A DNA stretch of 64,000 bases. Origin: Solimonas terrae (GTDB taxonomy: Bacteria > Pseudomonadota > Gammaproteobacteria > Nevskiales > Nevskiaceae). The position numbers and the translations under genes are program-made. The DNA lies in NCBI RefSeq assembly GCF_011067135.1, contig NZ_JAAMOW010000002.1:434001-498000 (forward strand), in the 5' to 3' direction. Numbering within the stretch: the stretch's first letter is position 1; every line of letters starts with the position of its first letter. This document shows positions 1 through 64,000 of this stretch, piece after piece. Under the pieces are notes generated by a model. The model had not been told where the DNA came from. It worked only from the letters and a program-made list of their open reading frames with translations, and ran no database searches.

Positions 1-63
1 GAATTCATAGGTCCAAAGCGCAGCAAAATTCGCCCCGATGCGCCTGAACAACTATTGCTTATC

Positions 64-99
64 TAAAAAGAATGCCCGCAAGTCAGAGACTTGCGGGCA
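64..99 (-). terminator. Rho-independent terminator-like hairpin at the left edge of the CRISPR array
   Basis: A perfect 11-bp inverted repeat (arms TGCCCGCAAGT and ACTTGCGGGCA, 73-83 and 89-99) encloses a 5-nt loop. Read on the minus strand, the stem is followed by TTCTTTTTAG, as in an intrinsic terminator. It ends five bases before the first repeat, so it would stop a transcript that had crossed the array from right to left. On the plus strand no T-tract follows the stem. Confidence 0.7.
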
Positions 100-103
100 A
101 CCA

Positions 104-2217
104 GACCGTATCAGGCTTTCCGATGGTGGGGTATCGGAACCAATTATCACCGCGCGGTGTCCACGCGTGGGACCGTATCAGGCTTTCCGATGGTGGGGTA
201 TCGGAACAATAAATATAAGAGATATTTGTTTTCAATCGACCGTATCAGGCTTTCCGATGGTGGGGTATCGGAACATCGTCTTTATTCACCCCGACATAGA
301 GCGCGACCGTATCAGGCTTTCCGATGGTGGGGTATCGGAACAAGACGCCCGCGAATCCGCAAGGCATCAAGGACCGTATCAGGCTTTCCGATGGTGGGGT
401 ATCGGAACGTAATTGGTGCGGGGGCGTCGGCATATTCGGACCGTATCAGGCTTTCCGATGGTGGGGTATCGGAACAACATCCGAGACGTATGCGTGGTCC
501 CGCAGGACCGTATCAGGCTTTCCGATGGTGGGGTATCGGAACGACAGCGTACAGTTCTAGCTGATCGTCATAGACCGTATCAGGCTTTCCGATGGTGGGG
601 TATCGGAACAACGTGACGGCCGACACGACGGCCACGCCGGACCGTATCAGGCTTTCCGATGGTGGGGTATCGGAACCAAGTACATCGCGTCCATCCAGCC
701 GAGCGGGACCGTATCAGGCTTTCCGATGGTGGGGTATCGGAACGAATGGCACTGGATCATTCCAGACTGTGTTGACCGTATCAGGCTTTCCGATGGTGGG
801 GTATCGGAACAGCTTGCGCGGCGGCCGAACGGCTGCGCGAGACCGTATCAGGCTTTCCGATGGTGGGGTATCGGAACGCGCTGTCCATCACGGCCGACAA
901 CCTCAAAGACCGTATCAGGCTTTCCGATGGTGGGGTATCGGAACGGCACACCTGTGCGGTAGTTTTCGCGCGACGACCGTATCAGGCTTTCCGATGGTGG
1001 GGTATCGGAACACCCATGCCAAACGCTATATTGTCTGCACTGACCGTATCAGGCTTTCCGATGGTGGGGTATCGGAACTGTCGCGTCGCAGGACGAACTG
1101 ATCGAGGCGACCGTATCAGGCTTTCCGATGGTGGGGTATCGGAACTGGTCGAGCTCGATGGCCGTGCGTGCGAGGGACCGTATCAGGCTTTCCGATGGTG
1201 GGGTATCGGAACGAACATGATGTCGGCGAAGATGCGGGCATTGACCGTATCAGGCTTTCCGATGGTGGGGTATCGGAACTCATCAAGCGCATTGCCCGGG
1301 ATGGCGGTCGACCGTATCAGGCTTTCCGATGGTGGGGTATCGGAACGACTGGCGAAGCGGCCTTTTCCGAGATCCTGACCGTATCAGGCTTTCCGATGGT
1401 GGGGTATCGGAACATCGTCGTCAGGCGCGTCAGGCCCAGCCCCGACCGTATCAGGCTTTCCGATGGTGGGGTATCGGAACTGTTGGGTTGATTGCGCCTC
1501 ATGGCGTGACGACCGTATCAGGCTTTCCGATGGTGGGGTATCGGAACGGAAATGCCGCCGACAAAGGTGCTCGTGCAGACCGTATCAGGCTTTCCGATGG
1601 TGGGGTATCGGAACAAGATCGGCAGCCGCCAGCACCTGAAACGAGACCGTATCAGGCTTTCCGATGGTGGGGTATCGGAACAGCGGCAGTGGAAGCGTTG
1701 GCACGGGCGCGGACCGTATCAGGCTTTCCGATGGTGGGGTATCGGAACTGCGTCTACGATCTGTCCTGCGGGTCAGATGACCGTATCAGGCTTTCCGATG
1801 GTGGGGTATCGGAACAGACACGTTGCCGGCTTGCACGAACTCGATGACCGTATCAGGCTTTCCGATGGTGGGGTATCGGAACTCACCGTGCTCGAGGCCT
1901 TCGCCGCGGCCGGACCGTATCAGGCTTTCCGATGGTGGGGTATCGGAACCATGATCTGTGCCTGCCACGCCAGCGAGCGGACCGTATCAGGCTTTCCGAT
2001 GGTGGGGTATCGGAACTGGCATCGGCTGCAGCGAGCAGCTGCTGAGGACCGTATCAGGCTTTCCGATGGTGGGGTATCGGAACTGCGTCATTGCCGGGGT
2101 CCTGCCCAGCACTGACCGTATCAGGCTTTCCGATGGTGGGGTATCGGAACGATGAGTAGTGTGGGTGCGCAGTATGTTGAGACCGTATCAGGCTTTCCGA
2201 TGGTGGGGTATCGGAAC
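104..2217. CRISPR. CRISPR array, 32 repeats of 37 nt and 31 spacers of 30 nt; type II-C-like by architecture
   Basis: Thirty-two copies of a 37-nt repeat start every 67 bases (104, 171, 238 ... 2181). The repeat begins GACCGTATCAGGC and ends GGGGTATCGGAAC. I saw no mismatch in any copy, including both terminal ones. All 31 spacers are 30 nt and different from one another. The repeat holds an inverted repeat, TTCCGAT / ATCGGAA around an 8-nt loop. A 36-37 nt repeat with invariant 30-nt spacers is typical of type II arrays. The reverse complement starts GTTCCGATACC and ends TGATACGGTC, which loosely resembles the extended -10 carried by Neisseria II-C repeats. With the terminator at 64-99 this favours minus-strand transcription. 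No cas gene or tracrRNA anti-repeat was found in the window; they would lie left of position 1. Subtype and direction are inferred. Confidence 0.97.
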
Positions 2218-2286
2218 AAAGGCTCGTTCAAGTCAGGCCGGCGCGTACGAGGCTTTGCGGGGGGTAATGACGTCGCGCTACGCCAC

Positions 2287-3609
2287 TCACTCGTCGTCGC
2301 GCATTTCCAGGCTGCGGTTGATGCGCAGCGCCGCGAGCGTGGCGATGGCGCCGGACAGCAGGTAGAGGCCGACGTAGCCGACGCCGAGGTGCGAGGCCAG
2401 CTCCAGGGCAACCAGCGGCGCGAAGGCGGCGCCGGTCAGCCAGCCGAAGTCCGAGGTCAGCACCGCGCCGCTGTAGCGGAACTGCCGGGCGAAGCTGGAG
2501 TTGACGGCGCCGGCGGCCTGCGCGTGACTGAAACCGAGCAGGGCGAAGCCGACGAGGATGAAGATGTAGGCGCCCATCGAGTTGCCTTGCGCGAACAGCG
2601 GCGTCATGCCGGCGATGCTGAACAGGGCGATCAGCACGGCGCCGATGCCGAGTGTCGTGCGGCGGCCGATGCGGTCGGCGACGACGCCGGAGATCAGCAT
2701 CGTCACGACGGCGATCGCCGCGCCGACGATCTGCACGATCAGGTATTCGGTGACCGATGCCTTGGTGAACAGCGTCACCCATGACAGCGGGAATACCGTG
2801 ACGAGGTGAAACAGCGCGTAGCTGGCCAGCGGCGCGAAGGCCCCGAGCACGATGTTCTGGCCCTGGGTCTTGATCAGCTCGAGCAGCGGCGACGGTTCCA
2901 GCTCGCGGGTTTTCAGCAGCTGCGTGAATTCCGGCGTCATCACCAGGCGCAAACGCGCGAACAGGGCGACGACATTGATCGCGAACGCCACGTAGAACGG
3001 ATAGCGCCAGCCCCAGTCGGCGAAGTCCTCCGGCGACAGGCTGTGGACGAGAAACGCGAACAGGCCGGCGGCGAGCATGAAGCCCAGCGGCGCGCCGAGC
3101 TGCGGAATCATCGCGAACCAGCCGCGGCGGTTCTCCGGCGCATTGAGGGCCAGCAGCGAGGGCAGGCCGTCCCAGCTGCCGCCGAGCGCGAGGCCCTGGC
3201 CGACGCGCAGGATCGCCAGCAGCACGATGGCGGCGATGCCGAGGTCGGCGTAGCCGGGCAGGAAGGCGATGCTGACGGTCGAGGTGCCGAGCATGAACAG
3301 CGCGACGGTCAGTTTGGTGCCGCGGCCGTAGAACTGGTGGATGTAGCGGAACAGCAAGGAGCCGACCGGGCGCGCGACAAATGCCAGCGAAAACAGGCTG
3401 AAGGAGTAGATCGTGCCCTGCAGCGCCGGTACGAACGGGAAGAACACCTGTGGAAACACCAGCACCGAGGCGATGCCGAACACGAAGAAATCGAAGAATT
3501 CGGACACGCGGCCGATGATCACGCCGATCGCGATTTCACCGGGGGCGACGTTTTCCGGCTCGGCGTGGGCACCGGACGACGGCGCTGCCAGTTTCTGATC
3601 GTGACTCAT
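2287..3609 (-). CDS. MFS transporter, metabolite:H+ symporter (MHS) type
   Basis: The 440-aa protein has about 12 hydrophobic segments and no signal peptide. The first helix follows an MHS-like motif (GRVSEFFDFFVFGIAS, about residues 33-48), related to the GxxxEwyDF signature of shikimate, alpha-ketoglutarate and proline/betaine permeases. A basic GRRTTLG-like loop occurs between the two halves. It would import a small organic acid or zwitterion with protons across the inner membrane; the substrate cannot be read from sequence. It stands alone on the minus strand and its stop codon is only 69 bp from the last CRISPR repeat. The stretch between them has no AT-rich leader. Confidence 0.85.
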   Translation of the reverse strand: MSHDQKLAAPSSGAHAEPENVAPGEIAIGVIIGRVSEFFDFFVFGIASVLVFPQVFFPFVPALQGTIYSFSLFSLAFVARPVGSLLFRYIHQFYGRGTKLTVALFMLGTSTVSIAFLPGYADLGIAAIVLLAILRVGQGLALGGSWDGLPSLLALNAPENRRGWFAMIPQLGAPLGFMLAAGLFAFLVHSLSPEDFADWGWRYPFYVAFAINVVALFARLRLVMTPEFTQLLKTRELEPSPLLELIKTQGQNIVLGAFAPLASYALFHLVTVFPLSWVTLFTKASVTEYLIVQIVGAAIAVVTMLISGVVADRIGRRTTLGIGAVLIALFSIAGMTPLFAQGNSMGAYIFILVGFALLGFSHAQAAGAVNSSFARQFRYSGAVLTSDFGWLTGAAFAPLVALELASHLGVGYVGLYLLSGAIATLAALRINRSLEMRDDE

Positions 3610-3810
3610 GACCGTGCCTCGTGGCGGACTTTGTGCATTGACGTCAGGCGCCGCATCCCCAGGGGACCTGCGCGCATTGTGGCGTGGTTACGCAATTTCG
3701 GCGACCAGTGTCACGGATCGGCCAAAAAAGCGCGATAGGACAAAACGTCCAATCGCAGTTCCGGGCCAGGGTGATTAAAGTGGCACATCCCTCAACGCAA
3801 CCGATCCGAC

Positions 3811-4803
3811 ATGTCAGTCAGAGTTTTGCGCGGATTGTCCGTCACCGTCCTGCTGGCGCTGCTCGGCGCCTGCCATGCCGTGGTGCTGAAGCCGGCCGGC
3901 GATGTCGCGCTCCAGCAGCGGGATCTGGTCGTCGCGTCCACGGTCCTGATGTTGCTGATCATCGTGCCGGTGATGGTGCTGACGGCGGTGTTCGCCTGGC
4001 GTTACCGGGCATCGAACAAGCAGGCGACGTACAAGCCGGACTGGCATCACTCCACGCAGCTGGAGCTGGTGATCTGGGCCGCGCCGCTGCTGATCGTCAT
4101 TGCGCTCGGCGCCTTGACCTGGATCGGTACGCATACCCTGGATCCGTATCGCAAGATCGACCGGCTCGGAGCCGGTCGGCCGGTCGCCAAGGGCGCGGAA
4201 ACGCTGCAGGTGCAGGTCGTCGCGCTCGACTGGAAGTGGCTGTTCATCTATCCGGACTACGGCATCGCCACGGTCAACGAGCTGGCGGCGCCGGTCGATA
4301 CGCCGATCACCTTCCACATCACCGCTTCGAACGTGATGAACTCGTTCTTCATTCCCGCGCTGGCCGGCCAGATCTACGCGATGCCGGCGATGGAAACCCA
4401 GCTCAATGCCGTCATCAACCAGCCCGGCGAATACGAAGGTTTTTCGGCCAACTACAGCGGCGCGGGATTCTCGAACATGCGCTTCCGCTTCCACGGTCTG
4501 AGCGAGGCGGAGTTCCGGCACTGGGTGCAGCAGGTCAAGGCCGACGGCGGCAGCCTGCAGCGCGCCGACTATCTTGAACTGGCCAGGCCCAGCGAACGCG
4601 AGCCGGTGCATCACTACGGCAAGGTGGCCGACGGCCTGTACGACGCCATTCTCAATCTCTGCGTCGATCCGCAGCAGATGTGCGTGAACCGGATGATGGC
4701 GATCGATGCCAGCAAGAACAGCGGTGGTCATGCCGACATGGTGATGAACGACATGACGATGGACCATGACACGCCCGATCACGCCGATCGGCACCCGGAA
4801 TGA
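3811..4803 (+). CDS. cyoA: Cytochrome bo3 ubiquinol oxidase subunit II
   Basis: Subunit II of the quinol-oxidising haem-copper oxidase (330 aa). A lipoprotein signal ends in the lipobox LLGAC, followed by two transmembrane hairpin helices and a periplasmic cupredoxin domain beginning near [20 protein letters not shown]. As in quinol oxidases the domain lacks the CuA ligand set of cytochrome c oxidases. The C-terminal tail after about residue 290 is Met/His/Asp-rich, which is unusual. It is the first gene of cyoABCD; its stop overlaps the cyoB start. The 201-bp upstream gap from the divergent permease holds the promoter and contains a short inverted repeat, GGAC-AAAAC-GTCC, of unknown meaning. 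Confidence 0.95.
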
Positions 4804-6821
4804 TGGCGATGCAAGACCGTTCTGATCTGATGAACTTCATTTTCGGCCGCCTGAGCTGGGACGCGATCCCGTTCCACGAGCCGATCCTGCTGATCACCTT
4901 CATCGTCGTCGCGCTGCTCGGCGGCGCGCTGCTCGGCTGGATCACCTGGGCCCGCAAGTGGACGTACCTGTGGACCGAATGGTTCACGAGCATCGACCAC
5001 AAGAAGATCGGCGTCATGTACATGGTGCTCGGCATCGTCATGCTGCTGCGCGGCTTTTCCGACGCGATCATGATGCGCATCCAGCAGGCGATCTCTTTCG
5101 GCGACTCGACCGGCTACCTGCCACCGCACCACTACGACCAGATCTTCACCGCGCACGGCGTGATCATGATCTTCTTCGTCGCGATGCCGTTCATCACCGG
5201 CCTGATCAACTACGTGGTGCCGCTGCAGATCGGCGCGCGCGACGTGGCATTTCCGTTTCTCAACAACTTCAGCTTCTGGATGACCACGGCCGGCGCGGTG
5301 CTGGTGATGATGTCGCTGTTCGTCGGCGAGTTCGCGCGCACCGGCTGGCTTGCGTATCCACCCTTGTCAGGCATCGCCTACAGTCCGGACGTCGGCGTCG
5401 ATTACTACATCTGGTCGCTGCAGATCGCCGGCGTCGGCACGCTGTTGTCCGGCGTCAACCTGATGGTGACGATCATCAAGATGCGCGCGCCGGGCATGAC
5501 GCTGATGAAGATGCCGATCTTCACCTGGACGGCGCTGTGCACCAACGTGCTGATCGTCGCCGCGTTCCCGGTGCTGACCGCGGTGCTGGTGCTGCTGTCG
5601 CTGGACCGCTACGTCGGCACGCATTTCTTCACGAACGCGCTCGGCGGCAACGCCATGATGTACGTCAACCTGATCTGGATCTGGGGCCACCCCGAGGTCT
5701 ACATCCTGATCCTGCCGATGTTCGGCGTGTTTTCGGAAGTGGTCTCGACGTTCAGCGGCAAGCGCCTGTTCGGCTACGCGTCCATGGTCTATGCGACCGT
5801 CGTCATCACGATCCTCTCGTACCTGGTCTGGCTGCACCACTTCTTCACGATGGGCTCGGGCGCGAGCGTCAATTCGTTCTTCGGCATCACGACCATGATC
5901 ATCTCGATCCCGACCGGTGCGAAGATGTTCAACTGGCTGTTCACGATGTATCGCGGCCGCATCCGCTTCGAGCTGCCGATGCTGTGGACGATGGGCTTCA
6001 TGTTCACGTTCGTGATCGGCGGCATGACCGGCGTGCTGCTGGCGGTGCCGCCGGCCGACTTCGTGCTGCACAACTCGCTGTTCCTGATCGCGCACTTCCA
6101 CAACGTCATCATCGGCGGCGTGCTGTTCGGCGCGTTCGCCGGCATCACGTTCTGGTTCCCGAAGGCGACCGGCTTCAAGCTCGACGTGTTCTGGGGGCGG
6201 ATGTCGTTCTGGTTCTGGCTGGTCGGTTTCTGGGTCGCGTTCATGCCGCTGTACATCCTCGGCCTGATGGGCGTGACGCGCCGACTCAGCCACTTCGACG
6301 ACCCGAGTCTGCAGATCTGGTTCCAGATCGCCGCGTTCGGCGCCTTGCTGATCTTCTTCGGCATCGTGTTCTTCATCGTCCAGCTGGTCGTCAGCATCCG
6401 TCGCCGCGAGTCGCTGCGCGACCTGTCGGGCGATCCCTGGAACAGCCGCACGCTGGAGTGGTCGACCTCGTCGCCGCCGCCGGCCTACAACTTCGCGTTC
6501 ACGCCGCGCATCCATGATCTGGACGCGTGGTGGGACATGAAGACCGGCGGGCACCAGCGCCCGGTCGAGGGCTTCAAGGCCATTCACATGCCGAAGAACA
6601 CGGCGGCCGGCTTCATCCTGGCGATGATCGCGATGGTCTGCGGCTTCGCCCTGATCTGGCACGTGTGGTGGTTGGCGGCGCTGTCGTTCGTCGGTCTGAT
6701 CGGCTCGGCGATCGCCCATACCTTCAACTACGACCGCGACTTCCACATCCCCGCCGCTGAGGTGGCGCGCGTCGAAAACGAGCGCACACAGCAGCTCGCC
6801 CAACTGGCATCCGTGTCATGA
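4800..6821 (+). CDS. cyoB: Cytochrome bo3 ubiquinol oxidase subunit I
   Basis: Catalytic subunit (673 aa) that carries low-spin haem b and the haem o3-CuB centre, reduces O2 to water and pumps protons. The haem-copper signature is intact: [12 protein letters not shown] contains the CuB histidine and cross-linked tyrosine, followed by the His-His CuB pair in [10 protein letters not shown] and the haem ligands in [12 protein letters not shown]. About 15 transmembrane segments match the family. The start ATG overlaps the cyoA stop (ATGA), and a second in-frame ATG lies immediately downstream. The 3' end overlaps cyoC by 4 nt, so the operon is likely translationally coupled. Confidence 0.97.
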
Positions 6822-7438
6822 GCACGACAGTGACGACCGTGGACGACGTCCGCAGCTTCTATCTCGGCGAAGATCATCATCCCGAAAACGGGACGATGCT
6901 CGGCTTCTGGCTGTATCTGATGAGCGACTGCCTGCTGTTCGCGGTCATGTTCGCGATGTACGGCGTGCTCGGCGGCAACTACGCGGCCGGACCGGGGCCG
7001 AAGGAGCTGTTCGATCTGCCGATCGTCGCGGTCAATACCTCGATGCTGCTGCTGTCGTCGATCACCTACGGCTTCGCGATGCTGGAGATGGCGCGCAACC
7101 GCAAGCTGGCGACGCTGACCTGGCTGGCGATCACCGGCCTGTTCGGCGCGGCGTTCATCTATTTCGAGCTGACCGAGTTCATCCACCTGATTCACGAAGG
7201 TGCCGGCCCGCAGCGCAGCGCGTTCCTGTCGAGCTTCTTCACGCTGGTCGGCACGCATGGCCTGCACGTGAGCTTCGGCATCGTCTGGCTGATCACGCTG
7301 ATGGTGCAGGTGTCCAGGGGCGGGCTGACGGCTGCCAACCGCCGTCGCCTGAGCTGCCTGTCGCTGTTCTGGCACTTCCTCGACGTCGTCTGGATCGGCG
7401 TCTTCACCTTCGTCTACCTGATGGGAGTGCTGCGATGA
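6818..7438 (+). CDS. cyoC: Cytochrome bo3 ubiquinol oxidase subunit III
   Basis: Subunit III (206 aa) with five predicted transmembrane helices, as in the quinol-oxidase branch of the COX3 family. Motifs such as [15 protein letters not shown] near the N-terminus and [14 protein letters not shown] are typical and include the conserved helix Glu/His positions. It stabilises the subunit I core in the inner membrane. It overlaps cyoB upstream and cyoD downstream by 4 nt each. Confidence 0.95.
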
Positions 7439-7851
7439 GCGCTGCACATGACACGCACGACGACCATCCGCTCGAAGCGCATGTCCACAGCCACGATCAC
7501 GGTCATGGCGAGGCCGAACCGCACGGTACGCTGAAGGGCTACTTCACCGGCTTCATCCTGTCGGTGATCCTGACCGCGATTCCGTTCTGGATCGTCATGG
7601 GCGACGTATTCCGCTCGCCGCAGACCGCGACGCTGGTGATCCTGATCTTCGCGTTCGCGCAGATCTTCGTGCACATGGTGTACTTCCTGCACATGAACAC
7701 GTCGTCGGAAGGCGGCTGGAACATGCTCGCGCTGATCTTCACGGCGGTGCTGGTGGTGATCACGCTCAGCGGTTCGCTGTGGGTGATGTATCACATGAAC
7801 GCCAACATGATGCCGGCAATGAGCGCGCATGACATGCGCAACATGCCCTGA
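7435..7851 (+). CDS. cyoD: Cytochrome bo3 ubiquinol oxidase subunit IV
   Basis: Small subunit IV (138 aa) with three transmembrane helices of the prokaryotic cyt c/quinol oxidase IV family; [17 protein letters not shown] is a recognisable core motif. An N-terminal His/Asp/Glu-rich stretch (about residues 4-28, many HDH/HSH) precedes the first helix and is longer than in E. coli CyoD; metal binding is only a guess. It ends the cyo operon. No cyoE (haem O synthase) follows, so that gene must be elsewhere. Confidence 0.93.
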
Positions 7852-7946
7852 GCCGTCTGCAACGGCTGCCGGCGAGCGCGAGTTGATCGGCCGTGGTGCC
7901 GCGTGCGCGGCACACCTCGGCATCGCAGGCCATCCGCGGTACTGAC

Positions 7947-8744
7947 ATGCCGCTCGCCGCCGCCTCGAGAAAGGCTGTCGCAGCGGACGATCATCGTGCG
8001 CCGCGCTCCGTTGCGGCCCTGCTGCTGCTGGCCCTGCTGGCGCTGACGCTGTTCGCCGGCTTTGTCGCGCTCGGCACCTGGCAGGTTCATCGACGCAGCT
8101 GGAAACTCGATCTGATCGCGCGCGTCGATCAGCGTCTGCATGCCGCTGCGGTTTCCGCGCCGGAGCGCGGGCAATGGCCGACGATCAACCGTGATCGCGA
8201 CGAGTACCGTCATGTCGTCGTCGACGGCGAGTTGCTGAACGATCACGAGACCTTCGTGCAGGCCGTCACCGAGCACGGACCAGGCTTCTGGCTGCTGACA
8301 CCGCTGCGCACGCGCGAGGGTTCCGTGGTGCTCATCAACCGCGGGTTCGTCGACGCCCGGCATCGTGCGCCGGACACGCGCGTGGCCGCGCAGTTTCAAG
8401 GGTCGGTGCACGTCAGCGGTCTGTTGCGGTTCAGCGAACCGGGCGGCGCCTTCCTGCGCCACAACGATCCGGCCGCACATCGCTGGTATTCGCGCGACGT
8501 CGCGGCGATCGCCACTGCGCAAGGTCTGCCGGCTGCCGATGTCGCGCCGTATTTCATCGACGCCGATGAGCGTCCGAATCCCGGCGGCTGGCCGATCGGC
8601 GGTCTGACGGTCGTGCATTTCCACAACAGCCACCTGATCTACGCGATCACCTGGTACACGCTGGCGCTGATGGTCGCCGGCGCAGCCTTCGGACTCGGCC
8701 GCTACGAATGGCGGCTGCGGCAGGGGGGCGCCGGCGAGTCCTGA
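7947..8744 (+). CDS. SURF1 family cytochrome oxidase biogenesis protein
   Basis: SURF1/Shy1 proteins help insert haem into haem-copper oxidases. This one has the family plan: an N-terminal transmembrane helix (LLALLALTLFAGFVALGTW) followed by QVHRRSWK, a periplasmic domain with EYRHVVVDGEL and VVLINRGFV, and a second helix near the C-terminus (LIYAITWYTLALMVAGAAF). The ATG at 7947 gives 265 aa; an in-frame ATG at 7893 would add 18 residues of poor quality, so 7947 is preferred. The position directly after cyoD implies that it assembles this bo3 oxidase, although SURF1 is better known from aa3 oxidases. Confidence 0.85.
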   Translation: MPLAAASRKAVAADDHRAPRSVAALLLLALLALTLFAGFVALGTWQVHRRSWKLDLIARVDQRLHAAAVSAPERGQWPTINRDRDEYRHVVVDGELLNDHETFVQAVTEHGPGFWLLTPLRTREGSVVLINRGFVDARHRAPDTRVAAQFQGSVHVSGLLRFSEPGGAFLRHNDPAAHRWYSRDVAAIATAQGLPAADVAPYFIDADERPNPGGWPIGGLTVVHFHNSHLIYAITWYTLALMVAGAAFGLGRYEWRLRQGGAGES

Positions 8745-8792
8745 ACAAGCGCCGGCGACGCTGCGCCGGCGCTCCCTTAGACTGGCGCCACC

Positions 8793-10133
8793 ATGACGCC
8801 GACGATCGCCACCGCGCCGACCCGTGTTGCCCCGCCCGGGCGCTCCCTGCGCGCGTCGACGCGCGAGACGGTTGGCCAGCAGAACATGCTGCAGCTGATC
8901 GAGCTGCGCTGGATCGCCGTTGTCGGCCAGATCCTGACGATCGCGTTCGTGACGCTGGTGTTCGGCATCGATCTGCCGCTGCTGCCGATGGCCTTCGTCG
9001 TCGCCGGTCTGGTCGTGCTCAATCTGTTCAGTCTGTTCCGTCCGCGCAAGCATGGCGATGTGCGCAACGGCGCGCTGATGCTCGGACTGACGGTCGACGT
9101 CGCGGCGCTGACCGCGCTGCTGTACCTGAGCGGCGGCGCGACCAATCCGTTCGTGTTCCTCTACGCGCTGCAGGTGACACTGGCCGCCGTGCTGCTCGAA
9201 GCCTGGTCGACCTGGACGCTGGTGGCGATCACCGGCCTGTGCTTCGCCGCGCTGACGAGCTTCTACGTGCCGCTGAACCTGCCGTCGGGCAGCCACGAAC
9301 AGCTTTATCAGCTGCACATCATCGGCATGCTGATCTGCTTCGTGATGGACGCCGCGCTGCTGGTCGTGTTCGTGACCCGCATCAACCGCAATCTGCGCGC
9401 ACGCGACGCACGCCTGGCCGATTTGCGGCAGCGTGCTGCGGAGGAAGATCACATCGTGCGCATGGGCCTGCTCGCATCGGGCGCCGCACATGAACTCGGC
9501 ACGCCGCTGTCGACGCTGTCGGTGATCCTCGGCGACTGGCATCACGTGCCGGCCTTCCAGGCCGATCCCGAACTGCTGCAGGAAATCGAGGACATGCAGG
9601 CCGAGGTCAAACGCTGCAAGACCATCGTCACCGGCATCCTGCTGTCGGCCGGCGAGGCGCGCGGCGAATCGCCGACCGTCAGCACGGTCGCCGGCTTCTT
9701 CGACGAGCTGGTCGAGGACTGGCGCGGCACGCGGCCGGTACGTGGTTTCGAGTACCGCAACGCGCTCGAAGACGATCCGGCGATCGTTTCCGATTCGGCG
9801 CTCAAGCAGATCATCTGCAATGTGCTCGACAACGCGCTCGAAGCGTCGCCGGCCTGGGTCGGTTTCACCGTGCAGAGCGACGGCGAATCACTGCTGCTGA
9901 CGGTGCGCGATCGCGGCCCCGGTTTCGCCCCGGAAATGCTCGGCCAGTTCGGCAAGCCGTATCAGTCGAGCAAGGGCCGGCCGGGCGGCGGGCTCGGGTT
10001 GTTCCTGGTCGTCAACGTCGTGCGCAAGTTCGGCGGCCGCGTCACGGCGCGCAATCTCGCGGACGCCGGCGCCGAAGTGATATTGCAGCTGCCGATGGCG
10101 TCGCTGGCGATCGAGGACTCCCATGTCGGCTGA
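8793..10133 (+). CDS. regB: Redox-sensing histidine kinase, RegB/PrrB/ActS type
   Basis: Global redox sensor kinase of 446 aa. Six transmembrane helices occupy about residues 35-195. The quinone-binding signature GGATNPF sits at 114-120. The H-box AAHELGTPLS places the phospho-accepting His at residue 233. The redox-active cysteine region is present as EVKRCK, with Cys at 275, as in RegB/PrrB. The C-terminal ATPase domain has its N-box (QIICNVLDNALEA) and G-boxes (DRGPGF, GGGLGL). It overlaps the response-regulator gene by 11 nt. Its place after the cyo operon suggests that it senses quinone-pool redox state and controls the adjacent oxidase; that target is inferred. Confidence 0.92.
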   Translation: MTPTIATAPTRVAPPGRSLRASTRETVGQQNMLQLIELRWIAVVGQILTIAFVTLVFGIDLPLLPMAFVVAGLVVLNLFSLFRPRKHGDVRNGALMLGLTVDVAALTALLYLSGGATNPFVFLYALQVTLAAVLLEAWSTWTLVAITGLCFAALTSFYVPLNLPSGSHEQLYQLHIIGMLICFVMDAALLVVFVTRINRNLRARDARLADLRQRAAEEDHIVRMGLLASGAAHELGTPLSTLSVILGDWHHVPAFQADPELLQEIEDMQAEVKRCKTIVTGILLSAGEARGESPTVSTVAGFFDELVEDWRGTRPVRGFEYRNALEDDPAIVSDSALKQIICNVLDNALEASPAWVGFTVQSDGESLLLTVRDRGPGFAPEMLGQFGKPYQSSKGRPGGGLGLFLVVNVVRKFGGRVTARNLADAGAEVILQLPMASLAIEDSHVG

Positions 10134-10668
10134 CGGCGAGTGCAGCCTGCTGATCGTCGAGGATGACGCCGCGTTCGCGCGCACGCTGAAGCGTTCCTTC
10201 GAACGGCGCGGCTATCGCGTGGCGATGGCTGCCAGCGTCGAGGAAGCACGCGCAATGCTCGATGTCGTGTCGCCGGCCTACGCGGTCGTCGACCTCAAGC
10301 TCGGTGCCGCGTCGGGGCTGGCGGTCGTGCAGGCCCTGCATGAGCGCGACGCGGCGATGTTGATCGTCGTGCTGACCGGCTTTGCCAGCATCGCCACGGC
10401 AGTGGAAGCGATCAAGCTCGGTGCCTGCAACTATCTGGTGAAGCCGTCGAATACCGACAACATCGAAGCCGCGTTCAGCCAGCAGGGCGGCAACGTCGAT
10501 GTGCCGTTTGCGGCGCGGCCGACCTCGATCAAGACCCTGGAGTGGGAGCGCATTCACGAGACGCTCGCCGAGACCGGCTTCAACATCTCCGAGACGGCGC
10601 GACGGCTCGGCATGCATCGCCGCACGCTGGCACGCAAGCTCGGCAAGCGCTGGGTGCCGGAGTCGTGA
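10123..10668 (+). CDS. regA: Response regulator, RegA/PrrA/ActR type
   Basis: Partner of the upstream kinase (181 aa). The receiver domain has the acidic pocket (VEDD near residues 13-16), the phospho-acceptor Asp57 in VVDLKLG, Thr in VLTGFAS and the conserved Lys in YLVKP. A short linker leads to a Fis-type helix-turn-helix, NISETARRLGMHRRTLARKL, near residues 152-171, almost identical in style to RegA/PrrA/ActR. The gene is co-transcribed with regB. It converges on a minus-strand hypothetical gene 13 bp away. Confidence 0.92.
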   Translation: MSADGECSLLIVEDDAAFARTLKRSFERRGYRVAMAASVEEARAMLDVVSPAYAVVDLKLGAASGLAVVQALHERDAAMLIVVLTGFASIATAVEAIKLGACNYLVKPSNTDNIEAAFSQQGGNVDVPFAARPTSIKTLEWERIHETLAETGFNISETARRLGMHRRTLARKLGKRWVPES

Positions 10669-10681
10669 CGGCCCGTCGACG

Positions 10682-11650
10682 CTAGCGGCGGCGCGCCGTC
10701 ATCGTGTCACGCAGCGCGGCCGGCCAGTCCAGCGTCGCCAGGCATTCGAGCATGGCGCCGCCGTGCGCCGCCGCCGCGGCATGCAGTCGTTTCAGCAGTG
10801 CCGGCTTCTGCCTGCACAGGGCGGCGTGCAGCCCCGCGACGGCGCGTGTGTCATCGGCCACCGCGTCGGCGAGCGGCATCAGGGCCGGCCACAGCGACTG
10901 TGTGTCGCTGACGAGGATGATCTGCGCGATGCTCGCGGCATCGCCCGTCAGGGCGATCTCGCCGAACTTGCGGCGCCAGCGCAACTCCAGCTCGCCGATC
11001 AACGACAGCGCTTCCGGCCACAGCTCGCCGCCATCGGCCAGGGCCGCATCGATGATGCCGCCGAAACGCGCGGTGGGCAGCTTCTCGATGATGCGGTTCA
11101 GGCGTGGGCGATCCTCGGCGTAGAACGCGACTTTCAGCAGGGCGGTGTCGTCGCGCAGCCGGTCCATGACCGCCGCCAGCGCGTCGACGCTGAGGATGTC
11201 GACGAAATGACCCATCGTGATGTATTCACCGCGCCGCGCCAGCTCCAGCGAGACGTCGACGACGCGCGGAACCGGGATGCCGTCGACGACGGCCTTGGCG
11301 CGACGCGGGTCCAGTTCCAGGCAGACATCGGCGAGAAAGCCGGTCGGCAGGCGTTTGGCGACGTCGACGGCGGTCTCGACCGCCATCAGCCCGGCAATGC
11401 GCGCACAGAGCAGGGGGCCGAGACTTTTTTCGGCGATCAGCGCCGTGATCGCCGCCGGCAGCAGCCGTGCGGCCGAAGCGATGCGCTGCAGCGACTCGCG
11501 ATCGGCGTCGTAGAGCATCGCCGTGCTGCGCTCGCGCAGCTGCTTGAGCGTCACCAGATCGAGTGCTTCGAGATAGGCGAGCTTGTCGCTGCCGGTGCCG
11601 AGCACGCGGGCCAGACGCTGGAGTTCGGCGCGATGTCGCAGTGCGCTCAT
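10682..11650 (-). CDS. Hypothetical all-helical protein
   Basis: A 322-aa protein that I do not recognise confidently. It appears entirely alpha-helical, with no signal peptide or transmembrane segment. Repeated leucine-rich modules (LPTGFLADVCLELDPRRA, IPVPRVVDVSLELARRG, LPTARFGGIIDAALADG) give it the look of a HEAT/MgtE-N-like superhelix. The ATG at 11650 overlaps the stop codon of the small upstream gene (ATGA), which fixes the start and suggests translational coupling. Proteins of this type occur widely in proteobacteria without assigned function. A cytoplasmic scaffold is a guess only. Confidence 0.7.
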   Translation of the reverse strand: MSALRHRAELQRLARVLGTGSDKLAYLEALDLVTLKQLRERSTAMLYDADRESLQRIASAARLLPAAITALIAEKSLGPLLCARIAGLMAVETAVDVAKRLPTGFLADVCLELDPRRAKAVVDGIPVPRVVDVSLELARRGEYITMGHFVDILSVDALAAVMDRLRDDTALLKVAFYAEDRPRLNRIIEKLPTARFGGIIDAALADGGELWPEALSLIGELELRWRRKFGEIALTGDAASIAQIILVSDTQSLWPALMPLADAVADDTRAVAGLHAALCRQKPALLKRLHAAAAAHGGAMLECLATLDWPAALRDTMTARRR

Positions 11651-11868
11651 TTGATGCCCAGCACTTTCTTGACGGCGCCGCGCAGCAGGAACGGTACATG
11701 CTGCAGCGAGCTTTCGGTCGCAGCTGCCATTTGCGCACGCTGCGCCTTGCGGGCGCCGTGCAGGGCCGCGCCGAGCTGTTTGAGGGCGGACGCATTCAGC
11801 GCGCCGAGTCCGGGCGGCGCGCTCGCGCCCAGTTCCCGTTCGATGTCCTGCAAAGACTTGTTCTTCAT
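11647..11868 (-). CDS. Small hypothetical protein, 73 aa
   Basis: Short basic, Ala/Leu-rich helical protein beginning MKNKSLQDIERELGA and ending RGAVKKVLGIK. No known domain. It is retained because its stop overlaps the start of the next gene by four bases in the same direction, implying a two-gene operon, and because an intrinsic terminator separates it from the upstream DUF1329 gene. GC and codon use match the neighbours. Confidence 0.6.
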   Translation of the reverse strand: MKNKSLQDIERELGASAPPGLGALNASALKQLGAALHGARKAQRAQMAAATESSLQHVPFLLRGAVKKVLGIK

Positions 11869-11900
11869 CGGGCCGCTCCCCGCAGGCGGCAGTCGTGCTC

Positions 11901-11925
11901 AAAAAAAGGCGGCCTTGCGGCCGCC
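11901..11925 (-). terminator. Intrinsic terminator downstream of the DUF1329 gene
   Basis: On the minus strand a 7-bp GC-only stem (GGCGGCC / GGCCGCC, 4-nt loop) is followed directly by seven T residues. It lies 29 bp past the stop codon of the DUF1329 gene, which is transcribed in that direction. This is the clearest rho-independent terminator in the window. Confidence 0.88.
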
Positions 11926-11953
11926 GAAACTACATCCCCAATCGGTCACGCGT

Positions 11954-13369
11954 TCAGCGGCTGCGCGCCTTGCGCTTGAGATTCGCCGGATCGAAGTACG
12001 AATCCGGGAAGCTGATCTCGAAATCGGTAATCGAATCCTCGTTGGCCAGGGTCGTCGCGAAGTAGCGCGTCGACTGCAGGTCGTAGATCAGTTCCGGAAT
12101 GCCGGTCGTGGTCGGAATGAACGGCACGGTCAGCAGATGCGCTTCCTGCACCTTCCACAGCGAGCCGCGCGCGTCGTAGCAATCGACGACGGCGATCGAC
12201 CAGCTGTCTTCATCGACGTAAAACGTGCGCTTGGCGAAGTTGTGGCGCATGCCCGGCTTGAGCGTGGCCTCGACGACCCACACGCGGTGCAATTCGTAGC
12301 GCGCCAGATCCTGGTTGATGTGATGCGCCTGCAGGATGTCCTTGTACTTCACCTTCGGCGAATTGATCTGGTAGGAGTTGTACGGGATGTACATCTCCTT
12401 GCGGCCGATCAGCTTCCAGGTGTAGCGGTCGAGCGCGCCGTTGAAGACGTCGATCTGGTCGTTGTACTGCTCGTTGTCGGTCCCCACCGCCGGATTGTCG
12501 TAGCCGACGTCCGGCGCGCGATTGACGCGCGCCAGGCCCGGCGAATAGATCCACGCGAGACGGCCGCCGGTCGACTGGTCGAGCGTTTCATGAACCAGCG
12601 TGATCTGGCCGGCGACGCGCGGCGGCGATACCACGGTCGAGAGGTAATACGCGAGCAGGTTTTCCTTGTCGGTGTCGCCGGGCTCCTGCAGGTTCGCGTA
12701 CTTGAACTTCACGTCCTCGATGATCTTGGTGATCGTGTAGCTGCCGTCCGGCTTGACGATCGCCTGGTTGTTGAAGCGACGCGCCGCCGAGCCCTTGTAC
12801 TTGAGCTTGTGGTTCCAGATGACTTCCGCCCCGGACTTCGGAATCGGGAACGGGAAGCCGAGCCTGGCGTGCTTGATCGAGTCGGTGCCTTCGAGGCTGG
12901 CGCGCGTGGCGTTGAGGATCGTCGCCTTGTAGATCGCGTCCGGATAGAACGCCGTGCGTACCGACTTGTAGACGTTCATCTTGTAGGTCGGGTACTTCTT
13001 CAGCAGCGCCTTGTGTCCTTCGGTGAGCTTGTCGGCGTACTGCGCCATGTTGGCGGCCGTGATCGTGAAGATCGGCTTGAGCACGTCCGGCGGCAGCGTG
13101 CCCTTGAACTTGGCTTCGAGCTCGTCCGGCTGGTTCTTGCGCAGGTCTTCGAGCTTGGCGCGCGTGAAGTGCTTGGTTTCTTCCGGGAAGTTCTTTTCAC
13201 CGGTCCATTCGGGAATCGTGCCGTCGGCATTGCCGGCGCGGATGGCGCCGACCGGCGTCAGTTCCTTGCCGAGCCTGGCGGCCTCTTCCGGCGTGGCGGT
13301 GGCCCTGGCGGCGCCGGCGACCAGACACAGTACCCATGCCGCCAGCGCGGCCTTGCGCATCACGTTCAT
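11954..13369 (-). CDS. DUF1329 family envelope protein
   Basis: Secreted protein of about 471 aa (signal peptide MNVMRKAALAAWVLCLVAGAARA) of the DUF1329 family, related to outer-membrane lipoprotein-sorting folds. Family hallmarks include the N-terminal LTPVGAIRAGNADGTIPEWTG, the repeated YNSY/RYELHRVWVVEATLK core and DEDSW near the C-terminus. The start at 13369 is chosen because GAGGAG lies 8 nt upstream; an upstream in-frame ATG at 13396 lacks this. DUF1329 genes regularly accompany DUF1302 genes such as the one at 14709, and the pair is often seen near steroid or lipid catabolism genes. The biochemical role is unknown. Confidence 0.85.
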   Translation of the reverse strand: MNVMRKAALAAWVLCLVAGAARATATPEEAARLGKELTPVGAIRAGNADGTIPEWTGEKNFPEETKHFTRAKLEDLRKNQPDELEAKFKGTLPPDVLKPIFTITAANMAQYADKLTEGHKALLKKYPTYKMNVYKSVRTAFYPDAIYKATILNATRASLEGTDSIKHARLGFPFPIPKSGAEVIWNHKLKYKGSAARRFNNQAIVKPDGSYTITKIIEDVKFKYANLQEPGDTDKENLLAYYLSTVVSPPRVAGQITLVHETLDQSTGGRLAWIYSPGLARVNRAPDVGYDNPAVGTDNEQYNDQIDVFNGALDRYTWKLIGRKEMYIPYNSYQINSPKVKYKDILQAHHINQDLARYELHRVWVVEATLKPGMRHNFAKRTFYVDEDSWSIAVVDCYDARGSLWKVQEAHLLTVPFIPTTTGIPELIYDLQSTRYFATTLANEDSITDFEISFPDSYFDPANLKRKARSR

Positions 13370-13522
13370 TCGCGACTCTCCTCGTCGTTCAGGCATCCGG
13401 GGGATGGATGCATGGCGGCTCTGTCGGGCCGCTTGGTGAACGAAACTTAGAGAGCGCCGTGGCCGGCGTCCTTGGCTCGCTGGACGGGCCGGCTGGCGGT
13501 GCAGCCAGTCGGCGTCGATCGC

Positions 13523-14620
13523 TCAGGGCGCGGATGCGCGTGCGAGGCGGCGGTGTGCGCGCTTCTGTTCGCGGTACTGCACCGGCGTCATGCTCGACCA
13601 GCGCTTGAACGCGCGATAGAAGGTGCTCGGTTCCGAGAAGCCGGTGAGATAGACGATGTTCTCGATCGACTCTTCGGTGCCCGCGAGCAGGCGTTTGGCC
13701 AGCGCGAAACGGAAGTCGGCGAGCAGCTCCGAGAAGCTGGTGCCGGCGCGCGACAGTTCGAAACGCAGACGACGCGTCGGTACGCCGAGTTCGGCGGCAA
13801 CATCTTCCAGCGTCAGCTGATCGAGCTCCAGGCGTTGCGCGAACAGTTTCTGGATGCGCTCGATCAGGTCGTGACGGCGCAGCTTCGACAGGCGACGCTC
13901 GGCGAGATCCTCATGCAGCTTCAGCAGGTCCGGGTCCCAGCGCGGCGAGCGGTATTCGAGAATCGCCGCATCGAACCACAGCTCGCTTTCCTCGGCGCCG
14001 AAACCGATCGGACAGCCGAAGATCCTGTCGTACTCGGCTTGCGAGGCGCGCTGGCTGCAGTGCAGGGTCACGCGCTGCGGCACGAAGCGGCCTTCGGTGA
14101 CGCTTTTCAGGAACTGCAGCAGTTCGTAGACGATGCAGATTTCGGTGTGGCGCAGCTGCGGGGCTTCGGTGGCCGTGCCCTTGATCAGTGCGCGCGCCCC
14201 GAGCTCGTCGTTGACGATGCGCACGTTCAGCGCGTCCGACAGCAGGCGCAGGTACTTGAGCGCACGCTCCATGCCCTCGCCGAGCGTGGCACTGCTGAAG
14301 ATCAGGTATTCGAGCACCTCGCCGTGGAACACCGGCAGGTGCGGACACAGATGCAGACCGATCTCCGGGTCGCCGGTCACCGCTTCGACCGTTTCCCAGA
14401 AGTACGCCTGCAACTGATGTGGCGTGCGCATTTCGCGCAGTGGCAGTTCCTCGGCGTTGTAGCCGAGCTTTTCGTAGATCGCGTTGACGTTGAGGCCGGC
14501 ATTGACCATGCCGGCATGGATGATTTCGAGGAAATATCCCGAGTCCCGCATGCCTTGTTCGCCCCGGTACTGAATGATTGCCGCAGACGACAGTTTGCCG
14601 AAATGACAGCGCCAGGTCAC
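13523..14620 (-). CDS. AraC family transcriptional regulator
   Basis: Regulator with an N-terminal ligand-binding domain of the arabinose-binding-like type common in OruR/ArgR-like AraC proteins (YFLEIIHAGMVNAGLNVNAIYEKLGY) and a C-terminal double HTH. The DNA-binding end reads LTLEDVAAELGVPTRRLRFEL followed by IENIVYLTGFSEPSTFYRAFKRW, the AraC signature. The listed start gives 365 aa; an internal ATG at 14551 (MRDSGYFL) would give 342 aa, closer to the family norm, and may be the real start. The gene is divergent from the DUF1302 gene across 88 bp and probably controls it. The effector is unknown. Confidence 0.85.
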   Translation of the reverse strand: MTWRCHFGKLSSAAIIQYRGEQGMRDSGYFLEIIHAGMVNAGLNVNAIYEKLGYNAEELPLREMRTPHQLQAYFWETVEAVTGDPEIGLHLCPHLPVFHGEVLEYLIFSSATLGEGMERALKYLRLLSDALNVRIVNDELGARALIKGTATEAPQLRHTEICIVYELLQFLKSVTEGRFVPQRVTLHCSQRASQAEYDRIFGCPIGFGAEESELWFDAAILEYRSPRWDPDLLKLHEDLAERRLSKLRRHDLIERIQKLFAQRLELDQLTLEDVAAELGVPTRRLRFELSRAGTSFSELLADFRFALAKRLLAGTEESIENIVYLTGFSEPSTFYRAFKRWSSMTPVQYREQKRAHRRLARASAP

Positions 14621-14708
14621 GCCCGGTCACTGCTGGCGACCGGGTCGACTGTTAGCTTGCGCCTCACAACTGCCGCTCAGAGCAGTTCGGACAGGGAGGA
14701 GTTGCCGC

Positions 14709-16835
14709 ATGCGTAGCGCGTGGATGGGACTGCTGCTGTGCCTGCTGGTGCCCGCGGCACAAGCCTCGGAATGGCAGCTCGGCGATTTCGATTTCCAGCT
14801 CAACAACCGCTTCAGTGTCGGTGCGGCGATGCGCATGCAGGGCATCGACTACAACGACCAGGTCGGCAAGCTCAGCGTGCCGGGACAGCAGGATCTGTGC
14901 GCTCCCGACGACTGCATTTCGCTGAACGGTGATCCGGAGCCGAATCAGCGGCTGGTCGACGCGCGCGGCGTGTTCAGCGGCGTCAATGGCGACGACGGTG
15001 ATCTCAACTACCAGCAGTACGACGTGGTTGCCGCGGCGTCGCGGCTCAGCTCCGACCTGCGCATGAGCTGGAACAACTGGATTGCGCGCGTGCGTGGCAT
15101 CGGCTACTTCGATCCGGTCAATACCGGCTTCGACGAACGCCATACCTATACCGCCTACCAGCCGGCGCACAGCGACCGGCCCGGCAACATCGAAGACCGC
15201 TATGCGCGCGGCGTGCGACTCTACGATGCCTACCTGCAGTACGGCTTCACCTTCGGCGAGCGTCAGGGCACGTTCTCGGTCGGCAACCAGACCGTGCGCT
15301 GGGGCGAAAGCACCTTCATCGCGCTCAACAGCATCTCCGAGATCAACGCGCCCGACTCCAATGTCCTGCACATGCCCGGCGCGGAACTGGGTGAAGTGTT
15401 CCAGCCGGTACCGGTCGTGCTGCTGTCGACCGACATCGTCGAGGACGTGTCGGCCGAGCTGTTCTATCAGCTGAAGTGGCGTCCGACCAAGCCGGATGCG
15501 CGCGGCAGTTTCTATTCGGACAGCGACATCGCCGGCGGCGGTCGATACGCGATGATCAGTCTCGGGCAGTTCGGTGAAGACCCGAATGGCATCGGCCGCT
15601 TTGCCGGGCCGCTCGGTCTGATCAGCGGCTCCTCGGCGCGCGCGCTGGTGAACAACAACCATCCGCGCGACAGCGGCCAGTACGGCATCCGCCTGAACTA
15701 CTTTGCCGAATGGCTGAACGGCGGCACCGAGCTGTCGTTCTATTACCTCAACTACCACTCGCGGCTGCCGTACGCGTCGGTCTACGCGACCGACGATTCC
15801 TGCACGCGCGATCATGCCGATCTGCTCAGCGCCGCCGTGGCCTGCAACGGCTTCAACGGCACGCTGCCCTTGCCGAAACTGCAGCCCGGGCAGCCGCGAG
15901 GCGAGCCCCTGCCGATCGACACCCTGCGCATCCAGCTCGACTACCCGGAAAACATCCATCTGTACGGCGTCAGTTTCAATACCAACGTCGGTTCGTGGTC
16001 GCTGGCCGGTGAATATGCATTCCGTGACAACCTGCCGCTGCAGGTGCAGTTGACCGACGTGATCTTCACCGGTCTGCAACCGGCGTTTCCGGCCCAGCAG
16101 TTCACCGTGCTGCCCGGCGCGCTCAGCAGCATCGCCAATCTGTATCCGTCCGGTGGCGGCTTCATCGGTGATCTCGCCCAGCTCGGCGGGGCGACGTTTC
16201 CGTCCGCCGATGTCGCGGTGCCGAGCTACCTGCGCAGCTACCGCAATCTCGGGCGCATCAACGCCAACCAGTACATTCCGGGCTATCAGCGCATGAAGGT
16301 GGGCCAGCTTGATCTGACCGCGATCCGGGCGTTCTCGAACGTGATCGGTGCCGACCAGATCATCCTGATCAGCGAAGCCGGCTTCACGCAGGTCTTCGGC
16401 ATGCCCAAACTCAGCAAGCTGCAGTTCGAGGGCTCCGGCGCCAATCGCACGCACTACAGCCCGGGGGCCGATGGCACCGGCACGGCCGACGGCCAGCCCG
16501 ATCCGCGACGTCTCAATCCGACCCAGCAGACCGGCGGCTTTGCCGACGCGTTTTCATGGGGTCTGCGCTTCGCGTTGCGCGGCGAATACGACGATGCGGC
16601 GTTCGGCTGGACCTTCAAGCCGACGCTGGCGTATTTCTGGGACATCGGCGGCATCGCGCCATCGCCGGCACAGAATTTCGTCGAAGGCCGCAAGGAGATT
16701 GCCGCCGGCACCGACATCAACTTCACGTCGGCGTTCAGCGGCCGCGTCGTCTACGAGTGGTACACGGGCGGCGGGCGTTACAACACGCGCAGCGATCGTG
16801 ACAACGTCGCGCTGAGCTTCAGCTACGCGTTCTGA
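14709..16835 (+). CDS. DUF1302 family outer-membrane protein
   Basis: A 708-aa exported protein with a signal peptide ending in AAQAS, and amphipathic beta-strand character throughout, ending in an aromatic terminal strand (VALSFSYAF) typical of outer-membrane barrels. Family motifs are visible: QTVRWGESTFI, ISEINAPD and the FNTNVGSWSLAGEYAFRDNLPLQ segment. The start has AGGGAGGAG about 10 nt upstream. It is paired in the region with DUF1329 (11954) and divergent from an AraC regulator. A role in uptake or export of hydrophobic compounds is inferred from family context only. Confidence 0.85.
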   Translation: MRSAWMGLLLCLLVPAAQASEWQLGDFDFQLNNRFSVGAAMRMQGIDYNDQVGKLSVPGQQDLCAPDDCISLNGDPEPNQRLVDARGVFSGVNGDDGDLNYQQYDVVAAASRLSSDLRMSWNNWIARVRGIGYFDPVNTGFDERHTYTAYQPAHSDRPGNIEDRYARGVRLYDAYLQYGFTFGERQGTFSVGNQTVRWGESTFIALNSISEINAPDSNVLHMPGAELGEVFQPVPVVLLSTDIVEDVSAELFYQLKWRPTKPDARGSFYSDSDIAGGGRYAMISLGQFGEDPNGIGRFAGPLGLISGSSARALVNNNHPRDSGQYGIRLNYFAEWLNGGTELSFYYLNYHSRLPYASVYATDDSCTRDHADLLSAAVACNGFNGTLPLPKLQPGQPRGEPLPIDTLRIQLDYPENIHLYGVSFNTNVGSWSLAGEYAFRDNLPLQVQLTDVIFTGLQPAFPAQQFTVLPGALSSIANLYPSGGGFIGDLAQLGGATFPSADVAVPSYLRSYRNLGRINANQYIPGYQRMKVGQLDLTAIRAFSNVIGADQIILISEAGFTQVFGMPKLSKLQFEGSGANRTHYSPGADGTGTADGQPDPRRLNPTQQTGGFADAFSWGLRFALRGEYDDAAFGWTFKPTLAYFWDIGGIAPSPAQNFVEGRKEIAAGTDINFTSAFSGRVVYEWYTGGGRYNTRSDRDNVALSFSYAF

Positions 16836-16911
16836 GGCGCGGCGGTTCCCGCCGCTTGCGCGGTCGCCGGTTCAGCAGCGGGACGGCAGCGCCTGGCGTA
16901 GGCTGTCGGCC

Positions 16912-17355
16912 ATGAAGGGAGACGAGCAGACCCAGTTGAAGCAGGATCAGGACCCGGCCGCGATCGTGGCGCGGGGCCTGCGTACCTTCGCCGATCATCT
17001 GCTCGACTATTTCCGGGCGCTCACCGATTTCGGGTTCCGGCAATGGCTGACGCCGCGCATGGCACCGATGCTCTATGTCCTGGGCGTGCTCGGCAGCCTG
17101 TATCTGGTCGTCATGTTCGTGCTGGATGGCTTCGCGCAGTCGGCGACGATCGGCATGGGCCGCATGCTGCTGATCGGGCCCGTGGCTTTTCTCGTGTCGG
17201 TGACACTGATTCGCGTCGCGCTGGAAATCTGCCTCGTGCTGTTCCGCATCGCCGTGCATTTGAGCACGATGGCCGGCCATACCGAAGAAATCGCCGGCGG
17301 CATGCCGCGCATCACGTTCTGGAAAAGCTGGCTGCGGCGCGATCCGCCGAACTGA
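16912..17355 (+). CDS. DUF4282 domain membrane protein
   Basis: A 147-aa protein with two transmembrane helices (MLYVLGVLGSLYLVVMFVL and MLLIGPVAFLVSVTLIRVAL). The stretch LVSVTLIRVALEICLVLFRIAVHL is the recognisable DUF4282 core. The N-terminal 45 residues are soluble and charged. It is plus-strand, 76 bp after the DUF1302 gene. The function of the family is unknown. Confidence 0.8.
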   Translation: MKGDEQTQLKQDQDPAAIVARGLRTFADHLLDYFRALTDFGFRQWLTPRMAPMLYVLGVLGSLYLVVMFVLDGFAQSATIGMGRMLLIGPVAFLVSVTLIRVALEICLVLFRIAVHLSTMAGHTEEIAGGMPRITFWKSWLRRDPPN

Positions 17356-17448
17356 GCGGCTCGTTCACGGCGTTGGCTCGTGGCCGCCATCTCGCGTGCG
17401 TCGGCCAGACGCGAAATGAGCTGCGCGGGCGTCGATCGGCAGGACCTC

Positions 17449-17590
17449 TGACATTCAGTCGGGTCCAGAAAGCCCGCGGCTCTCGACCGGCGCCTCGGCG
17501 CTTCCCGGCGCGCATGACATTCATGCCCTGAAATCCCGATCCGTCCGGCTTGCGCCTCAGGTACGCAGCGGCAAGACATGACATTCAGTC
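17449..17590. repeat. Three spaced copies of TGACATTCA in a gene-free stretch
   Basis: The 351-bp gap from 17356 to 17706 contains no convincing gene. It carries TGACATTCAGTC at 17449 and again at 17579, with a shorter match TGACATTCATGCC at 17515, so the 9-mer recurs at 66- and 64-bp spacing. The spacing is about six helical turns and the sites lie upstream of the PF10118 hydrolase gene. A regulatory array is possible; so are chance or a decayed tandem repeat. Confidence 0.4.
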
Positions 17591-17706
17591 ACGCTTGGCA
17601 ATCCCATTGCGCGTGTCGCGATTTGTTCCTTTGCTGGCGTGAGCGGTCATAGCCCTGTCGCGGCACGCCGTCTACATTGGCAGCAGAGATAATGAGGAGC
17701 AAGAGC

Positions 17707-18585
17707 ATGGATGGTGGCAGCCCGCAGGCAATCGTTCCGCGCAAGGGCCCCGACTTCGCATGGCAGGACGTGCCGCGCTGGTGGTTCGACAACGATCCGT
17801 TCAAGACCCGCTTCTTCGACGCGATGTCGCTGCTGTTCCCGGAAGGCGAGAAGTTCTTCATCGCCTGCGTGCGCGATTTCCGCGACGGGATTGCCGATCC
17901 CGAATTGCGCGCCCAGGTCAAGGACTTCATGTACCAGGAAGGCCAGCACGGCATGGTGCATACCGCGTTCAACGATCATCTGAAATCGCAGGGCATTGCC
18001 GTCGATCATGTCCTCGAACGACAGAAGAAGATCATGTTCGGCTTCTTCCGCAAGTACCTGCCGAAGACCTTCACGCTCGGCCAGACCGCGGCTGCCGAGC
18101 ACATGACCGCGCTGATGGCGCATGGCTTCTTCGCCAACGGCATGTTTGCCAACGCCGATCCGCGCGTGCGTGCGATGTATGCCTGGCATGCCGTCGAGGA
18201 GATCGAGCACAAGGCCGTGGCCTATGACGTGCTGAAGAAGGTTGCGCGTGCCGGCTACTTCACCCGCATTCTGAGCATGATGCAGGTGTCCTTCAGCTTC
18301 CCGCTGCATGTGTTCATGATCATGCGCCACATGTTCACGGTCGACGGCGTGCAGAACCGTTTCACCGTCTGGCGCAAGGGGCTGTGGTGGCTGTACGGAC
18401 CGGGCGGCCTGTATCCACGCCTGATGCGCCATTACCTGGCCTACTACAAACCGGGCTTCCATCCCTGGCAGCAGGGCGATCTGGACACCTACCGGCTCTG
18501 GCGGGGCGCCTACGAAGGCAGCGGCAACGATGCCATCGTCGCCGCCGACGCCGTGATGAGCTCGCTGGACCCGCAGCCGGCCTGA
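17707..18585 (+). CDS. Metal-dependent hydrolase, PF10118 family (ferritin-like di-metal fold)
   Basis: A 292-aa protein of the putative metal-dependent hydrolase family PF10118. The metal-binding pattern is conserved: FMYQEGQHGMVH, AAAEHMTALM and AWHAVEEIEHKAVAYDV provide the E/EXXH and EEXEH ligands expected for a di-iron-like centre. The chosen ATG at 17707 has GAGGAG 8 nt upstream; an in-frame ATG at 17677 lacks a ribosome site. The substrate is unknown; members occur in lipid- and hydrocarbon-degrading proteobacteria. It stands alone between DUF4282 and lpdA. Confidence 0.82.
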   Translation: MDGGSPQAIVPRKGPDFAWQDVPRWWFDNDPFKTRFFDAMSLLFPEGEKFFIACVRDFRDGIADPELRAQVKDFMYQEGQHGMVHTAFNDHLKSQGIAVDHVLERQKKIMFGFFRKYLPKTFTLGQTAAAEHMTALMAHGFFANGMFANADPRVRAMYAWHAVEEIEHKAVAYDVLKKVARAGYFTRILSMMQVSFSFPLHVFMIMRHMFTVDGVQNRFTVWRKGLWWLYGPGGLYPRLMRHYLAYYKPGFHPWQQGDLDTYRLWRGAYEGSGNDAIVAADAVMSSLDPQPA

Positions 18586-18715
18586 GCGTTTCCCGCGTTG
18601 CTGCGCCTCCGGGTTTCACGGGGGGCAACGCAGTCCGTTGAAATTTCTGGCCGATCAGTCGTGCGGCGCCGCACCGCGGTCGCTAAAATGGCCGGCGAAA
18701 CGGACAAGGAGCGAC

Positions 18716-20155
18716 ATGACGGACCAATTTGACATCGTCGTCGTCGGCGGCGGCCCGGCCGGCTACCCGGCGGCGATCCGCGCGGCGCAGCTGGGCTTCA
18801 AGACCGCCTGCATCGACGCATGGCTCAACAAGGACAACAGCCCCGCATTCGGCGGCACCTGCCTCAACGCCGGCTGCATTCCCTCGAAAGCGCTGCTCGA
18901 ATCCTCGGAGCTGTGGCACCGCATGCAGCACGAGATCGGCGCGCACGGCATCAGCGGCAGCGATTTCAAGGTCGACCTCGACAAGATGCAGGCGCGCAAG
19001 ACGGCCGTCTCGCGTCAGCTCACCGGCGGCATCAAGGCGTTGTTCGGCGCCAACAAGGTCACCGGCCTGGAAGGCTTCGGCAAGCTGCTCGGCGACGGCA
19101 AGGTCGAGTTCACGCCGCACAATGGCGAAAAGCAGGTCCTCAGCGCCAAGCACGTCATCATCGCCACCGGCTCGTCGCCGGTGAACCTGAAGATCGCGCC
19201 GTTCGACGACAAGCGCATCGTCGATTCCTGGGGTGCGCTCGACTTCACCGAAGTGCCGAAGACCCTGGGCATCATCGGCGCCGGCGTGATCGGCGTGGAG
19301 CTGGGCAGTGTCTGGAGCCGCCTCGGGTCGAAGACCGTGATCCTCGAAGCGCTGCCGAACTTCCTGCCGATGGTCGATCAGCAGATCGCCAAGGAAGCGC
19401 TGCGCCACTTCACCAAGCAGGGTCTCGACATCCGCCTCGGCGCCAAGGTCATCACCGCCAAGAGCGGCGCCAAGGCGGTCGAGGTTGAATACGAGGTCAA
19501 TGGCGAGAAGAAGAAGGAAAGCTTCGACAAGCTGATCGTCGCGGTCGGACGCCGGCCGAACACGGATGGCCTGAATGCGAAGGAAATCGGCGTGGCGATC
19601 GACGAGCGCGGCTTCGTCAAGGTCGATGCGCATTACAAGACCAATGTGCCGGGTGTGTATGCGATCGGCGACGTGATCGGCGGCGCGATGCTCGCGCACA
19701 AGGCGATCGAGGAAGGCGTGGCGCTGGCCGAGCAGCTCGCCGGCCATCACACGCAGCTGAACTACGACGCGATCCCGAGTGTCATCTACACCGCGCCGGA
19801 AGTGGCGTGGACCGGTCTGTCGGAGGAGCAGGCCAAGGCCAAGGGTTACGAGGTCAAGGTCGGCAGCGGGCCGTTCGCGGCCAACGGCCGCGCCAAGGCC
19901 ATGGAGGCGGCGCAGGGTTCGATCAAGATCATCGCCGACGCCAAGACCGATCGTATCCTCGGCGTGCACATGTGCGGGCCATATGTTTCGGAACTGCTCG
20001 CCGAAGCGGTGCTCGGTCTGGAGTTCGCCGCGACGTGCGAGGACATCGCGCTGACCATGCACGGCCATCCGACGCTGTCCGAGAATTTTCACGAAGCCGT
20101 GCTGTCGGTCGACGGCCGCGCCATTCATGCAGTCAACAAGGTCAAGAAATCATGA
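18716..20155 (+). CDS. lpdA: Dihydrolipoyl dehydrogenase (E3)
   Basis: FAD-dependent E3 component (479 aa) that reoxidises dihydrolipoamide of 2-oxoacid dehydrogenase complexes with NAD+. It has the FAD dinucleotide motif VVVGGGPAGYPAA, the redox disulfide in GGTCLNAGCIPSKALL, an NAD site IIGAGVIGVELGSVW, ATG loop IIATGS, FAD-binding YAIGDVIGGAMLAHKA and the catalytic base motif HGHPTLSE near the C-terminus. The start at 18716 has AAGGAG 4-5 nt upstream; an earlier in-frame ATG is not supported. No E1/E2 genes are adjacent. The 3' end overlaps the next ATG. Confidence 0.95.
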   Translation: MTDQFDIVVVGGGPAGYPAAIRAAQLGFKTACIDAWLNKDNSPAFGGTCLNAGCIPSKALLESSELWHRMQHEIGAHGISGSDFKVDLDKMQARKTAVSRQLTGGIKALFGANKVTGLEGFGKLLGDGKVEFTPHNGEKQVLSAKHVIIATGSSPVNLKIAPFDDKRIVDSWGALDFTEVPKTLGIIGAGVIGVELGSVWSRLGSKTVILEALPNFLPMVDQQIAKEALRHFTKQGLDIRLGAKVITAKSGAKAVEVEYEVNGEKKKESFDKLIVAVGRRPNTDGLNAKEIGVAIDERGFVKVDAHYKTNVPGVYAIGDVIGGAMLAHKAIEEGVALAEQLAGHHTQLNYDAIPSVIYTAPEVAWTGLSEEQAKAKGYEVKVGSGPFAANGRAKAMEAAQGSIKIIADAKTDRILGVHMCGPYVSELLAEAVLGLEFAATCEDIALTMHGHPTLSENFHEAVLSVDGRAIHAVNKVKKS

Positions 20156-20739
20156 TGAATGTGAAGAAGTCGGCGTTGCTCGCCGCCGCTGCGCTGGCTT
20201 TCGTCGCCGGTTCGGCGTCGGCCGAATCGCTCAACTTCAGCCTGTCCAGCGACGCATTCCGTTTCGGCCTGAGCGGGCCGCTGTCGCGCGTGCTGAGCGG
20301 GGTCGACGGCCAATACGATCTGGGCTATCTGCAGCATCGCGGCAACGGCAATGACAGCTTCGCCGCGCACGTCGGCGCGCTTGCGACCGGCGATGCCGGC
20401 CTGCGCGACATCGACCTCAAGGCCGGTGTCGGCCTGCGCGCCGTCTTCGTCGGCGGCGATGGCGAAAACGGCGGGGCGATCGCGCCGGGCGTGCAGCTCG
20501 ACGCGCGTCTGCCGGGCTACGACCGCATCGGTCTGATCGGCACCGCCTATTACGCGCCGGGTGTCGTCAGCTTCGGCGACGTCGACGACTATCGCGATCT
20601 GAGTGCGGTGCTCAGCTATCAGATCAATCGCAGCGCCGCGGTATTCGGCGGCTATCGCAACGTCAGGATCGGTGTCGATCATGCGCCGGATCAGACCATC
20701 GACAACGGCCTGTACGGCGGCATCAGCCTGACGTTCTGA
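20152..20739 (+). CDS. YfaZ family outer-membrane protein
   Basis: A 195-aa exported protein with a clear signal peptide (MMNVKKSALLAAAALAFVAGSASA) and alternating amphipathic strands ending in GLYGGISLTF, a typical C-terminal beta-barrel strand. The pattern (ESLNFSLSSDAFRFGLSG at the mature N-terminus) fits the YfaZ family of predicted porins. The start overlaps the lpdA stop (ATGATG). Role unknown; the barrel assignment is by sequence character. Confidence 0.7.
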   Translation: MMNVKKSALLAAAALAFVAGSASAESLNFSLSSDAFRFGLSGPLSRVLSGVDGQYDLGYLQHRGNGNDSFAAHVGALATGDAGLRDIDLKAGVGLRAVFVGGDGENGGAIAPGVQLDARLPGYDRIGLIGTAYYAPGVVSFGDVDDYRDLSAVLSYQINRSAAVFGGYRNVRIGVDHAPDQTIDNGLYGGISLTF

Positions 20740-20763
20740 CGCGCAGCGGCAAGGAATCGATAT

Positions 20764-21489
20764 ATGGGTCGTGGTCCGAGTATCGCCGCGCGCAAGGGTG
20801 TGGAAGACGCCCGGCGCGGCAAGCTGTTCACGAAGTTCATTCGCGAAATCACCGTCGCCGCGCGCACCGGCGGCGGTGATCCGAAGACCAATGCGCGCCT
20901 GCGTCTGGCGCTCGACAAGGCCTTCGACGCGAACATGACCAAGGACACCGCCGAACGCGCGATCAAGCGCGGGACCGGCGAGGGCGGGGCGGATCACTTC
21001 GAGGAAATCCGCTACGAGGGGTATGCGCCGGGCGGTGTCGCGATCATCGTCGATTGCATGACCGACAATCCGACGCGCACGGTTGCCGACGTGCGCCACG
21101 CGTTCACCAAGAACGGCGGCAATCTGGGTACCAGCGGTGCGGTCGCCTACATGTTCGCCCGCGTCGGCCAGATCTTCTTCGAGACCGCCGGCGACACCGC
21201 GCTCGAGGAGAAGATTCTCGAAGTGGCGCTCGAAGCCGGTGCCGACGATGTCATCAGCGAAGACGGCTGGACCGAAGTGCTGTCGGCCCCGGACAGTCTG
21301 GAGGCAGTCCGGCAGGGTCTTGCCGCGCAGGGCCTGACGCCGGTGCAGGCGGACGTCACACTGCGGCCCGGCAATGTCGTGGCCGTCGCCGACGAGCATG
21401 CCGAGGCGGTGCAGAAGCTGATCGACACGCTCGAAGATCTCGACGATGTGCAGAAGGTCTATTCGAACGCCGATCTGGGTGGCGATTGA
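20764..21489 (+). CDS. yebC: YebC/PmpR family regulatory/translation factor
   Basis: A 241-aa YebC family protein with the hallmark N-terminus [20 protein letters not shown] and [20 protein letters not shown], then [30 protein letters not shown]. Members have been described as transcriptional regulators and more recently as translation factors that help at polyproline stretches. It heads the ruvCAB cluster, an arrangement conserved in many bacteria. Its TGA overlaps the ruvC start. Confidence 0.95.
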
Positions 21490-22016
21490 GCATCGCCGCC
21501 GTCCGCATCATCGGCATTGATCCGGGATCGCGGCACACCGGCTACGGCGTCATCGAATCCGAACGCGGGCGCGCCCGCATGATCGCGGCCGGTCGCATCA
21601 GCACCGCCAGCGGCACGGTGCCGCAGCGGCTGCTGCAGATCCAGCGGGAACTCGCCGCGCTGCTGCACGAGTTCACGCCGGCCGAGGCGGCGATCGAGGA
21701 AGTCTTCGTCAATCGCAATGTGCAGACCGCGCTGGTGCTGGGGCAGGCGCGTGGCGTGGCCTTGTGCGCACTCGCGCAGTCAGGCCTGGATGTCGCCGAA
21801 TACGCACCGACCCAGGTCAAGCTGGCGCTGACCGGTTCCGGTCGTGCCGAAAAATTGCAGGTACAGCACATGGTCAAGGTCTTGCTGAATCTTCAGGGCG
21901 CGATGGCGGTCGACGCGTCCGATGCGCTGGCGATCGCGCTCACGCACGCGCAGGTGCGCGGCATGAAGGCGCGGACCGATGCGCTCGCCGGCGGCAAGCG
22001 CTGGGGCCGCGCGTGA
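21486..22016 (+). CDS. ruvC: Crossover junction endodeoxyribonuclease RuvC
   Basis: Holliday-junction resolvase of 176 aa, close to the 173 aa of E. coli RuvC. The catalytic acids are present: Asp in [14 protein letters not shown], Glu in [11 protein letters not shown] and the Asp pair in [11 protein letters not shown]. No ATG or GTG is available near the homologous N-terminus; the best start is TTG at 21486, which overlaps the yebC stop by four bases. The stop overlaps the GTG of ruvA. This is a tight, probably translationally coupled operon. Confidence 0.95.
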
Positions 22017-22600
22017 TCGGGCGCATCAGCGGACGTCTCGTGCTCAAGCAGCCGCCGCTGCTGCTGGTCGACGTCGGCGGCGTCGGCTACGAGATCGAGG
22101 CGCCGATGTCGACCTTCTACAAGCTGCCGGCGGTCGGCGAGGCCGTGACCCTGCAGACGCATCTGACCGTGCGTGAGGACGCGCATCTGCTGTTCGGTTT
22201 TGCGACCGGCACCGAGAAGACCCTGTTCCGCGAGCTGATCAAGATTTCCGGTGTGGGTCCGAAACTCGCGCTGACGGTGCTGTCCGGTGTCAGCGTCGAG
22301 GATTTCTGGAACACGATACGTGCCGGCGACGTGGCGCGCCTGACCAAGCTGCCCGGTGTCGGCCGCAAGACCGCCGAGCGTCTGGTGATCGAGATGCGCG
22401 ACAAGGCCGGCGCCGAAGGTGAAAGCGGTGCCGGTATTCGCCTCGCCGTCGACAGCTCGGCACTGGGCGAAGCCAAGAGCGCGCTCACGGCGCTGGGTTA
22501 CAAGCCGGCCGAGATCCAGCGCTTCACCGAAGCCGTGTATAAGGACGGCATGAGCACCGAGCAGATCATCCAGGAAGCGCTCAAGCGCGCGGTGAAATGA
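22013..22600 (+). CDS. ruvA: Holliday junction branch migration protein RuvA
   Basis: A 195-aa protein that binds four-way DNA junctions as a tetramer and loads RuvB. The N-terminal OB fold starts [29 protein letters not shown]; the two helix-hairpin-helix motifs are [13 protein letters not shown] and [20 protein letters not shown]; a flexible linker leads to the C-terminal RuvB-binding domain ([18 protein letters not shown]). GTG start at 22013 overlaps the ruvC stop (GTGA). The gap to ruvB is 157 bp. Confidence 0.95.
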
Positions 22601-22757
22601 ACACCAGGGTTTCCCGACAGCCGGTGATTGCGAAGTGCGCGGCGACGACGCTGTCCGGTCGCCCTGCCGCACCGGTCGGGCCTGTCGGGATTGCGCCGTG
22701 GCGTTTGGCTTCCCGCACGTCATTCCGATCGACGAATGGCGCTTTGAGGCCCGGGCA

Positions 22758-23785
<1,028 letters not shown>

Positions 23786-23789
<4 letters not shown>

Positions 23790-24214
23790 GCGTTTCGGTT
23801 TTTCCGCTGCGCATCTATTACGAGGACACCGACGTCAGCGGTGTCGTCTATCACGCCAATTACCTGCGCTATTTCGAGCGCGCACGCACCGAATGGCTGC
23901 GTGCCCTCGGCCTGGGCCAGGACCAGCTGATGCGCGAGCTCGGTGTCGCCTTCACGGTCGCCGGTCTGGAGATCGACTACCGGCTGCCGGCGCGGCTCGA
24001 CGACCTGCTTGAAGTGCACACCGAAGTGCCCGTGATCAAGCGCGCCAGCATGGTTTTCGAGCAGCGCCTCCTGCGCAGCGGCGGGGGCGGACCGTCGCTG
24101 GCCCAGGCCCGGGTGCGCGTCGCGTGCGTCGACAGCGACCGGTTCCGGCCGATGGCGCTGCCCGAGGCGCTGCGGAGCGCCGTCCAAGGCGGAATGCAAG
24201 CGAAAAATATTTAG
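23786..24214 (+). CDS. ybgC: Tol-Pal associated acyl-CoA thioesterase
   Basis: Hot-dog fold thioesterase (142 aa) of the 4-hydroxybenzoyl-CoA thioesterase subfamily. The active-site motif [20 protein letters not shown] contains the catalytic Asp. YbgC acts on acyl-CoA or acyl-ACP and is linked to phospholipid metabolism at the Tol-Pal machine. It overlaps ruvB and precedes tolQ by 93 bp, the conserved gene order. Confidence 0.93.
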
Positions 24215-24307
24215 CGGCCGCGCAGCTTCCCGCGTGAACGACAATACCGGGAATGTTAAGGTTGATCGGCTATTTTCCGTCTTTGCTTGCCGGGGCCCAC
24301 GCTTTCC

Positions 24308-24988
24308 ATGAATGCCAATCTTTCGCTGACCCACCTGATCCTGCAGGCCAGTGCGCTTGCGCAGATCGTGCTTTTTCTGCTCGTCGTCGCGTCGGTCGTG
24401 TCGTGGGCGGTGATCTTCGGCAAGCGTGCACTGCTGTCGCGGACCTTCAAGGAAGCTGCGCAGTTCGAGGAACGCTTCTGGAGCGGCGGCAATCTTGCCG
24501 ATCTCTACGAGAACGTGCGTCGCGGCGAGAAGGCGACCGGCGTCGCGGCGATCTTCCTCGCCGGCTACGAGGAATTCGTGCGCCAGCAGACCCACGGCAA
24601 GGCCGATCCCGATGACGTGCTCGCCGCCGTGCAGCGGCAGATGCGCGTGTCGCAGACACGCGAGACCGAACGTCTCGAAGGCGGCCTCGCGTTTCTGGCG
24701 ACGGTCGGTTCGACCAGCCCCTACGTCGGCCTGTTCGGTACCGTCTGGGGCATCATGAGCGCGTTCATTTCGATCGGTAACGTCAAGCAGGCCGCACTCG
24801 CCACCGTGGCGCCGGGCATTGCCGAAGCGCTGATCGCGACCGCGATGGGCCTGGTCGCCGCCATTCCGGCGGTCATCGCCTACAACTTCTTCACGCGCGG
24901 CGTCGACCAGCTCGATTCGCGCTTCCAGGTGTTCTCCGATGAGCTGACCGGCATCATCGAGCGCGGTCTGCGCAGCGGAAAAGTCTGA
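24308..24988 (+). CDS. tolQ: Tol-Pal system inner-membrane motor protein TolQ
   Basis: A 226-aa MotA/TolQ/ExbB proton-channel protein with three transmembrane helices: one near residues 14-36 and two in the C-terminal half (FLATVGSTSPYVGLFGTVWGIMSAF and ALIATAMGLVAAIPAVIAYNFF). It forms the proton-driven motor with TolR that energises outer-membrane constriction through TolA. The start MNANLS is chosen over an upstream in-frame start because it fits the family. It overlaps tolR by one base. Confidence 0.95.
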   Translation: MNANLSLTHLILQASALAQIVLFLLVVASVVSWAVIFGKRALLSRTFKEAAQFEERFWSGGNLADLYENVRRGEKATGVAAIFLAGYEEFVRQQTHGKADPDDVLAAVQRQMRVSQTRETERLEGGLAFLATVGSTSPYVGLFGTVWGIMSAFISIGNVKQAALATVAPGIAEALIATAMGLVAAIPAVIAYNFFTRGVDQLDSRFQVFSDELTGIIERGLRSGKV

Positions 24989-25425
24989 TGGGCGCGCCGG
25001 TCCAGAGCGGCCGCGGTCGCAAGCGGCGGATGAACGCCGACATCAACGTCGTGCCGTACATCGACGTGATGCTGGTGCTGCTGATCATCTTCATGATCAC
25101 CGCGCCGCTGATGACGCAGGGCGTCGATGTCGACCTGCCGGACGCGCAGGCCGAATCGCTGACCGTGCCGGAAGATCCGCCGACGCTGCAGATTCTGGCC
25201 GACGGCAGCTACAAGCTCAACGGCGAGATCGTCGACGAGTCCGCGCTCGGCGCCAAGGTGCAGGCACTGGTGGCCGACAAGCCGGATCAGATGTTCCTCG
25301 TCAACGGCGATGCCAAGGTGCCGTACCAGTTCGTCGCGCAGGGCATGGCGATTCTGCACAGTGCCGGCGCCAACAAGATCGGCTTCGTCACTGAACCGGG
25401 CGAGGCGAAAACGCCGAAACGCTGA
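24988..25425 (+). CDS. tolR: Tol-Pal system protein TolR
   Basis: A 145-aa ExbD/TolR protein with one transmembrane helix carrying the proton-relay aspartate (NVVPYIDVMLVLLIIFMITAP) and a periplasmic domain. It works with TolQ as the ion-driven stator. The start abuts the tolQ stop and the stop overlaps tolA (TGATG). Confidence 0.95.
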   Translation: MGAPVQSGRGRKRRMNADINVVPYIDVMLVLLIIFMITAPLMTQGVDVDLPDAQAESLTVPEDPPTLQILADGSYKLNGEIVDESALGAKVQALVADKPDQMFLVNGDAKVPYQFVAQGMAILHSAGANKIGFVTEPGEAKTPKR

Positions 25426-26279
25426 TGATCGAGCGTCGCTATCTCGTCGCGGCCATCGGCCTGCACGTCGTCATTTTCGCGCTGATGTTCGCGAGTGCGT
25501 TCTTCCATCGCAAGATCGTCGCGCCTGCGCCGATCGAAGCGGTGCTGATCGCCGATTCTCGGCCCGCCCTGGCGCCGCGCCCGACACCGCCGCAGCCCGA
25601 GCCGCCACAGCCGCCGGTTGAGCAGACGCCGCCGGAACCGCCGAAGCCGGTGCCGCCGCCGCCGAAGCCGGAACCGACCGAAGCGCAGAAGCTCGAACAG
25701 CAGAAAAAGAAGGAGGCGCTCGAAGAGCAGAAGCGCCAGGCCGAGACCGCGCGCAAGGAGAAGGAGGCCGAGATCAAGGCCGACGCCGAGCGCAAGAAGC
25801 AGGAAGAACAGCAGAGAAAGGCCGAGGCCGAGCAGAAGCGCCAGGAAGAACTGCGCCAGAAGCAGGAGGAAGAGCAGCGCCAGAAGGAAATTGCCGCCGA
25901 GCAGGAGCGCATCAAGCGCGAGGCCGAGGCGGCCGAGGCGGCGCGCCGCAAGGCGGCGATGGACGCGGCCCTGGCGGCCGAACAGGCCGCCCGCATCCAG
26001 GCGGCGCAGGCCGACTGGGGCCAGGTGATGGCGGCGCGCATCCGCAAGTTCTGGATCCGCTCGCCGACCGCGCCGAACGACTTCTCGTGCACCGTGGCAA
26101 TGCAGTTGATGCCGGACGGTCAGGTGCAGTCGGCCAAGGTGGTCAGCAGTTGCGGCGATCCGCAGCTTGACCGATCGGTCGAGGCTGCGGTCATCAAGGC
26201 CAGTCCGATGCCGCTGCCGCCGGACCCGAAGGCGTTCGTGCCGAACGTCACGGTCAACTTCACGCCGCATGCCGGCTAA
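25425..26279 (+). CDS. tolA: Cell-envelope protein TolA
   Basis: A 284-aa TolA with the three expected parts: an N-terminal transmembrane anchor (YLVAAIGLHVVIFALMFASAF) bearing the SHLS-like helix, a Pro-rich segment (about residues 45-85) and a long Lys/Glu/Ala/Gln helical domain (about 85-190), then a C-terminal domain (RKFWIRSPTAPNDFSC...LPPDPKAFVPNVTVNFTPHAG) of the TonB/TolA type. It spans the periplasm to contact Pal and TolB. Confidence 0.93.
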   Translation: MIERRYLVAAIGLHVVIFALMFASAFFHRKIVAPAPIEAVLIADSRPALAPRPTPPQPEPPQPPVEQTPPEPPKPVPPPPKPEPTEAQKLEQQKKKEALEEQKRQAETARKEKEAEIKADAERKKQEEQQRKAEAEQKRQEELRQKQEEEQRQKEIAAEQERIKREAEAAEAARRKAAMDAALAAEQAARIQAAQADWGQVMAARIRKFWIRSPTAPNDFSCTVAMQLMPDGQVQSAKVVSSCGDPQLDRSVEAAVIKASPMPLPPDPKAFVPNVTVNFTPHAG

Positions 26280-26327
26280 ACACATTCATCGTAGGCTCAT
26301 ACGGCCGTCTCATCCTCTACCGTGCTC

Positions 26328-27623
26328 ATGACCATGCTCAAACGAATCCTGATCGTGCTGGCCGCCTTGTGCGGCATGGCGTCCGTGCCGGCACAGGCAC
26401 AGCTCGAAATCACCGTGTCCGGCGGCGACGTCGGCGCCCTGCCGATCGCGATCGTGCCGTTTGCACAGACTTCAGCGATGAGCACCGATATCGCCCAGGT
26501 GATCGAGAACGATCTGGTTCGCAGCGGCCGCTTCCGCGCCTTGCCGCGCGATCAGATGAAGCAGCGGCCGAGCGAGATGGCGGCCTTCGACCCGACGCCG
26601 TGGCGCGCGCAGAACATCGACAATGTCGTGATCGGCAAGGTCTGGGATGACGGCAAGGGCGGCTTCGTCGCGCGCTTCTTCCTCGTCGACTCGCTGAGCG
26701 GCAAGCAGATCATCGCGTACGACTATCCGATCCGCGATCTGTCGCAGTCGCGCTACGCCGCGCACTGGATCGCCGACAAGATCTACGAGCAGCTGCTCGG
26801 CGTGCCGGGCTACTTCAACACCAAGATCGCCTACGTGGTCGGCAAGGGCCTCGGCTTCCAGCGCACCTACCAGCTGGTGATCACCGATTCCGACGGCGAG
26901 AACCCGCAGTATCCGATCAACTCGCGCGAAACCATCATGTCGCCGGCGTGGTCGCCGGATCGCAAGCAGATTGCGCTGGTCGCCTACGAGCACGGCCGCT
27001 CGGCGATCTACCTGTATTCGACCGAGACCGGCAAGGTCACCAAGCTGATCAGCGAAAAGGGCATCAACGGCTCGCCGGCCTGGTCGCCGGATGGCAGCAA
27101 GCTGGCCTTCGTGCTGTCGTTCGAAACCAACCCGGACATCTACGTGATGGACATGGCGACCCGCAAGCGGACGCGTCTGACCGACCACTACGGCATCGAC
27201 ACCGAGCCGGCATGGTCGCCGGACGGCAGCAAGATCGTGTTCACCTCGGATCGTGGCGGCAAACCGCAGGTCTACGAGATGAGCTCGAGTGGCGGCGAAC
27301 CCAGGCGCCTGACGTTCCAGGGCTCGCAGAACCAGCGGCCGAGCTATTCGCCGGACGGCAAATCGATCGTGTTCGTCAACACCGACGGCGGTCAGCGCAT
27401 CGCCATGCAGGACCTGGCGACAGGCCAGATGCGCATCCTCAGCGACGGCCCGCTTGACGAGGGTCCGGCGTTTGCGCCAGGCGGCGCCGTGATAATCTAT
27501 TCGTCGCAAGGCCCGAAAGGCCGGCAACTCGCAACGGTTTCGGTCGATGGGCGTGTCCGCCTGACGATGCGGCAGGCCGGTGGCGATGTGCAGGAACCTG
27601 CCTGGTCCCCCTTGTTGCGATAG
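26328..27623 (+). CDS. tolB: Tol-Pal system beta-propeller protein TolB
   Basis: Periplasmic TolB, about 431 aa, with a signal peptide ending PAQAQ. An N-terminal alpha/beta domain (LPIAIVPFAQ...DLVRSGRFRALPRDQM) is followed by a six-bladed propeller whose WD40-like repeats recur as PAWSPDG/SPDGKSIVF. TolB binds Pal and TolA. The longest reading starts at a GTG (26322); the ATG at 26328 or 26334 is more likely. Confidence 0.95.
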   Translation: MTMLKRILIVLAALCGMASVPAQAQLEITVSGGDVGALPIAIVPFAQTSAMSTDIAQVIENDLVRSGRFRALPRDQMKQRPSEMAAFDPTPWRAQNIDNVVIGKVWDDGKGGFVARFFLVDSLSGKQIIAYDYPIRDLSQSRYAAHWIADKIYEQLLGVPGYFNTKIAYVVGKGLGFQRTYQLVITDSDGENPQYPINSRETIMSPAWSPDRKQIALVAYEHGRSAIYLYSTETGKVTKLISEKGINGSPAWSPDGSKLAFVLSFETNPDIYVMDMATRKRTRLTDHYGIDTEPAWSPDGSKIVFTSDRGGKPQVYEMSSSGGEPRRLTFQGSQNQRPSYSPDGKSIVFVNTDGGQRIAMQDLATGQMRILSDGPLDEGPAFAPGGAVIIYSSQGPKGRQLATVSVDGRVRLTMRQAGGDVQEPAWSPLLR

Positions 27624-27675
27624 TTCGATGTGCCCTCAATTCCAAAACCGCTAGCCCTCCGTAAGGGAGTTCACC

Positions 27676-28194
27676 ATGATGAAGAACAAAGTCCTGCTGT
27701 CGCTCGTTGCCGTTTCCATGCTCGCGCTCGGCGCCTGTGCATCGAAGGGCGACAAGACCGCCAGCACCCCGCCGCCGTCGAACGACAGCTCGGCCTACAA
27801 CAGCACCGCTGGCCAGGGCACGCAGCTGGGTGACGAAGACGCGCGCGCCGCCGCCGAGCGTGCACTGACCAACAACATCGTCTACTTCGACTACGACTCC
27901 AGCGCCGTGAAGCCGGAATACAGCTCGATCGTCGACGCCTACGCCAAGTACCTGGTCGCCAATCCGGTCGCCAAGGTCCGCATCGAAGGCCACACCGACG
28001 AGCGCGGTTCGCGCGAGTACAACGTCGCGCTCGGCGAGCGTCGCGCCAATTCGGTCAAGGATGCGCTGCTGACCGATGGCGTCTCGGCCGCCCAGATCTC
28101 GGTGATCAGCTACGGCGAAGAGCGCCCGGCCGCCGAAGGTCATGACGAAGCCGCCTGGTCGCAGAACCGCCGCGCGCAGATCATCCGTCAGTAA
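27676..28194 (+). CDS. pal: Peptidoglycan-associated lipoprotein Pal
   Basis: Outer-membrane lipoprotein (172 aa) with lipobox LALGAC at residues 16-21 and a C-terminal OmpA-like domain that binds meso-DAP peptidoglycan: IVYFDYDSSAVKPEY and GHTDERGSREYNVALGERRA are diagnostic. AAGGGAG lies about 7 nt before the ATG. It links the outer membrane to the wall during division with TolA and TolB. Confidence 0.96.
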   Translation: MMKNKVLLSLVAVSMLALGACASKGDKTASTPPPSNDSSAYNSTAGQGTQLGDEDARAAAERALTNNIVYFDYDSSAVKPEYSSIVDAYAKYLVANPVAKVRIEGHTDERGSREYNVALGERRANSVKDALLTDGVSAAQISVISYGEERPAAEGHDEAAWSQNRRAQIIRQ

Positions 28195-28234
28195 ACCGGC
28201 GGTCTGACCGACCGCGTTCCTCCGGAGCAGCTTC

Positions 28235-29155
28235 ATGCGTCATACCCGTCTCGTCATCGTTGCATTCGCAGCCAGTTTCGCGGCCTGTGCGTCCGACTAT
28301 GGCGGCAGTATCTCGGGCAAGGACGTGCTGTCTCCGGAGGAACGGCGTCTGCAGGCGGTGGAAAGCCGTCTCGCCGTCCTGCAGCGCCGTGTCGATGCCG
28401 TGAATCTCACGGGCATGGACGAACAGAACCAGCACACGCGCGATGACATGCGCAGCCTGCGCGGTGATGTCGAGAAATTGCGTTATGACGTCGACCAGTT
28501 GCAGCAGCGCGATCAGGCGATCGAAGCGCGCCTGCAGCGTCTGGAAGGCGGCACCGCCGCGGCGCCGCAGCCGCAGGGCTATGGCGCGGCGCCGGCCACG
28601 GCACCGAATGCCGCCTATGCCGCACCGGCGACATCGGCTGCGCCGCCGGCGACCTACAGTGCGGCACCTGCCGCAGCAGCGGCAGCGGACAACAGCATCC
28701 CGGTCGTCACACCGGCGCAGACGCCAACCGTGTCGGCGCCGGCCAGCGTGACGCTTTCGCAGAACGGTGCGGCGTCGCCGGAAGAGGAAGCGGCCTATCT
28801 CAGCGCGTTCGATGCGCTGAAGAACGGCAAGAACGACGAGGCGCTGAAGGGTTTCCGCAGCCAGCTCGAAAAGTGGCCGCAAGGCCAGTATGCCGACAAT
28901 GCCCTCTACTGGAGTGGCGAGGCGTATTACATCAAGGGCGACTACAAGTCGGCCCTGGCGGCGTTCCAGGCCGTGCTGCAGCGTTTCCCGCGCAGCGCAA
29001 AAAGCCCGGACGCGATGCTGAAGTCGGGTCTGGTGCAGATGGATCTCAATCAGGACGCCGAGGGTCGTGCGACCCTGCAGCGCGTGATCAAGACCTATCC
29101 GGGGTCGAACGCGGCCAATCTGGCGCAGCAGCGCTTGCAGCCCGGCAAGAAGTAA
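28235..29155 (+). CDS. cpoB: Cell division coordinator CpoB (YbgF)
   Basis: Periplasmic protein (306 aa) with an N-terminal signal, a coiled-coil stretch (about residues 45-105: RRLQAVESRLAVLQRRVDAV and following) that mediates trimerisation, an Ala/Pro-rich linker (about 110-175) and C-terminal TPR repeats (YLSAFDALKNGKNDEALKGF, ALYWSGEAYYIKGDYKSALAAF). CpoB modulates PBP1B and Tol-Pal during septation. The family is the usual last gene of the tol-pal cluster. Confidence 0.92.
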   Translation: MRHTRLVIVAFAASFAACASDYGGSISGKDVLSPEERRLQAVESRLAVLQRRVDAVNLTGMDEQNQHTRDDMRSLRGDVEKLRYDVDQLQQRDQAIEARLQRLEGGTAAAPQPQGYGAAPATAPNAAYAAPATSAAPPATYSAAPAAAAAADNSIPVVTPAQTPTVSAPASVTLSQNGAASPEEEAAYLSAFDALKNGKNDEALKGFRSQLEKWPQGQYADNALYWSGEAYYIKGDYKSALAAFQAVLQRFPRSAKSPDAMLKSGLVQMDLNQDAEGRATLQRVIKTYPGSNAANLAQQRLQPGKK

Positions 29156-29173
29156 GCGGACCGCGGAGTCTCG

Positions 29174-29842
29174 TTGTCAGTCCGTGTCCCCGCTGCGACC
29201 GCGTCGCGGCTCAAAATCACCGAAATTTTCCTGTCGGTCCAGGGTGAATCCTCGTCGGTCGGCTGGCCGACGGTATTCGTGCGCCTGACCGGCTGCCCGC
29301 TGCGCTGCCACTATTGCGACACGGCGTACGCCTTCCATGGCGGCCAGTGGATGTCACTGGACGAGATCGTGGCCGAAGTCGGGCGGCTTGGCGCTCGCCA
29401 CGTTTGCGTGACCGGCGGCGAGCCGCTGGCGCAGAAGAACTGTCTGCCGCTGCTGACGCGCCTGTGCGACGCCGGGCACCGCGTGTCGCTGGAAACCAGC
29501 GGGGCAATCGACATCGCCGGCGTCGATCCGCGCGTGGTGCGCGTGCTCGACATCAAGACACCGGCCTCGGGCGAGGTGTCACGCAACCTCTGGTCGAACC
29601 TCGAGTTGCTGCAGCCGCACGACGAGATCAAGTTCGTGCTCTGCGACCGTGCCGACTACGAATGGGCGCGTGCCTGCCTTGCCGAACACGGGCTGGTCGA
29701 TCGCTGTGCGGTGCTGTTTTCGCCGAGCCAGGGCCAGATCGAACCGGCGCAACTGGTCGACTGGATACTCGCCGACCGTGTGCCGGTGCGCTTCCAGCTG
29801 CAATTGCACAAGGTGCTGTGGGGCAATGCGCCCGGCCGCTGA
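29174..29842 (+). CDS. queE: 7-carboxy-7-deazaguanine synthase QueE
   Basis: Radical SAM enzyme (222 aa) that converts 6-carboxytetrahydropterin to CDG in queuosine/preQ0 biosynthesis. The cluster motif is TGCPLRCHYCDTAYAF (CX3CX2C). KITEIFLSVQGES at the N-terminus and VCVTGGEPLAQ are also family marks. The start in the longest reading is a TTG at 29174. It lies 18 bp behind cpoB and upstream of queC. Confidence 0.94.
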   Translation: MSVRVPAATASRLKITEIFLSVQGESSSVGWPTVFVRLTGCPLRCHYCDTAYAFHGGQWMSLDEIVAEVGRLGARHVCVTGGEPLAQKNCLPLLTRLCDAGHRVSLETSGAIDIAGVDPRVVRVLDIKTPASGEVSRNLWSNLELLQPHDEIKFVLCDRADYEWARACLAEHGLVDRCAVLFSPSQGQIEPAQLVDWILADRVPVRFQLQLHKVLWGNAPGR

Positions 29843-29868
29843 GGAAGCTCCGACCAGGCACTGCGCTC

Positions 29869-30024
29869 GGCGGTTTGCGCATGTCTGCTCGCCTCGCGAG
29901 CAAGGCAGGCGCCTGCTCATCCCAGGTACTGAAGTACGCTGATGTTCGGCCAAAGCCGGTCCGACATGGAGTCAGTCCGGCTCGAGGGCCGAACATCCTC
30001 CGCTCCGTCCTCGCGCAAACCGCC
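29869..30024. other. Nested inverted-repeat element between queE and queC
   Basis: In the 228-bp gap, arms GGCGGTTTGCGC (29869-29880) and GCGCAAACCGCC (30013-30024) are perfectly complementary. Inside them are a hairpin TGCTCGC/GCGAGCA (29886-29902), a 12-bp palindrome GCAGGCGCCTGC (29905-29916), GTACT/AGTAC (29926-29937), and an 11-bp pair GATGTTCGGCC/GGCCGAACATC (29941-29951 and 29987-29997). A multi-branched RNA or cruciform DNA is possible. I do not match it to a known preQ1 riboswitch. Confidence 0.75.
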
Positions 30025-30070
30025 TTCGCTCGCTACGCTTGGCCGAAGTTTCCTTTCGCAGATCGATTGA

Positions 30071-30748
30071 ATGGATAAAAAGGCCGTCATCCTGCTGTCC
30101 GGTGGGCTCGATTCGGCGACCGTGCTGGCGCTGGCGCGGTCGCAGGGCTACGAGTGTTACGCGCTCGCCGTGTCCTACGGCCAGCGCCATGTCGCCGAGC
30201 TGGCGGCGGCGCAGCGGGTGGCCGATGCGCTCGGCGCCGCGCGCCTGCAGACCATGCACGTCAATCTCGATGCGGTCGGCGGTTCGGCGCTGACCGATCG
30301 CAACATCGCCGTGCCGGAAACGGAAGCCGCTGCGGGCGGCATTCCCGTCACCTATGTGCCGGCGCGCAACACCCTGTTCCTGTCGCTGGCGCTGGGCTGG
30401 GCCGAAGTGCTGGGCGCGCAGGATCTGTTCATCGGCGTCAATGCCGTCGACTATTCCGGCTATCCGGATTGCCGCCCCGAATTCATCCGCGCGTTCGAGG
30501 CGCTGGCCCAGGTGGCAACCAAGGCCGGTGTCGAAGGTCGCGGTTTTCGCGTCCACGCGCCGTTGCTGACGATGACCAAGGCCGACATCATTCGCGAAGG
30601 CGTGCGCCTCGATGTCGACTACGCGCTGACCGTGTCCTGCTACCAGGCCGACGAACAGGGTCGCGCCTGCGGTCGCTGCGACTCCTGCCGTTTGCGCCGT
30701 GCCGGTTTTGCCGACGCCGGGGTCGCCGATCCGACGCCGTATCGCTAG
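30071..30748 (+). CDS. queC: 7-cyano-7-deazaguanine synthase QueC
   Basis: ATP-dependent enzyme (225 aa) that makes preQ0 from CDG and ammonia. The PP-loop motif [10 protein letters not shown] is at residues 8-17. [17 protein letters not shown] is the family core, and the zinc site is [17 protein letters not shown]. It follows queE after the structured 228-bp gap and precedes two tRNA genes. Confidence 0.95.
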
Positions 30749-30800
30749 CCGCGACGCATTCGTTTATCATGCGCGGCCTCGTGGCCGTCCTGCCGGATAC

Positions 30801-30876
30801 GGGTCGTTAGCTCAGTCGGTAGAGCAGTTGGCTTTTAACCAATTGGTCGATGGTTCGAATCCATCACGACCCACCA
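30801..30876 (+). tRNA. tRNA-Lys (anticodon UUU)
   Basis: A complete 76-nt cloverleaf. The acceptor stem GGGTCGT pairs with ACGACCC and CCA is encoded. The D arm is AGCTCAGTCGGTAGAGC, the anticodon loop is CTTTTAA (anticodon TTT) and the T arm contains GGTTCGAATCC. A TATCAT -10-like box lies about 35 bp upstream. The next tRNA begins 34 bp downstream, so they are probably co-transcribed. Confidence 0.97.
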
Positions 30877-30910
30877 TTCCCGCCTTCGACTCCACACGCA
30901 TGTCTCCCGT

Positions 30911-30989
<79 letters not shown>

Positions 30990-31017
30990 CCTGCCAGACG
31001 CCATATTTCCGCAGGTT

Positions 31018-32964
31018 TCACGACACGCCGTCGATCGTGATCTGCAGGCGGCCGCTGGCCTGCGCCGTGACCAGCAGGCATTGCCGTTCCCGGCGGTATT
31101 CCCAGCTGGCTGCGACCCCCGTGACGGCAATGCGTGCGCGCCCAGCATCGAACGGCTTCGGCAGGAAAATCTCGCTTGGCGCATCGATCCCGGCGTCGAC
31201 CTCGATGCTCGCGGTGAAGTGCGCTTCGGCGCGAACGTATTGCATGGCCCTGAGCACGCCCTGCGCATAACGCACGTATGGCCGGCAGAAGCCGCTGACG
31301 CCACGCCCGCCGTCGCTGCCGGCTTCGGTCTGCTGGTCACGCGAAAAGATCGACAGATCTTCCTGGTTCCAGCCGTCGCCGACGCGCAGGTCGTTGCGAT
31401 TGCCGGCGCTGTAATTCCACTGTGTCGATGACAACTGCAACAGATCCATCGCCTCGTACATCAGTTCCAGAGCGTCGGCCTGCGCACGCCAGACGGCGTC
31501 GCCGCGCTCACCCCGACTCCAGCGCGTGAACGAGTCGCCGTCTTCGAGATCGTAGGGCGTGCCGAATTCGCCGATCAGTGTCGGCATCTTCATGCGCTCG
31601 CCGATGTTTTTGATGTACGCAAGCTCCAGTCCGTAGCGGTTCTTCAGACGCGCCTTGCCGGCTGCATCGAGTCCGCTGTCGAACTGCTTGCTGAGCAGCA
31701 GCGCGACGTCATACCAGTGGCTGGCGTTGACGCTGTTGGCGGGCATGTCGGCCGGAAAACTGCGGCCACCGACGATGACGTGCGGATTGATCTCGGCGAA
31801 CAGCAGCCAGTCTTCGCGCACGGTGCGGATGCTCGCCGCCATTTTCGCGAAGAACGGCTGCAGGAAATCACGCTCGACATCGACACGCCGACCGTTGCGC
31901 AAACGGAAGAAATCCTCGTCCACCGCCGTTGCCGCGCCGTCTTCGAGGCGCCAGGCGCCTGCCTGCTCGAATGGGTCGACCACGCCGTCACGCCAGATCG
32001 GCACGCGATTGCGATTGAAGACGAGTTCCTGCGCCGGGGCCACCGTGCCGGGCTGTTCGGTCTTGCGCATGTACGGCACGCTGACGCTGACGCCGCGTGC
32101 CGCCATCAGGCCGTCCAGCGGTGTCCATGCCGGGCCGTGATGGACCGGCGTGCGGTCGTCGGCATTCGGCGCCGTGCGCCGTGTCGTCATCGGCTGTCCG
32201 ATCCAGCCCATGCCCGGCTCGTTGAGCGTGTCGAAGCCGATCACGTTCGGCAGTTCGCGGACACGTTCGGCGACGGCGCGCACAGCCCCGAAGTAATGCG
32301 ACTGCAGGAAGTCCTGCACGTTGCAGCCGTCGACGAGCCAGTCCGGCGTATAGGCACGGCCGGCAAAGAACGCGGTCCACATGATGCCGTTGACCGGCAT
32401 CCGGTAATTCACCGGCCAGCTCATCGTCGGATAGCGATCTTCCTGACGACGACGCGGATCGGCGTAATCGTAGCGGTACTGCATGACGTGCGCGGCGTCG
32501 GCCTCGCCGAAGCGGCGATAGTCGAGGCCCAGCTTGTCGAACAGCCAGCACGGTGCGCCGCTGCCGCCGCTCATGCGACTCCATACGTCCTGATGGAAGT
32601 CGATGAACACCAGCATTCCGAAGTCCACGGCGCGTTCGCAGATTGCCGCGATGGAATCGATGAATGCCAGATCGTACTGACCGGGGCCGGCATGCTCGAC
32701 AGCTTCCCAGGTGACGAGCAGACGCAAGGTGTTGAAACCCCAGCCGGCGATGCGGCCGAGATGTTCATCGGTTTCATCGGCCGGAAACGGGCGCCCGACA
32801 AAGCTGAGCGTGGCATGGTCGGCGAAGTCGCCGGGCCGGTCGGTGCCGCCGTCGGGATACGGCAGCTTGCTGTCGCCACCGAGATTGACGCCGCGCAGGA
32901 TGGCCTGGCGGCCGTGCCGATCGACGAAGCGGGTCCCCTCGATGCCCACCCAAAGCTTTGACAT
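31018..32964 (-). CDS. Glycoside hydrolase family 5 protein, endoglycoceramidase/steryl-glucosidase-like
   Basis: A 648-aa retaining beta-glycosidase of GH5. The N-terminus reads VDRHGRQAILRGVNLGGDSK. The acid/base Glu is in GFDTLNEPGMGW and the nucleophile Glu in TLIGEFGTPY. A C-terminal beta-sandwich (about residues 565-648) resembles the GH5 C-terminal domain of endoglycoceramidases and fungal ergosteryl-beta-glucosidases (GH5_12). No signal peptide is evident, so it probably acts in the cytoplasm on an imported glycoside. It is divergent from the GPH symporter across 97 bp containing a TetR-type operator. Subfamily placement is tentative. Confidence 0.82.
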   Translation of the reverse strand: MSKLWVGIEGTRFVDRHGRQAILRGVNLGGDSKLPYPDGGTDRPGDFADHATLSFVGRPFPADETDEHLGRIAGWGFNTLRLLVTWEAVEHAGPGQYDLAFIDSIAAICERAVDFGMLVFIDFHQDVWSRMSGGSGAPCWLFDKLGLDYRRFGEADAAHVMQYRYDYADPRRRQEDRYPTMSWPVNYRMPVNGIMWTAFFAGRAYTPDWLVDGCNVQDFLQSHYFGAVRAVAERVRELPNVIGFDTLNEPGMGWIGQPMTTRRTAPNADDRTPVHHGPAWTPLDGLMAARGVSVSVPYMRKTEQPGTVAPAQELVFNRNRVPIWRDGVVDPFEQAGAWRLEDGAATAVDEDFFRLRNGRRVDVERDFLQPFFAKMAASIRTVREDWLLFAEINPHVIVGGRSFPADMPANSVNASHWYDVALLLSKQFDSGLDAAGKARLKNRYGLELAYIKNIGERMKMPTLIGEFGTPYDLEDGDSFTRWSRGERGDAVWRAQADALELMYEAMDLLQLSSTQWNYSAGNRNDLRVGDGWNQEDLSIFSRDQQTEAGSDGGRGVSGFCRPYVRYAQGVLRAMQYVRAEAHFTASIEVDAGIDAPSEIFLPKPFDAGRARIAVTGVAASWEYRRERQCLLVTAQASGRLQITIDGVS

Positions 32965-32993
32965 TTTTTTTGTGACCGATCATTCTGACGTCA

Positions 32994-33017
32994 TTCATTA
33001 TACAGTCGGTTAATGAA
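32994..33017. promoter_or_regulatory. Operator-like inverted repeat between GH5 and GPH symporter genes
   Basis: TTCATTA and TAATGAA form a perfect 7-bp inverted repeat separated by 10 bp (TACAGTCGGT). The same site, with one changed base in the right arm (TAATCAA) and nearly the same spacer (TACAGTTGCA), recurs at 35229-35252. The size and symmetry fit a TetR-family operator. The divergent promoters of the two flanking genes must lie here. Confidence 0.7.
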
Positions 33018-33061
33018 ATGCGAACCGTGTTCGCATCACCAGCCGAAAACAGGGAGGGGAG

Positions 33062-34486
33062 ATGACGCAGACCAGGACGGTGGCTGCCGCGAGGCCCATG
33101 GGCTTTGGCCGCAAGCTGGCACTCGGCGCCGGCGACTTCGGATTCAATCTGTACTGGCAGACGGCGTCGCTGTATCTGTTGTTCTTCTACACCGACGTGC
33201 TCGGTCTGCCGCCGTCGATCGCCGGTGCGATCTACATGCTCGCGCTGATCTGGGATGCCGTGCTCGACCCGCTGATCGGTTCGGTGGTCGACCGCACGCG
33301 CAGCCGTCTTGGTCGCTATCGGCCGTATCTGCTGTTCGGTGGCGTGCCGCTGGGCCTGATCTTCGCGGCGAGCTTTCTCGCTCCCACCGGCGACAGCGTG
33401 TTCGCGATTGCCGTGACCGCCACACTGCACGTCGCCTTCCGCACGCTCTACGCGGCGATCTCGATCCCGTATTCGGCACTGTTCGCGCGCGTGACCCAGG
33501 ACGCGCGCGTGCGCGCCGAGCTGGCGGGCTTCCGCATGGTTTGCGCGACTCTCGGCGCGCTGATCGTCGCCGGCGGCACGCTGCCGTTCGTCAAGGCGTT
33601 CTCGACGCCCGAGGCGCCGCGTCTCGGCTGGACGATATTGGGGCTCGCGTTCGGCGTTGTCGCGTCGCTGCTGCTGCTGGTCGTTGCCTGGGCGGCGCGC
33701 GGTTACGACGACTTCGAAGTGCAGCCCGCGCCCAGGCGCGACCTGCAGGCGATGCTGCGCTCGCTGCTGGCGAACCGCGCGTTGTTGATCGTGCTGGGCG
33801 CCGTGATGGTGTCGTCTTTCGCCAATACGTTGTTCGGCAAGAACCTGCTGTACTACTTCAAATACATCGTCGGCCGTGCGGAACTGGCGAGCGCGGCGAT
33901 GGCGCTGGTGGCCCTCGGCGCGGCGGTGCTGGTGCCGCTGTTCGCGTGGATCGCCCGCACGCGTGGCAAACGCGCGACCTGGCTGATCGGTTCGGTGCCC
34001 TCCCTGATCGGCATGCTGCTGTGGCGGCTCGGCCAGGACGGAAGCTCGCTGCCTTTGCTGTTCACCGCGCTCGGCCTTTACGCGTTCGGCACGGCGGCCT
34101 ATGTCGTCTGCTTCTGGTCGATGCTGCCGGACACCGTCGAGTACGGCGAGTGGAAGAGCGGCGTGCGTACCGAATCGCTGGTGTTCGGGCTCGGCGTGCT
34201 CGGCCAGAAGTTCGCGCTCGGTCTCGGTGCCGGCTTCCTCGGCATCGCGCTGGCGCATGTCGGCTATGTCGCCAATGCCGAGCAGACGCCGGAGACGATC
34301 GCCGGCATCAAGGCGATGATGTTCTGGTTCCCGCTTGGCGGCTGGGTCGTGTCGGTGGCGTTGATCGCGTTCTATCCGCTGGGGCTCAAGGAGCACGCGC
34401 GCATTGTCGAGGAGATTGCCGCGCGCAGGCTGGCGGCTTCGCCGGAAACGCTCAACAGCGCGCTGGGCACGCCGGTCAACACCTAG
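33062..34486 (+). CDS. MFS sugar symporter, GPH family (MelB-like)
   Basis: A 474-aa transporter of the glycoside-pentoside-hexuronide:cation symporter family with 12 transmembrane helices. The N-terminus KLALGAGDFGFNLYWQTASLYLLFFYTDVLGL and the cytoplasmic motif DPLIGSVVDRTRSRLGRYRPYLL are diagnostic. The later VEYGEWKSGVRTESL motif is also a GPH signature. It probably imports the glycoside cleaved by the divergent GH5 enzyme. A GGGAGGGG ribosome site precedes the ATG. Its stop overlaps that of the convergent TetR gene within CTAG. Confidence 0.88.
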   Translation: MTQTRTVAAARPMGFGRKLALGAGDFGFNLYWQTASLYLLFFYTDVLGLPPSIAGAIYMLALIWDAVLDPLIGSVVDRTRSRLGRYRPYLLFGGVPLGLIFAASFLAPTGDSVFAIAVTATLHVAFRTLYAAISIPYSALFARVTQDARVRAELAGFRMVCATLGALIVAGGTLPFVKAFSTPEAPRLGWTILGLAFGVVASLLLLVVAWAARGYDDFEVQPAPRRDLQAMLRSLLANRALLIVLGAVMVSSFANTLFGKNLLYYFKYIVGRAELASAAMALVALGAAVLVPLFAWIARTRGKRATWLIGSVPSLIGMLLWRLGQDGSSLPLLFTALGLYAFGTAAYVVCFWSMLPDTVEYGEWKSGVRTESLVFGLGVLGQKFALGLGAGFLGIALAHVGYVANAEQTPETIAGIKAMMFWFPLGGWVVSVALIAFYPLGLKEHARIVEEIAARRLAASPETLNSALGTPVNT

Positions 34487-35175
34487 CGGATGAATACCGC
34501 CAGCAGGGCATCGATATGTGCGTTCATCACCGTCTCGTCGCCCGGATCGAGATTCCAGACGCGTCGTACTTCCGGCGCCAGGGTATAGAACGACTGCGCC
34601 GCGCCGACGATGATGTAGACCAGCGCCGGCGACGAAGCCGGCGGCAGCAGGCCATCCTTCTGCAGTGCGCGGACGAAGGCTTCGGCGGCGTGTGATGCGC
34701 GGCTGATGAAATGCTCGGTCGCCCACTGCAGGCGCGCGCTGTCACGCACGCTTTCCTGGACCATCAGGCGCGCGTGCTCCGGGTGCCGCGCGCAATACAG
34801 GACATAGCGGCGCAGCGCCGCGCGTGCGGCCTCGCGGCGCGCTGCGCGCGTCATCGGCCCGGTCGGTGCCTGGAGCATCAGCTCGCGCGTCTGCCGTTCG
34901 AACAGGAAGCTGACGGCGGCGCGCCAGAGCAGATCCTTGCTCTGGTAGTAGTACTTGATCAGTGCGTGGTGGACGCCGGCCTGAGCGGCGATATCGCGCG
35001 TCGACGCACCGTTGTAACCGTGCTCGGAAAAGATCAGCAGCGCAGCCTGCAGAATCGCCGCGCGCGTCGCCTCCTTCTGCTGCTCACGCAGGTTCGGACC
35101 GCCGAGCGATTTCGCCGCCGGGACACTTTTGCCGGCGTGGCGGGCGGCGGGACGCTTGGGACTCGATGTCGTCAT
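34483..35175 (-). CDS. TetR family transcriptional regulator
   Basis: Repressor-type regulator of 230 aa with the N-terminal HTH of the family (AALLIFSEHGYNGASTRDIA followed by AQAGVHHALIKYYYQSKDLL). The start at 35175 is preferred because the longer in-frame start at 35229 falls inside the operator-like inverted repeat. It sits between the GPH symporter and the carboxylesterase. Two matching inverted repeats, at 32994 and at its own promoter (35229), suggest that it controls itself, the esterase and the GH5/GPH pair. The ligand is unknown. Confidence 0.85.
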   Translation of the reverse strand: MTTSSPKRPAARHAGKSVPAAKSLGGPNLREQQKEATRAAILQAALLIFSEHGYNGASTRDIAAQAGVHHALIKYYYQSKDLLWRAAVSFLFERQTRELMLQAPTGPMTRAARREAARAALRRYVLYCARHPEHARLMVQESVRDSARLQWATEHFISRASHAAEAFVRALQKDGLLPPASSPALVYIIVGAAQSFYTLAPEVRRVWNLDPGDETVMNAHIDALLAVFIR

Positions 35176-35228
35176 GGCGTGATTCAGATTCGCTATCGGT
35201 GGCGGACTGCGCTTTCGCTGCCGGTCCA

Positions 35229-35252
35229 TTCATTATACAGTTGCATAATCAA
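35229..35252. promoter_or_regulatory. Operator-like inverted repeat between TetR and carboxylesterase genes
   Basis: TTCATTA, 10-bp spacer, TAATCAA: the second copy of the site seen at 32994, including the shared spacer core TACAGT. It lies 53 bp upstream of the TetR ATG and 57 bp upstream of the esterase ATG, which suits repression of both divergent promoters. Confidence 0.7.
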
Positions 35253-35309
35253 AAGCGTCGTGTGGGTCTGGCAGGCCCATGCAGGCGCATCACATGGCAG
35301 GAGAACATC

Positions 35310-36935
35310 ATGGTTGTCGCCGCTGCGCGGATCGCCCACCCCTACATGCGGCGCGTGTCGTCGTGCCTGCTGCGCAGTATCGCCTGCGCCAGCCTGCTGC
35401 TGGGCAGCGCTTGCGCGGCACCGCCCGAACAGCCTGCCGCGCCCGTGGCGGCGAGCCCGTCGACCGCCGGTGCCGTGTTGAAGATCGACAGTGGCGCGCT
35501 GCAGGGCGCCGTCGACGGCGACGTCGTTGCCTACAAGAACATTCCGTACGCGGCGCCGCCGGTCGGCAACCTGCGCTGGCACGCGCCGATGCCGCCGGCG
35601 TCCTGGACCGGTGTGCGTGACGCGACGCGTTACGGCAACGACTGCATGCAGAACCGCATGTCCTGGGACAAGACGGCCTCGCCGCAGCCGGTCAGCGAGG
35701 ACTGCCTTTATCTCAACGTCTGGAAGCCGGCGAGCGCGGCCGCCGGCGGCAAGCTGCCGGTCATGGTCTGGATCTACGGCGGCGGCTTCGTCTCCGGCTC
35801 GGCAACCGCGCCCGTCACCGATGGCGCCAGGCTCGCCGCGCGCGGCGTGGTGCTGGTCAGCTTCAACTACCGCGTCGGGCGCTTCGGGTTCTTCGCGCAT
35901 CCGGCGCTCAGTCACGAGCCGGGCCACGGCCTGCTCGGCAACTACGGGCTGATGGATCAGATCGCCGCGCTCAAGTGGGTGCAACGCAATATCGCCGCAT
36001 TCGGCGGTGACCCGTCGAACGTGACGATCTTCGGCGAGTCGGCCGGTGGCGAGTCGGTGAATTACCTGATGCTCGCCGATCAGGCGCGCGGCCTGTTCGC
36101 CAAGGCGTACTCGCAATCCGGCGGCGGTCGTACGCCGTGGCCGATGCTGGCCGATGATCTGCCGGACCGGCCGTCGGCGGAGACCGCCGGCCGCAAGTTC
36201 GCCGACAAGTTCAAGATCAAGGATGACGATCTCGCGGCGCTGCGCGCGCTGCCGGCCGACAAGGTGCTCGGTTCGGTCAACATGATCAACAACGAGAACG
36301 GCTCGTTCAGTGGCCCGATGATCGACGGCGCGCTGGTGACGATGGCGGTCGCCGACGGCTTCGCTGCCGGCAAGCAGGCGCGCGTGCCCTACATCAATGG
36401 CACCAACAGCAACGAACTGGGCTTCCTGCCGGGTTTCATGCTGCACATCGCGAGCAAGAAGATGGCCGAGCAGTTCAAGTTCGACGTCGATCCGATGATC
36501 GCGGCCTACGGTTCCAAGGATGCGTTCGAGGATCATTTCGCGAGCGATCTGACCTTCGTCGAGCCTTCGCATTTTCTGGCGGCCGCCGCCTCGCGCGTGC
36601 AGCCGACCTATCTGCTGCGCTTCGCCTACGTGACCAAGGCCAACGACAAGGGGCAGGGCGCGGCGCACGCCACGGACGTGCCGTACAGCTTCGGCAATCT
36701 GATGGCGACCGGCGACACGATTGCCGATGTCGACCGCGATCAGGCGCGGCTCTGGGGCGATTACCTGGTGGCGTTCGCGCGCAACGGTGTGCCGAAGGCG
36801 GGCACGACCACCTGGGTGCCGTATACGGAGAAGGCCAATCAGCTCAACGAATTTTCTGCCGACGGTCTGAAGCCGATATCGGCCGACCTGCCGGGACTCA
36901 AGGCGATCACGCAGCATTTCGGCACCCGTTCCTGA
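35310..36935 (+). CDS. Type-B carboxylesterase, exported
   Basis: A 541-aa alpha/beta hydrolase of the carboxylesterase type B (para-nitrobenzyl esterase) family. A signal with possible lipobox LLLGSAC precedes the mature domain (VLKIDSGALQGAVDGDVVAYKNIPYAAPPVG). The nucleophile motif is GESAGGESV, the acid lies in NGTNSNELGF and the His in GAAHATDVPYSFGN, so the triad looks intact; SEDCLYLNVW and the oxyanion GGGF are present. The ATG at 35310 has AGGAG 8 nt upstream. It begins a plus-strand run with the tannase and acyl-CoA synthetase genes and would release acyl groups from an ester substrate. Confidence 0.9.
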   Translation: MVVAAARIAHPYMRRVSSCLLRSIACASLLLGSACAAPPEQPAAPVAASPSTAGAVLKIDSGALQGAVDGDVVAYKNIPYAAPPVGNLRWHAPMPPASWTGVRDATRYGNDCMQNRMSWDKTASPQPVSEDCLYLNVWKPASAAAGGKLPVMVWIYGGGFVSGSATAPVTDGARLAARGVVLVSFNYRVGRFGFFAHPALSHEPGHGLLGNYGLMDQIAALKWVQRNIAAFGGDPSNVTIFGESAGGESVNYLMLADQARGLFAKAYSQSGGGRTPWPMLADDLPDRPSAETAGRKFADKFKIKDDDLAALRALPADKVLGSVNMINNENGSFSGPMIDGALVTMAVADGFAAGKQARVPYINGTNSNELGFLPGFMLHIASKKMAEQFKFDVDPMIAAYGSKDAFEDHFASDLTFVEPSHFLAAAASRVQPTYLLRFAYVTKANDKGQGAAHATDVPYSFGNLMATGDTIADVDRDQARLWGDYLVAFARNGVPKAGTTTWVPYTEKANQLNEFSADGLKPISADLPGLKAITQHFGTRS

Positions 36936-36968
36936 GGCGCGCAAGACGCCGGCAGCGAGGAGAAACAG

Positions 36969-38567
36969 ATGAACAACAGAATGACGGCGAGCGGATCGCT
37001 GGCACTGGCGGCCCTGCTGTTCTGCTGCCTGCCGCAGGCGGCGCAGGCGGCGGATGACGCCTGCGCGGCGCTCAAGCATTACAAGCTGCAGGGCGGGGCG
37101 GTCGATGCCGTCGAGGTGCTGGCGCCGCCGGCGACCTTCGACATCGGCTTCCAGGGCCTGCCGCCGTTGCCCGTCACCGCGGGCTTCTGTCGCGTGCAGG
37201 CGCATCTGACGCCGACGCCGGCTTCGAACATCCGTATCGAAGTCTGGCTGCCGCCGGCCGATGCCTGGAACGGCAAGTTCGTCGGTACCGGCAACGCCGG
37301 CTTCGCCGGCAATTTCACGTCGCCCTACCTGTTCATGCGCAGCGCCGTGGCCAAGGGTTATGCGGCCGCCGGCACGGACACCGGGCATGTCGGCAACCGC
37401 ATGGGCGAGCCGCCGTCGGCCGACTGGGCGCTGCACCAGCCGGAGAAGATCAAGGACTACGGCTATCGCGCCGAGCACCTGACCGCGATCGCCGGCAAGG
37501 CCCTGGTGCAGGCCTATTACCGGCACGCACCGAAACACGCCTACTTCCAGGGCTGCTCCAATGGCGGCCGCGAGGCGCTGATGGAAGCACGGCGCTTCCC
37601 GGACGACTACGAAGGCATCATCGCCGGCGCGCCGGCCGCCGACTGGGTCGGTCTGGCGACCGGCTTCGCATGGAACACGCTGGCCGCGCACAAGTCGCCG
37701 GAAGGCGCGCTGACCACCGGCAAGCTGGCGATCCTGCAGAGCGCCGCGCTCAAGCAATGCGATCTGCTCGACGGCGTGAGTGACGGCGTGCTCGAAGATC
37801 CGCGCCAGTGCAAGTTCGATCCGGCCAGCGTCGAGTGCCCGAACGGCGCCGATGGCGACAGCTGCCTGAATGCGGCGCAGGTCGAGACCGCGCGCAAGAT
37901 CTACGGCGGGCCGATCAACCCGCGCACCGGCGCGTCCCTGTTTCCGGGCTTCGCCGTCGGCTCCGAAGCCGTGCAGTGGGGGCAGTGGATCACGGGCCCG
38001 GCGACCGACCAGAGCGCGTTCGCCACCAGCTTCTACCGCAACATGGTGTTCAGCGATCCGGACTGGCAGCTGTCGTCGCTGGACTTCGACCACGACGTCG
38101 ACAAGGCCCGAGCGGTGGCCGGCCCGGCGCTCGATTCCAATGATCCGGACATTGCCGCCTTTGCCAAACGCGGCGGTCACCTGCTGCTGTATCAGGGCTG
38201 GGCCGACGCGGCGATTCCGCCACAGGCCACGATCAACTACTACGAGGCCGTGCGGCAGAAGATCGGTGCGGCCCGGACCGACAGCGCCGTGCGCTTCTTC
38301 CTCGTGCCCGGCATGGCGCACTGCCTCGGCGGGCCCGGCCCGAACGACTTCGACACGCTCGACGCGCTCGATCACTGGGTCGACAGCGGACAGGCGCCGG
38401 AGCGTCTGGTGGCCGCGAAGTACGAGACCGAGTACGCCGATCTGCTGGGCCTGCCGAAAGGCGAGCCGCAGCGCACGCGCCCGCTGTGTGCGTATCCGCA
38501 GACCGCGCATTACAAGGGCGGCGGCTCCGCCGACGAAGCCGACAACTTCATCTGCCGCAGGCAGTAG
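36969..38567 (+). CDS. Tannase/feruloyl esterase family hydrolase
   Basis: Secreted esterase of 532 aa; the signal peptide ends QAAQAA. The tannase family motif containing the nucleophile Ser, [14 protein letters not shown], is intact, together with [25 protein letters not shown] and the C-terminal His motif [18 protein letters not shown] with the Asp/His pair. Cysteines flanking the triad fit the family disulfide. Substrates in this family are gallate or hydroxycinnamate esters. GAGGAG precedes the ATG at 36969. It follows the carboxylesterase by 33 bp. Confidence 0.9.
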
Positions 38568-38614
38568 CGCGAGTTCGCGCCGGCGCGGCCGCGCGCGGAC
38601 CGACGGGAGGCCAC

Positions 38615-40318
38615 ATGAATGCAGTCCAGCATCAAGTCGAGCACGACGCGCATCTCAGTCTGGTACAGGGCGCCAGCTCGCCGCCGTTGATCGAGGACAC
38701 GATAGGCGTCGCGCTGGACCGTGCCGCGCGGCGCTGGCCTCAGCGCGAGGCTCTGGTCGTCGCGCACCAGCAGCTGCGCTGGAGCTACGCCGAATTCGCG
38801 GCGCGGGTCGATGCGCTGGCGGCGGGCCTGCTGTCGATCGGCCTGACGCGCGGCGATCGCGTCGGCATCTGGGCGACCAATTGCGCGGAGTGGACACTGA
38901 CCCAGTTCGCGACGGCCAAGGCCGGCCTCGTGCTCGTCAACATCAATCCGTCGTACCGGCTCTCGGAATTGCGTTACACGCTGGAGAAAGTCGGCGTGAA
39001 GGCGCTGATCGCCGCCGAATCGTTCCGCAGCAGCGACTACGTCGGCATGGTCGAAACCCTGCTGCCGGATCTCGCCGGCAGCGAACCGGGGCAATTGCAG
39101 AATGCGGCGCTGCCGTCGCTGCGGGCGCTGATCAAGATCGGCGGTCAGCCGCGAGCCGGCTGGCTCGACTTCGACACGCTCGCCCGGCAGGCCGGCGCCG
39201 AGCAGCTGCGCGCGCTGGCGGCACTGGCGGCCACGCTCGATCGCCACGATCCGATCAACATCCAGTTCACCAGCGGCACGACCGGTTTGCCGAAAGGCGC
39301 GACGCTGTCGCACCGGAACATCCTCAACAACGGTTATTTCATCGGCGCCAGCATGCGCCTGCGCGAAGGCGACCGCCTCTGCATTCCGGTCCCGCTCTAT
39401 CACTGCTTCGGCATGGTGCTCGGCAATCTGGCGTGCGTCACGCATGGCGCGACGATGGTCTACCCGGCGCCGATCTTCGACCCGCTGGCAACGCTGCAGA
39501 CCATCCAGGCCGAAGCCTGCACGGCGCTGCACGGCGTGCCGACCATGTTCATCGCCCAGCTCGCGCATCCGCAGTTCGAGCACTTCGACCTGTCGTCGCT
39601 GCGCACCGGCATCATGTCCGGTGCGCCCTGTCCGACCGAGGTGATGCGGCGCGTGCTCGAGCGCATGTACATGAGCGAGGTGACGATCGCCTACGGCATG
39701 ACCGAGACCAGTCCGGTCAGCTTCCAGAGTTCCACCGACGAGCCGATCGAACGCCGCGTCTCCACGGTCGGCCGCGTGCAGCCGCACCTGCAATGCAAGA
39801 TCGTCGATGCCGACGGCCACATCGTCGCGCGCGGCGAAACCGGCGAGCTGTGCACGCGCGGCTACTCGGTGATGCTCGGTTACTGGAACGATCCGGAAAA
39901 GACCGCCGAGGCGATCGATGCCGACGGCTGGATGCACACCGGCGATCTGGCGACGATCGACGACGAGGGTTACTGCCGCATCGTCGGCCGCATCAAGGAC
40001 ATGGTGATCCGCGGCGGCGAGAACCTGTATCCGCGCGAGATCGAGGAATTCCTGTACGGCCATCCCAAGGTGCAGGACGTGCAGGTGGTCGGCGTGCCGG
40101 ACGCGAAGTACGGCGAGGAACTGTGTGCCTGGGTGCGCGTCCGCGAGGGCGAGACGCTCTGCGAGGCCGAGATGCTGGCGTTCTGCAACGGCCAGATCTC
40201 GAAGTTCAAGATCCCGCGCTACTGGCGCTTCGTCGACGCGTTTCCGATGACGGTGACCGGCAAGGTGCAGAAATTCCTGATCCGCGAGGCCATGCAGCGC
40301 GAACTCGGCAGCCGCTGA
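38615..40318 (+). CDS. AMP-binding acyl-CoA synthetase
   Basis: A 567-aa ANL-superfamily enzyme that activates a carboxylic acid to its acyl-CoA. Core motifs: A3 [19 protein letters not shown]5 [11 protein letters not shown]7 [17 protein letters not shown]8 [21 protein letters not shown] and the C-terminal catalytic Lys in [10 protein letters not shown]. The style resembles medium-chain or fatty acyl-CoA ligases. The start at 38615 follows GGGAGG. Placed after two esterases, it may activate the acid they release. The following TetR gene is convergent. Confidence 0.9.
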
Positions 40319-40330
40319 AGCGGCGGACGC

Positions 40331-41002
40331 TCAGTGCTCGCCGGCTGCCAGGATGTTCTGCAGATGCGCGAGGTAAGTGTGCAGCAGCTTGAGCGCACCC
40401 TGGATGCTGCGCCGGTCGGTGCCGATGATGGCTTCGATCGCCAGTCCGCGCAGCGCCGCCAGATGCAGGGTCACGCTGGCATCGATCATCGCGCGATTCT
40501 TCAGGCCGGTCGCCCTGGCCATCGCGCGGATCAGCTCGCGCCCGTACGTGCTCATGCGCTCGATCACCGGCGGCAGTCGGCTGCGCAGTTCGGGATCGCC
40601 CTGCATCGCCAGCATGATGTGCAGCACCGCCTGGCCGCCTTCGCCGCTGATCGCTTTCCAGGCGAGATCGATCAATCTCGCCATGTGGTCGCGCACCGCC
40701 TCGGGTTCGAGATGCGTGCGATAGAACTGCAGGTCACGCTCGAACACGTCCTCGACCACCGCCACCATCAGCTCGGTCTTGGTGGAGAAGTGATGCGCCA
40801 TCGCGCCACGGCTGACGCCGGCGCGCTCGGCCACCATGGCCGTCGTCGTCGCCGAGTAGCCGTGCTCGTGCAGGCAGGAAATCGACGCGTCGAACAGCTT
40901 GCGGCGCATTTCCGAGCTGCGTTCCGCATTGGTGCGACGCGGGCGGCGGTGGCGGGCAGGCTTGCCGCTTTTCGCGGCCGCGACAGGTGTGGACTTGGGC
41001 AC
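40331..41002 (-). CDS. TetR/AcrR family transcriptional regulator
   Basis: Regulator of 223 aa with the HTH LFDASISCLHEHGYSATTTA followed by MVAERAGVSRGAMAHHFSTK near the N-terminus. A GTG start at 41002 is chosen because AAGGAG lies 6 nt upstream; ATGs further out (41074, 41029) lack a ribosome site and give an Arg-rich extension. It is divergent from the TonB receptor across a 198-bp gap that holds an inverted repeat (41109-41134), its probable operator. It could control the receptor and, by position, the acyl-CoA synthetase. Confidence 0.83.
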   Translation of the reverse strand: MPKSTPVAAAKSGKPARHRRPRRTNAERSSEMRRKLFDASISCLHEHGYSATTTAMVAERAGVSRGAMAHHFSTKTELMVAVVEDVFERDLQFYRTHLEPEAVRDHMARLIDLAWKAISGEGGQAVLHIMLAMQGDPELRSRLPPVIERMSTYGRELIRAMARATGLKNRAMIDASVTLHLAALRGLAIEAIIGTDRRSIQGALKLLHTYLAHLQNILAAGEH

Positions 41003-41108
41003 CGCTCGCTCCTTACGGGTCACCGGCATTCTAGCCAGCGCGGGCGCGCGTCGGCGTCGAATGCGTTTGGACATCCCTCGATAGAAAAATCACAACAACA
41101 AAAAAACC

Positions 41109-41134
41109 GGCTTGCCAGTATGTTTATGCAAGCC
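41109..41134. promoter_or_regulatory. Operator-like inverted repeat upstream of the TonB receptor gene
   Basis: GGCTTGC and GCAAGCC form a perfect 7-bp inverted repeat with a 12-bp AT-rich centre. The surrounding bases are A/T-rich (an A-run lies just left), unlike the GC-rich genes, as expected for a promoter. It lies between the TetR gene and the TonB receptor start (41201). Confidence 0.6.
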
Positions 41135-41200
41135 TAGCATGACTGAAAACACGAGCCGGACGACGACAGGTCGCCGCGCACTGCAATCGGGGGAGAACCG

Positions 41201-43738
41201 ATGCCGAAGTTGAAGGGCATACCAGCGCTGCGGTTTGCGGCAAGCCTGCTGATCGGTCTGATCGGCGTCGCCGCGCATGCCGCGGACCCGGGCACCGCCG
41301 ACGATCCGGCGGATGCTGCTGCAACGCCGGCCGACGCAGCGGCGCCCGCCGCCGTGGCGGACGGCAGCTCGAACACGCCGGCGCCGCTGCCGACGATCCC
41401 CCTGCCGGCCGGCAAGGCGCCGGCGCCGCCGAAGGCGGACAAGCAGGACGACACGTCGATCGCCGAAGTCATCGTCACCGCGCAGAAGCGCGAGGAGCGC
41501 CTGCAGGACGTGCCGCTGGCGATCACGGTGATCGGCAAGAAGCAGCTCGAGAAGCAGAACATCAGCACGACGGGCGATCTCGCGCGTGCGGCACCGGCGG
41601 TCGAAGTCAACGGCGAGCCCGGCAACCCGGACACGCACCTGAGCATTCGCGGCATTTCCACGCAATCGTTCAGCGTCACCTCGGAGCAGGCGGTGTCGTT
41701 CGTCGCCGACGGCGTGGTGCTCGGCCGCGCGCCCTCGGTGAGTCTGTTCGACATCGCCCAGGTCGAAGTGCTGCGCGGCCCGCAGGGCACGCTGTTCGGC
41801 AAGAACTCGTCGGCCGGCGTCATCAACGTCACCACCAACAAACCGGACCCGGGCGAATTCGCGGCCAAGCTGCATGCCGACCTCAGCGACGAATACGACT
41901 ACCGCCTGCTGCAGGGCATGATCAACGTGCCGGTCAGCGACAACTCGGCACTGCGCATTGCCGCCGGTCAGACCTACCAGAGCGGCTTCATCCACAACAA
42001 CGTCACCAACAAGGACAGCAAGACCGACATCAAGGGCGCACGCGCGCGCTATCTCTGGGACGTGACGCCGGATCTGCGCGTCAATCTGATCGCCGACTAC
42101 GAGAAGTCGTACGTCAGCGAACAGCTGTACCTGCTGTTCAGCCGCTATGTCGACAGCAAGACCGGCGAGCCGCAACCGATCACCGGCTGCGGCGGCGCCT
42201 ACGCCACCGACAGCATGCGCATCTCCTGCAATGGCGATCCGTCCAACAACACCAACGAAGCCTGGGGATTCTCCGGCCAGATCGACTGGACGCTCGGCGA
42301 CCACACCATCACCTCGATCAGCTCGTTCCGCCGCTATCTGCAGGACGGCACGCTCGACGTCGACGGCCTGCCGGGCATGTATTACGACAACGGCAACAAG
42401 TTCGACAACCGCGTCTACTCGCAGGAACTGCGCATCGCATCGCCGACCGGCAACTGGCTCGAATACGTGGCCGGCCTGTATGCCTCGAAGGCGCATGTGC
42501 CGAACTATCTGCAGCAGAACATCGGCGACGACATGCTCGCCTCGCTGCTGACCGGCACCGTGCCGATCACGCTGTGCGCGACGCTGCAGATCTGCCTGAA
42601 CGGCGATGTCGCGCAGCTGCAGAATCCCAACACCTACATCGCCGACCTGCACAGCTACGCGGCCTTCGGCCAGGCGACCATGCGCTTCTTCGACGACTGG
42701 CGTTTCATCGTCGGTGCCCGCGAGACGCGCGACGAAGTCGAGATGACCTCGACCTCCTATCTCGGCGTCAAGCTGCTGAATTCGGCGACGCCGATACAGG
42801 TGCCGATGAACGCACCGCTGACCGGCAACGACACGGTCGACAACTTCTCGTGGAAGCTCGGCCTGCAGTACGACGTCACGCCGGTCTCGATGGCCTACCT
42901 GACGGTATCGCACGGCTACAAGGGACCGCAGATCGTCTTCAACCCGCCGGGCATCATCCCGACGATCGACGGCCTCAACAGCAAGCTGCCGACGCCGGCG
43001 TCGATCTCCATCGTCAAGCCGGAATATCCGATGGACTACGAGATCGGCTTCAAGACGCTGCTGTGGGGTGGCTTCTACGCCAACCTCAACCTGTTCTACA
43101 CGAAGATCGAAGACTTCCAGTCGCAGGTCTTCAACGCGCAGGGCACGGCGACGCCGAACAACATTCCGAGCATCGTCACCAAGGGCGTCGAGCTCGATTT
43201 CTTCGGCAAGCCGTTCACCGGCTTCACGATCAACGGCGGCTTCCTCTACAACCCGGCCGTCTATCCGAACTACTACGTGAGCTGCACGCAGGACGGCCCG
43301 CAGTGCGGCGACAACCCGAACACCGAGCCGACCGAAGACAACGTCGAGAACATCAAGGGGCAGCAGCTGACGCTGGCGCCGAGGTGGAAGTACACGCTGG
43401 CCACCGACTACGAGCATCCGCTGTTCTGGGGCATGTCCGGCTTCGTCGGCATGGACGCCGTCTATCGTTCCAACATCCGCTTCATGGCACAACGCGACAC
43501 ACGCACCAATTCCGGTGCGCATACCATCGTCGGCGCGCGCATCGGTCTGCGTCAGCCGGAACAGGGCTGGACGCTGTCGCTGTTCGTGCGCAACCTGTTC
43601 GACGAGCGCTACGCGCAATTCAAGTTCGCGCCGTACCTGCTGTCGAACGCCAGCGCGCCGGGCATCGATGCCACCGGCCAGGCCCTGAGCACCGAGTCGT
43701 TCCGCTTCATCGGCCTCACGCTCGACTACGAGTTCTGA
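41201..43738 (+). CDS. TonB-dependent outer-membrane receptor
   Basis: An 845-aa receptor with signal peptide, an Ala/Pro-rich extension (about residues 27-85), then the TonB box and plug (EVIVTAQKREERLQDVPLAITVI, IRGISTQSFS, VEVLRGPQGTLFGKNSSAGVINV) and a 22-strand barrel ending in LTLDYEF. It resembles the receptor class of sphingomonads and xanthomonads that import plant-derived or aromatic compounds. A GGGGGAG site precedes the ATG. Context with esterases and GH78 suggests an acylated rhamnoside or similar glycoside as substrate; this is inferred. Confidence 0.92.
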   Translation: MPKLKGIPALRFAASLLIGLIGVAAHAADPGTADDPADAAATPADAAAPAAVADGSSNTPAPLPTIPLPAGKAPAPPKADKQDDTSIAEVIVTAQKREERLQDVPLAITVIGKKQLEKQNISTTGDLARAAPAVEVNGEPGNPDTHLSIRGISTQSFSVTSEQAVSFVADGVVLGRAPSVSLFDIAQVEVLRGPQGTLFGKNSSAGVINVTTNKPDPGEFAAKLHADLSDEYDYRLLQGMINVPVSDNSALRIAAGQTYQSGFIHNNVTNKDSKTDIKGARARYLWDVTPDLRVNLIADYEKSYVSEQLYLLFSRYVDSKTGEPQPITGCGGAYATDSMRISCNGDPSNNTNEAWGFSGQIDWTLGDHTITSISSFRRYLQDGTLDVDGLPGMYYDNGNKFDNRVYSQELRIASPTGNWLEYVAGLYASKAHVPNYLQQNIGDDMLASLLTGTVPITLCATLQICLNGDVAQLQNPNTYIADLHSYAAFGQATMRFFDDWRFIVGARETRDEVEMTSTSYLGVKLLNSATPIQVPMNAPLTGNDTVDNFSWKLGLQYDVTPVSMAYLTVSHGYKGPQIVFNPPGIIPTIDGLNSKLPTPASISIVKPEYPMDYEIGFKTLLWGGFYANLNLFYTKIEDFQSQVFNAQGTATPNNIPSIVTKGVELDFFGKPFTGFTINGGFLYNPAVYPNYYVSCTQDGPQCGDNPNTEPTEDNVENIKGQQLTLAPRWKYTLATDYEHPLFWGMSGFVGMDAVYRSNIRFMAQRDTRTNSGAHTIVGARIGLRQPEQGWTLSLFVRNLFDERYAQFKFAPYLLSNASAPGIDATGQALSTESFRFIGLTLDYEF

Positions 43739-43817
43739 CCCCACGCCGCGCCGATCCGCGCCCAACACTGTCCATCACCGCCACCGCACTGCAAGATGGA
43801 CCCAGGAGGAAACGAAA

Positions 43818-44723
43818 ATGAAGAAGACCTGGCTGGTACTGCCGCTGATGGCGACAAGCCTTGCATTCGGTGCCGCGCACGCGGCTGACGGGCCGCAGCT
43901 GATTCCGATCTGGCCCGGCGCGATTCCCGGTGTCACCGGCGACGCCGGCAATACCGGCCAGGAGACGATGGCGCCGTGGAACGAAACCATCGTCCGCAAC
44001 GTCACCAGGCCGACGCTGGAAGTGCACCTTGCCGATCCGAAAATCGCCAACGGCGCGGCGATCATCATTGCGCCGGGCGGCGGCTTCCGCTTTGTCAGCG
44101 TCGACAACGAGGGCACGCAGGTCGCCGATGCGCTCAACGCCAAGGGCGTCGCCGCGTTCATCCTGCGCTACCGCATGATGCCGACGCCGCCGTCGGATGC
44201 CGACTTCGCCGCGCAGCTCGGCGAGCTGCTCGGGCCGCTGTTCGGCCCCGGCATCTACGACGAGATGAAGAAATGGGGCCCGGCGGCGATCGCCGACGCC
44301 GGTCAGGCGATGAAGCTGGTGCGCAGCCGCGCGAAGGAATGGAAGCTCGCGCCGGATCGCATCGGCCTGCTCGGCTTTTCGGCCGGCGGCGTCGCCACAC
44401 TCGGCGTGCTGCTCGATCACGACAAGAGCGATCGTCCGGACTTCGCCGGTCTGATCTATCCGGGGCCGTGGACCATCGACAAGGTGCCGGCCGATGCACC
44501 GCCGCTGTTCGTGGCCGCCGCCAAGGACGACGCGCTGACGCCGCTCGCGGCCGAACCGCAGGCGCAGGCCTGGAAGGACGCCGGTCATCCGGTCGAAACG
44601 CATTTCTACGAAAAGGGCGGCCACGGCTTCGGCATGAAGCAGCAGGGCGTCGATGCCGACCTGTGGATGAGCGCGTTCACCGCCTGGCTCGATGCCCAGG
44701 GTGTTCTCAAGAAGGGCAAGTAG
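43818..44723 (+). CDS. Secreted alpha/beta hydrolase, BD-FAE/acetylxylan-esterase-like
   Basis: A 301-aa exported hydrolase; the signal peptide ends AAHAA. The mature part starts with IPIWPGAIPG, then the oxyanion motif IAPGGGF, the nucleophile elbow LLGFSAGGVAT, Asp in AAKDDALTP and His in KGGHGFGM. The pattern fits esterase lipase family members that deacylate plant polysaccharides or glycosides. AGGAGG lies upstream of the ATG. It sits between the TonB receptor and GH78, in the same direction. Confidence 0.87.
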   Translation: MKKTWLVLPLMATSLAFGAAHAADGPQLIPIWPGAIPGVTGDAGNTGQETMAPWNETIVRNVTRPTLEVHLADPKIANGAAIIIAPGGGFRFVSVDNEGTQVADALNAKGVAAFILRYRMMPTPPSDADFAAQLGELLGPLFGPGIYDEMKKWGPAAIADAGQAMKLVRSRAKEWKLAPDRIGLLGFSAGGVATLGVLLDHDKSDRPDFAGLIYPGPWTIDKVPADAPPLFVAAAKDDALTPLAAEPQAQAWKDAGHPVETHFYEKGGHGFGMKQQGVDADLWMSAFTAWLDAQGVLKKGK

Positions 44724-44764
44724 CCCTCGTCGCGCGCGCGACCTGATGCCGGAGGAAGACGGGC

Positions 44765-47700
44765 ATGCGATCTGTGAAGTGGCTGGCGGTGCTGGTACGG
44801 CGATTCCTGCGTTTCGGCACGTCGCCAGCCGTTCGCCCCGAGTGCCGCGCGCAGCGCGGGGTATCGAGGGGCCGCAGCACAAGGCCGCGAGTGTTCCCAT
44901 ACGCCGGCTCCGCCCGCGGTTCGACACGAACGGTCGAGCGGGGGCGCCACTTCCGTGTCGCCACGTTCGCCATGCTGATCGGCGCGTCGGCCGCGCTGCA
45001 GGGCTTGAGCGCTTGCGCCGTCTCGGCGCCCGCCGCGTCGCCGCATGACGGTCCGGTGTCGCTGCTGCCGTTCGATCTGAAGACCGAATACGCGCGCGAG
45101 CCGCTCGGCCTCGACGAGCCGCAGCCGCGTTTCTCGTGGCGGCTGCCGGACGGCGCCGGCGACGGTCGCCAGCGCGCGTACCGGATTCGCGTCGCGACTT
45201 CGGCGCAGACACTCGAAGGCGGCAGCCTGTGGGACAGCGGTCGTCGTGAAAGCGGCGACACCGCGCAGATCGTCTACGAAGGGCCGGCGCTGCAATCGCG
45301 CACGCGCTACTGGTGGCAGGTACAGACCTGGGACGGGCGCGGCCATGCGTCCGGCTGGAGCGCGCCGTCGTGGTGGGAGATGGGTCTGCTCGAGCCCGAC
45401 GACTGGTCCGCGCAGTGGATCTCCGGCCGCACGACGCTCGATCACGACTGGCACGACGCGCGCATCCGCTTCGACTTCACGCTGACCGGCAGCAGCGTCG
45501 GCTTCCTGTTCCGCGCGCGGCCGGTCGGCAAGACCTACGGCGAAGCGTATCTGTGGCGGATCATGAAAGTCGGCGGCGCGATGCAGCTGGTCCAGCAGGT
45601 GCGCCGCTATCCCGGCGGCAGCAGCTCGAACGTCGCGGTTGCAACCCTGCATTCGCAGCCCATCGTCACCGGCAAGGACTGGGCGACGCGTGCGCATCAG
45701 CTGGTGATCGACGCGCACGGCAAGACCCTGACGACGACGCTCGACGGCGTGCGCATTGGCAGCGTCGAGGACGACGCCGAAACCTCCGGCACGATCGGCT
45801 TCATCGCCAATGAACCGAACGCCGCGATCATCCACGCGGTGTCGATCGACAGCGCCGACGGCGATTTCAAGACCGACTTCAGCGACGGCATCAATCCGTT
45901 CACCGGCGGCAGCCTCGTTGCCGGCGGCCTGCAGGTCGCGGCCGGCGTGCCGGACAAGGACCTCGTGCTGCCGATCGGCGCACCGGCGCCCTTGCTGCGC
46001 CGCGCGTTCGCGCTCGCCGAGCGGCCGGTGTCGGCGCGCCTCTACGTCGCGGTCGGCGGCTTCGCCGATCTGAGCCTCAACGGCCAGCGCATCGGCCATT
46101 CGCTGCAGGACGGCTACACCGACTACGACAAGCGCGTGCTGTATCGCAGCTTCGACGTCGGCGACGCGCTGCACGCCGGCGACAATGTCATCGCCGCCGA
46201 ACTCGGCCGTGGCTGGTATGGCGTCACCGAGCCGAACGAGTGGTACTGGCACATGGCGCCGTGGCACGCCGCGCCAACGCTGCGCGCGCAGCTCGAACTG
46301 CGCTTCGCGGACGGCCGCACGCAGCGCATCGTCAGCGACGACAGCTGGCGCGCGACAGACGGCCCGACCCGCCACGATTCGGTCTACGGCGGCGAGCGTT
46401 ACGACGCGCGCCTCGCGCAGCCCGGCTGGCGCGGCGCCGGCTTCGACGACAGCGGCTGGCAGGCGGCGAATCTCGTCGACGGGCCGAAAGGCGCGTTGCG
46501 CGCGGCGACGCAGGAGCCGATCGCCGCGGTCGGCGAAATCGCGCCGCAGTCGATCAGCGAGCCCAAGCCCGGCGTGTTCGTCTACGACTTCGGCCGCATC
46601 TTCGCCGGCCGTCTGCGGCTGCACGTCAGCGGTCCGCGCGGCACGACGCTGCGCATGACGCAGACCGAGAAGCTCAACGACGACGGCACCGTGGCGATCG
46701 TCTCCGGCCTCGTCGACGCGCAGTTGCAGACCGACCAGTACACGCTGGCCGGCGACGGCGATGAAAGCTGGACGCCGCGCTTCGGCTACAAGGGCTTCCG
46801 CTATGTGCAGCTCGAAGGCTTCCCCGGCACGCCGACGCTGGACACGCTGCAAGGCGAGATCGTGCATTCGGCGGTCGCGTCCGCCGGCAGCTTCGAAAGC
46901 TCGAACGAACTGCTGAACAAGATCCAGCAGGCCGCGCGCAACACGATCCTCAACAACATGCACGGCAACCAGACCGACACGCCGACCTACGAGAAGAACG
47001 GCTGGACCGGCGATGCGCAGGCCTCGTCGCTGGCGTCGGCGCTGAACTTCGACGTCGCGCGCGTCTGGACCAAGTGGCTCGCCGACTTCCGCGACTCGCA
47101 GTCGGACAAGGGCGAGATTCCCGAGATCGTGCCGTCGACGCCGTACTACGGCTACGAGAACACGCCGGGCTGGAACATGGTCTGGGGGCCGCTGCCGTCG
47201 TGGGACGCGGCGACCTTCGTGCTGCCGTGGGAGCTGTACGAGCGCAGCGGCGACCGTCGCATCCTCGAACGGATGTACGACACACAGAAGCGCCTCGTCG
47301 ACTACACCGGCACGTTCTTCAGCAGCGAGTACAAGTACGCCAATCCGAACAATCCCTTCCTCGGCGAATACGCCTCGGCGATGCCGCCCGGCGGCCTGAT
47401 GGCGGCGATCCGCCTGATGCCGGCCGGCCCGGTCGATGCGACCGCGAGCGCCTACTACTTCCACATGCTCGACCTGCAGGCGCGCAGCGCCGCGCTGCTC
47501 GGCAAACCCGAAGACGCCGCCAAATACCGCGCGCTCGCCGACAAGGTCCGCGCCGCCTACAACGCGCGCTACTGGAACGCCGACGAGAAGCGCTACGGCT
47601 CCGTCGGCTACGACGGCAAGCCGCGCGCCTACGCGCAGACGCAGAACGTGCTGCCGGTCGCGTTCGGTATCGTGCCGGACGGCATGGCCGCCGAGGTGAT

Positions 47701-48274
47701 GCGCCAGGTCAACGACGACATCGTCGCGCACGACCACCACCTGACCATCGGCGTCTACGCCGGCCGCTACGTCATGACCCTGCTGTCCGACTACGGTTAC
47801 GCCGACACCGCGTTCAAGGTCGCCACAAGCACCGACTATCCGAGCTGGGGCTTCTGGATCGAGAACGGCCTGTCGACGATGGCCGAAGGCTGGGAGCTGA
47901 GCTCACGGTCCTGGGACCACCACTACTGGGCGTCGATCAGCTCGTACTTCTACCAGTCGCTCGCCGGCATCCGACCCGCCGCGCCCGGCTACACGAAGCT
48001 GACGATCAAGCCGGTGCCGCCGACGGGGCTACAGTCCGTACACGCGACGCTCGAAACCGAGCAGGGCACCGTCGTCTCCAGCTGGCGCCACGAGAACGGC
48101 CGCTTCACGCTCAACGTAACGATCCCGCGCGGCGCCGAGGCGGAGGTCTGGGTACCGAGTCCGAAGGGCAAGCCGACGGCGGTTCCTTCAAGCGCGCACT
48201 TCCTGCGGCGCGAGGGCGATCGGTCGGTCTATCGGGTTGCGTCCGGGGACTACCATTTTGAAGCGGTAGACTGA
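44765..48274 (+). CDS. Alpha-L-rhamnosidase, GH78
   Basis: A 1169-aa GH78 enzyme that releases terminal L-rhamnose. The N-terminal domain (FDLKTEYAREPLGLDEPQPRFSWRL) has a concanavalin-like insert (about residues 225-375), followed by the carbohydrate-binding domain (FALAERPVSARLYVAVGGF), the linker (SFESSNELLNKIQQAARNT) and the (alpha/alpha)6 catalytic barrel containing GWTGDAQAS, FFSSEYKY and the SWGFWIENG motif, ending in a beta-sandwich. The ATG at 44765 has GGAGG 9 nt upstream. The predicted N-terminus is odd: 45 bases of a REP-like repeat (44829-44873) are read in frame between the start and a lipoprotein-like signal (MLIGASAALQGLSAC). Confidence 0.9.
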   Translation: MRSVKWLAVLVRRFLRFGTSPAVRPECRAQRGVSRGRSTRPRVFPYAGSARGSTRTVERGRHFRVATFAMLIGASAALQGLSACAVSAPAASPHDGPVSLLPFDLKTEYAREPLGLDEPQPRFSWRLPDGAGDGRQRAYRIRVATSAQTLEGGSLWDSGRRESGDTAQIVYEGPALQSRTRYWWQVQTWDGRGHASGWSAPSWWEMGLLEPDDWSAQWISGRTTLDHDWHDARIRFDFTLTGSSVGFLFRARPVGKTYGEAYLWRIMKVGGAMQLVQQVRRYPGGSSSNVAVATLHSQPIVTGKDWATRAHQLVIDAHGKTLTTTLDGVRIGSVEDDAETSGTIGFIANEPNAAIIHAVSIDSADGDFKTDFSDGINPFTGGSLVAGGLQVAAGVPDKDLVLPIGAPAPLLRRAFALAERPVSARLYVAVGGFADLSLNGQRIGHSLQDGYTDYDKRVLYRSFDVGDALHAGDNVIAAELGRGWYGVTEPNEWYWHMAPWHAAPTLRAQLELRFADGRTQRIVSDDSWRATDGPTRHDSVYGGERYDARLAQPGWRGAGFDDSGWQAANLVDGPKGALRAATQEPIAAVGEIAPQSISEPKPGVFVYDFGRIFAGRLRLHVSGPRGTTLRMTQTEKLNDDGTVAIVSGLVDAQLQTDQYTLAGDGDESWTPRFGYKGFRYVQLEGFPGTPTLDTLQGEIVHSAVASAGSFESSNELLNKIQQAARNTILNNMHGNQTDTPTYEKNGWTGDAQASSLASALNFDVARVWTKWLADFRDSQSDKGEIPEIVPSTPYYGYENTPGWNMVWGPLPSWDAATFVLPWELYERSGDRRILERMYDTQKRLVDYTGTFFSSEYKYANPNNPFLGEYASAMPPGGLMAAIRLMPAGPVDATASAYYFHMLDLQARSAALLGKPEDAAKYRALADKVRAAYNARYWNADEKRYGSVGYDGKPRAYAQTQNVLPVAFGIVPDGMAAEVMRQVNDDIVAHDHHLTIGVYAGRYVMTLLSDYGYADTAFKVATSTDYPSWGFWIENGLSTMAEGWELSSRSWDHHYWASISSYFYQSLAGIRPAAPGYTKLTIKPVPPTGLQSVHATLETEQGTVVSSWRHENGRFTLNVTIPRGAEAEVWVPSPKGKPTAVPSSAHFLRREGDRSVYRVASGDYHFEAVD
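44829..44873. repeat. REP-like palindrome inside the GH78 reading frame
   Basis: The stretch starting CCGTTCGCCCCGAGTGCCGC and ending GGTATCGAGGGGC matches, apart from its centre, the palindromes in the rhamnose operon gaps at 52128 and (reverse strand) 53820-53870. It is 45 bp, so it adds about 15 in-frame residues (AVRPECRAQRG and following) to the rhamnosidase N-terminus. Confidence 0.75.
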
Positions 48275-48385
48275 ATCTGCGTGCTATGCGGGAGCAAGCA
48301 TCGACTGATTTGATCAGGCGCAAATTGCGGAGCCCCCTTTCGGCACGCTTTCAACCATAAATCTTCAAAGCGCCAAGGAGATCAT

Positions 48386-49981
48386 ATGATTTCGGCAGCG
48401 TTGCATGAAGAGCCTCGTCAAAAGACGTCACAGGCCCTGGTCATGCATACTTGTGAGGCGAAATTCTCCATCTCTGGAGCAACAATGTCTCAGAAACTTG
48501 AAGTGCTGAAGAAGCTTGAGATTGGGGAACGCGTTGCGGAAGATGAAGCAGATCACCTCGAAAACTACTTCGTAGAGACAGATCAGTGGCAACAGATGTA
48601 TGCCGGCGAAATTGACGTCGTGTACGGTCCAAAGGGATCGGGTAAAAGTGCTCTTTACACCTTACTGACTAGAAAGGAAACAGCACTTTTTGATGAGGGC
48701 GTTTTAATAGCCCCGGCTGAAAATGTCATGGGCGCCACGGTATTTCGGGCAATCGTAATTGATCCTCCACCGACTGAACTGTCGTTCATATACCTTTGGA
48801 AGCTTTATTGTTTGGCCCTAGCCGGACGGACACTGCGAGAATATGGAATTGCAAAGGAAGAGAGTCGCGCGTTAGTCGATGCACTCGAGAGGGCAGGATT
48901 GTTGCCGGCGAAAGGTTCACTGTCGACTTTCTTTCGAGCTGTATCCAACTACCTCCGTAACTGGATTAACCGCGACGTGGCCTCTGTTGAATATGGACTT
49001 TCTGTAGACCCAAATACGGGGATACCTGCCCTAACTAGGAAAACGGAATTTAACAAAGAAACGGAAGCGCAAAATCTTGGAGACATACCAGTCGACGAAC
49101 TCTTTGAGATCGCCAACCGTGCACTGGAGCTGTCGGGACTTCGGCTATGGATACTATTTGATCGCTTAGACATTGCCTTTGCTGGATCTCCTGATCTGGA
49201 GAGGAATGCACTGAGGGCGCTGTTTCGAGCCTATAACGACATGAAGGGCTTAAGGAACCTTTCATTGAAGATATTTGTCCGTAACGACATTTGGAGCCGC
49301 ATTACAGAAGGGGGATTCACCGAGGCAAGCCACATCGTTAAGGCGATTGACATCGCCTGGTCGCCAGAGGGGCTGTTGAATCTTCTCGTTTTGCGCCTCC
49401 TGAACAGTCCGGCATTGGTTGACTATCTCGGAATTGATCCGGACGAGGTGCGCTCGAGCTATGAGAAGCAACGCGAACTTTTTTATATGTTGCTTCCAGA
49501 CAAAGTTGATACTGGAAAGAATCCCGATACCTTCGATTGGATTGTGTCTCGCACTACAGATGCTAACGGTCAGCCAGTGCCAAGAGAGATTATCCACTTG
49601 CTTGAATCGGCTAAGAATATACAAATAAAAAAGCTTGAACGTGGAGGCGATGAACCAGACGGGACCCAACTTGTGGATCGGGCTTCCTTGAAGGAGGCGC
49701 TTCCTGTGGTTTCTAAAGTCAGGTACGAACAGACTCTCCTAGCTGAATACCATGATGTGAAGGACTACCTTCAGGCCCTACAAGGAGGGAAGTGCGAGCA
49801 TACGATCACAACTCTGTCTCAGATTTGGCGTGAGGATGAAGCCACCACGGTCGAAGTAGCCAAGCGGCTTGTAGAGATCGGTTTTTTCGAGCGGCGAGTA
49901 TCCGGGGAATCCCAAACATTCTGGGTTCCTTTCCTTTACCGGGGAGCACTTGACCTTGTACAAGGGCGAGCGGATGCGTAG
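48386..49981 (+). CDS. P-loop ATPase, Sll1717-like, low-GC acquired gene
   Basis: A 531-aa protein with Walker A GPKGSGKSAL (81-90) and Walker B LRLWILFDRLD (252-262), resembling the P-loop ATPase Sll1717-type family. The middle part is helical and the C-terminus resembles a winged helix (TLSQIWREDEATTVEVAKRLVEIGFFERR). Both the ATG at 48386 (AAGGAG, 5-nt spacing) and the ATG at 48485 (GGAG, 5-nt spacing) have ribosome sites; the longer is listed. Its base and codon use are markedly AT-richer than all neighbours, indicating transfer into the rhamnose region. Related ATPases are often found in defence islands; a phage-defence role is a hypothesis. Confidence 0.75.
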   Translation: MISAALHEEPRQKTSQALVMHTCEAKFSISGATMSQKLEVLKKLEIGERVAEDEADHLENYFVETDQWQQMYAGEIDVVYGPKGSGKSALYTLLTRKETALFDEGVLIAPAENVMGATVFRAIVIDPPPTELSFIYLWKLYCLALAGRTLREYGIAKEESRALVDALERAGLLPAKGSLSTFFRAVSNYLRNWINRDVASVEYGLSVDPNTGIPALTRKTEFNKETEAQNLGDIPVDELFEIANRALELSGLRLWILFDRLDIAFAGSPDLERNALRALFRAYNDMKGLRNLSLKIFVRNDIWSRITEGGFTEASHIVKAIDIAWSPEGLLNLLVLRLLNSPALVDYLGIDPDEVRSSYEKQRELFYMLLPDKVDTGKNPDTFDWIVSRTTDANGQPVPREIIHLLESAKNIQIKKLERGGDEPDGTQLVDRASLKEALPVVSKVRYEQTLLAEYHDVKDYLQALQGGKCEHTITTLSQIWREDEATTVEVAKRLVEIGFFERRVSGESQTFWVPFLYRGALDLVQGRADA

Positions 49982-50074
49982 TGCCGCTCGTGTAATAAGA
50001 GAAAAGCAGCCGAAGTAAATTCCGGACGGCTACGAGCCGTAGCTGCAGATTGGCCGTCGTCTGCCTGCCTGCGC

Positions 50075-51133
50075 TCACCGGGCCAGCAGCGCATTCCCAT
50101 ACCCCACCACCAGCACCGACAACAAAATCGTCGCGATGCCGAGTGCGATCGCCGTGAACGTCCGCCGGTCGACGCCTTTCCACTCCTTCAGCAGCAGCCC
50201 CCAGGCGTTGGCGACGAGGATGATGAACGCCATGTGCAGGATCCACGAGCTGGCGCCGTTGCTGAGTTTGCTGGCGCCCATGCCGTAGAAGAAGAACTGC
50301 AGGAACCAGATGGTGCCGGCGAGCGCGGAGAACAGGTAGTTGGCGAGCAGCGGCGTGCTGCGCTTCGTGTAGTCGCCGAAGCTGCGGTTGCGGGCGTTGA
50401 GGATCAGGCACCAGATCAGGTTGGTGGTCAGGCCGCCCCAGAGCACGACGACGAAAACGACGTTGTTCTGGAACAGCGGGTTGCTGCCCTCGCGCACGGC
50501 GGCCTGCGCCATGCTCTGGCCGGCTTCTAGCCCGAAGTTGAAGCAGGCGCTGAGGATGCCGGAGATGGTTGCGACGGCGAGGCCGAGCGGCAGGTTGAAT
50601 TCGCTGATGCTGGCTTTCTTGTCGGCTTCCGGCTGAGAGGCTTCCTTCATCATGCCGGCCTTGCCGCAGATGGCGATGCCGGCGAGGCAGATCGCGACGC
50701 CGGCGAGCACCCAGAGTCCGCCGGCGCTGTGCAGCATCGAGCTCAGCGATTCGCCGGACACGCCCATCACGTCGCGGTAGATCGGCGGGATCAGCGCACC
50801 GAATGCCGAGCAGAAGCCGAGCGCGACCGACATGCCGAGCGACAGGCCGAGATAGCGCATCGACAGGCCGAAGGTCAGGCCGCCGATGCCCCACAGCAGG
50901 CCGAGCAGGTAGGTCCAGAACAGTGTCGCCGTCGGCGTCGCGGCGATGATCTGCAGGAAGTGATCGACGGTCAGCGCGGCGGCGAGCCACGGCACCAGCA
51001 GCCACGAGAATAGGCCGCCGACGATCCAGTAGCTTTCCCAGGACCAGCCGCGCACCTTCTTGTACGGCAGGTAGAAGCTGCCGGACGCGAAGCCGCCGAC
51101 GAAGTGGAAGAACACGCCAATCAGGACGGTCAT
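50075..51133 (-). CDS. rhaT: L-rhamnose/proton symporter RhaT
   Basis: A 352-aa inner-membrane transporter with ten hydrophobic helices of the RhaT family. It opens with GVFFHFVGGFASGSFYLPYKKVRGWSWESYW, a conserved RhaT N-terminus, and contains GLLWGIGGLTFGLSMRYLG and QFFFYGMGASKLSNGASSWILHMAF, also near-invariant. It imports L-rhamnose with H+. It is the last gene of the minus-strand rhamnose operon, 78 bp downstream of the lactonase. Confidence 0.95.
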   Translation of the reverse strand: MTVLIGVFFHFVGGFASGSFYLPYKKVRGWSWESYWIVGGLFSWLLVPWLAAALTVDHFLQIIAATPTATLFWTYLLGLLWGIGGLTFGLSMRYLGLSLGMSVALGFCSAFGALIPPIYRDVMGVSGESLSSMLHSAGGLWVLAGVAICLAGIAICGKAGMMKEASQPEADKKASISEFNLPLGLAVATISGILSACFNFGLEAGQSMAQAAVREGSNPLFQNNVVFVVVLWGGLTTNLIWCLILNARNRSFGDYTKRSTPLLANYLFSALAGTIWFLQFFFYGMGASKLSNGASSWILHMAFIILVANAWGLLLKEWKGVDRRTFTAIALGIATILLSVLVVGYGNALLAR

Positions 51134-51211
51134 GCTGTACTCGCTTTGCCGTGATGCGCCGTGGCGCGTCCGGTCGGTGATGCGGCCCGCTCGGCCGCGT
51201 GTGGGTTCGGT

Positions 51212-52093
51212 TCAGATCCGGTAGCAGCGCTCGGCATTGCCGACGAACAGGGCGTGGCGTTCGGCGCTCGATGCACCGGCGACGATGTCGGCGTACGCGT
51301 GCCAGAGCGCGCCGCAGCTCGAATGCAGGCCGTCGATCGGGAAGTTCGACGCGAACATGCAGCGCGCCGCACCGAACGCATCGATCGTTTCGAGCACGTA
51401 GGGGCGCAGGCTGTCGACCGTCCAGTCGTGGTCGAACATCGCCAGGCCGCTGATCTTGATGCTGACGTTGGCGCAGGCCGCGAGCGCGCGCAGGCCGTCG
51501 CGCCATTCGCGCCGGCCGCGCGCGTCGCGGTCGACGCACATGCCGGCGTGATTGACGATGAACGCGATCTGCGGATGCCTCGCGGCGAGTTCCGCGGCGA
51601 GCGGCGCCTGGGAGGGATAGATCTGCAGATCGAACGACAAGTTCAGCAGCGCGAGCGTGCCGAACTGCGTGCGCCACGCGCTTTCCGTCATGTAGTGGCG
51701 GCCGACGTAGTCGTAGCGCGGATCGGCATGCACGTTGAGGATCTGGCGGACGCCGCGCAGGTTCGCGGACTGCGCGTGCGCGGCGAGCCGTGCCGCGGCG
51801 TCCGGCTGCGAGAAGTCGATGGCCGCGACGATCGCCTGTGGAAAGCCGCCGTCGTCGGCCAGCGTCTGCAGCCAGCGCGTTTCCGCGAGCGGGTCGGCCG
51901 GGTTGGCCTCGACGTTGACGAGCTTGAGCAGCTCGATGTCGTCGGCGCGCGCCTGCGCGATCAGGTCGGCCGGCAGGAAGCGGCGCGGCAGCCTGCGGTT
52001 GTCGCCCGAATACGCCTCGCCGGCCGGCATCAGCCAGGGCAGGGCGACGGCATCGAGGTCCCAGAGATGGACGTGCGGGTCGACGACTTTCAT
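51212..52093 (-). CDS. Amidohydrolase-family lactonase, probable L-rhamnono-1,4-lactonase
   Basis: A 293-aa TIM-barrel hydrolase of the amidohydrolase 2 family (PF04909). It starts with the metal-binding VVDPHVHLWDL, and carries LLKLVNVEANPA, NHAGM and FASNFPIDG. In the non-phosphorylative rhamnose pathway such a protein (LRA2/RhaN-type lactonase) opens L-rhamnono-1,4-lactone to rhamnonate. The assignment rests on family plus position between RhaT and the rhamnose dehydrogenase. Confidence 0.85.
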   Translation of the reverse strand: MKVVDPHVHLWDLDAVALPWLMPAGEAYSGDNRRLPRRFLPADLIAQARADDIELLKLVNVEANPADPLAETRWLQTLADDGGFPQAIVAAIDFSQPDAAARLAAHAQSANLRGVRQILNVHADPRYDYVGRHYMTESAWRTQFGTLALLNLSFDLQIYPSQAPLAAELAARHPQIAFIVNHAGMCVDRDARGRREWRDGLRALAACANVSIKISGLAMFDHDWTVDSLRPYVLETIDAFGAARCMFASNFPIDGLHSSCGALWHAYADIVAGASSAERHALFVGNAERCYRI

Positions 52094-52127
52094 CGGTGAT
52101 TCCGCTCACTGCGATGAACCGCACTCA

Positions 52128-52215
52128 TAGGTCCGTTCGCCCCGAGTGCCGCGCGCGCAGCGTACGGCCCCTCGATACGCTGCTTCGCAGCACTCAGGAC
52201 AGGTGTATCGAGGGG
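52128..52215. repeat. REP-like palindromes preceding the 110-bp repeat array
   Basis: Two inverted-repeat elements, CCGTTCGCCCCGAGTGCCGC... and ...CACTCAGGACAGGTGTATCGAGGGG, share the arms of the 110-bp units and of the elements at 53750-53870 and 44829. They lie upstream of the lactonase gene start and code for nothing I can support. Confidence 0.65.
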
Positions 52216-52220
52216 TCTCT

Positions 52221-52880
52221 GCCCTGCGAGTGCGGCGGTCCCTCGATACATTTCGGCTTGCGGCGGAACGCTCGGGACGAACGGTTCGCGGCTGGGTCGC
52301 GGCTTCGGCGTATCGGGGATCATTGCGGGTGCCCTGCGAGTACGGCGGTCCCTCGATACATTTCGGCTTGCGGCGGAACGCTCGGGACGAACGGGTCGCA
52401 GGCGGGTAGCTGCTTCGGCGCATCGGTGATCATCGCGGGTGCCCTGCGAGCATGTCGGTCCCTCGATACATTTCGGCTTGCGCCGAAACACTCGGGACGA
52501 ACGGTTCGCGGCTGGGTAGCCGCCTCGGCGTATCGGTGATCATTGCGGGTGCCCTGCGAGTGCGGCGGTCCCTCGATACATTTCGGCTTGCGCCGAAACA
52601 CTCGGGACGAACGGTTCGCGGGCGGGTGGCTGCTTTGACGGATCGGTGATCATTGCGGGTGCCCTGCGAGTGCGGCGGTGCCTCGATACATTTCGGCTTG
52701 CACCGAAACACTCGGGACGAACGGTTCGCGGCTGGGTGGCTGCTTTGACGGATCGGTGATCATTGCGGACGCCCTGCGAGTGCGGCGGTCCCTCGATACA
52801 TTTCGGCTTGCGGCGGAACGCTCGGGACGAACGGTTCGCGGGCGGGTCGCTGCTTGATCGTATCGACGATCACTGCAGGT
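52221..52880. repeat. Six tandem copies of a 110-bp REP-containing unit
   Basis: Units begin at 52221, 52331, 52441, 52551, 52661 and 52771 (each GCCCTGCGAG). Each holds the palindrome CCTCGATACATTTCGGCTTG followed by a complementary half (GCCGAAACACTCGGGACG in copies 3-4), giving a 7-bp TTTCGGC/GCCGAAA stem. Copies differ at scattered bases. The last copy runs into the stop codon of the dehydrogenase gene (GATCACTGCAGGT versus GATCATTGCGGGT in other copies), so that copy may be the parent. The whole gap 52094-52869 holds no gene. Confidence 0.92.
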
Positions 52881-53655
52881 TCACGAACAGGCCGCCGTCG
52901 ACGAGCAGCGCCGCGCCGTTGACGTAGCGCGCCAGATCGGAAGCGAGGAACACGACGCAGTTGGCGACGTCGACCGGCTCGCCGAGCCGGCCGAGCGGCA
53001 CGCGGCCCTTCATGTAGGCGAGCTTCTCGGGCGAGGCGAGGTCTTCGGCGTTGAGGTCGGTCGCGATCGTGCCGGGCATCACCGAGTTGCAGCGGATGCC
53101 GTACGGACCGAGCGCGACGGCGCAGGACTGCATCAGCGAATGCACGCCGGCCTTGGTCGGCGTGTAGTGCGCCTGCTGGCCGCCGCCGACGAGGGCGCTG
53201 ATCGAGCTGGTCGCGACGATCGCGCCGCCGTGGCCCTGCGCCTTCATCTGCCGCGCGACCGCCTGCGTGACGTAGAACGCGCCGTGCAGGTTCACTTCCA
53301 TCGTCCGCCGGAAGTCTTCGAGCGGAATGTCGAGAAAGGCGTGGAACGGGCAGATGCCGGCGTTGGCGGCGAGCACGTCGACCTTGCCGAAGGCCTGCAC
53401 GGCGGCGTCGACGAGGCGCAGGCCGGTCTGCGGATCGGCGACATTGCCTTCGAGCGCGACGACACGGCGGCCGAGCGCCTCGATCTCGCCGACGACTTCG
53501 TCGATCGCCGTCTTGCGGCCGTAGCCGGCATCGTTATCGCGGTAGTAGTTGATCAGCACGTCGGCGCCGTGACGCGCGGCCTCGACGGCGATCGCGCGGC
53601 CGATGCCGCGCGAACCGCCGGTGACGATCAGGACCTTGCCTTCTAGCAGCTTCAC
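52870..53655 (-). CDS. L-rhamnose 1-dehydrogenase (SDR family)
   Basis: A 261-aa classical short-chain dehydrogenase: cofactor motif LIVTGGSRGIGRAIAV, NAG in LAANAGICPF, catalytic Ser/Tyr/Lys in SSISALVGGGQQAHYTPTKAG. The sequence closely resembles bacterial L-rhamnose 1-dehydrogenases, which oxidise L-rhamnose to rhamnono-1,4-lactone. The GTG start at 53655 has GAGGAG about 8 nt upstream. It is the first committed enzyme of the pathway and sits in the operon with rhamnonate dehydratase. A truncated copy of its 5' end lies just upstream. Confidence 0.88.
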   Translation of the reverse strand: MKLLEGKVLIVTGGSRGIGRAIAVEAARHGADVLINYYRDNDAGYGRKTAIDEVVGEIEALGRRVVALEGNVADPQTGLRLVDAAVQAFGKVDVLAANAGICPFHAFLDIPLEDFRRTMEVNLHGAFYVTQAVARQMKAQGHGGAIVATSSISALVGGGQQAHYTPTKAGVHSLMQSCAVALGPYGIRCNSVMPGTIATDLNAEDLASPEKLAYMKGRVPLGRLGEPVDVANCVVFLASDLARYVNGAALLVDGGLFVNLQ

Positions 53656-54228
53656 GTCTCTTCTCCTCGGCGCGCCGCTTCTGTGTCGGTCACGCCTTTG
53701 CACTGTCGCTATTCCACTGCGCAGCCCGCGCCGCACACCGCTGCGTGCCGTTCGTCCCGAGTGTTCCGGCGCGAGCCGGAATGTATCGAGGGACCGCCAT
53801 GCCTGCTGGCCGCAAGCCCCTCGATACACCGCGCGCGGCGCGTGCGGCACTCGGGGCGAACGGTCTCGCAGCGGCAAGCCATCTGCGGCATTGCACTAGT
53901 GCCTATACGGCCGATGCCGCGGGAACCGCCGGTGACGATCAGGATCTTGCCTTCGAGCAGCTTCACGTCTCTTCTCCTCGGCGCGCCGCTTCTGTGTCGG
54001 TCACGCCTTTGCACTGTCGCTATTCCACTGCGCAGCCCGCGCCGCACACCGCTGCGTGCCGTTCGTCCCGAGTGTTCCGGCGCGAGCCGGAATGTATCGA
54101 GGGACCGCCACGCCTGCTGGCCGCAAGCCCCTCGATACACCGCACGCGGCGCGTGCGGCACTCGGGGCGAACGGCCTCGCAGCGGCAAGCCATCTGCGTC
54201 ATTGCATTAGTGCGTATACGGCCGATGC
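53597..54228. repeat. 311-bp tandem duplication between the dehydrogenase and dehydratase genes
   Basis: The segment 53597-53907 is repeated as 53908-54218. Each starts CGGCCGATGC, found at 53597 (inside the SDR gene), 53908 (the junction) and 54219 (near the dehydratase stop). Each copy spans the 5' end of the SDR gene, an intergenic part with two inverted REP-like elements (TTCCGG/CCGGAA stem), and the 3' end of the dehydratase gene. The copies differ at about ten positions. This accounts for the 551-bp gap. Confidence 0.93.
53908..53966 (-). pseudogene. 5' fragment of the rhamnose dehydrogenase gene created by the duplication
   Basis: On the minus strand this copy encodes only VKLLEGKILIVTGGSRGIGR, then crosses the duplication junction into an unrelated frame (IGTSAMPQ). 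It retains the GTG start and GAGGAG ribosome site of the intact gene, so a short abortive peptide could still be made. The intact gene at 52870-53655 is unaffected. Confidence 0.8.
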
Positions 54229-55391
54229 AGCGTGCAGGCCGGGTTCAGGCGCACGCCGAAGCCGGGCTTGTCGAGCGCGCCGACCCCGAGTCTGCCCTGA
54301 ACCGGCACCGGCTCGTCGAGCAGCAGCGGATTGAACATCGGCACGACCTCGTCGGCCTTCGGCGCCATCATCAGGAATTCGGCGAACGGCGAATTGTGCC
54401 GCGTGATGACGAAGTGGTAGCTGTAGACCGACGAGCCGTGCGGAATCACCAGCGCGCCGCGCGCGTCGGCGAGCGCCGAGATCTTGATCAGCTCCGTCAT
54501 GCCGCCGCACCAGCCGACGTCCGGCTGGATGATGTCGCAGCAGTCCATCTCCAGCAGCATGCGGAAGCCCCAGCGGGTCGCCTCGTGCTCGCCGGTCGTC
54601 ACCAGCATGCCGCGCGGCGCCTGCTTCTTCAGCTCGGCGTAGCCCCAGTAGTCGTCCGGCGACAGCGCCTCCTCGATCCACTTCAGGCCGTGCTCGTGCG
54701 CGCGCTGCGCGAGCTTGATCGCGTAGTTCAGTTCCAGGCTCATCCAGCAGTCGAACATCAGCCAGAAGTCGCTGCCGACCCGCGCACGCATCTCGGCAAG
54801 CTCGGCGATGTTCTTCTGCAGGCCTTCCTCGCCTTCGGCCGGTCCGTGGTGCAGCGGCATCTTGCCGCCGATGAAGCCGAGCTTCTTCGACAGGTCCGGG
54901 CGCGAGCTCGTCGCGTAGAACTGCAGTTCCGGCCGCACGGCGCCGCCGAGCAGATGATGGACCGGCTCCCTGCGCCATTTGCCGAGCAGGTCCCAGAGCG
55001 CGAGGTCGACGCCGGACAGCGCGTTGACGACCAGGCCCTTGCGTCCGTAGTACTGCGTGGCGAAATACATCTGGTCCCAGATCTTCTCGATGTCGGTGAG
55101 CTTCGCGCCCTCGACGAAGCGCGCGAGATGCTTTTCGACGATGTACGCGGCCGGCTCGCCGCCGGTCGTCACCGCGAAGCCGGTCGTGCCGTCGCTGGCT
55201 TCGAGTTCGACGACCAGCGTGCCGAGCACGTTGATGCCGAAGCTCTGCCGGCTCTGCCGGTATTCGGGATAGCGCGCCATCGGCGTGGCGATGTGATCGT
55301 CGATCCAGTGGCCGCCGCCCTGGTCGTGGTAGTCGGCGCCGCCGCCGCGGACGACGAAGGCGCGCAGGTGCTTGATGGTCGGAACACTCAT
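54207..55391 (-). CDS. rhmD: L-rhamnonate dehydratase
   Basis: An enolase-superfamily dehydratase (394 aa) very like E. coli YfaW/Rhm[101 protein letters not shown], and the C-terminus CTLHRPYTH. It removes water from L-rhamnonate to give 2-keto-3-deoxy-L-rhamnonate. The start [12 protein letters not shown] at 55391 matches the family; the longer frame to 55853 reads through the next gene. The stop codon lies in the duplicated segment. Confidence 0.95.
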
Positions 55392-55423
55392 CGAGTATCG
55401 AATCCAGGAAAGTGGAGCGGAGA

Positions 55424-56176
55424 TCAGTAGGTGGTGCGGCCGCCGGAAATGTCGAAGGTGCCGCCGGTCGTGAACGAGCAGTCGTCGCTCGCCAGCCAGC
55501 AGATCATCGCCGCGGTTTCCTCGGGTTCGCCGAGCCGGCCCATCGGAATGCGCGAGCGCATGTACTCGACGTGCTCGGGTTTCATCTGCGCGAGGATTTC
55601 GGTGTTGGCGGTCGCCGGCGTGATGCAGTTGACGAGGATGTTCTTCGTCGCCAGTTCCTTGCCGAGCGACTTGGTCAGGCAGATCAGGCCGGCTTTCGAC
55701 GCGCTGTAGTGCGAGGCGTTCGGATTGCCTTCCTTGCCGGCGACCGACGCGATGTTGACGATGCGGCCGTAACCCTGCGTCAGCATCATCGGCACGACGG
55801 CGCGCACGGTGAGCACCGGACCCATCAGGTTGACGTCGAGCACGCGGCGCCACATCGCCGGATCGAGTTCCCAGGTCGGGCCGTTGCCGCCGGTGATGCC
55901 GGCGTTGTTGACGAGGATGTCGATCTTTCCGAAACGCTGCTGCGTCTGCTGCGCCGCCGCCTGCACCGAGGCCTCGTCGGTCAGCTCGACGGTGTGAATC
56001 GAGACGCGCTGCGGCTCGGCGAGCGTTTCCTGCGCCTGCGCGAGACGCCCGGCGTCGATGTCCCAGAGCGCGACCGACGCGCCCGAGGCGAGCATGCGTT
56101 CGGCCGCGGCATAGCCGATGCCGCGCGCGCCGCCGGTGATGACGGCGACGCGGTTCTTCAGATCGAGCAGGTTCAC
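55424..56176 (-). CDS. 2-keto-3-deoxy-L-rhamnonate 4-dehydrogenase (SDR family)
   Basis: A 250-aa SDR with [52 protein letters not shown] and the C-terminal [13 protein letters not shown]. In the Sphingomonas-type pathway (LRA5) this enzyme oxidises KDR to 2,4-diketo-3-deoxy-L-rhamnonate. The GTG start at 56176 overlaps the upstream gene's stop (GTGA). Gene order with an FAH-type hydrolase and RhmD supports the role over generic 3-oxoacyl-ACP reductase. Confidence 0.85.
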
Positions 56177-57021
56177 GGCGCGACCTGCACGGTGCGCTGC
56201 TGCTGCACGCCGAGACCGGCGATGCCGAGGCGCAGGGTCTGGCCGGCCTTCAGATACTGCGGCGGCTTCATGCCGAAGCCGACGCCGGGCGGCGTGCCGG
56301 TCGAAATGATGTCGCCCGGCTGCAGGCTCATGAACTGGCTGATGTACGAGACCAGCGTCGGCACGTCGAACACCATCGTCCGCGTGTTGCCGGTCTGGTA
56401 GCGCTTGCCGTCGATGTCGAGAAACATGTCGAGGTTCTGCACGTCGTCGATCTCGTCGCGCGTCACCAGCCACGGGCCGATCGGCGCGAAGGTGTCGCAG
56501 CCCTTGCCCTTGTCCCACTGGCCGTTGCGTTCGAGCTGGTAGGCGCGCTCGGACACGTCGTTGACGACGCAGTAACCGGCGACGTGGTCCAGCGCCTGTT
56601 CCGGTTTCACGTATTTCGCGGGTTTGCCGATCACCACGCCAAGCTCGATTTCCCAGTCGGTCTTTTCCGAACCGGGCGGAATTTCGATGTCGTCGTCCGG
56701 CCCGCAGATCGCGCTCGACGGCTTGAGGAACAGCACCGGTTCGGTCGGCACCGGCATGTTCGACTCGGCGGCGTGGTCGCGATAGTTCAGGCCGACGCAG
56801 ACGATCTTGCCGACCCGGCCGACGCAGGGACCGTAACGCGGCGTGCCCGGCACGCGCGGCAGACTGTCCGGATCGAGCGCGCGCAACCGGGACAGTGTGT
56901 CCGGCAGCAGCGTCGAGCAGGCAATGTCCGCGATGTGCGCCGACAGCTCGCGCAGCTTGCCTTCGGCGTCGATCAGCGCCGGCCGTTCATGGCCGGGTTC
57001 GCCGTAGCGGGCGAGTTTCAT
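56173..57021 (-). CDS. FAH family 2,4-diketo-3-deoxy-L-rhamnonate hydrolase
   Basis: A 282-aa fumarylacetoacetate-hydrolase-fold enzyme with the family core [70 protein letters not shown] and [14 protein letters not shown]6-type enzymes of this family split 2,4-diketo-3-deoxy-L-rhamnonate into pyruvate and L-lactate. AGGAG lies about 9 nt upstream of the ATG at 57021. It heads the minus-strand rhamnose operon. Confidence 0.87.
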
Positions 57022-57368
57022 GATGCATATCTCCTGCGCGGCGTCTGGTCGTTGTCATGGCCGCCGCCGCATGATCGCCGAGCGATCGATCGTGATCCAA
57101 TCGAAAATCAGCGAGTTTCGATAGCCGAATGCGATCGGCCATGTCGGCGCCGGCAGGACTGACCCCGCATGAGCAGACGGAGCGCGTCTGCATGAGTTCG
57201 CTCGCTCGCCGCTGGCGAGTGTTCATCGAATTCGGCCATCTCGCTCGGCGCTCGTGGCGCGGTTCTGCCAGCCGATGTTCTCGCTCGTCTCGCGCAGTCC
57301 GTTTCTCCAGCCGGATTGCCTCGCTCATCGCGGGTGGTGCATCGCTCGATATGAATGACTTCTCTCAT

Positions 57369-58595
57369 CACGCGCGGTGCGACTTTCCAGACGAATTCCC
57401 TCTCCTCCGTCACGCAGTGATGGGAGAGAGGGTCAGGGTGAGGGGCGCCCGCCCGCCGCGGCGCTCGATCCGGCAACCCCTCACCCCAACCCTCTCCCCT
57501 CTGCGAGGGGCGAGGGTTTTTTTGTGCGCTTCCGGCGCCGGCGTTTGCGCGATGGCTGCTTCGGTTCGGGCCGATGCGAGCGATGGCGGCTGTTGTCACC
57601 GCAACCTCCGTAGAACCTTTGTCGCTGCTGCCGTCGCTGCTGTGTGTACCGATGCTGGCATCGCCCCAGACGCGAAGACCGGGATCGACAGGAAGTTCAA
57701 CCAGGTTGTCGCGCTCGGCATCTTTCAAGGCGAAGTCCCCTCGCGCGACGCGTGCAGCAGGTTTCTCCCGATGAATTGCCTCGCTGATCACGCGCGGTGC
57801 GTCTTTCCGGACGAATTCCCTCTCCTCCGTCACGCAGCGATGGGGTAGGGGGTCAGGGTGAGGAGCGCCCGCCCGCCGCGGCGCTCGATCCGGTAACCCC
57901 TCACCCCAACCCTCTCCCCTCTGCGAGGGGCGAGGGAGTTTTTTGTGCGCTTCCGGCGCCGGCGTTTGCGCGACGGTTGCTTCGGTTCTCGCCATGCGAG
58001 CGATGGCCGCCGCAACCGCAACCGCAACCGCAACCGCTACCGCAACCGCAACCGCAACCGCTACCGCAACCGCTACCGCTACCGCTACCGCTACCGCTAC
58101 CGCTACCGCTACCGCTACCGCTACCGCTACCGCTACCGCTACCGCAACCGCAACCGCAACCGCAACCGCAACCGCAACCGCAACCGCAACCGCAACCGCA
58201 ACCGCAACCGCAACCGCAACCGCAACCGCAACCGCAACCGCAACCGCTACCGCTACCGCTACCGCTACCGCTACCGCTACCGCTACCGCAGCAGTCGCCG
58301 CTTATGCCGGTGTCGGGATCAACGTCGACACCAGCACCGGCAGGAAGGTCAGCGACGTCGCCGCGCCCGGGGTCCTTCAAAAGGAACTCGCTCGCTGGAC
58401 GCGCGCGGCGCTTTTCTCCAGAGGAATTCACTCGCTCGCCACCCGCGGTGCGTCTGTCCAGTCGAATTCCCTCTCCCTTGTCGCGCAGCGATGGGGGAGA
58501 GGGTCAGGGTGAGGGGGCGCACGCTCGCCGCGGTGCGCGATCCGGTAACGCCTTCCCCAGTCCTCCCTCTCTGCGAACAGCGAGGGGGCTTTTGC
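57369..58595. repeat. Degenerate ~420-bp units with REP-like GAGGG palindromes, no supported gene
   Basis: The 1.6-kb gap 57022-58610 holds two homologous units starting at 57369 and 57788 (period about 420 bp) and a partial third near 58450. Each has a palindromic block (GGGTCAGGGTGAGG ... CCCTCTGCGAGGGGCGAGGG) and a flanking segment CGCGGTGCGNCTTTCCNGACGAATTCCC. ORFs running through it repeat low-complexity motifs and change frame between units. The segment FALKD.../FLLKD... on the minus strand is weakly conserved between units, so a decayed gene cannot be excluded. Confidence 0.8.
58012..58287. repeat. Hexanucleotide tandem repeat, 46 units of GC(A/T)ACC
   Basis: 46 perfect hexamers, GCAACC (A) or GCTACC (T), occur in blocks 4A-1T-3A-1T-1A-12T-17A-7T with no other base change. 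It sits where the paralogous unit to the left has only CACCGCAACC, suggesting expansion from that seed. On the minus strand it would read as Gly-Cys/Gly-Ser. Unit number changes would not shift a frame. Probably non-coding. Confidence 0.95.
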
Positions 58596-58610
58596 ACCCC
58601 GACGAGGCGT

Positions 58611-59591
58611 TTAACGTTTTCGCGCGACCTTCTTTTTCGCAGCCTTGGCTGGCGGCGGCAGTTGCGCGTGCCGGCGCAGCAGGTCGATGAAGCGCTCGGC
58701 GGCTTCGTCCAGCGCTTCGTGCTTGCGGCTGAGAATGCCGAAGCCTTCGAGGTTGCGGCCGATCTCGATCGGCAGCGCCGTCAGCAGGCCGGCGCGCACA
58801 TGATCACGGACCACGGGTTCCGGCAGCATCGCGACGGCATCGCTGTTCTGCACCAGCTGCAGCGTCGCGAAGATCGAGCCGCATTCGACGATGTTGGCCG
58901 GCGAGCTGAGCCGCGCCTGCGCCAGCTCCTCCTCGAACAGCTTGCGCGCGGGACTGCTCAGCGGCTGCAGCACCCAGGGCAAGGTCACCAGCCCGGCGAG
59001 TTCGACGCTCGCCTGCGCGCAGACCGGATGGCCGCTGCGCACGATCAGGCGCATCGACTCGTTGGCGATCGGCTCGAAGTCGAAATCGTTGTGCTGCAGC
59101 GGATGCGTGAAGCGGCCGAGCGCGAAATCGATCTGACCGCGTTGCAGCAGCTCGACGATCTGGTCGCTGGTTTCGCCGAGCACGCGGACGTTGAGCAGCG
59201 GCCGTTCGGCTTTCAGTTCGGCGACCGCCATCGCCAGCAGATCCGGCGCGGCGCCCATGATCGCGCCGACCGTGAGCTGGCCGTGGCCGCCCTTGCGCTT
59301 GGCGTCGAGGCCTTCGGCGAAGCGTTCGAGATCGGCCAGCGCGCGGCGCGCATACGCCAGCGTGACTTCGCCGAGCGGCGTCGTGTGCAGGCCGCGCGCG
59401 CGGCGTTCGAACAACAGGAAGCCGAACGCTTCCTCGATGCTGGCGAGCATGCGGCTGGCACTGGGCTGGGCAACGTTGATGGCCGCCGCCGCCTGATGCA
59501 GGTTGCCGGTCTCGGCCAGCGCAACCAGCAGCGACAGGTGCTTGTAGCGCAGGCGATTGACCAGCGCCTGTGTGGTTCGGACGGTACTCAT
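58611..59591 (-). CDS. LysR family transcriptional regulator
   Basis: A 326-aa LysR regulator with N-terminal winged HTH LVALAETGNLHQAAAAINVA followed by QPSASRMLASIEEAFGFLLFERRARGLHTT, an effector domain (GQLTVGAIMGAAPDLLAMAV) and a Lys/Arg tail. It lies 1.6 kb upstream of the rhamnose operon on the same strand and is divergent from lutACB across 410 bp. Either or both may be targets. The start is the first ATG of the good frame. Confidence 0.9.
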   Translation of the reverse strand: MSTVRTTQALVNRLRYKHLSLLVALAETGNLHQAAAAINVAQPSASRMLASIEEAFGFLLFERRARGLHTTPLGEVTLAYARRALADLERFAEGLDAKRKGGHGQLTVGAIMGAAPDLLAMAVAELKAERPLLNVRVLGETSDQIVELLQRGQIDFALGRFTHPLQHNDFDFEPIANESMRLIVRSGHPVCAQASVELAGLVTLPWVLQPLSSPARKLFEEELAQARLSSPANIVECGSIFATLQLVQNSDAVAMLPEPVVRDHVRAGLLTALPIEIGRNLEGFGILSRKHEALDEAAERFIDLLRRHAQLPPPAKAAKKKVARKR

Positions 59592-59768
59592 CTATACCTT
59601 TTCCGCATCGGTCGATCGCCTTTTTTGATTGGGATGTTATCGATCGCCTGATTATAGTCATCCGCTGTCGCGCTGCATTCGGCGTTGCCGGAGTGTGGTT
59701 CGGTTCGCATGTCGTCTTTGTCGGACGAACTCCGACGGAATCGCCCGAGGGAGTCTCTGAACGAGCCT

Positions 59769-59866
59769 GTCATCGCGAGGTTGCAAAGTCGCCGTGGCGA
59801 TCCGGATGCCCCGTTCGCGCAGGGAGCCGCCGGATCGCGCCGTTGCCTTCGGCACCTCGCAATGAT
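59769..59866. repeat. Imperfect inverted-repeat element (REP/MITE-like) upstream of lutA
   Basis: The 410-bp gap between the LysR gene and lutA holds promoters and this element: TCATCGCGAGG at the left pairs with CCTCGCAATGA at the right, with inner arms GGCGATCCGG and CCGGATCGCGCC. This looks like the widespread TCATTGCGAGG family of short palindromic elements. GATCGCCT also occurs twice near 59613 and 59642 in the AT-rich part next to the LysR start, possible LysR contacts. Confidence 0.7.
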
Positions 59867-60001
59867 GATGCGGGTCGTCATTCAGACCTTCCCGCAGGGG
59901 CTGCGGCATTCGTCGGCGTCGCCTGATCGCCGTGACGGCGCGCGCCGCACGGCGACGATTCTCCAAACCATGGCGGGACGCCTGTCGCCGCCGGAGCCGT
60001 G

Positions 60002-60763
60002 ATGGAAACAGACACACACGTCTATCTGTTCGCGACCTGCGTCGTCGATCTGTTCAGTCCGCAATCGGGGCTCGACGCCGTCGAAGTGCTGGAAGCGCTC
60101 GGCGTCACGGTGGCCTTCCCGCGTGACCAGACCTGCTGCGGGCAGCCGGCGTACACGACCGGCTTTGCCGACGACGCGCGCCGCGTCGCCGCCGCGCAGC
60201 TCGACCTGTTTCCGCAGCCGTGGCCGATCGTCGTGCCGTCGGGTTCCTGCGGCGGCATGCTGCGCCATCACTGGCCGCGTTTGTTCGCCGACGATCCGCA
60301 GCGACTCGCGCAGGCCGAAGCGCTGGCGGCGCGGACCGTCGAGTTCTGCGATTTCGTCGACACGCGGCTGGCCGCGTCGCAAGTGGCCGACACCACGCCG
60401 GTCAGGCTTGCACTGCATACCTCGTGCACGGCGCGGCGAGAGCTGGCGACCCATCTCGCCGGACGTCGCCTGCTGGCGAAACTGCCGGGCGTCGAACTGC
60501 TCGAGCCCGAACACGAAGCCGAATGCTGCGGCTTCGGCGGCACATTCGCGATCAAGCATCCGGAAATCTCGGCGGCGATGACCGAAGACAAGCTCGATGC
60601 GCTGCAGGCGAGCGGCTGCGCGCAGTTCGTCAGCGCCGACTGCGGCTGCCTGCTCAATCTCAACGGCGCGCTCGAACGTCGGCCGACGACGCTGCGCGGC
60701 CTGCACATCGCCAGCTTCCTGCGCTCGCGGCTCGCAACGCGCGGTGCGGAGCAGCGGCGATGA
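60002..60763 (+). CDS. lutA: L-lactate utilisation Fe-S protein LutA
   Basis: A 253-aa protein of the CCG/LldE family with the duplicated cysteine-rich signature (ATCVVDLF...QTCCGQPAY; LHTSCTARREL...ECCGFGGTFAIKHPEIS) used to bind Fe-S clusters. LutA works with LutB and LutC to oxidise L-lactate to pyruvate. ATG at 60002; a GTG directly upstream is possible. The stop overlaps the lutC ATG. Confidence 0.92.
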   Translation: METDTHVYLFATCVVDLFSPQSGLDAVEVLEALGVTVAFPRDQTCCGQPAYTTGFADDARRVAAAQLDLFPQPWPIVVPSGSCGGMLRHHWPRLFADDPQRLAQAEALAARTVEFCDFVDTRLAASQVADTTPVRLALHTSCTARRELATHLAGRRLLAKLPGVELLEPEHEAECCGFGGTFAIKHPEISAAMTEDKLDALQASGCAQFVSADCGCLLNLNGALERRPTTLRGLHIASFLRSRLATRGAEQRR

Positions 60764-61458
60764 CACCGGACACCGAATCGATGCGCGCCCGCGCGGCCAT
60801 CCTTGCGCGTCTGCGTGCCGCACCGCCGGTCGCGGCGCCGGCTTCGCCCGATGTCGCCGCCGGTCTCGCCGCCGATGGCGCGGGGTCCGGCGATGCCGCG
60901 GTCGCCGATTTCGCGGCGTGCGCCCGTGGCTGGCGTGCCGAGGTGATCGAGACGACACCGACGCGGTGGCCGGCGGTGCTGCGCGACCTGGCCGTGGCCC
61001 GCGGTCTGCGCAGTGTGCTGGCCGGGCGCGATACCGAGCTCGCAGCACGTCTTCCGGAAGCGCTTGGTGCACGTCTGCGGTGGTACGACGAGCCGCTGGC
61101 CGCGTTCAAGCCGCGCCTGTTCGACGCGATCGATGCCGGGATCACGACCGTGCGCGGCGGCGTCGTCGAAACCGGCAGCCTCGTGCTGTGGCCGGACGTC
61201 CGCGAGCCGCGCACGCTGTCGCTGGTGCCGCCGCTGCACATCGCCGTGCTGTGCGCGAGCACGCTGCATCCGACGCTGTACCGGATGATGGTGCGCGAAC
61301 GCTGGGCCGACGGCCTGCCGACGAACGCGCTGCTGGTCACCGGCCCGTCGAAGACCGCCGACATCCAGCGCCTGCTGGTGTACGGCGCGCACGGCCCGAA
61401 ACAGCTCGTCATCGTGCTCGTGCGCGACGATCGCGACGGCACCGGGGTTCCGGCATGA
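60760..61458 (+). CDS. lutC: LUD-domain protein LutC
   Basis: A 232-aa LUD (lactate utilisation) domain protein. The conserved part is ITTVRGGVVETGSLVLWPDVREPRTLSLVPPLHIAVL and TGPSKTADIQRLLVYGAHGPKQLVIVLV. The start ATG at 60760 overlaps the lutA stop and its stop overlaps lutB by four bases. Here lutC lies between lutA and lutB, not at the end. Confidence 0.9.
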   Translation: MTPDTESMRARAAILARLRAAPPVAAPASPDVAAGLAADGAGSGDAAVADFAACARGWRAEVIETTPTRWPAVLRDLAVARGLRSVLAGRDTELAARLPEALGARLRWYDEPLAAFKPRLFDAIDAGITTVRGGVVETGSLVLWPDVREPRTLSLVPPLHIAVLCASTLHPTLYRMMVRERWADGLPTNALLVTGPSKTADIQRLLVYGAHGPKQLVIVLVRDDRDGTGVPA

Positions 61459-62885
61459 GCGGCGACCGGCAGCCGCGCCCGCAGGACTTCAAGGTGCAGA
61501 GCCGCGCGGCGCTCGCCGACCCGGCGCTGCGCGCGAGCTTTCGCAGCGCAATGGACTTTCTCGTCGACAAGCGCGCCGCGCAGTTTCCCGACATCGGCGC
61601 CTACGAGCGCCTGCGCAGTCTCGGTACACGGATTCGCGAGCATGCGCTTGCGAAGCTGCCGGAGTTGCTGGAACGACTGGAGCAGAATCTGACGGCGCTC
61701 GGCGTGCAGGTGCACTGGGCGGAAACGCCTTCCGACGCCAACCGCATCTTTCTCGACATCGCCGCCCGCCACGGCGCACAGGCGATGGTCAAGGGCAAGT
61801 CGATGGTCAGCGAGGAGATCGAGCTGAACCGCGAGATGGCGGCCCATGGCATCGACTGTGTCGAGACCGACATGGGCGAATACATCCTGCAGCTCGATGG
61901 CGACCGGCCGAGCCACATCATCATGCCGGCGATCCACAAGACCAAGGCCGATGTCTCGCGCATCTTCGCCGAGAAGATTCCCGGCAGCGCGCACACCGAG
62001 GATGTCGACGAACTGATCGCGATCGGCCGTCGGGCCCTGCGTGAGCGCTTCCGCGATGCGCCGATCGGCGTCACCGGCGCCAACTTCCTCGTCGCCGAAA
62101 CCGGCTCGCTGGTGCTGGTCGAGAACGAAGGCAACGGCCGACTGTGCACGAGCGTGCCCGAGGTTCATGTCGCGATCACCGGCATCGAGAAGGTGATCGA
62201 AAGACTCGAACACCTGCCGCCGCTGTACACGTTGCTGACGCGTTCGGCGACAGGGCAGGCGGTGACGACCTATCTCAACATCGTCACCGGCCCGCGCCGC
62301 GCCGGCGAAAAGGACGGCCCGCGCGAAGTGCATCTGATCCTGCTCGACAACGGCCGCACGCAGGCCTGGCGCGACCAGCGCTTTCGCGCGACATTGCAAT
62401 GCATACGCTGCGGTGCCTGCATGAATCACTGCCCGGTGTACACACGCGTCGGCGGCCTGAGCTACGGCACGACCTATCCCGGCCCGATCGGCGCGATCGT
62501 CTCGCCGCATCTGCTGGGGCTGGACGCAACGCGCGATCTGCCGACCGCGTCGAGCCTCTGCGGCGCCTGCGGCGAGGTCTGCCCGGTCGGCATTCCGATT
62601 CCCGAGCTGTTGATGCGTCTGCGGGGTGCCGCGCGCCGTCGGCCGGCTCCCGAGCGCAAGCCGCTGCGCGACGAGGGTGCGGCACGAAGCCGGGCCGAGA
62701 CGCTGGTCTGGACGGCGTGGGCACTGCTGTATTCGCGCGCCCGGCTGTATCGCTGGTTCAGTTGGTGGGCAACGCGGCTGCGCCGCCTGACGCCGGCATG
62801 GCAGGGCGGCTGGACGCGCGGGCGCGTGCCGCTGCGACCGGCGCCGCGGTCGCTGCGCGAACTGCTCGCGCAGCGACGGCGCTAG
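61455..62885 (+). CDS. lutB: L-lactate utilisation iron-sulfur protein LutB
   Basis: A 476-aa protein combining a LUD-like N-terminal domain (GAQAMVKGKSMVSEEIELNREM, GVTGANFLVAETGSLVLVENEGNGR) with a ferredoxin-like domain (CIRCGACMNHCPVYTRVGG and CGACGEVCPVGIPIPELL) for two [4Fe-4S] clusters. A Trp/Arg-rich tail of about 90 residues follows. Its stop overlaps the convergent cytochrome c gene within CTAG. Confidence 0.93.
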   Translation: MSGDRQPRPQDFKVQSRAALADPALRASFRSAMDFLVDKRAAQFPDIGAYERLRSLGTRIREHALAKLPELLERLEQNLTALGVQVHWAETPSDANRIFLDIAARHGAQAMVKGKSMVSEEIELNREMAAHGIDCVETDMGEYILQLDGDRPSHIIMPAIHKTKADVSRIFAEKIPGSAHTEDVDELIAIGRRALRERFRDAPIGVTGANFLVAETGSLVLVENEGNGRLCTSVPEVHVAITGIEKVIERLEHLPPLYTLLTRSATGQAVTTYLNIVTGPRRAGEKDGPREVHLILLDNGRTQAWRDQRFRATLQCIRCGACMNHCPVYTRVGGLSYGTTYPGPIGAIVSPHLLGLDATRDLPTASSLCGACGEVCPVGIPIPELLMRLRGAARRRPAPERKPLRDEGAARSRAETLVWTAWALLYSRARLYRWFSWWATRLRRLTPAWQGGWTRGRVPLRPAPRSLRELLAQRRR

Positions 62886-63229
62886 CGCGATCCGCGGCCG
62901 ACGCCGGCCCCGTCGCCCAGCGAGGCGTAGTAGCGCGAGAGCGCGTCGATCTCGTCGTCGTCCAGATTCCGCGCCATCGCGTTCATGACCGGATTGCGGC
63001 GGCTGCCATCGCGGAACGCGCGCAGTTGCGCGGTGAGATAGGGCGCGTTCTGTCCGGCGAGCAAGGGAAACAGCGGGGCCATCATCTCGCCGTGGCGCGG
63101 ATGGCAGGCACCGCAGGCCGCGGCTCTGGCCGGCGGGGCTTCGTCCGCCTGCCGAGCCTGACAGGCGCACAGCGCCAGCAGCAGGATTGCGGCGACCGCC
63201 CGGCTCGCCAGTCCGTGCGGACGCGTCAC
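62882..63229 (-). CDS. Small exported cytochrome c (class I)
   Basis: A 115-aa monohaem cytochrome c with signal/lipobox (LLLALCAC), haem site CGACHPRHGE and a Met ligand region NPVMNAMARNLDDDEIDAL. It resembles c4/c553-type electron carriers. The GTG start at 63229 overlaps the stop of the next upstream gene (GTGA), so three minus-strand genes form an operon. It may accept electrons in the periplasm; partner unknown. Confidence 0.85.
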   Translation of the reverse strand: MTRPHGLASRAVAAILLLALCACQARQADEAPPARAAACGACHPRHGEMMAPLFPLLAGQNAPYLTAQLRAFRDGSRRNPVMNAMARNLDDDEIDALSRYYASLGDGAGVGRGSR

Positions 63230-63513
63230 GGTGACGGCCCGCGATCGTGACGCGACCGTCGCGCCGCAGGCGGGTATTGCGCGTCGACGAACATCAGGCT
63301 GTGGTAGCCGAGCAGTGTCAGCAGCAGCGCCGAGACGGCGGTGAAGGCGATCGGTCCGCTGCCGACGATCCAGGCGCGGCCGTGCCAGACCCATTCGATC
63401 AGCACCATGCCGCCGTACAGCAGTGCGTGACTGCCGATGCCGAGCAGCAGGGCAAGGCGCCGGTATCGGCGTGGTGATCCGGAAAACACCGGAGACGGGA
63501 CGTTGTCGCTCAT
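63226..63513 (-). CDS. Small two-helix membrane protein
   Basis: A 95-aa protein of unknown family with two transmembrane helices (LALLLGIGSHALLYGGMVLIEWVW and PIAFTAVSALLLTLLGYHSLMF) and a basic tail. It overlaps the neighbouring genes by 4 nt at both ends (ATGA, GTGA), which makes it a real member of the operon. Confidence 0.7.
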   Translation of the reverse strand: MSDNVPSPVFSGSPRRYRRLALLLGIGSHALLYGGMVLIEWVWHGRAWIVGSGPIAFTAVSALLLTLLGYHSLMFVDAQYPPAARRSRHDRGPSP

Positions 63514-64000
63514 GGGCCGACGCCGATCTTGGTGACGGCGAGAAACACGACGATGCCGGTGAAGTAGATGATCAGCGGCGTCGTCAGCAGCAGGAACCAC
63601 CAGTGCTGATGCAGCTTGCGCTCGCGATGGTCCGGGCCGCCGCGGGCGAGCGCGTGGCGCTTGTTGCCGCCCAGGTGCGAGAGGTGATAGTCGAAGCATT
63701 CGATCGGCACGAACAGCCCGAACACGATCAGCAGCTTGATCGTCAGCCAGGTTGCCGAGCTGTCCCAGCCGCCGACCCAGTACAGCAGCGGGCCGCTGAT
63801 CATGACGACGGGAAAGGCGATGTGCTCGATCACGGCGCCGCGATCGAAGCGGTCGATCACCCAGTCGCGCTGCGCGATCACGCCGGCGTCGTGCGGATGG
63901 CGGCGCCAGGCCTGGAACGCCGGGACGAGGTAGTAGACGTAGGCAACCGACGTGCTCCAGATCCACGCCATGACCGCGGCGAGGTGCACGAACTTGATCT
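63510..64000 (-). CDS. Multi-pass membrane protein, 5' end outside the window (CopD/DUF2269-like)
   Basis: Partial gene; the visible part is at least 160 residues with about four transmembrane helices. It contains HLAAVMAWIWSTSVAYVYYLVPAF and IEHIAFPVVMISGPLLYWVGG, with His residues in helices that could bind haem or metal. The pattern resembles the CopD/DUF2269/HemJ superfamily, but I am not certain. The reading frame continues past 64000 (IKFVHLAAV), so the true start is off-window. It is the first of three overlapping genes. Confidence 0.6.
   Translation of the reverse strand, partial: IKFVHLAAVMAWIWSTSVAYVYYLVPAFQAWRRHPHDAGVIAQRDWVIDRFDRGAVIEHIAFPVVMISGPLLYWVGGWDSSATWLTIKLLIVFGLFVPIECFDYHLSHLGGNKRHALARGGPDHRERKLHQHWWFLLLTTPLIIYFTGIVVFLAVTKIGVGP

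Follow-up and report, generated by a model that had tools for sequence, protein, structure and literature searches.

The CRISPR array at the left edge of the window (the whole stretch of DNA analysed, 64,000 nucleotides) would, judging from its gene neighbourhood and its comparison with relatives, almost certainly be the spacer bank of a type II-C CRISPR-Cas9 system that is complete; the host would be a gammaproteobacterium of the Solimonas type. The system is of a known kind (II-C), and its Cas9 belongs to a branch that is neither solved nor described within the searches made. Extension to the left of the window revealed cas9, cas1, and cas2, contiguous with the array as the initial annotation had predicted (Table 1). 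The order of the elements, read rightward, is tracrRNA (minus strand), cas9, cas1, cas2, a terminator-like hairpin, and the array (minus strand), with intergenic gaps of 7 bases between cas9 and cas1, 34 bases between cas1 and cas2, and 37 bases between cas2 and the array. The earlier statement that no cas genes were in view was barely true inside the window: because the window edge cuts the locus, only the last 66 bases of cas2 fall within it, and cas1, cas9, and the tracrRNA gene are located within 4.7 kb leftward.

Table 1. Features of the type II-C locus. Plain positions refer to the window; L009 is the 20 kb leftward segment of the 4.4 Mb genome (window position = L009 position minus 19800).
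Feature	Position	Strand	Basis or description
tracrRNA	L009 15182-15278	-	anti-repeat pairing, covariation
cas9, 1101 aa	L009 15305-18610	+	TIGR01865, Pfam, PADLOC
cas1, 293 aa	L009 18618-19499	+	TIGR03639, PADLOC
cas2, 110 aa	L009 19534-19866; 3' end = 1..66	+	model match, PADLOC
Short cas2-array segment, presumed leader/acquisition end	67..103	.	alike in three loci; presumed from II-C polarity as published in PMC12080349
Terminator-like hairpin between array and cas2	73..99	-	12 pairs, TTCTTTTT tail; scan and relatives
CRISPR array	104..2217	-	32 x 37-nt repeat, 31 x 30-nt spacers; crRNA-sense repeat GTTCCGATACCCCACCATCGGAAAGCCTGATACGGTC
Extended -10-like motif TGATACGGT inside repeat	105..113 (repeat 1; same in 32/32)	-	putative promoter
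Distal 'extra' repeat (presumed oldest), unmutated in the query	2181..2217	-	array reading and comparison of relatives

Cas9 of the query matched TIGR01865 with 339 bits (cut-off 100), Cas1 matched the type II model TIGR03639 with 222 bits (cut-off 120), and Cas2 matched its model with 29.6 bits (cut-off 24.5). The Pfam domains RuvC_III, Cas9_a, and HNH_4 were found in Cas9, and the top PADLOC matches were Cas9, Cas1_II, and Cas2_II. One cas9 and one cas1 gene were detected genome-wide. Spacer length (30 nt) and repeat length (36-37 nt) had led the initial annotation to type II-C; the contiguity of cas9-cas1-cas2 with the array, together with the TIGR01865 and TIGR03639 matches, supported this call. 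No csn2 (II-A) or cas4 (II-B) was found within the cas9-cas1-cas2-array operon, and the genes adjacent to the array are cas2, cas1, and cas9, rather than the class 1 or Cas12 locus that had been named as contrary evidence. The expected catalytic residues are present at positions 8, 540, 619, 643, 805, and 808 of Cas9, their roles being assigned from known Cas9 motifs. Nine pairwise comparisons among the query, Solimonas aquatica DSM 25927 (NZ_FOFS01000017.1; L021/L028), and the Nevskia MAG HOG36 (JADGHB010000019.1; L022/L027) gave pN/pS values of 0.29-0.34 (cas9), 0.18-0.29 (cas1), and 0.06-0.16 (cas2); with synonymous sites almost saturated, the values show constraint and not its exact size. 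An assignment to type II-D (Cas9d) or to another type II system outside II-C is highly improbable. A match of residues 526-836 to the NCBIfam Cas9d model (104 bits) and the motif CPYC in the HNH region speak for it, whereas the Cas9d cut-off of 375 bits was not reached, the TIGR01865 score exceeds its own cut-off, and no further gene lies among cas9, cas1, cas2, and the array.

Within type II-C, the query Cas9 is only distantly similar to solved Cas9s. Its best solved match reached 97 bits (phmmer), and a profile of five relatives reached 173 bits at best; the best solved entries are probably Cas9s from Neisseria and Geobacillus. Their top-scoring stretches reach no further than about residue 850, only the better stretch per entry being listed; the C-terminal part has no listed sequence match to a solved Cas9, and the PAM may therefore be new. 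The identity to the query Cas9 was 66-67% for S. aquatica (66% in tblastn), 65-67% for the Nevskia MAG (65% in tblastn), and, in tblastn, 47% for Thiobacillus, 46% for Muproteobacteria, 44% for Methylococcaceae, and 41% for the genome G280. The same gene order was found in the two relatives of about 66% identity, with a HigB/HigA-like pair in addition, and in three relatives of 41-46% identity. An alignment-based scan recovered five related loci, S. aquatica and Nevskia among them; the first contig scan returned none. Of 369 genomes sampled across the class, 23, counting the query, gave a match at E <= 1e-20, and G280, G154, and G336 belong to the query Cas9 lineage by score.

The tree of 19 Cas9s comprised seven clade members and 12 other untyped Cas9s; the broken or cut sequences of G154, G336, and G033, several weaker matches of the class sample, and named reference Cas9s were left out. 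The query and six relatives formed one clade with a support of 100/100, and the query was 24-27% identical to the 12 other Cas9s in the tree. The HNH region carries CPYC in all six clade members read, which are the seven minus G280, and CxYS in all eight motifs read from other Cas9s. The Cas9 from S. aquatica, modelled by AlphaFold2 with five alignment rows, gave a poor model (mean pLDDT 51.2, pTM 0.27). The initial annotation had suggested an uncharacterised Cas9 lineage. This stands insofar as the solved relatives are distant and limited literature searches, with Cas9 ortholog surveys and supplementary tables outside their scope, found neither a solved structure nor a description of the branch; the support holds only within these searches. 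The analysis adds a well-delimited Cas9 clade with seven full-length proteobacterial members of about 1100 aa and a ready crRNA and tracrRNA design.

The array proved to be exactly as first described. The repeat GACCGTATCAGGCTTTCCGATGGTGGGGTATCGGAAC occurs 32 times with a length of 37 nt, the first copy starting at 104 and the last ending at 2217; all copies are identical (32/32), and the 31 spacers are each 30 nt long with no two alike. The constant 67-base step of the array was also found by an independent scan. The uniformity, which the initial annotation had noted because end copies usually decay, is real but nothing exceptional, and the distal repeat is unmutated in the Nevskia MAG too. 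A survey of more than 650 II-C systems, in which spacers are acquired at the last repeat and each repeat contains a promoter, gives changes in 60% of the 'extra' (oldest) repeats versus 5% of the others (PMC12080349); an unmutated end is therefore less common yet ordinary. Changes are seen in the distal repeat of S. aquatica and of G280 and, in the Methylococcaceae MAG, in the final repeat ahead of the contig end. The eight repeats of the Nevskia MAG are uniform, 37 nt long, and separated by 30-nt spacers, as in the query, and the S. aquatica repeat differs by one base, with the same tracrRNA and gene order. The repeat length is 36 nt, with steps mostly of 66 bases, in the more distant loci L029, L031, and L074, and 37 nt with a step of 67 in the Solimonas/Nevskia group; by this comparison, the 37-nt repeat is a one-base extension of the 36-nt repeat. 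The repeat is predicted to fold on itself through an internal 7-bp palindrome (-9.6 kcal/mol). An array-like region to the left of the window (L010 2710-2909) was classed by eye as a coding-type repeat with varying copies and not as CRISPR. At gathering thresholds, Rfam detected nothing over the window beyond two tRNA genes (30801-30984).

The anti-repeat to GTTCCGATACC predicted in the initial annotation was located in the tracrRNA directly upstream of cas9. In the repeat/anti-repeat duplex, 36 of the 37 repeat bases are paired, with an energy of -64.9 kcal/mol, compared with a mean of -18.8 (sd 3.4, lowest -31.2) kcal/mol for 500 anti-repeat shuffles. The anti-repeat is followed by a short hairpin (nexus) and then by a terminator-like hairpin. 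Ten other loci also have the element ahead of cas9 or of what remains of it, and a diverged form is present in a twelfth locus (G336), which was not included in the 11-locus tracrRNA alignment (A3). Eight of the 27 predicted pairs showed pair-keeping changes on both sides across the 11 loci, all of them in the nexus and the terminator, and one nexus pair was broken in 4 of the 11 sequences. The core of the anti-repeat varies too little to covary. The terminator of the query tracrRNA did not register in the scan for terminators, which found 0 sites where 0.3 were expected. As a side observation, a GATAC that lies behind the nexus and hardly varies is predicted to pair with the 5' end of the tracrRNA itself (A3 columns 10-14 and 80-84), and in this folding model tracrRNA may stay closed on itself until it is bound by crRNA.

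From the tracrRNA pairing and the tracrRNA strand it follows that the crRNA sense is the minus strand and that the array is read towards cas2. Transcription in this direction would run into the hairpin between the array and cas2. The terminator scan of positions 1-2400 found 3 sites versus 1.6 +/- 1.2 in shuffles, which is weak by the scan alone; a similar hairpin segment in S. aquatica and the Nevskia MAG is better evidence. By analogy with the polarity given for II-C systems in PMC12080349, the cas2-proximal end would be the young end of the array, and the repeat at 2181-2217 would be the oldest.

Under the II-C paradigm, the repeat preceding each spacer would contain, in its 3' end, a small promoter at which the crRNA starts; the crRNA would pair with tracrRNA, after which RNase III and Cas9 would mature it. 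Cas9 would then cut matching DNA beside a PAM, and Cas1-Cas2 would insert spacers at the cas2-proximal end. The type II-C systems of Campylobacter jejuni and Neisseria meningitidis resemble the query in having cas9-cas1-cas2 only and 30-nt spacers. The query differs from them in its 37-nt repeat with the internal 7-bp palindrome and in its tracrRNA, which is directly upstream of cas9 and divergent from it, a layout not known from these two systems. For II-C systems, a promoter per repeat and acquisition at the last-transcribed repeat are given in PMC12080349; both would apply to the query by analogy.

In crRNA sense, the repeats end in TGATANNNT. This sequence was present in every readable copy at seven of the nine lineage loci with readable repeats, the other two being G280 (15/16) and G033 (1/2), and its middle triplet occurs in six different versions across the lineage loci. 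It has the form of an extended -10 element. For II-C arrays, PMC10309648 likewise describes promoters lying within every repeat. The sigma-70 scan of positions 1-2400 found 1 site versus 1.2 +/- 1.0 in shuffles, none tied to the repeats, and the repeat promoter is therefore one that we infer. The absence of a repeat-tied site agrees with the possibility that the array is transcribed not per repeat, but as one precursor from a promoter to the right of 2217; minus-strand transcription fits both readings. A single precursor is nevertheless unlikely, as repeats across the lineage retain TGATANNNT at their 3' end despite the varying middle bases, and the flank to the right of the last repeat is unlike (by eye) among the query, S. 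aquatica, and the Nevskia MAG.

The sequence that would act as a promoter in each repeat also recurs near cas9. In 8 of 12 loci, TGATANNNT is retained on the strand complementary to the anti-repeat; it is not retained in the query (TGATACGGC), in the decayed loci of G154 and G033, or in G336, whose cas9 is truncated where the contig ends. In five loci (S. aquatica, Nevskia, Muproteobacteria, Methylococcaceae, and G280), repeat and anti-repeat are not the same over these last bases, yet both retain the final T. The cas9 start or its remnant lies within 60 bases of the anti-repeat motif in 10 of 11 loci, and at about 360 bases in G280. These findings weakly suggest that a repeat-type promoter may also serve cas9; the query is an exception and the loci share ancestry, and little weight is therefore placed on this reading.

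The spacer search against phages and plasmids proposed in the initial annotation returned only chance-level matches. The whole array in blastn gave 26 phage records and 20 plasmid records, the best E value being 0.6 in both cases. In its own genome, only the tracrRNA fell below E 0.05 outside the array. Among the 58 family genomes, eight, the query being one of them, gave a match at E <= 1e-3, and these matches were arrays, tracrRNA genes or their remnants, and one 26-nt match, which overlaps spacer 11 by 20 nt (E 8e-4) and is not a full protospacer; the search scored the best five first-look candidates per genome, and spacer matches could therefore be missed. In IMG/VR, 20-mers of 7 of the 31 spacers gave zero matches, as did the repeat/anti-repeat core. 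Thus, no convincing protospacer or PAM was found in the phage, plasmid, own-genome, 58 family-genome, and partial IMG/VR searches. CreR-like self-targeting of the cas9/tracrRNA region was considered and rejected, since the longest spacer match was 9 nt, compared with a mean of 9.0 in 200 shuffles.

The result of the target search would fit an orphan array or a relic lacking a working effector, as would the decayed copies of the locus in the relatives G006, G016, G033, and G154. The orphan part of this explanation is already refuted, and as a whole it is very unlikely: cas9, cas1, and cas2 of the query are open, adjacent, and constrained, with the expected catalytic residues in Cas9, and all repeats are identical. 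Of the relatives with decayed copies, G006 belongs to the same genus (L052 9390-10962, G006:C8) and G016 to the same family (L053 6820-7860, G016:C1). Both remnants contain the tracrRNA, the end of cas1, and the opening codons of cas9 (for G006 as seen by eye), with different break points; G006 also retains a frame-broken cas2, a terminator-like hairpin, and one degenerate repeat. G033 (L025 5921-6698, G033:C104) preserves an N-terminal remnant of cas9, two repeats, and tracrRNA, and G154 (L075 5542-9253, G154:C8) has a cas9 broken in frame, one repeat, and tracrRNA.

The HigB/HigA-like pair of S. aquatica (L021 10145-10842) and the Nevskia MAG (L022 9755-10449) lies between cas1 and cas2. HigB of S. 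aquatica matched PF09907 with 105 bits; the second gene was taken as HigA from its position, and the Pfam domain HTH_3 was found in one of the four copies tested. In the query, only 34 bases separate cas1 from cas2 and the pair is not at that place; no HigB match was found in the loci of the three relatives of 41-46% identity that carry cas1 and cas2. Both genes are full-length in the remnants of G006 and G016, where most of cas9 and cas1 is gone, and comparison of these two remnants gave pN/pS values of 0.16 for HigB and 0.17 for HigA. Relatives of HigB were found in 19 of the 58 family genomes. Two lie at other sites of the query genome, with identities of 72% (over residues 33-100) and 38%. 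Counting the S. aquatica HigB itself, its four closest copies are all located in this II-C locus or in its remnants. Outliving the cas genes would be the behaviour expected of an addiction module, and the pair may once have guarded them. The relatives show the locus at several stages of decay with the toxin-antitoxin pair persisting, so that a guarding role of such pairs at CRISPR loci could be put to the test. CreTA, described in PMC12737573 as nested toxin-antitoxin RNA pairs guarding cas loci, is likewise a module nested in a cas locus. CreTA is RNA-based and silenced by Cascade, whereas the pair of the relatives is protein-coding, and the query is without it at that place.

A broader reading, tentative and on balance doubtful, would combine these observations. 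The anti-repeat would be two-faced, its other strand being a copy of the repeat whose extended -10-like promoter drives cas9; a promoter of the same kind would start each crRNA, tying together the output of crRNA, tracrRNA, and cas9. In addition, a HigBA-type addiction module would have entered the adaptation operon in a sub-clade; this module would have outlived the cas genes on at least two occasions and may formerly have guarded them. Another Cas9, 25% identical to that of the query and with a repeat array nearby, was observed in G006 (L023, G006:C1:652001-672000); the same genome carries its decayed copy of the locus on a different contig.
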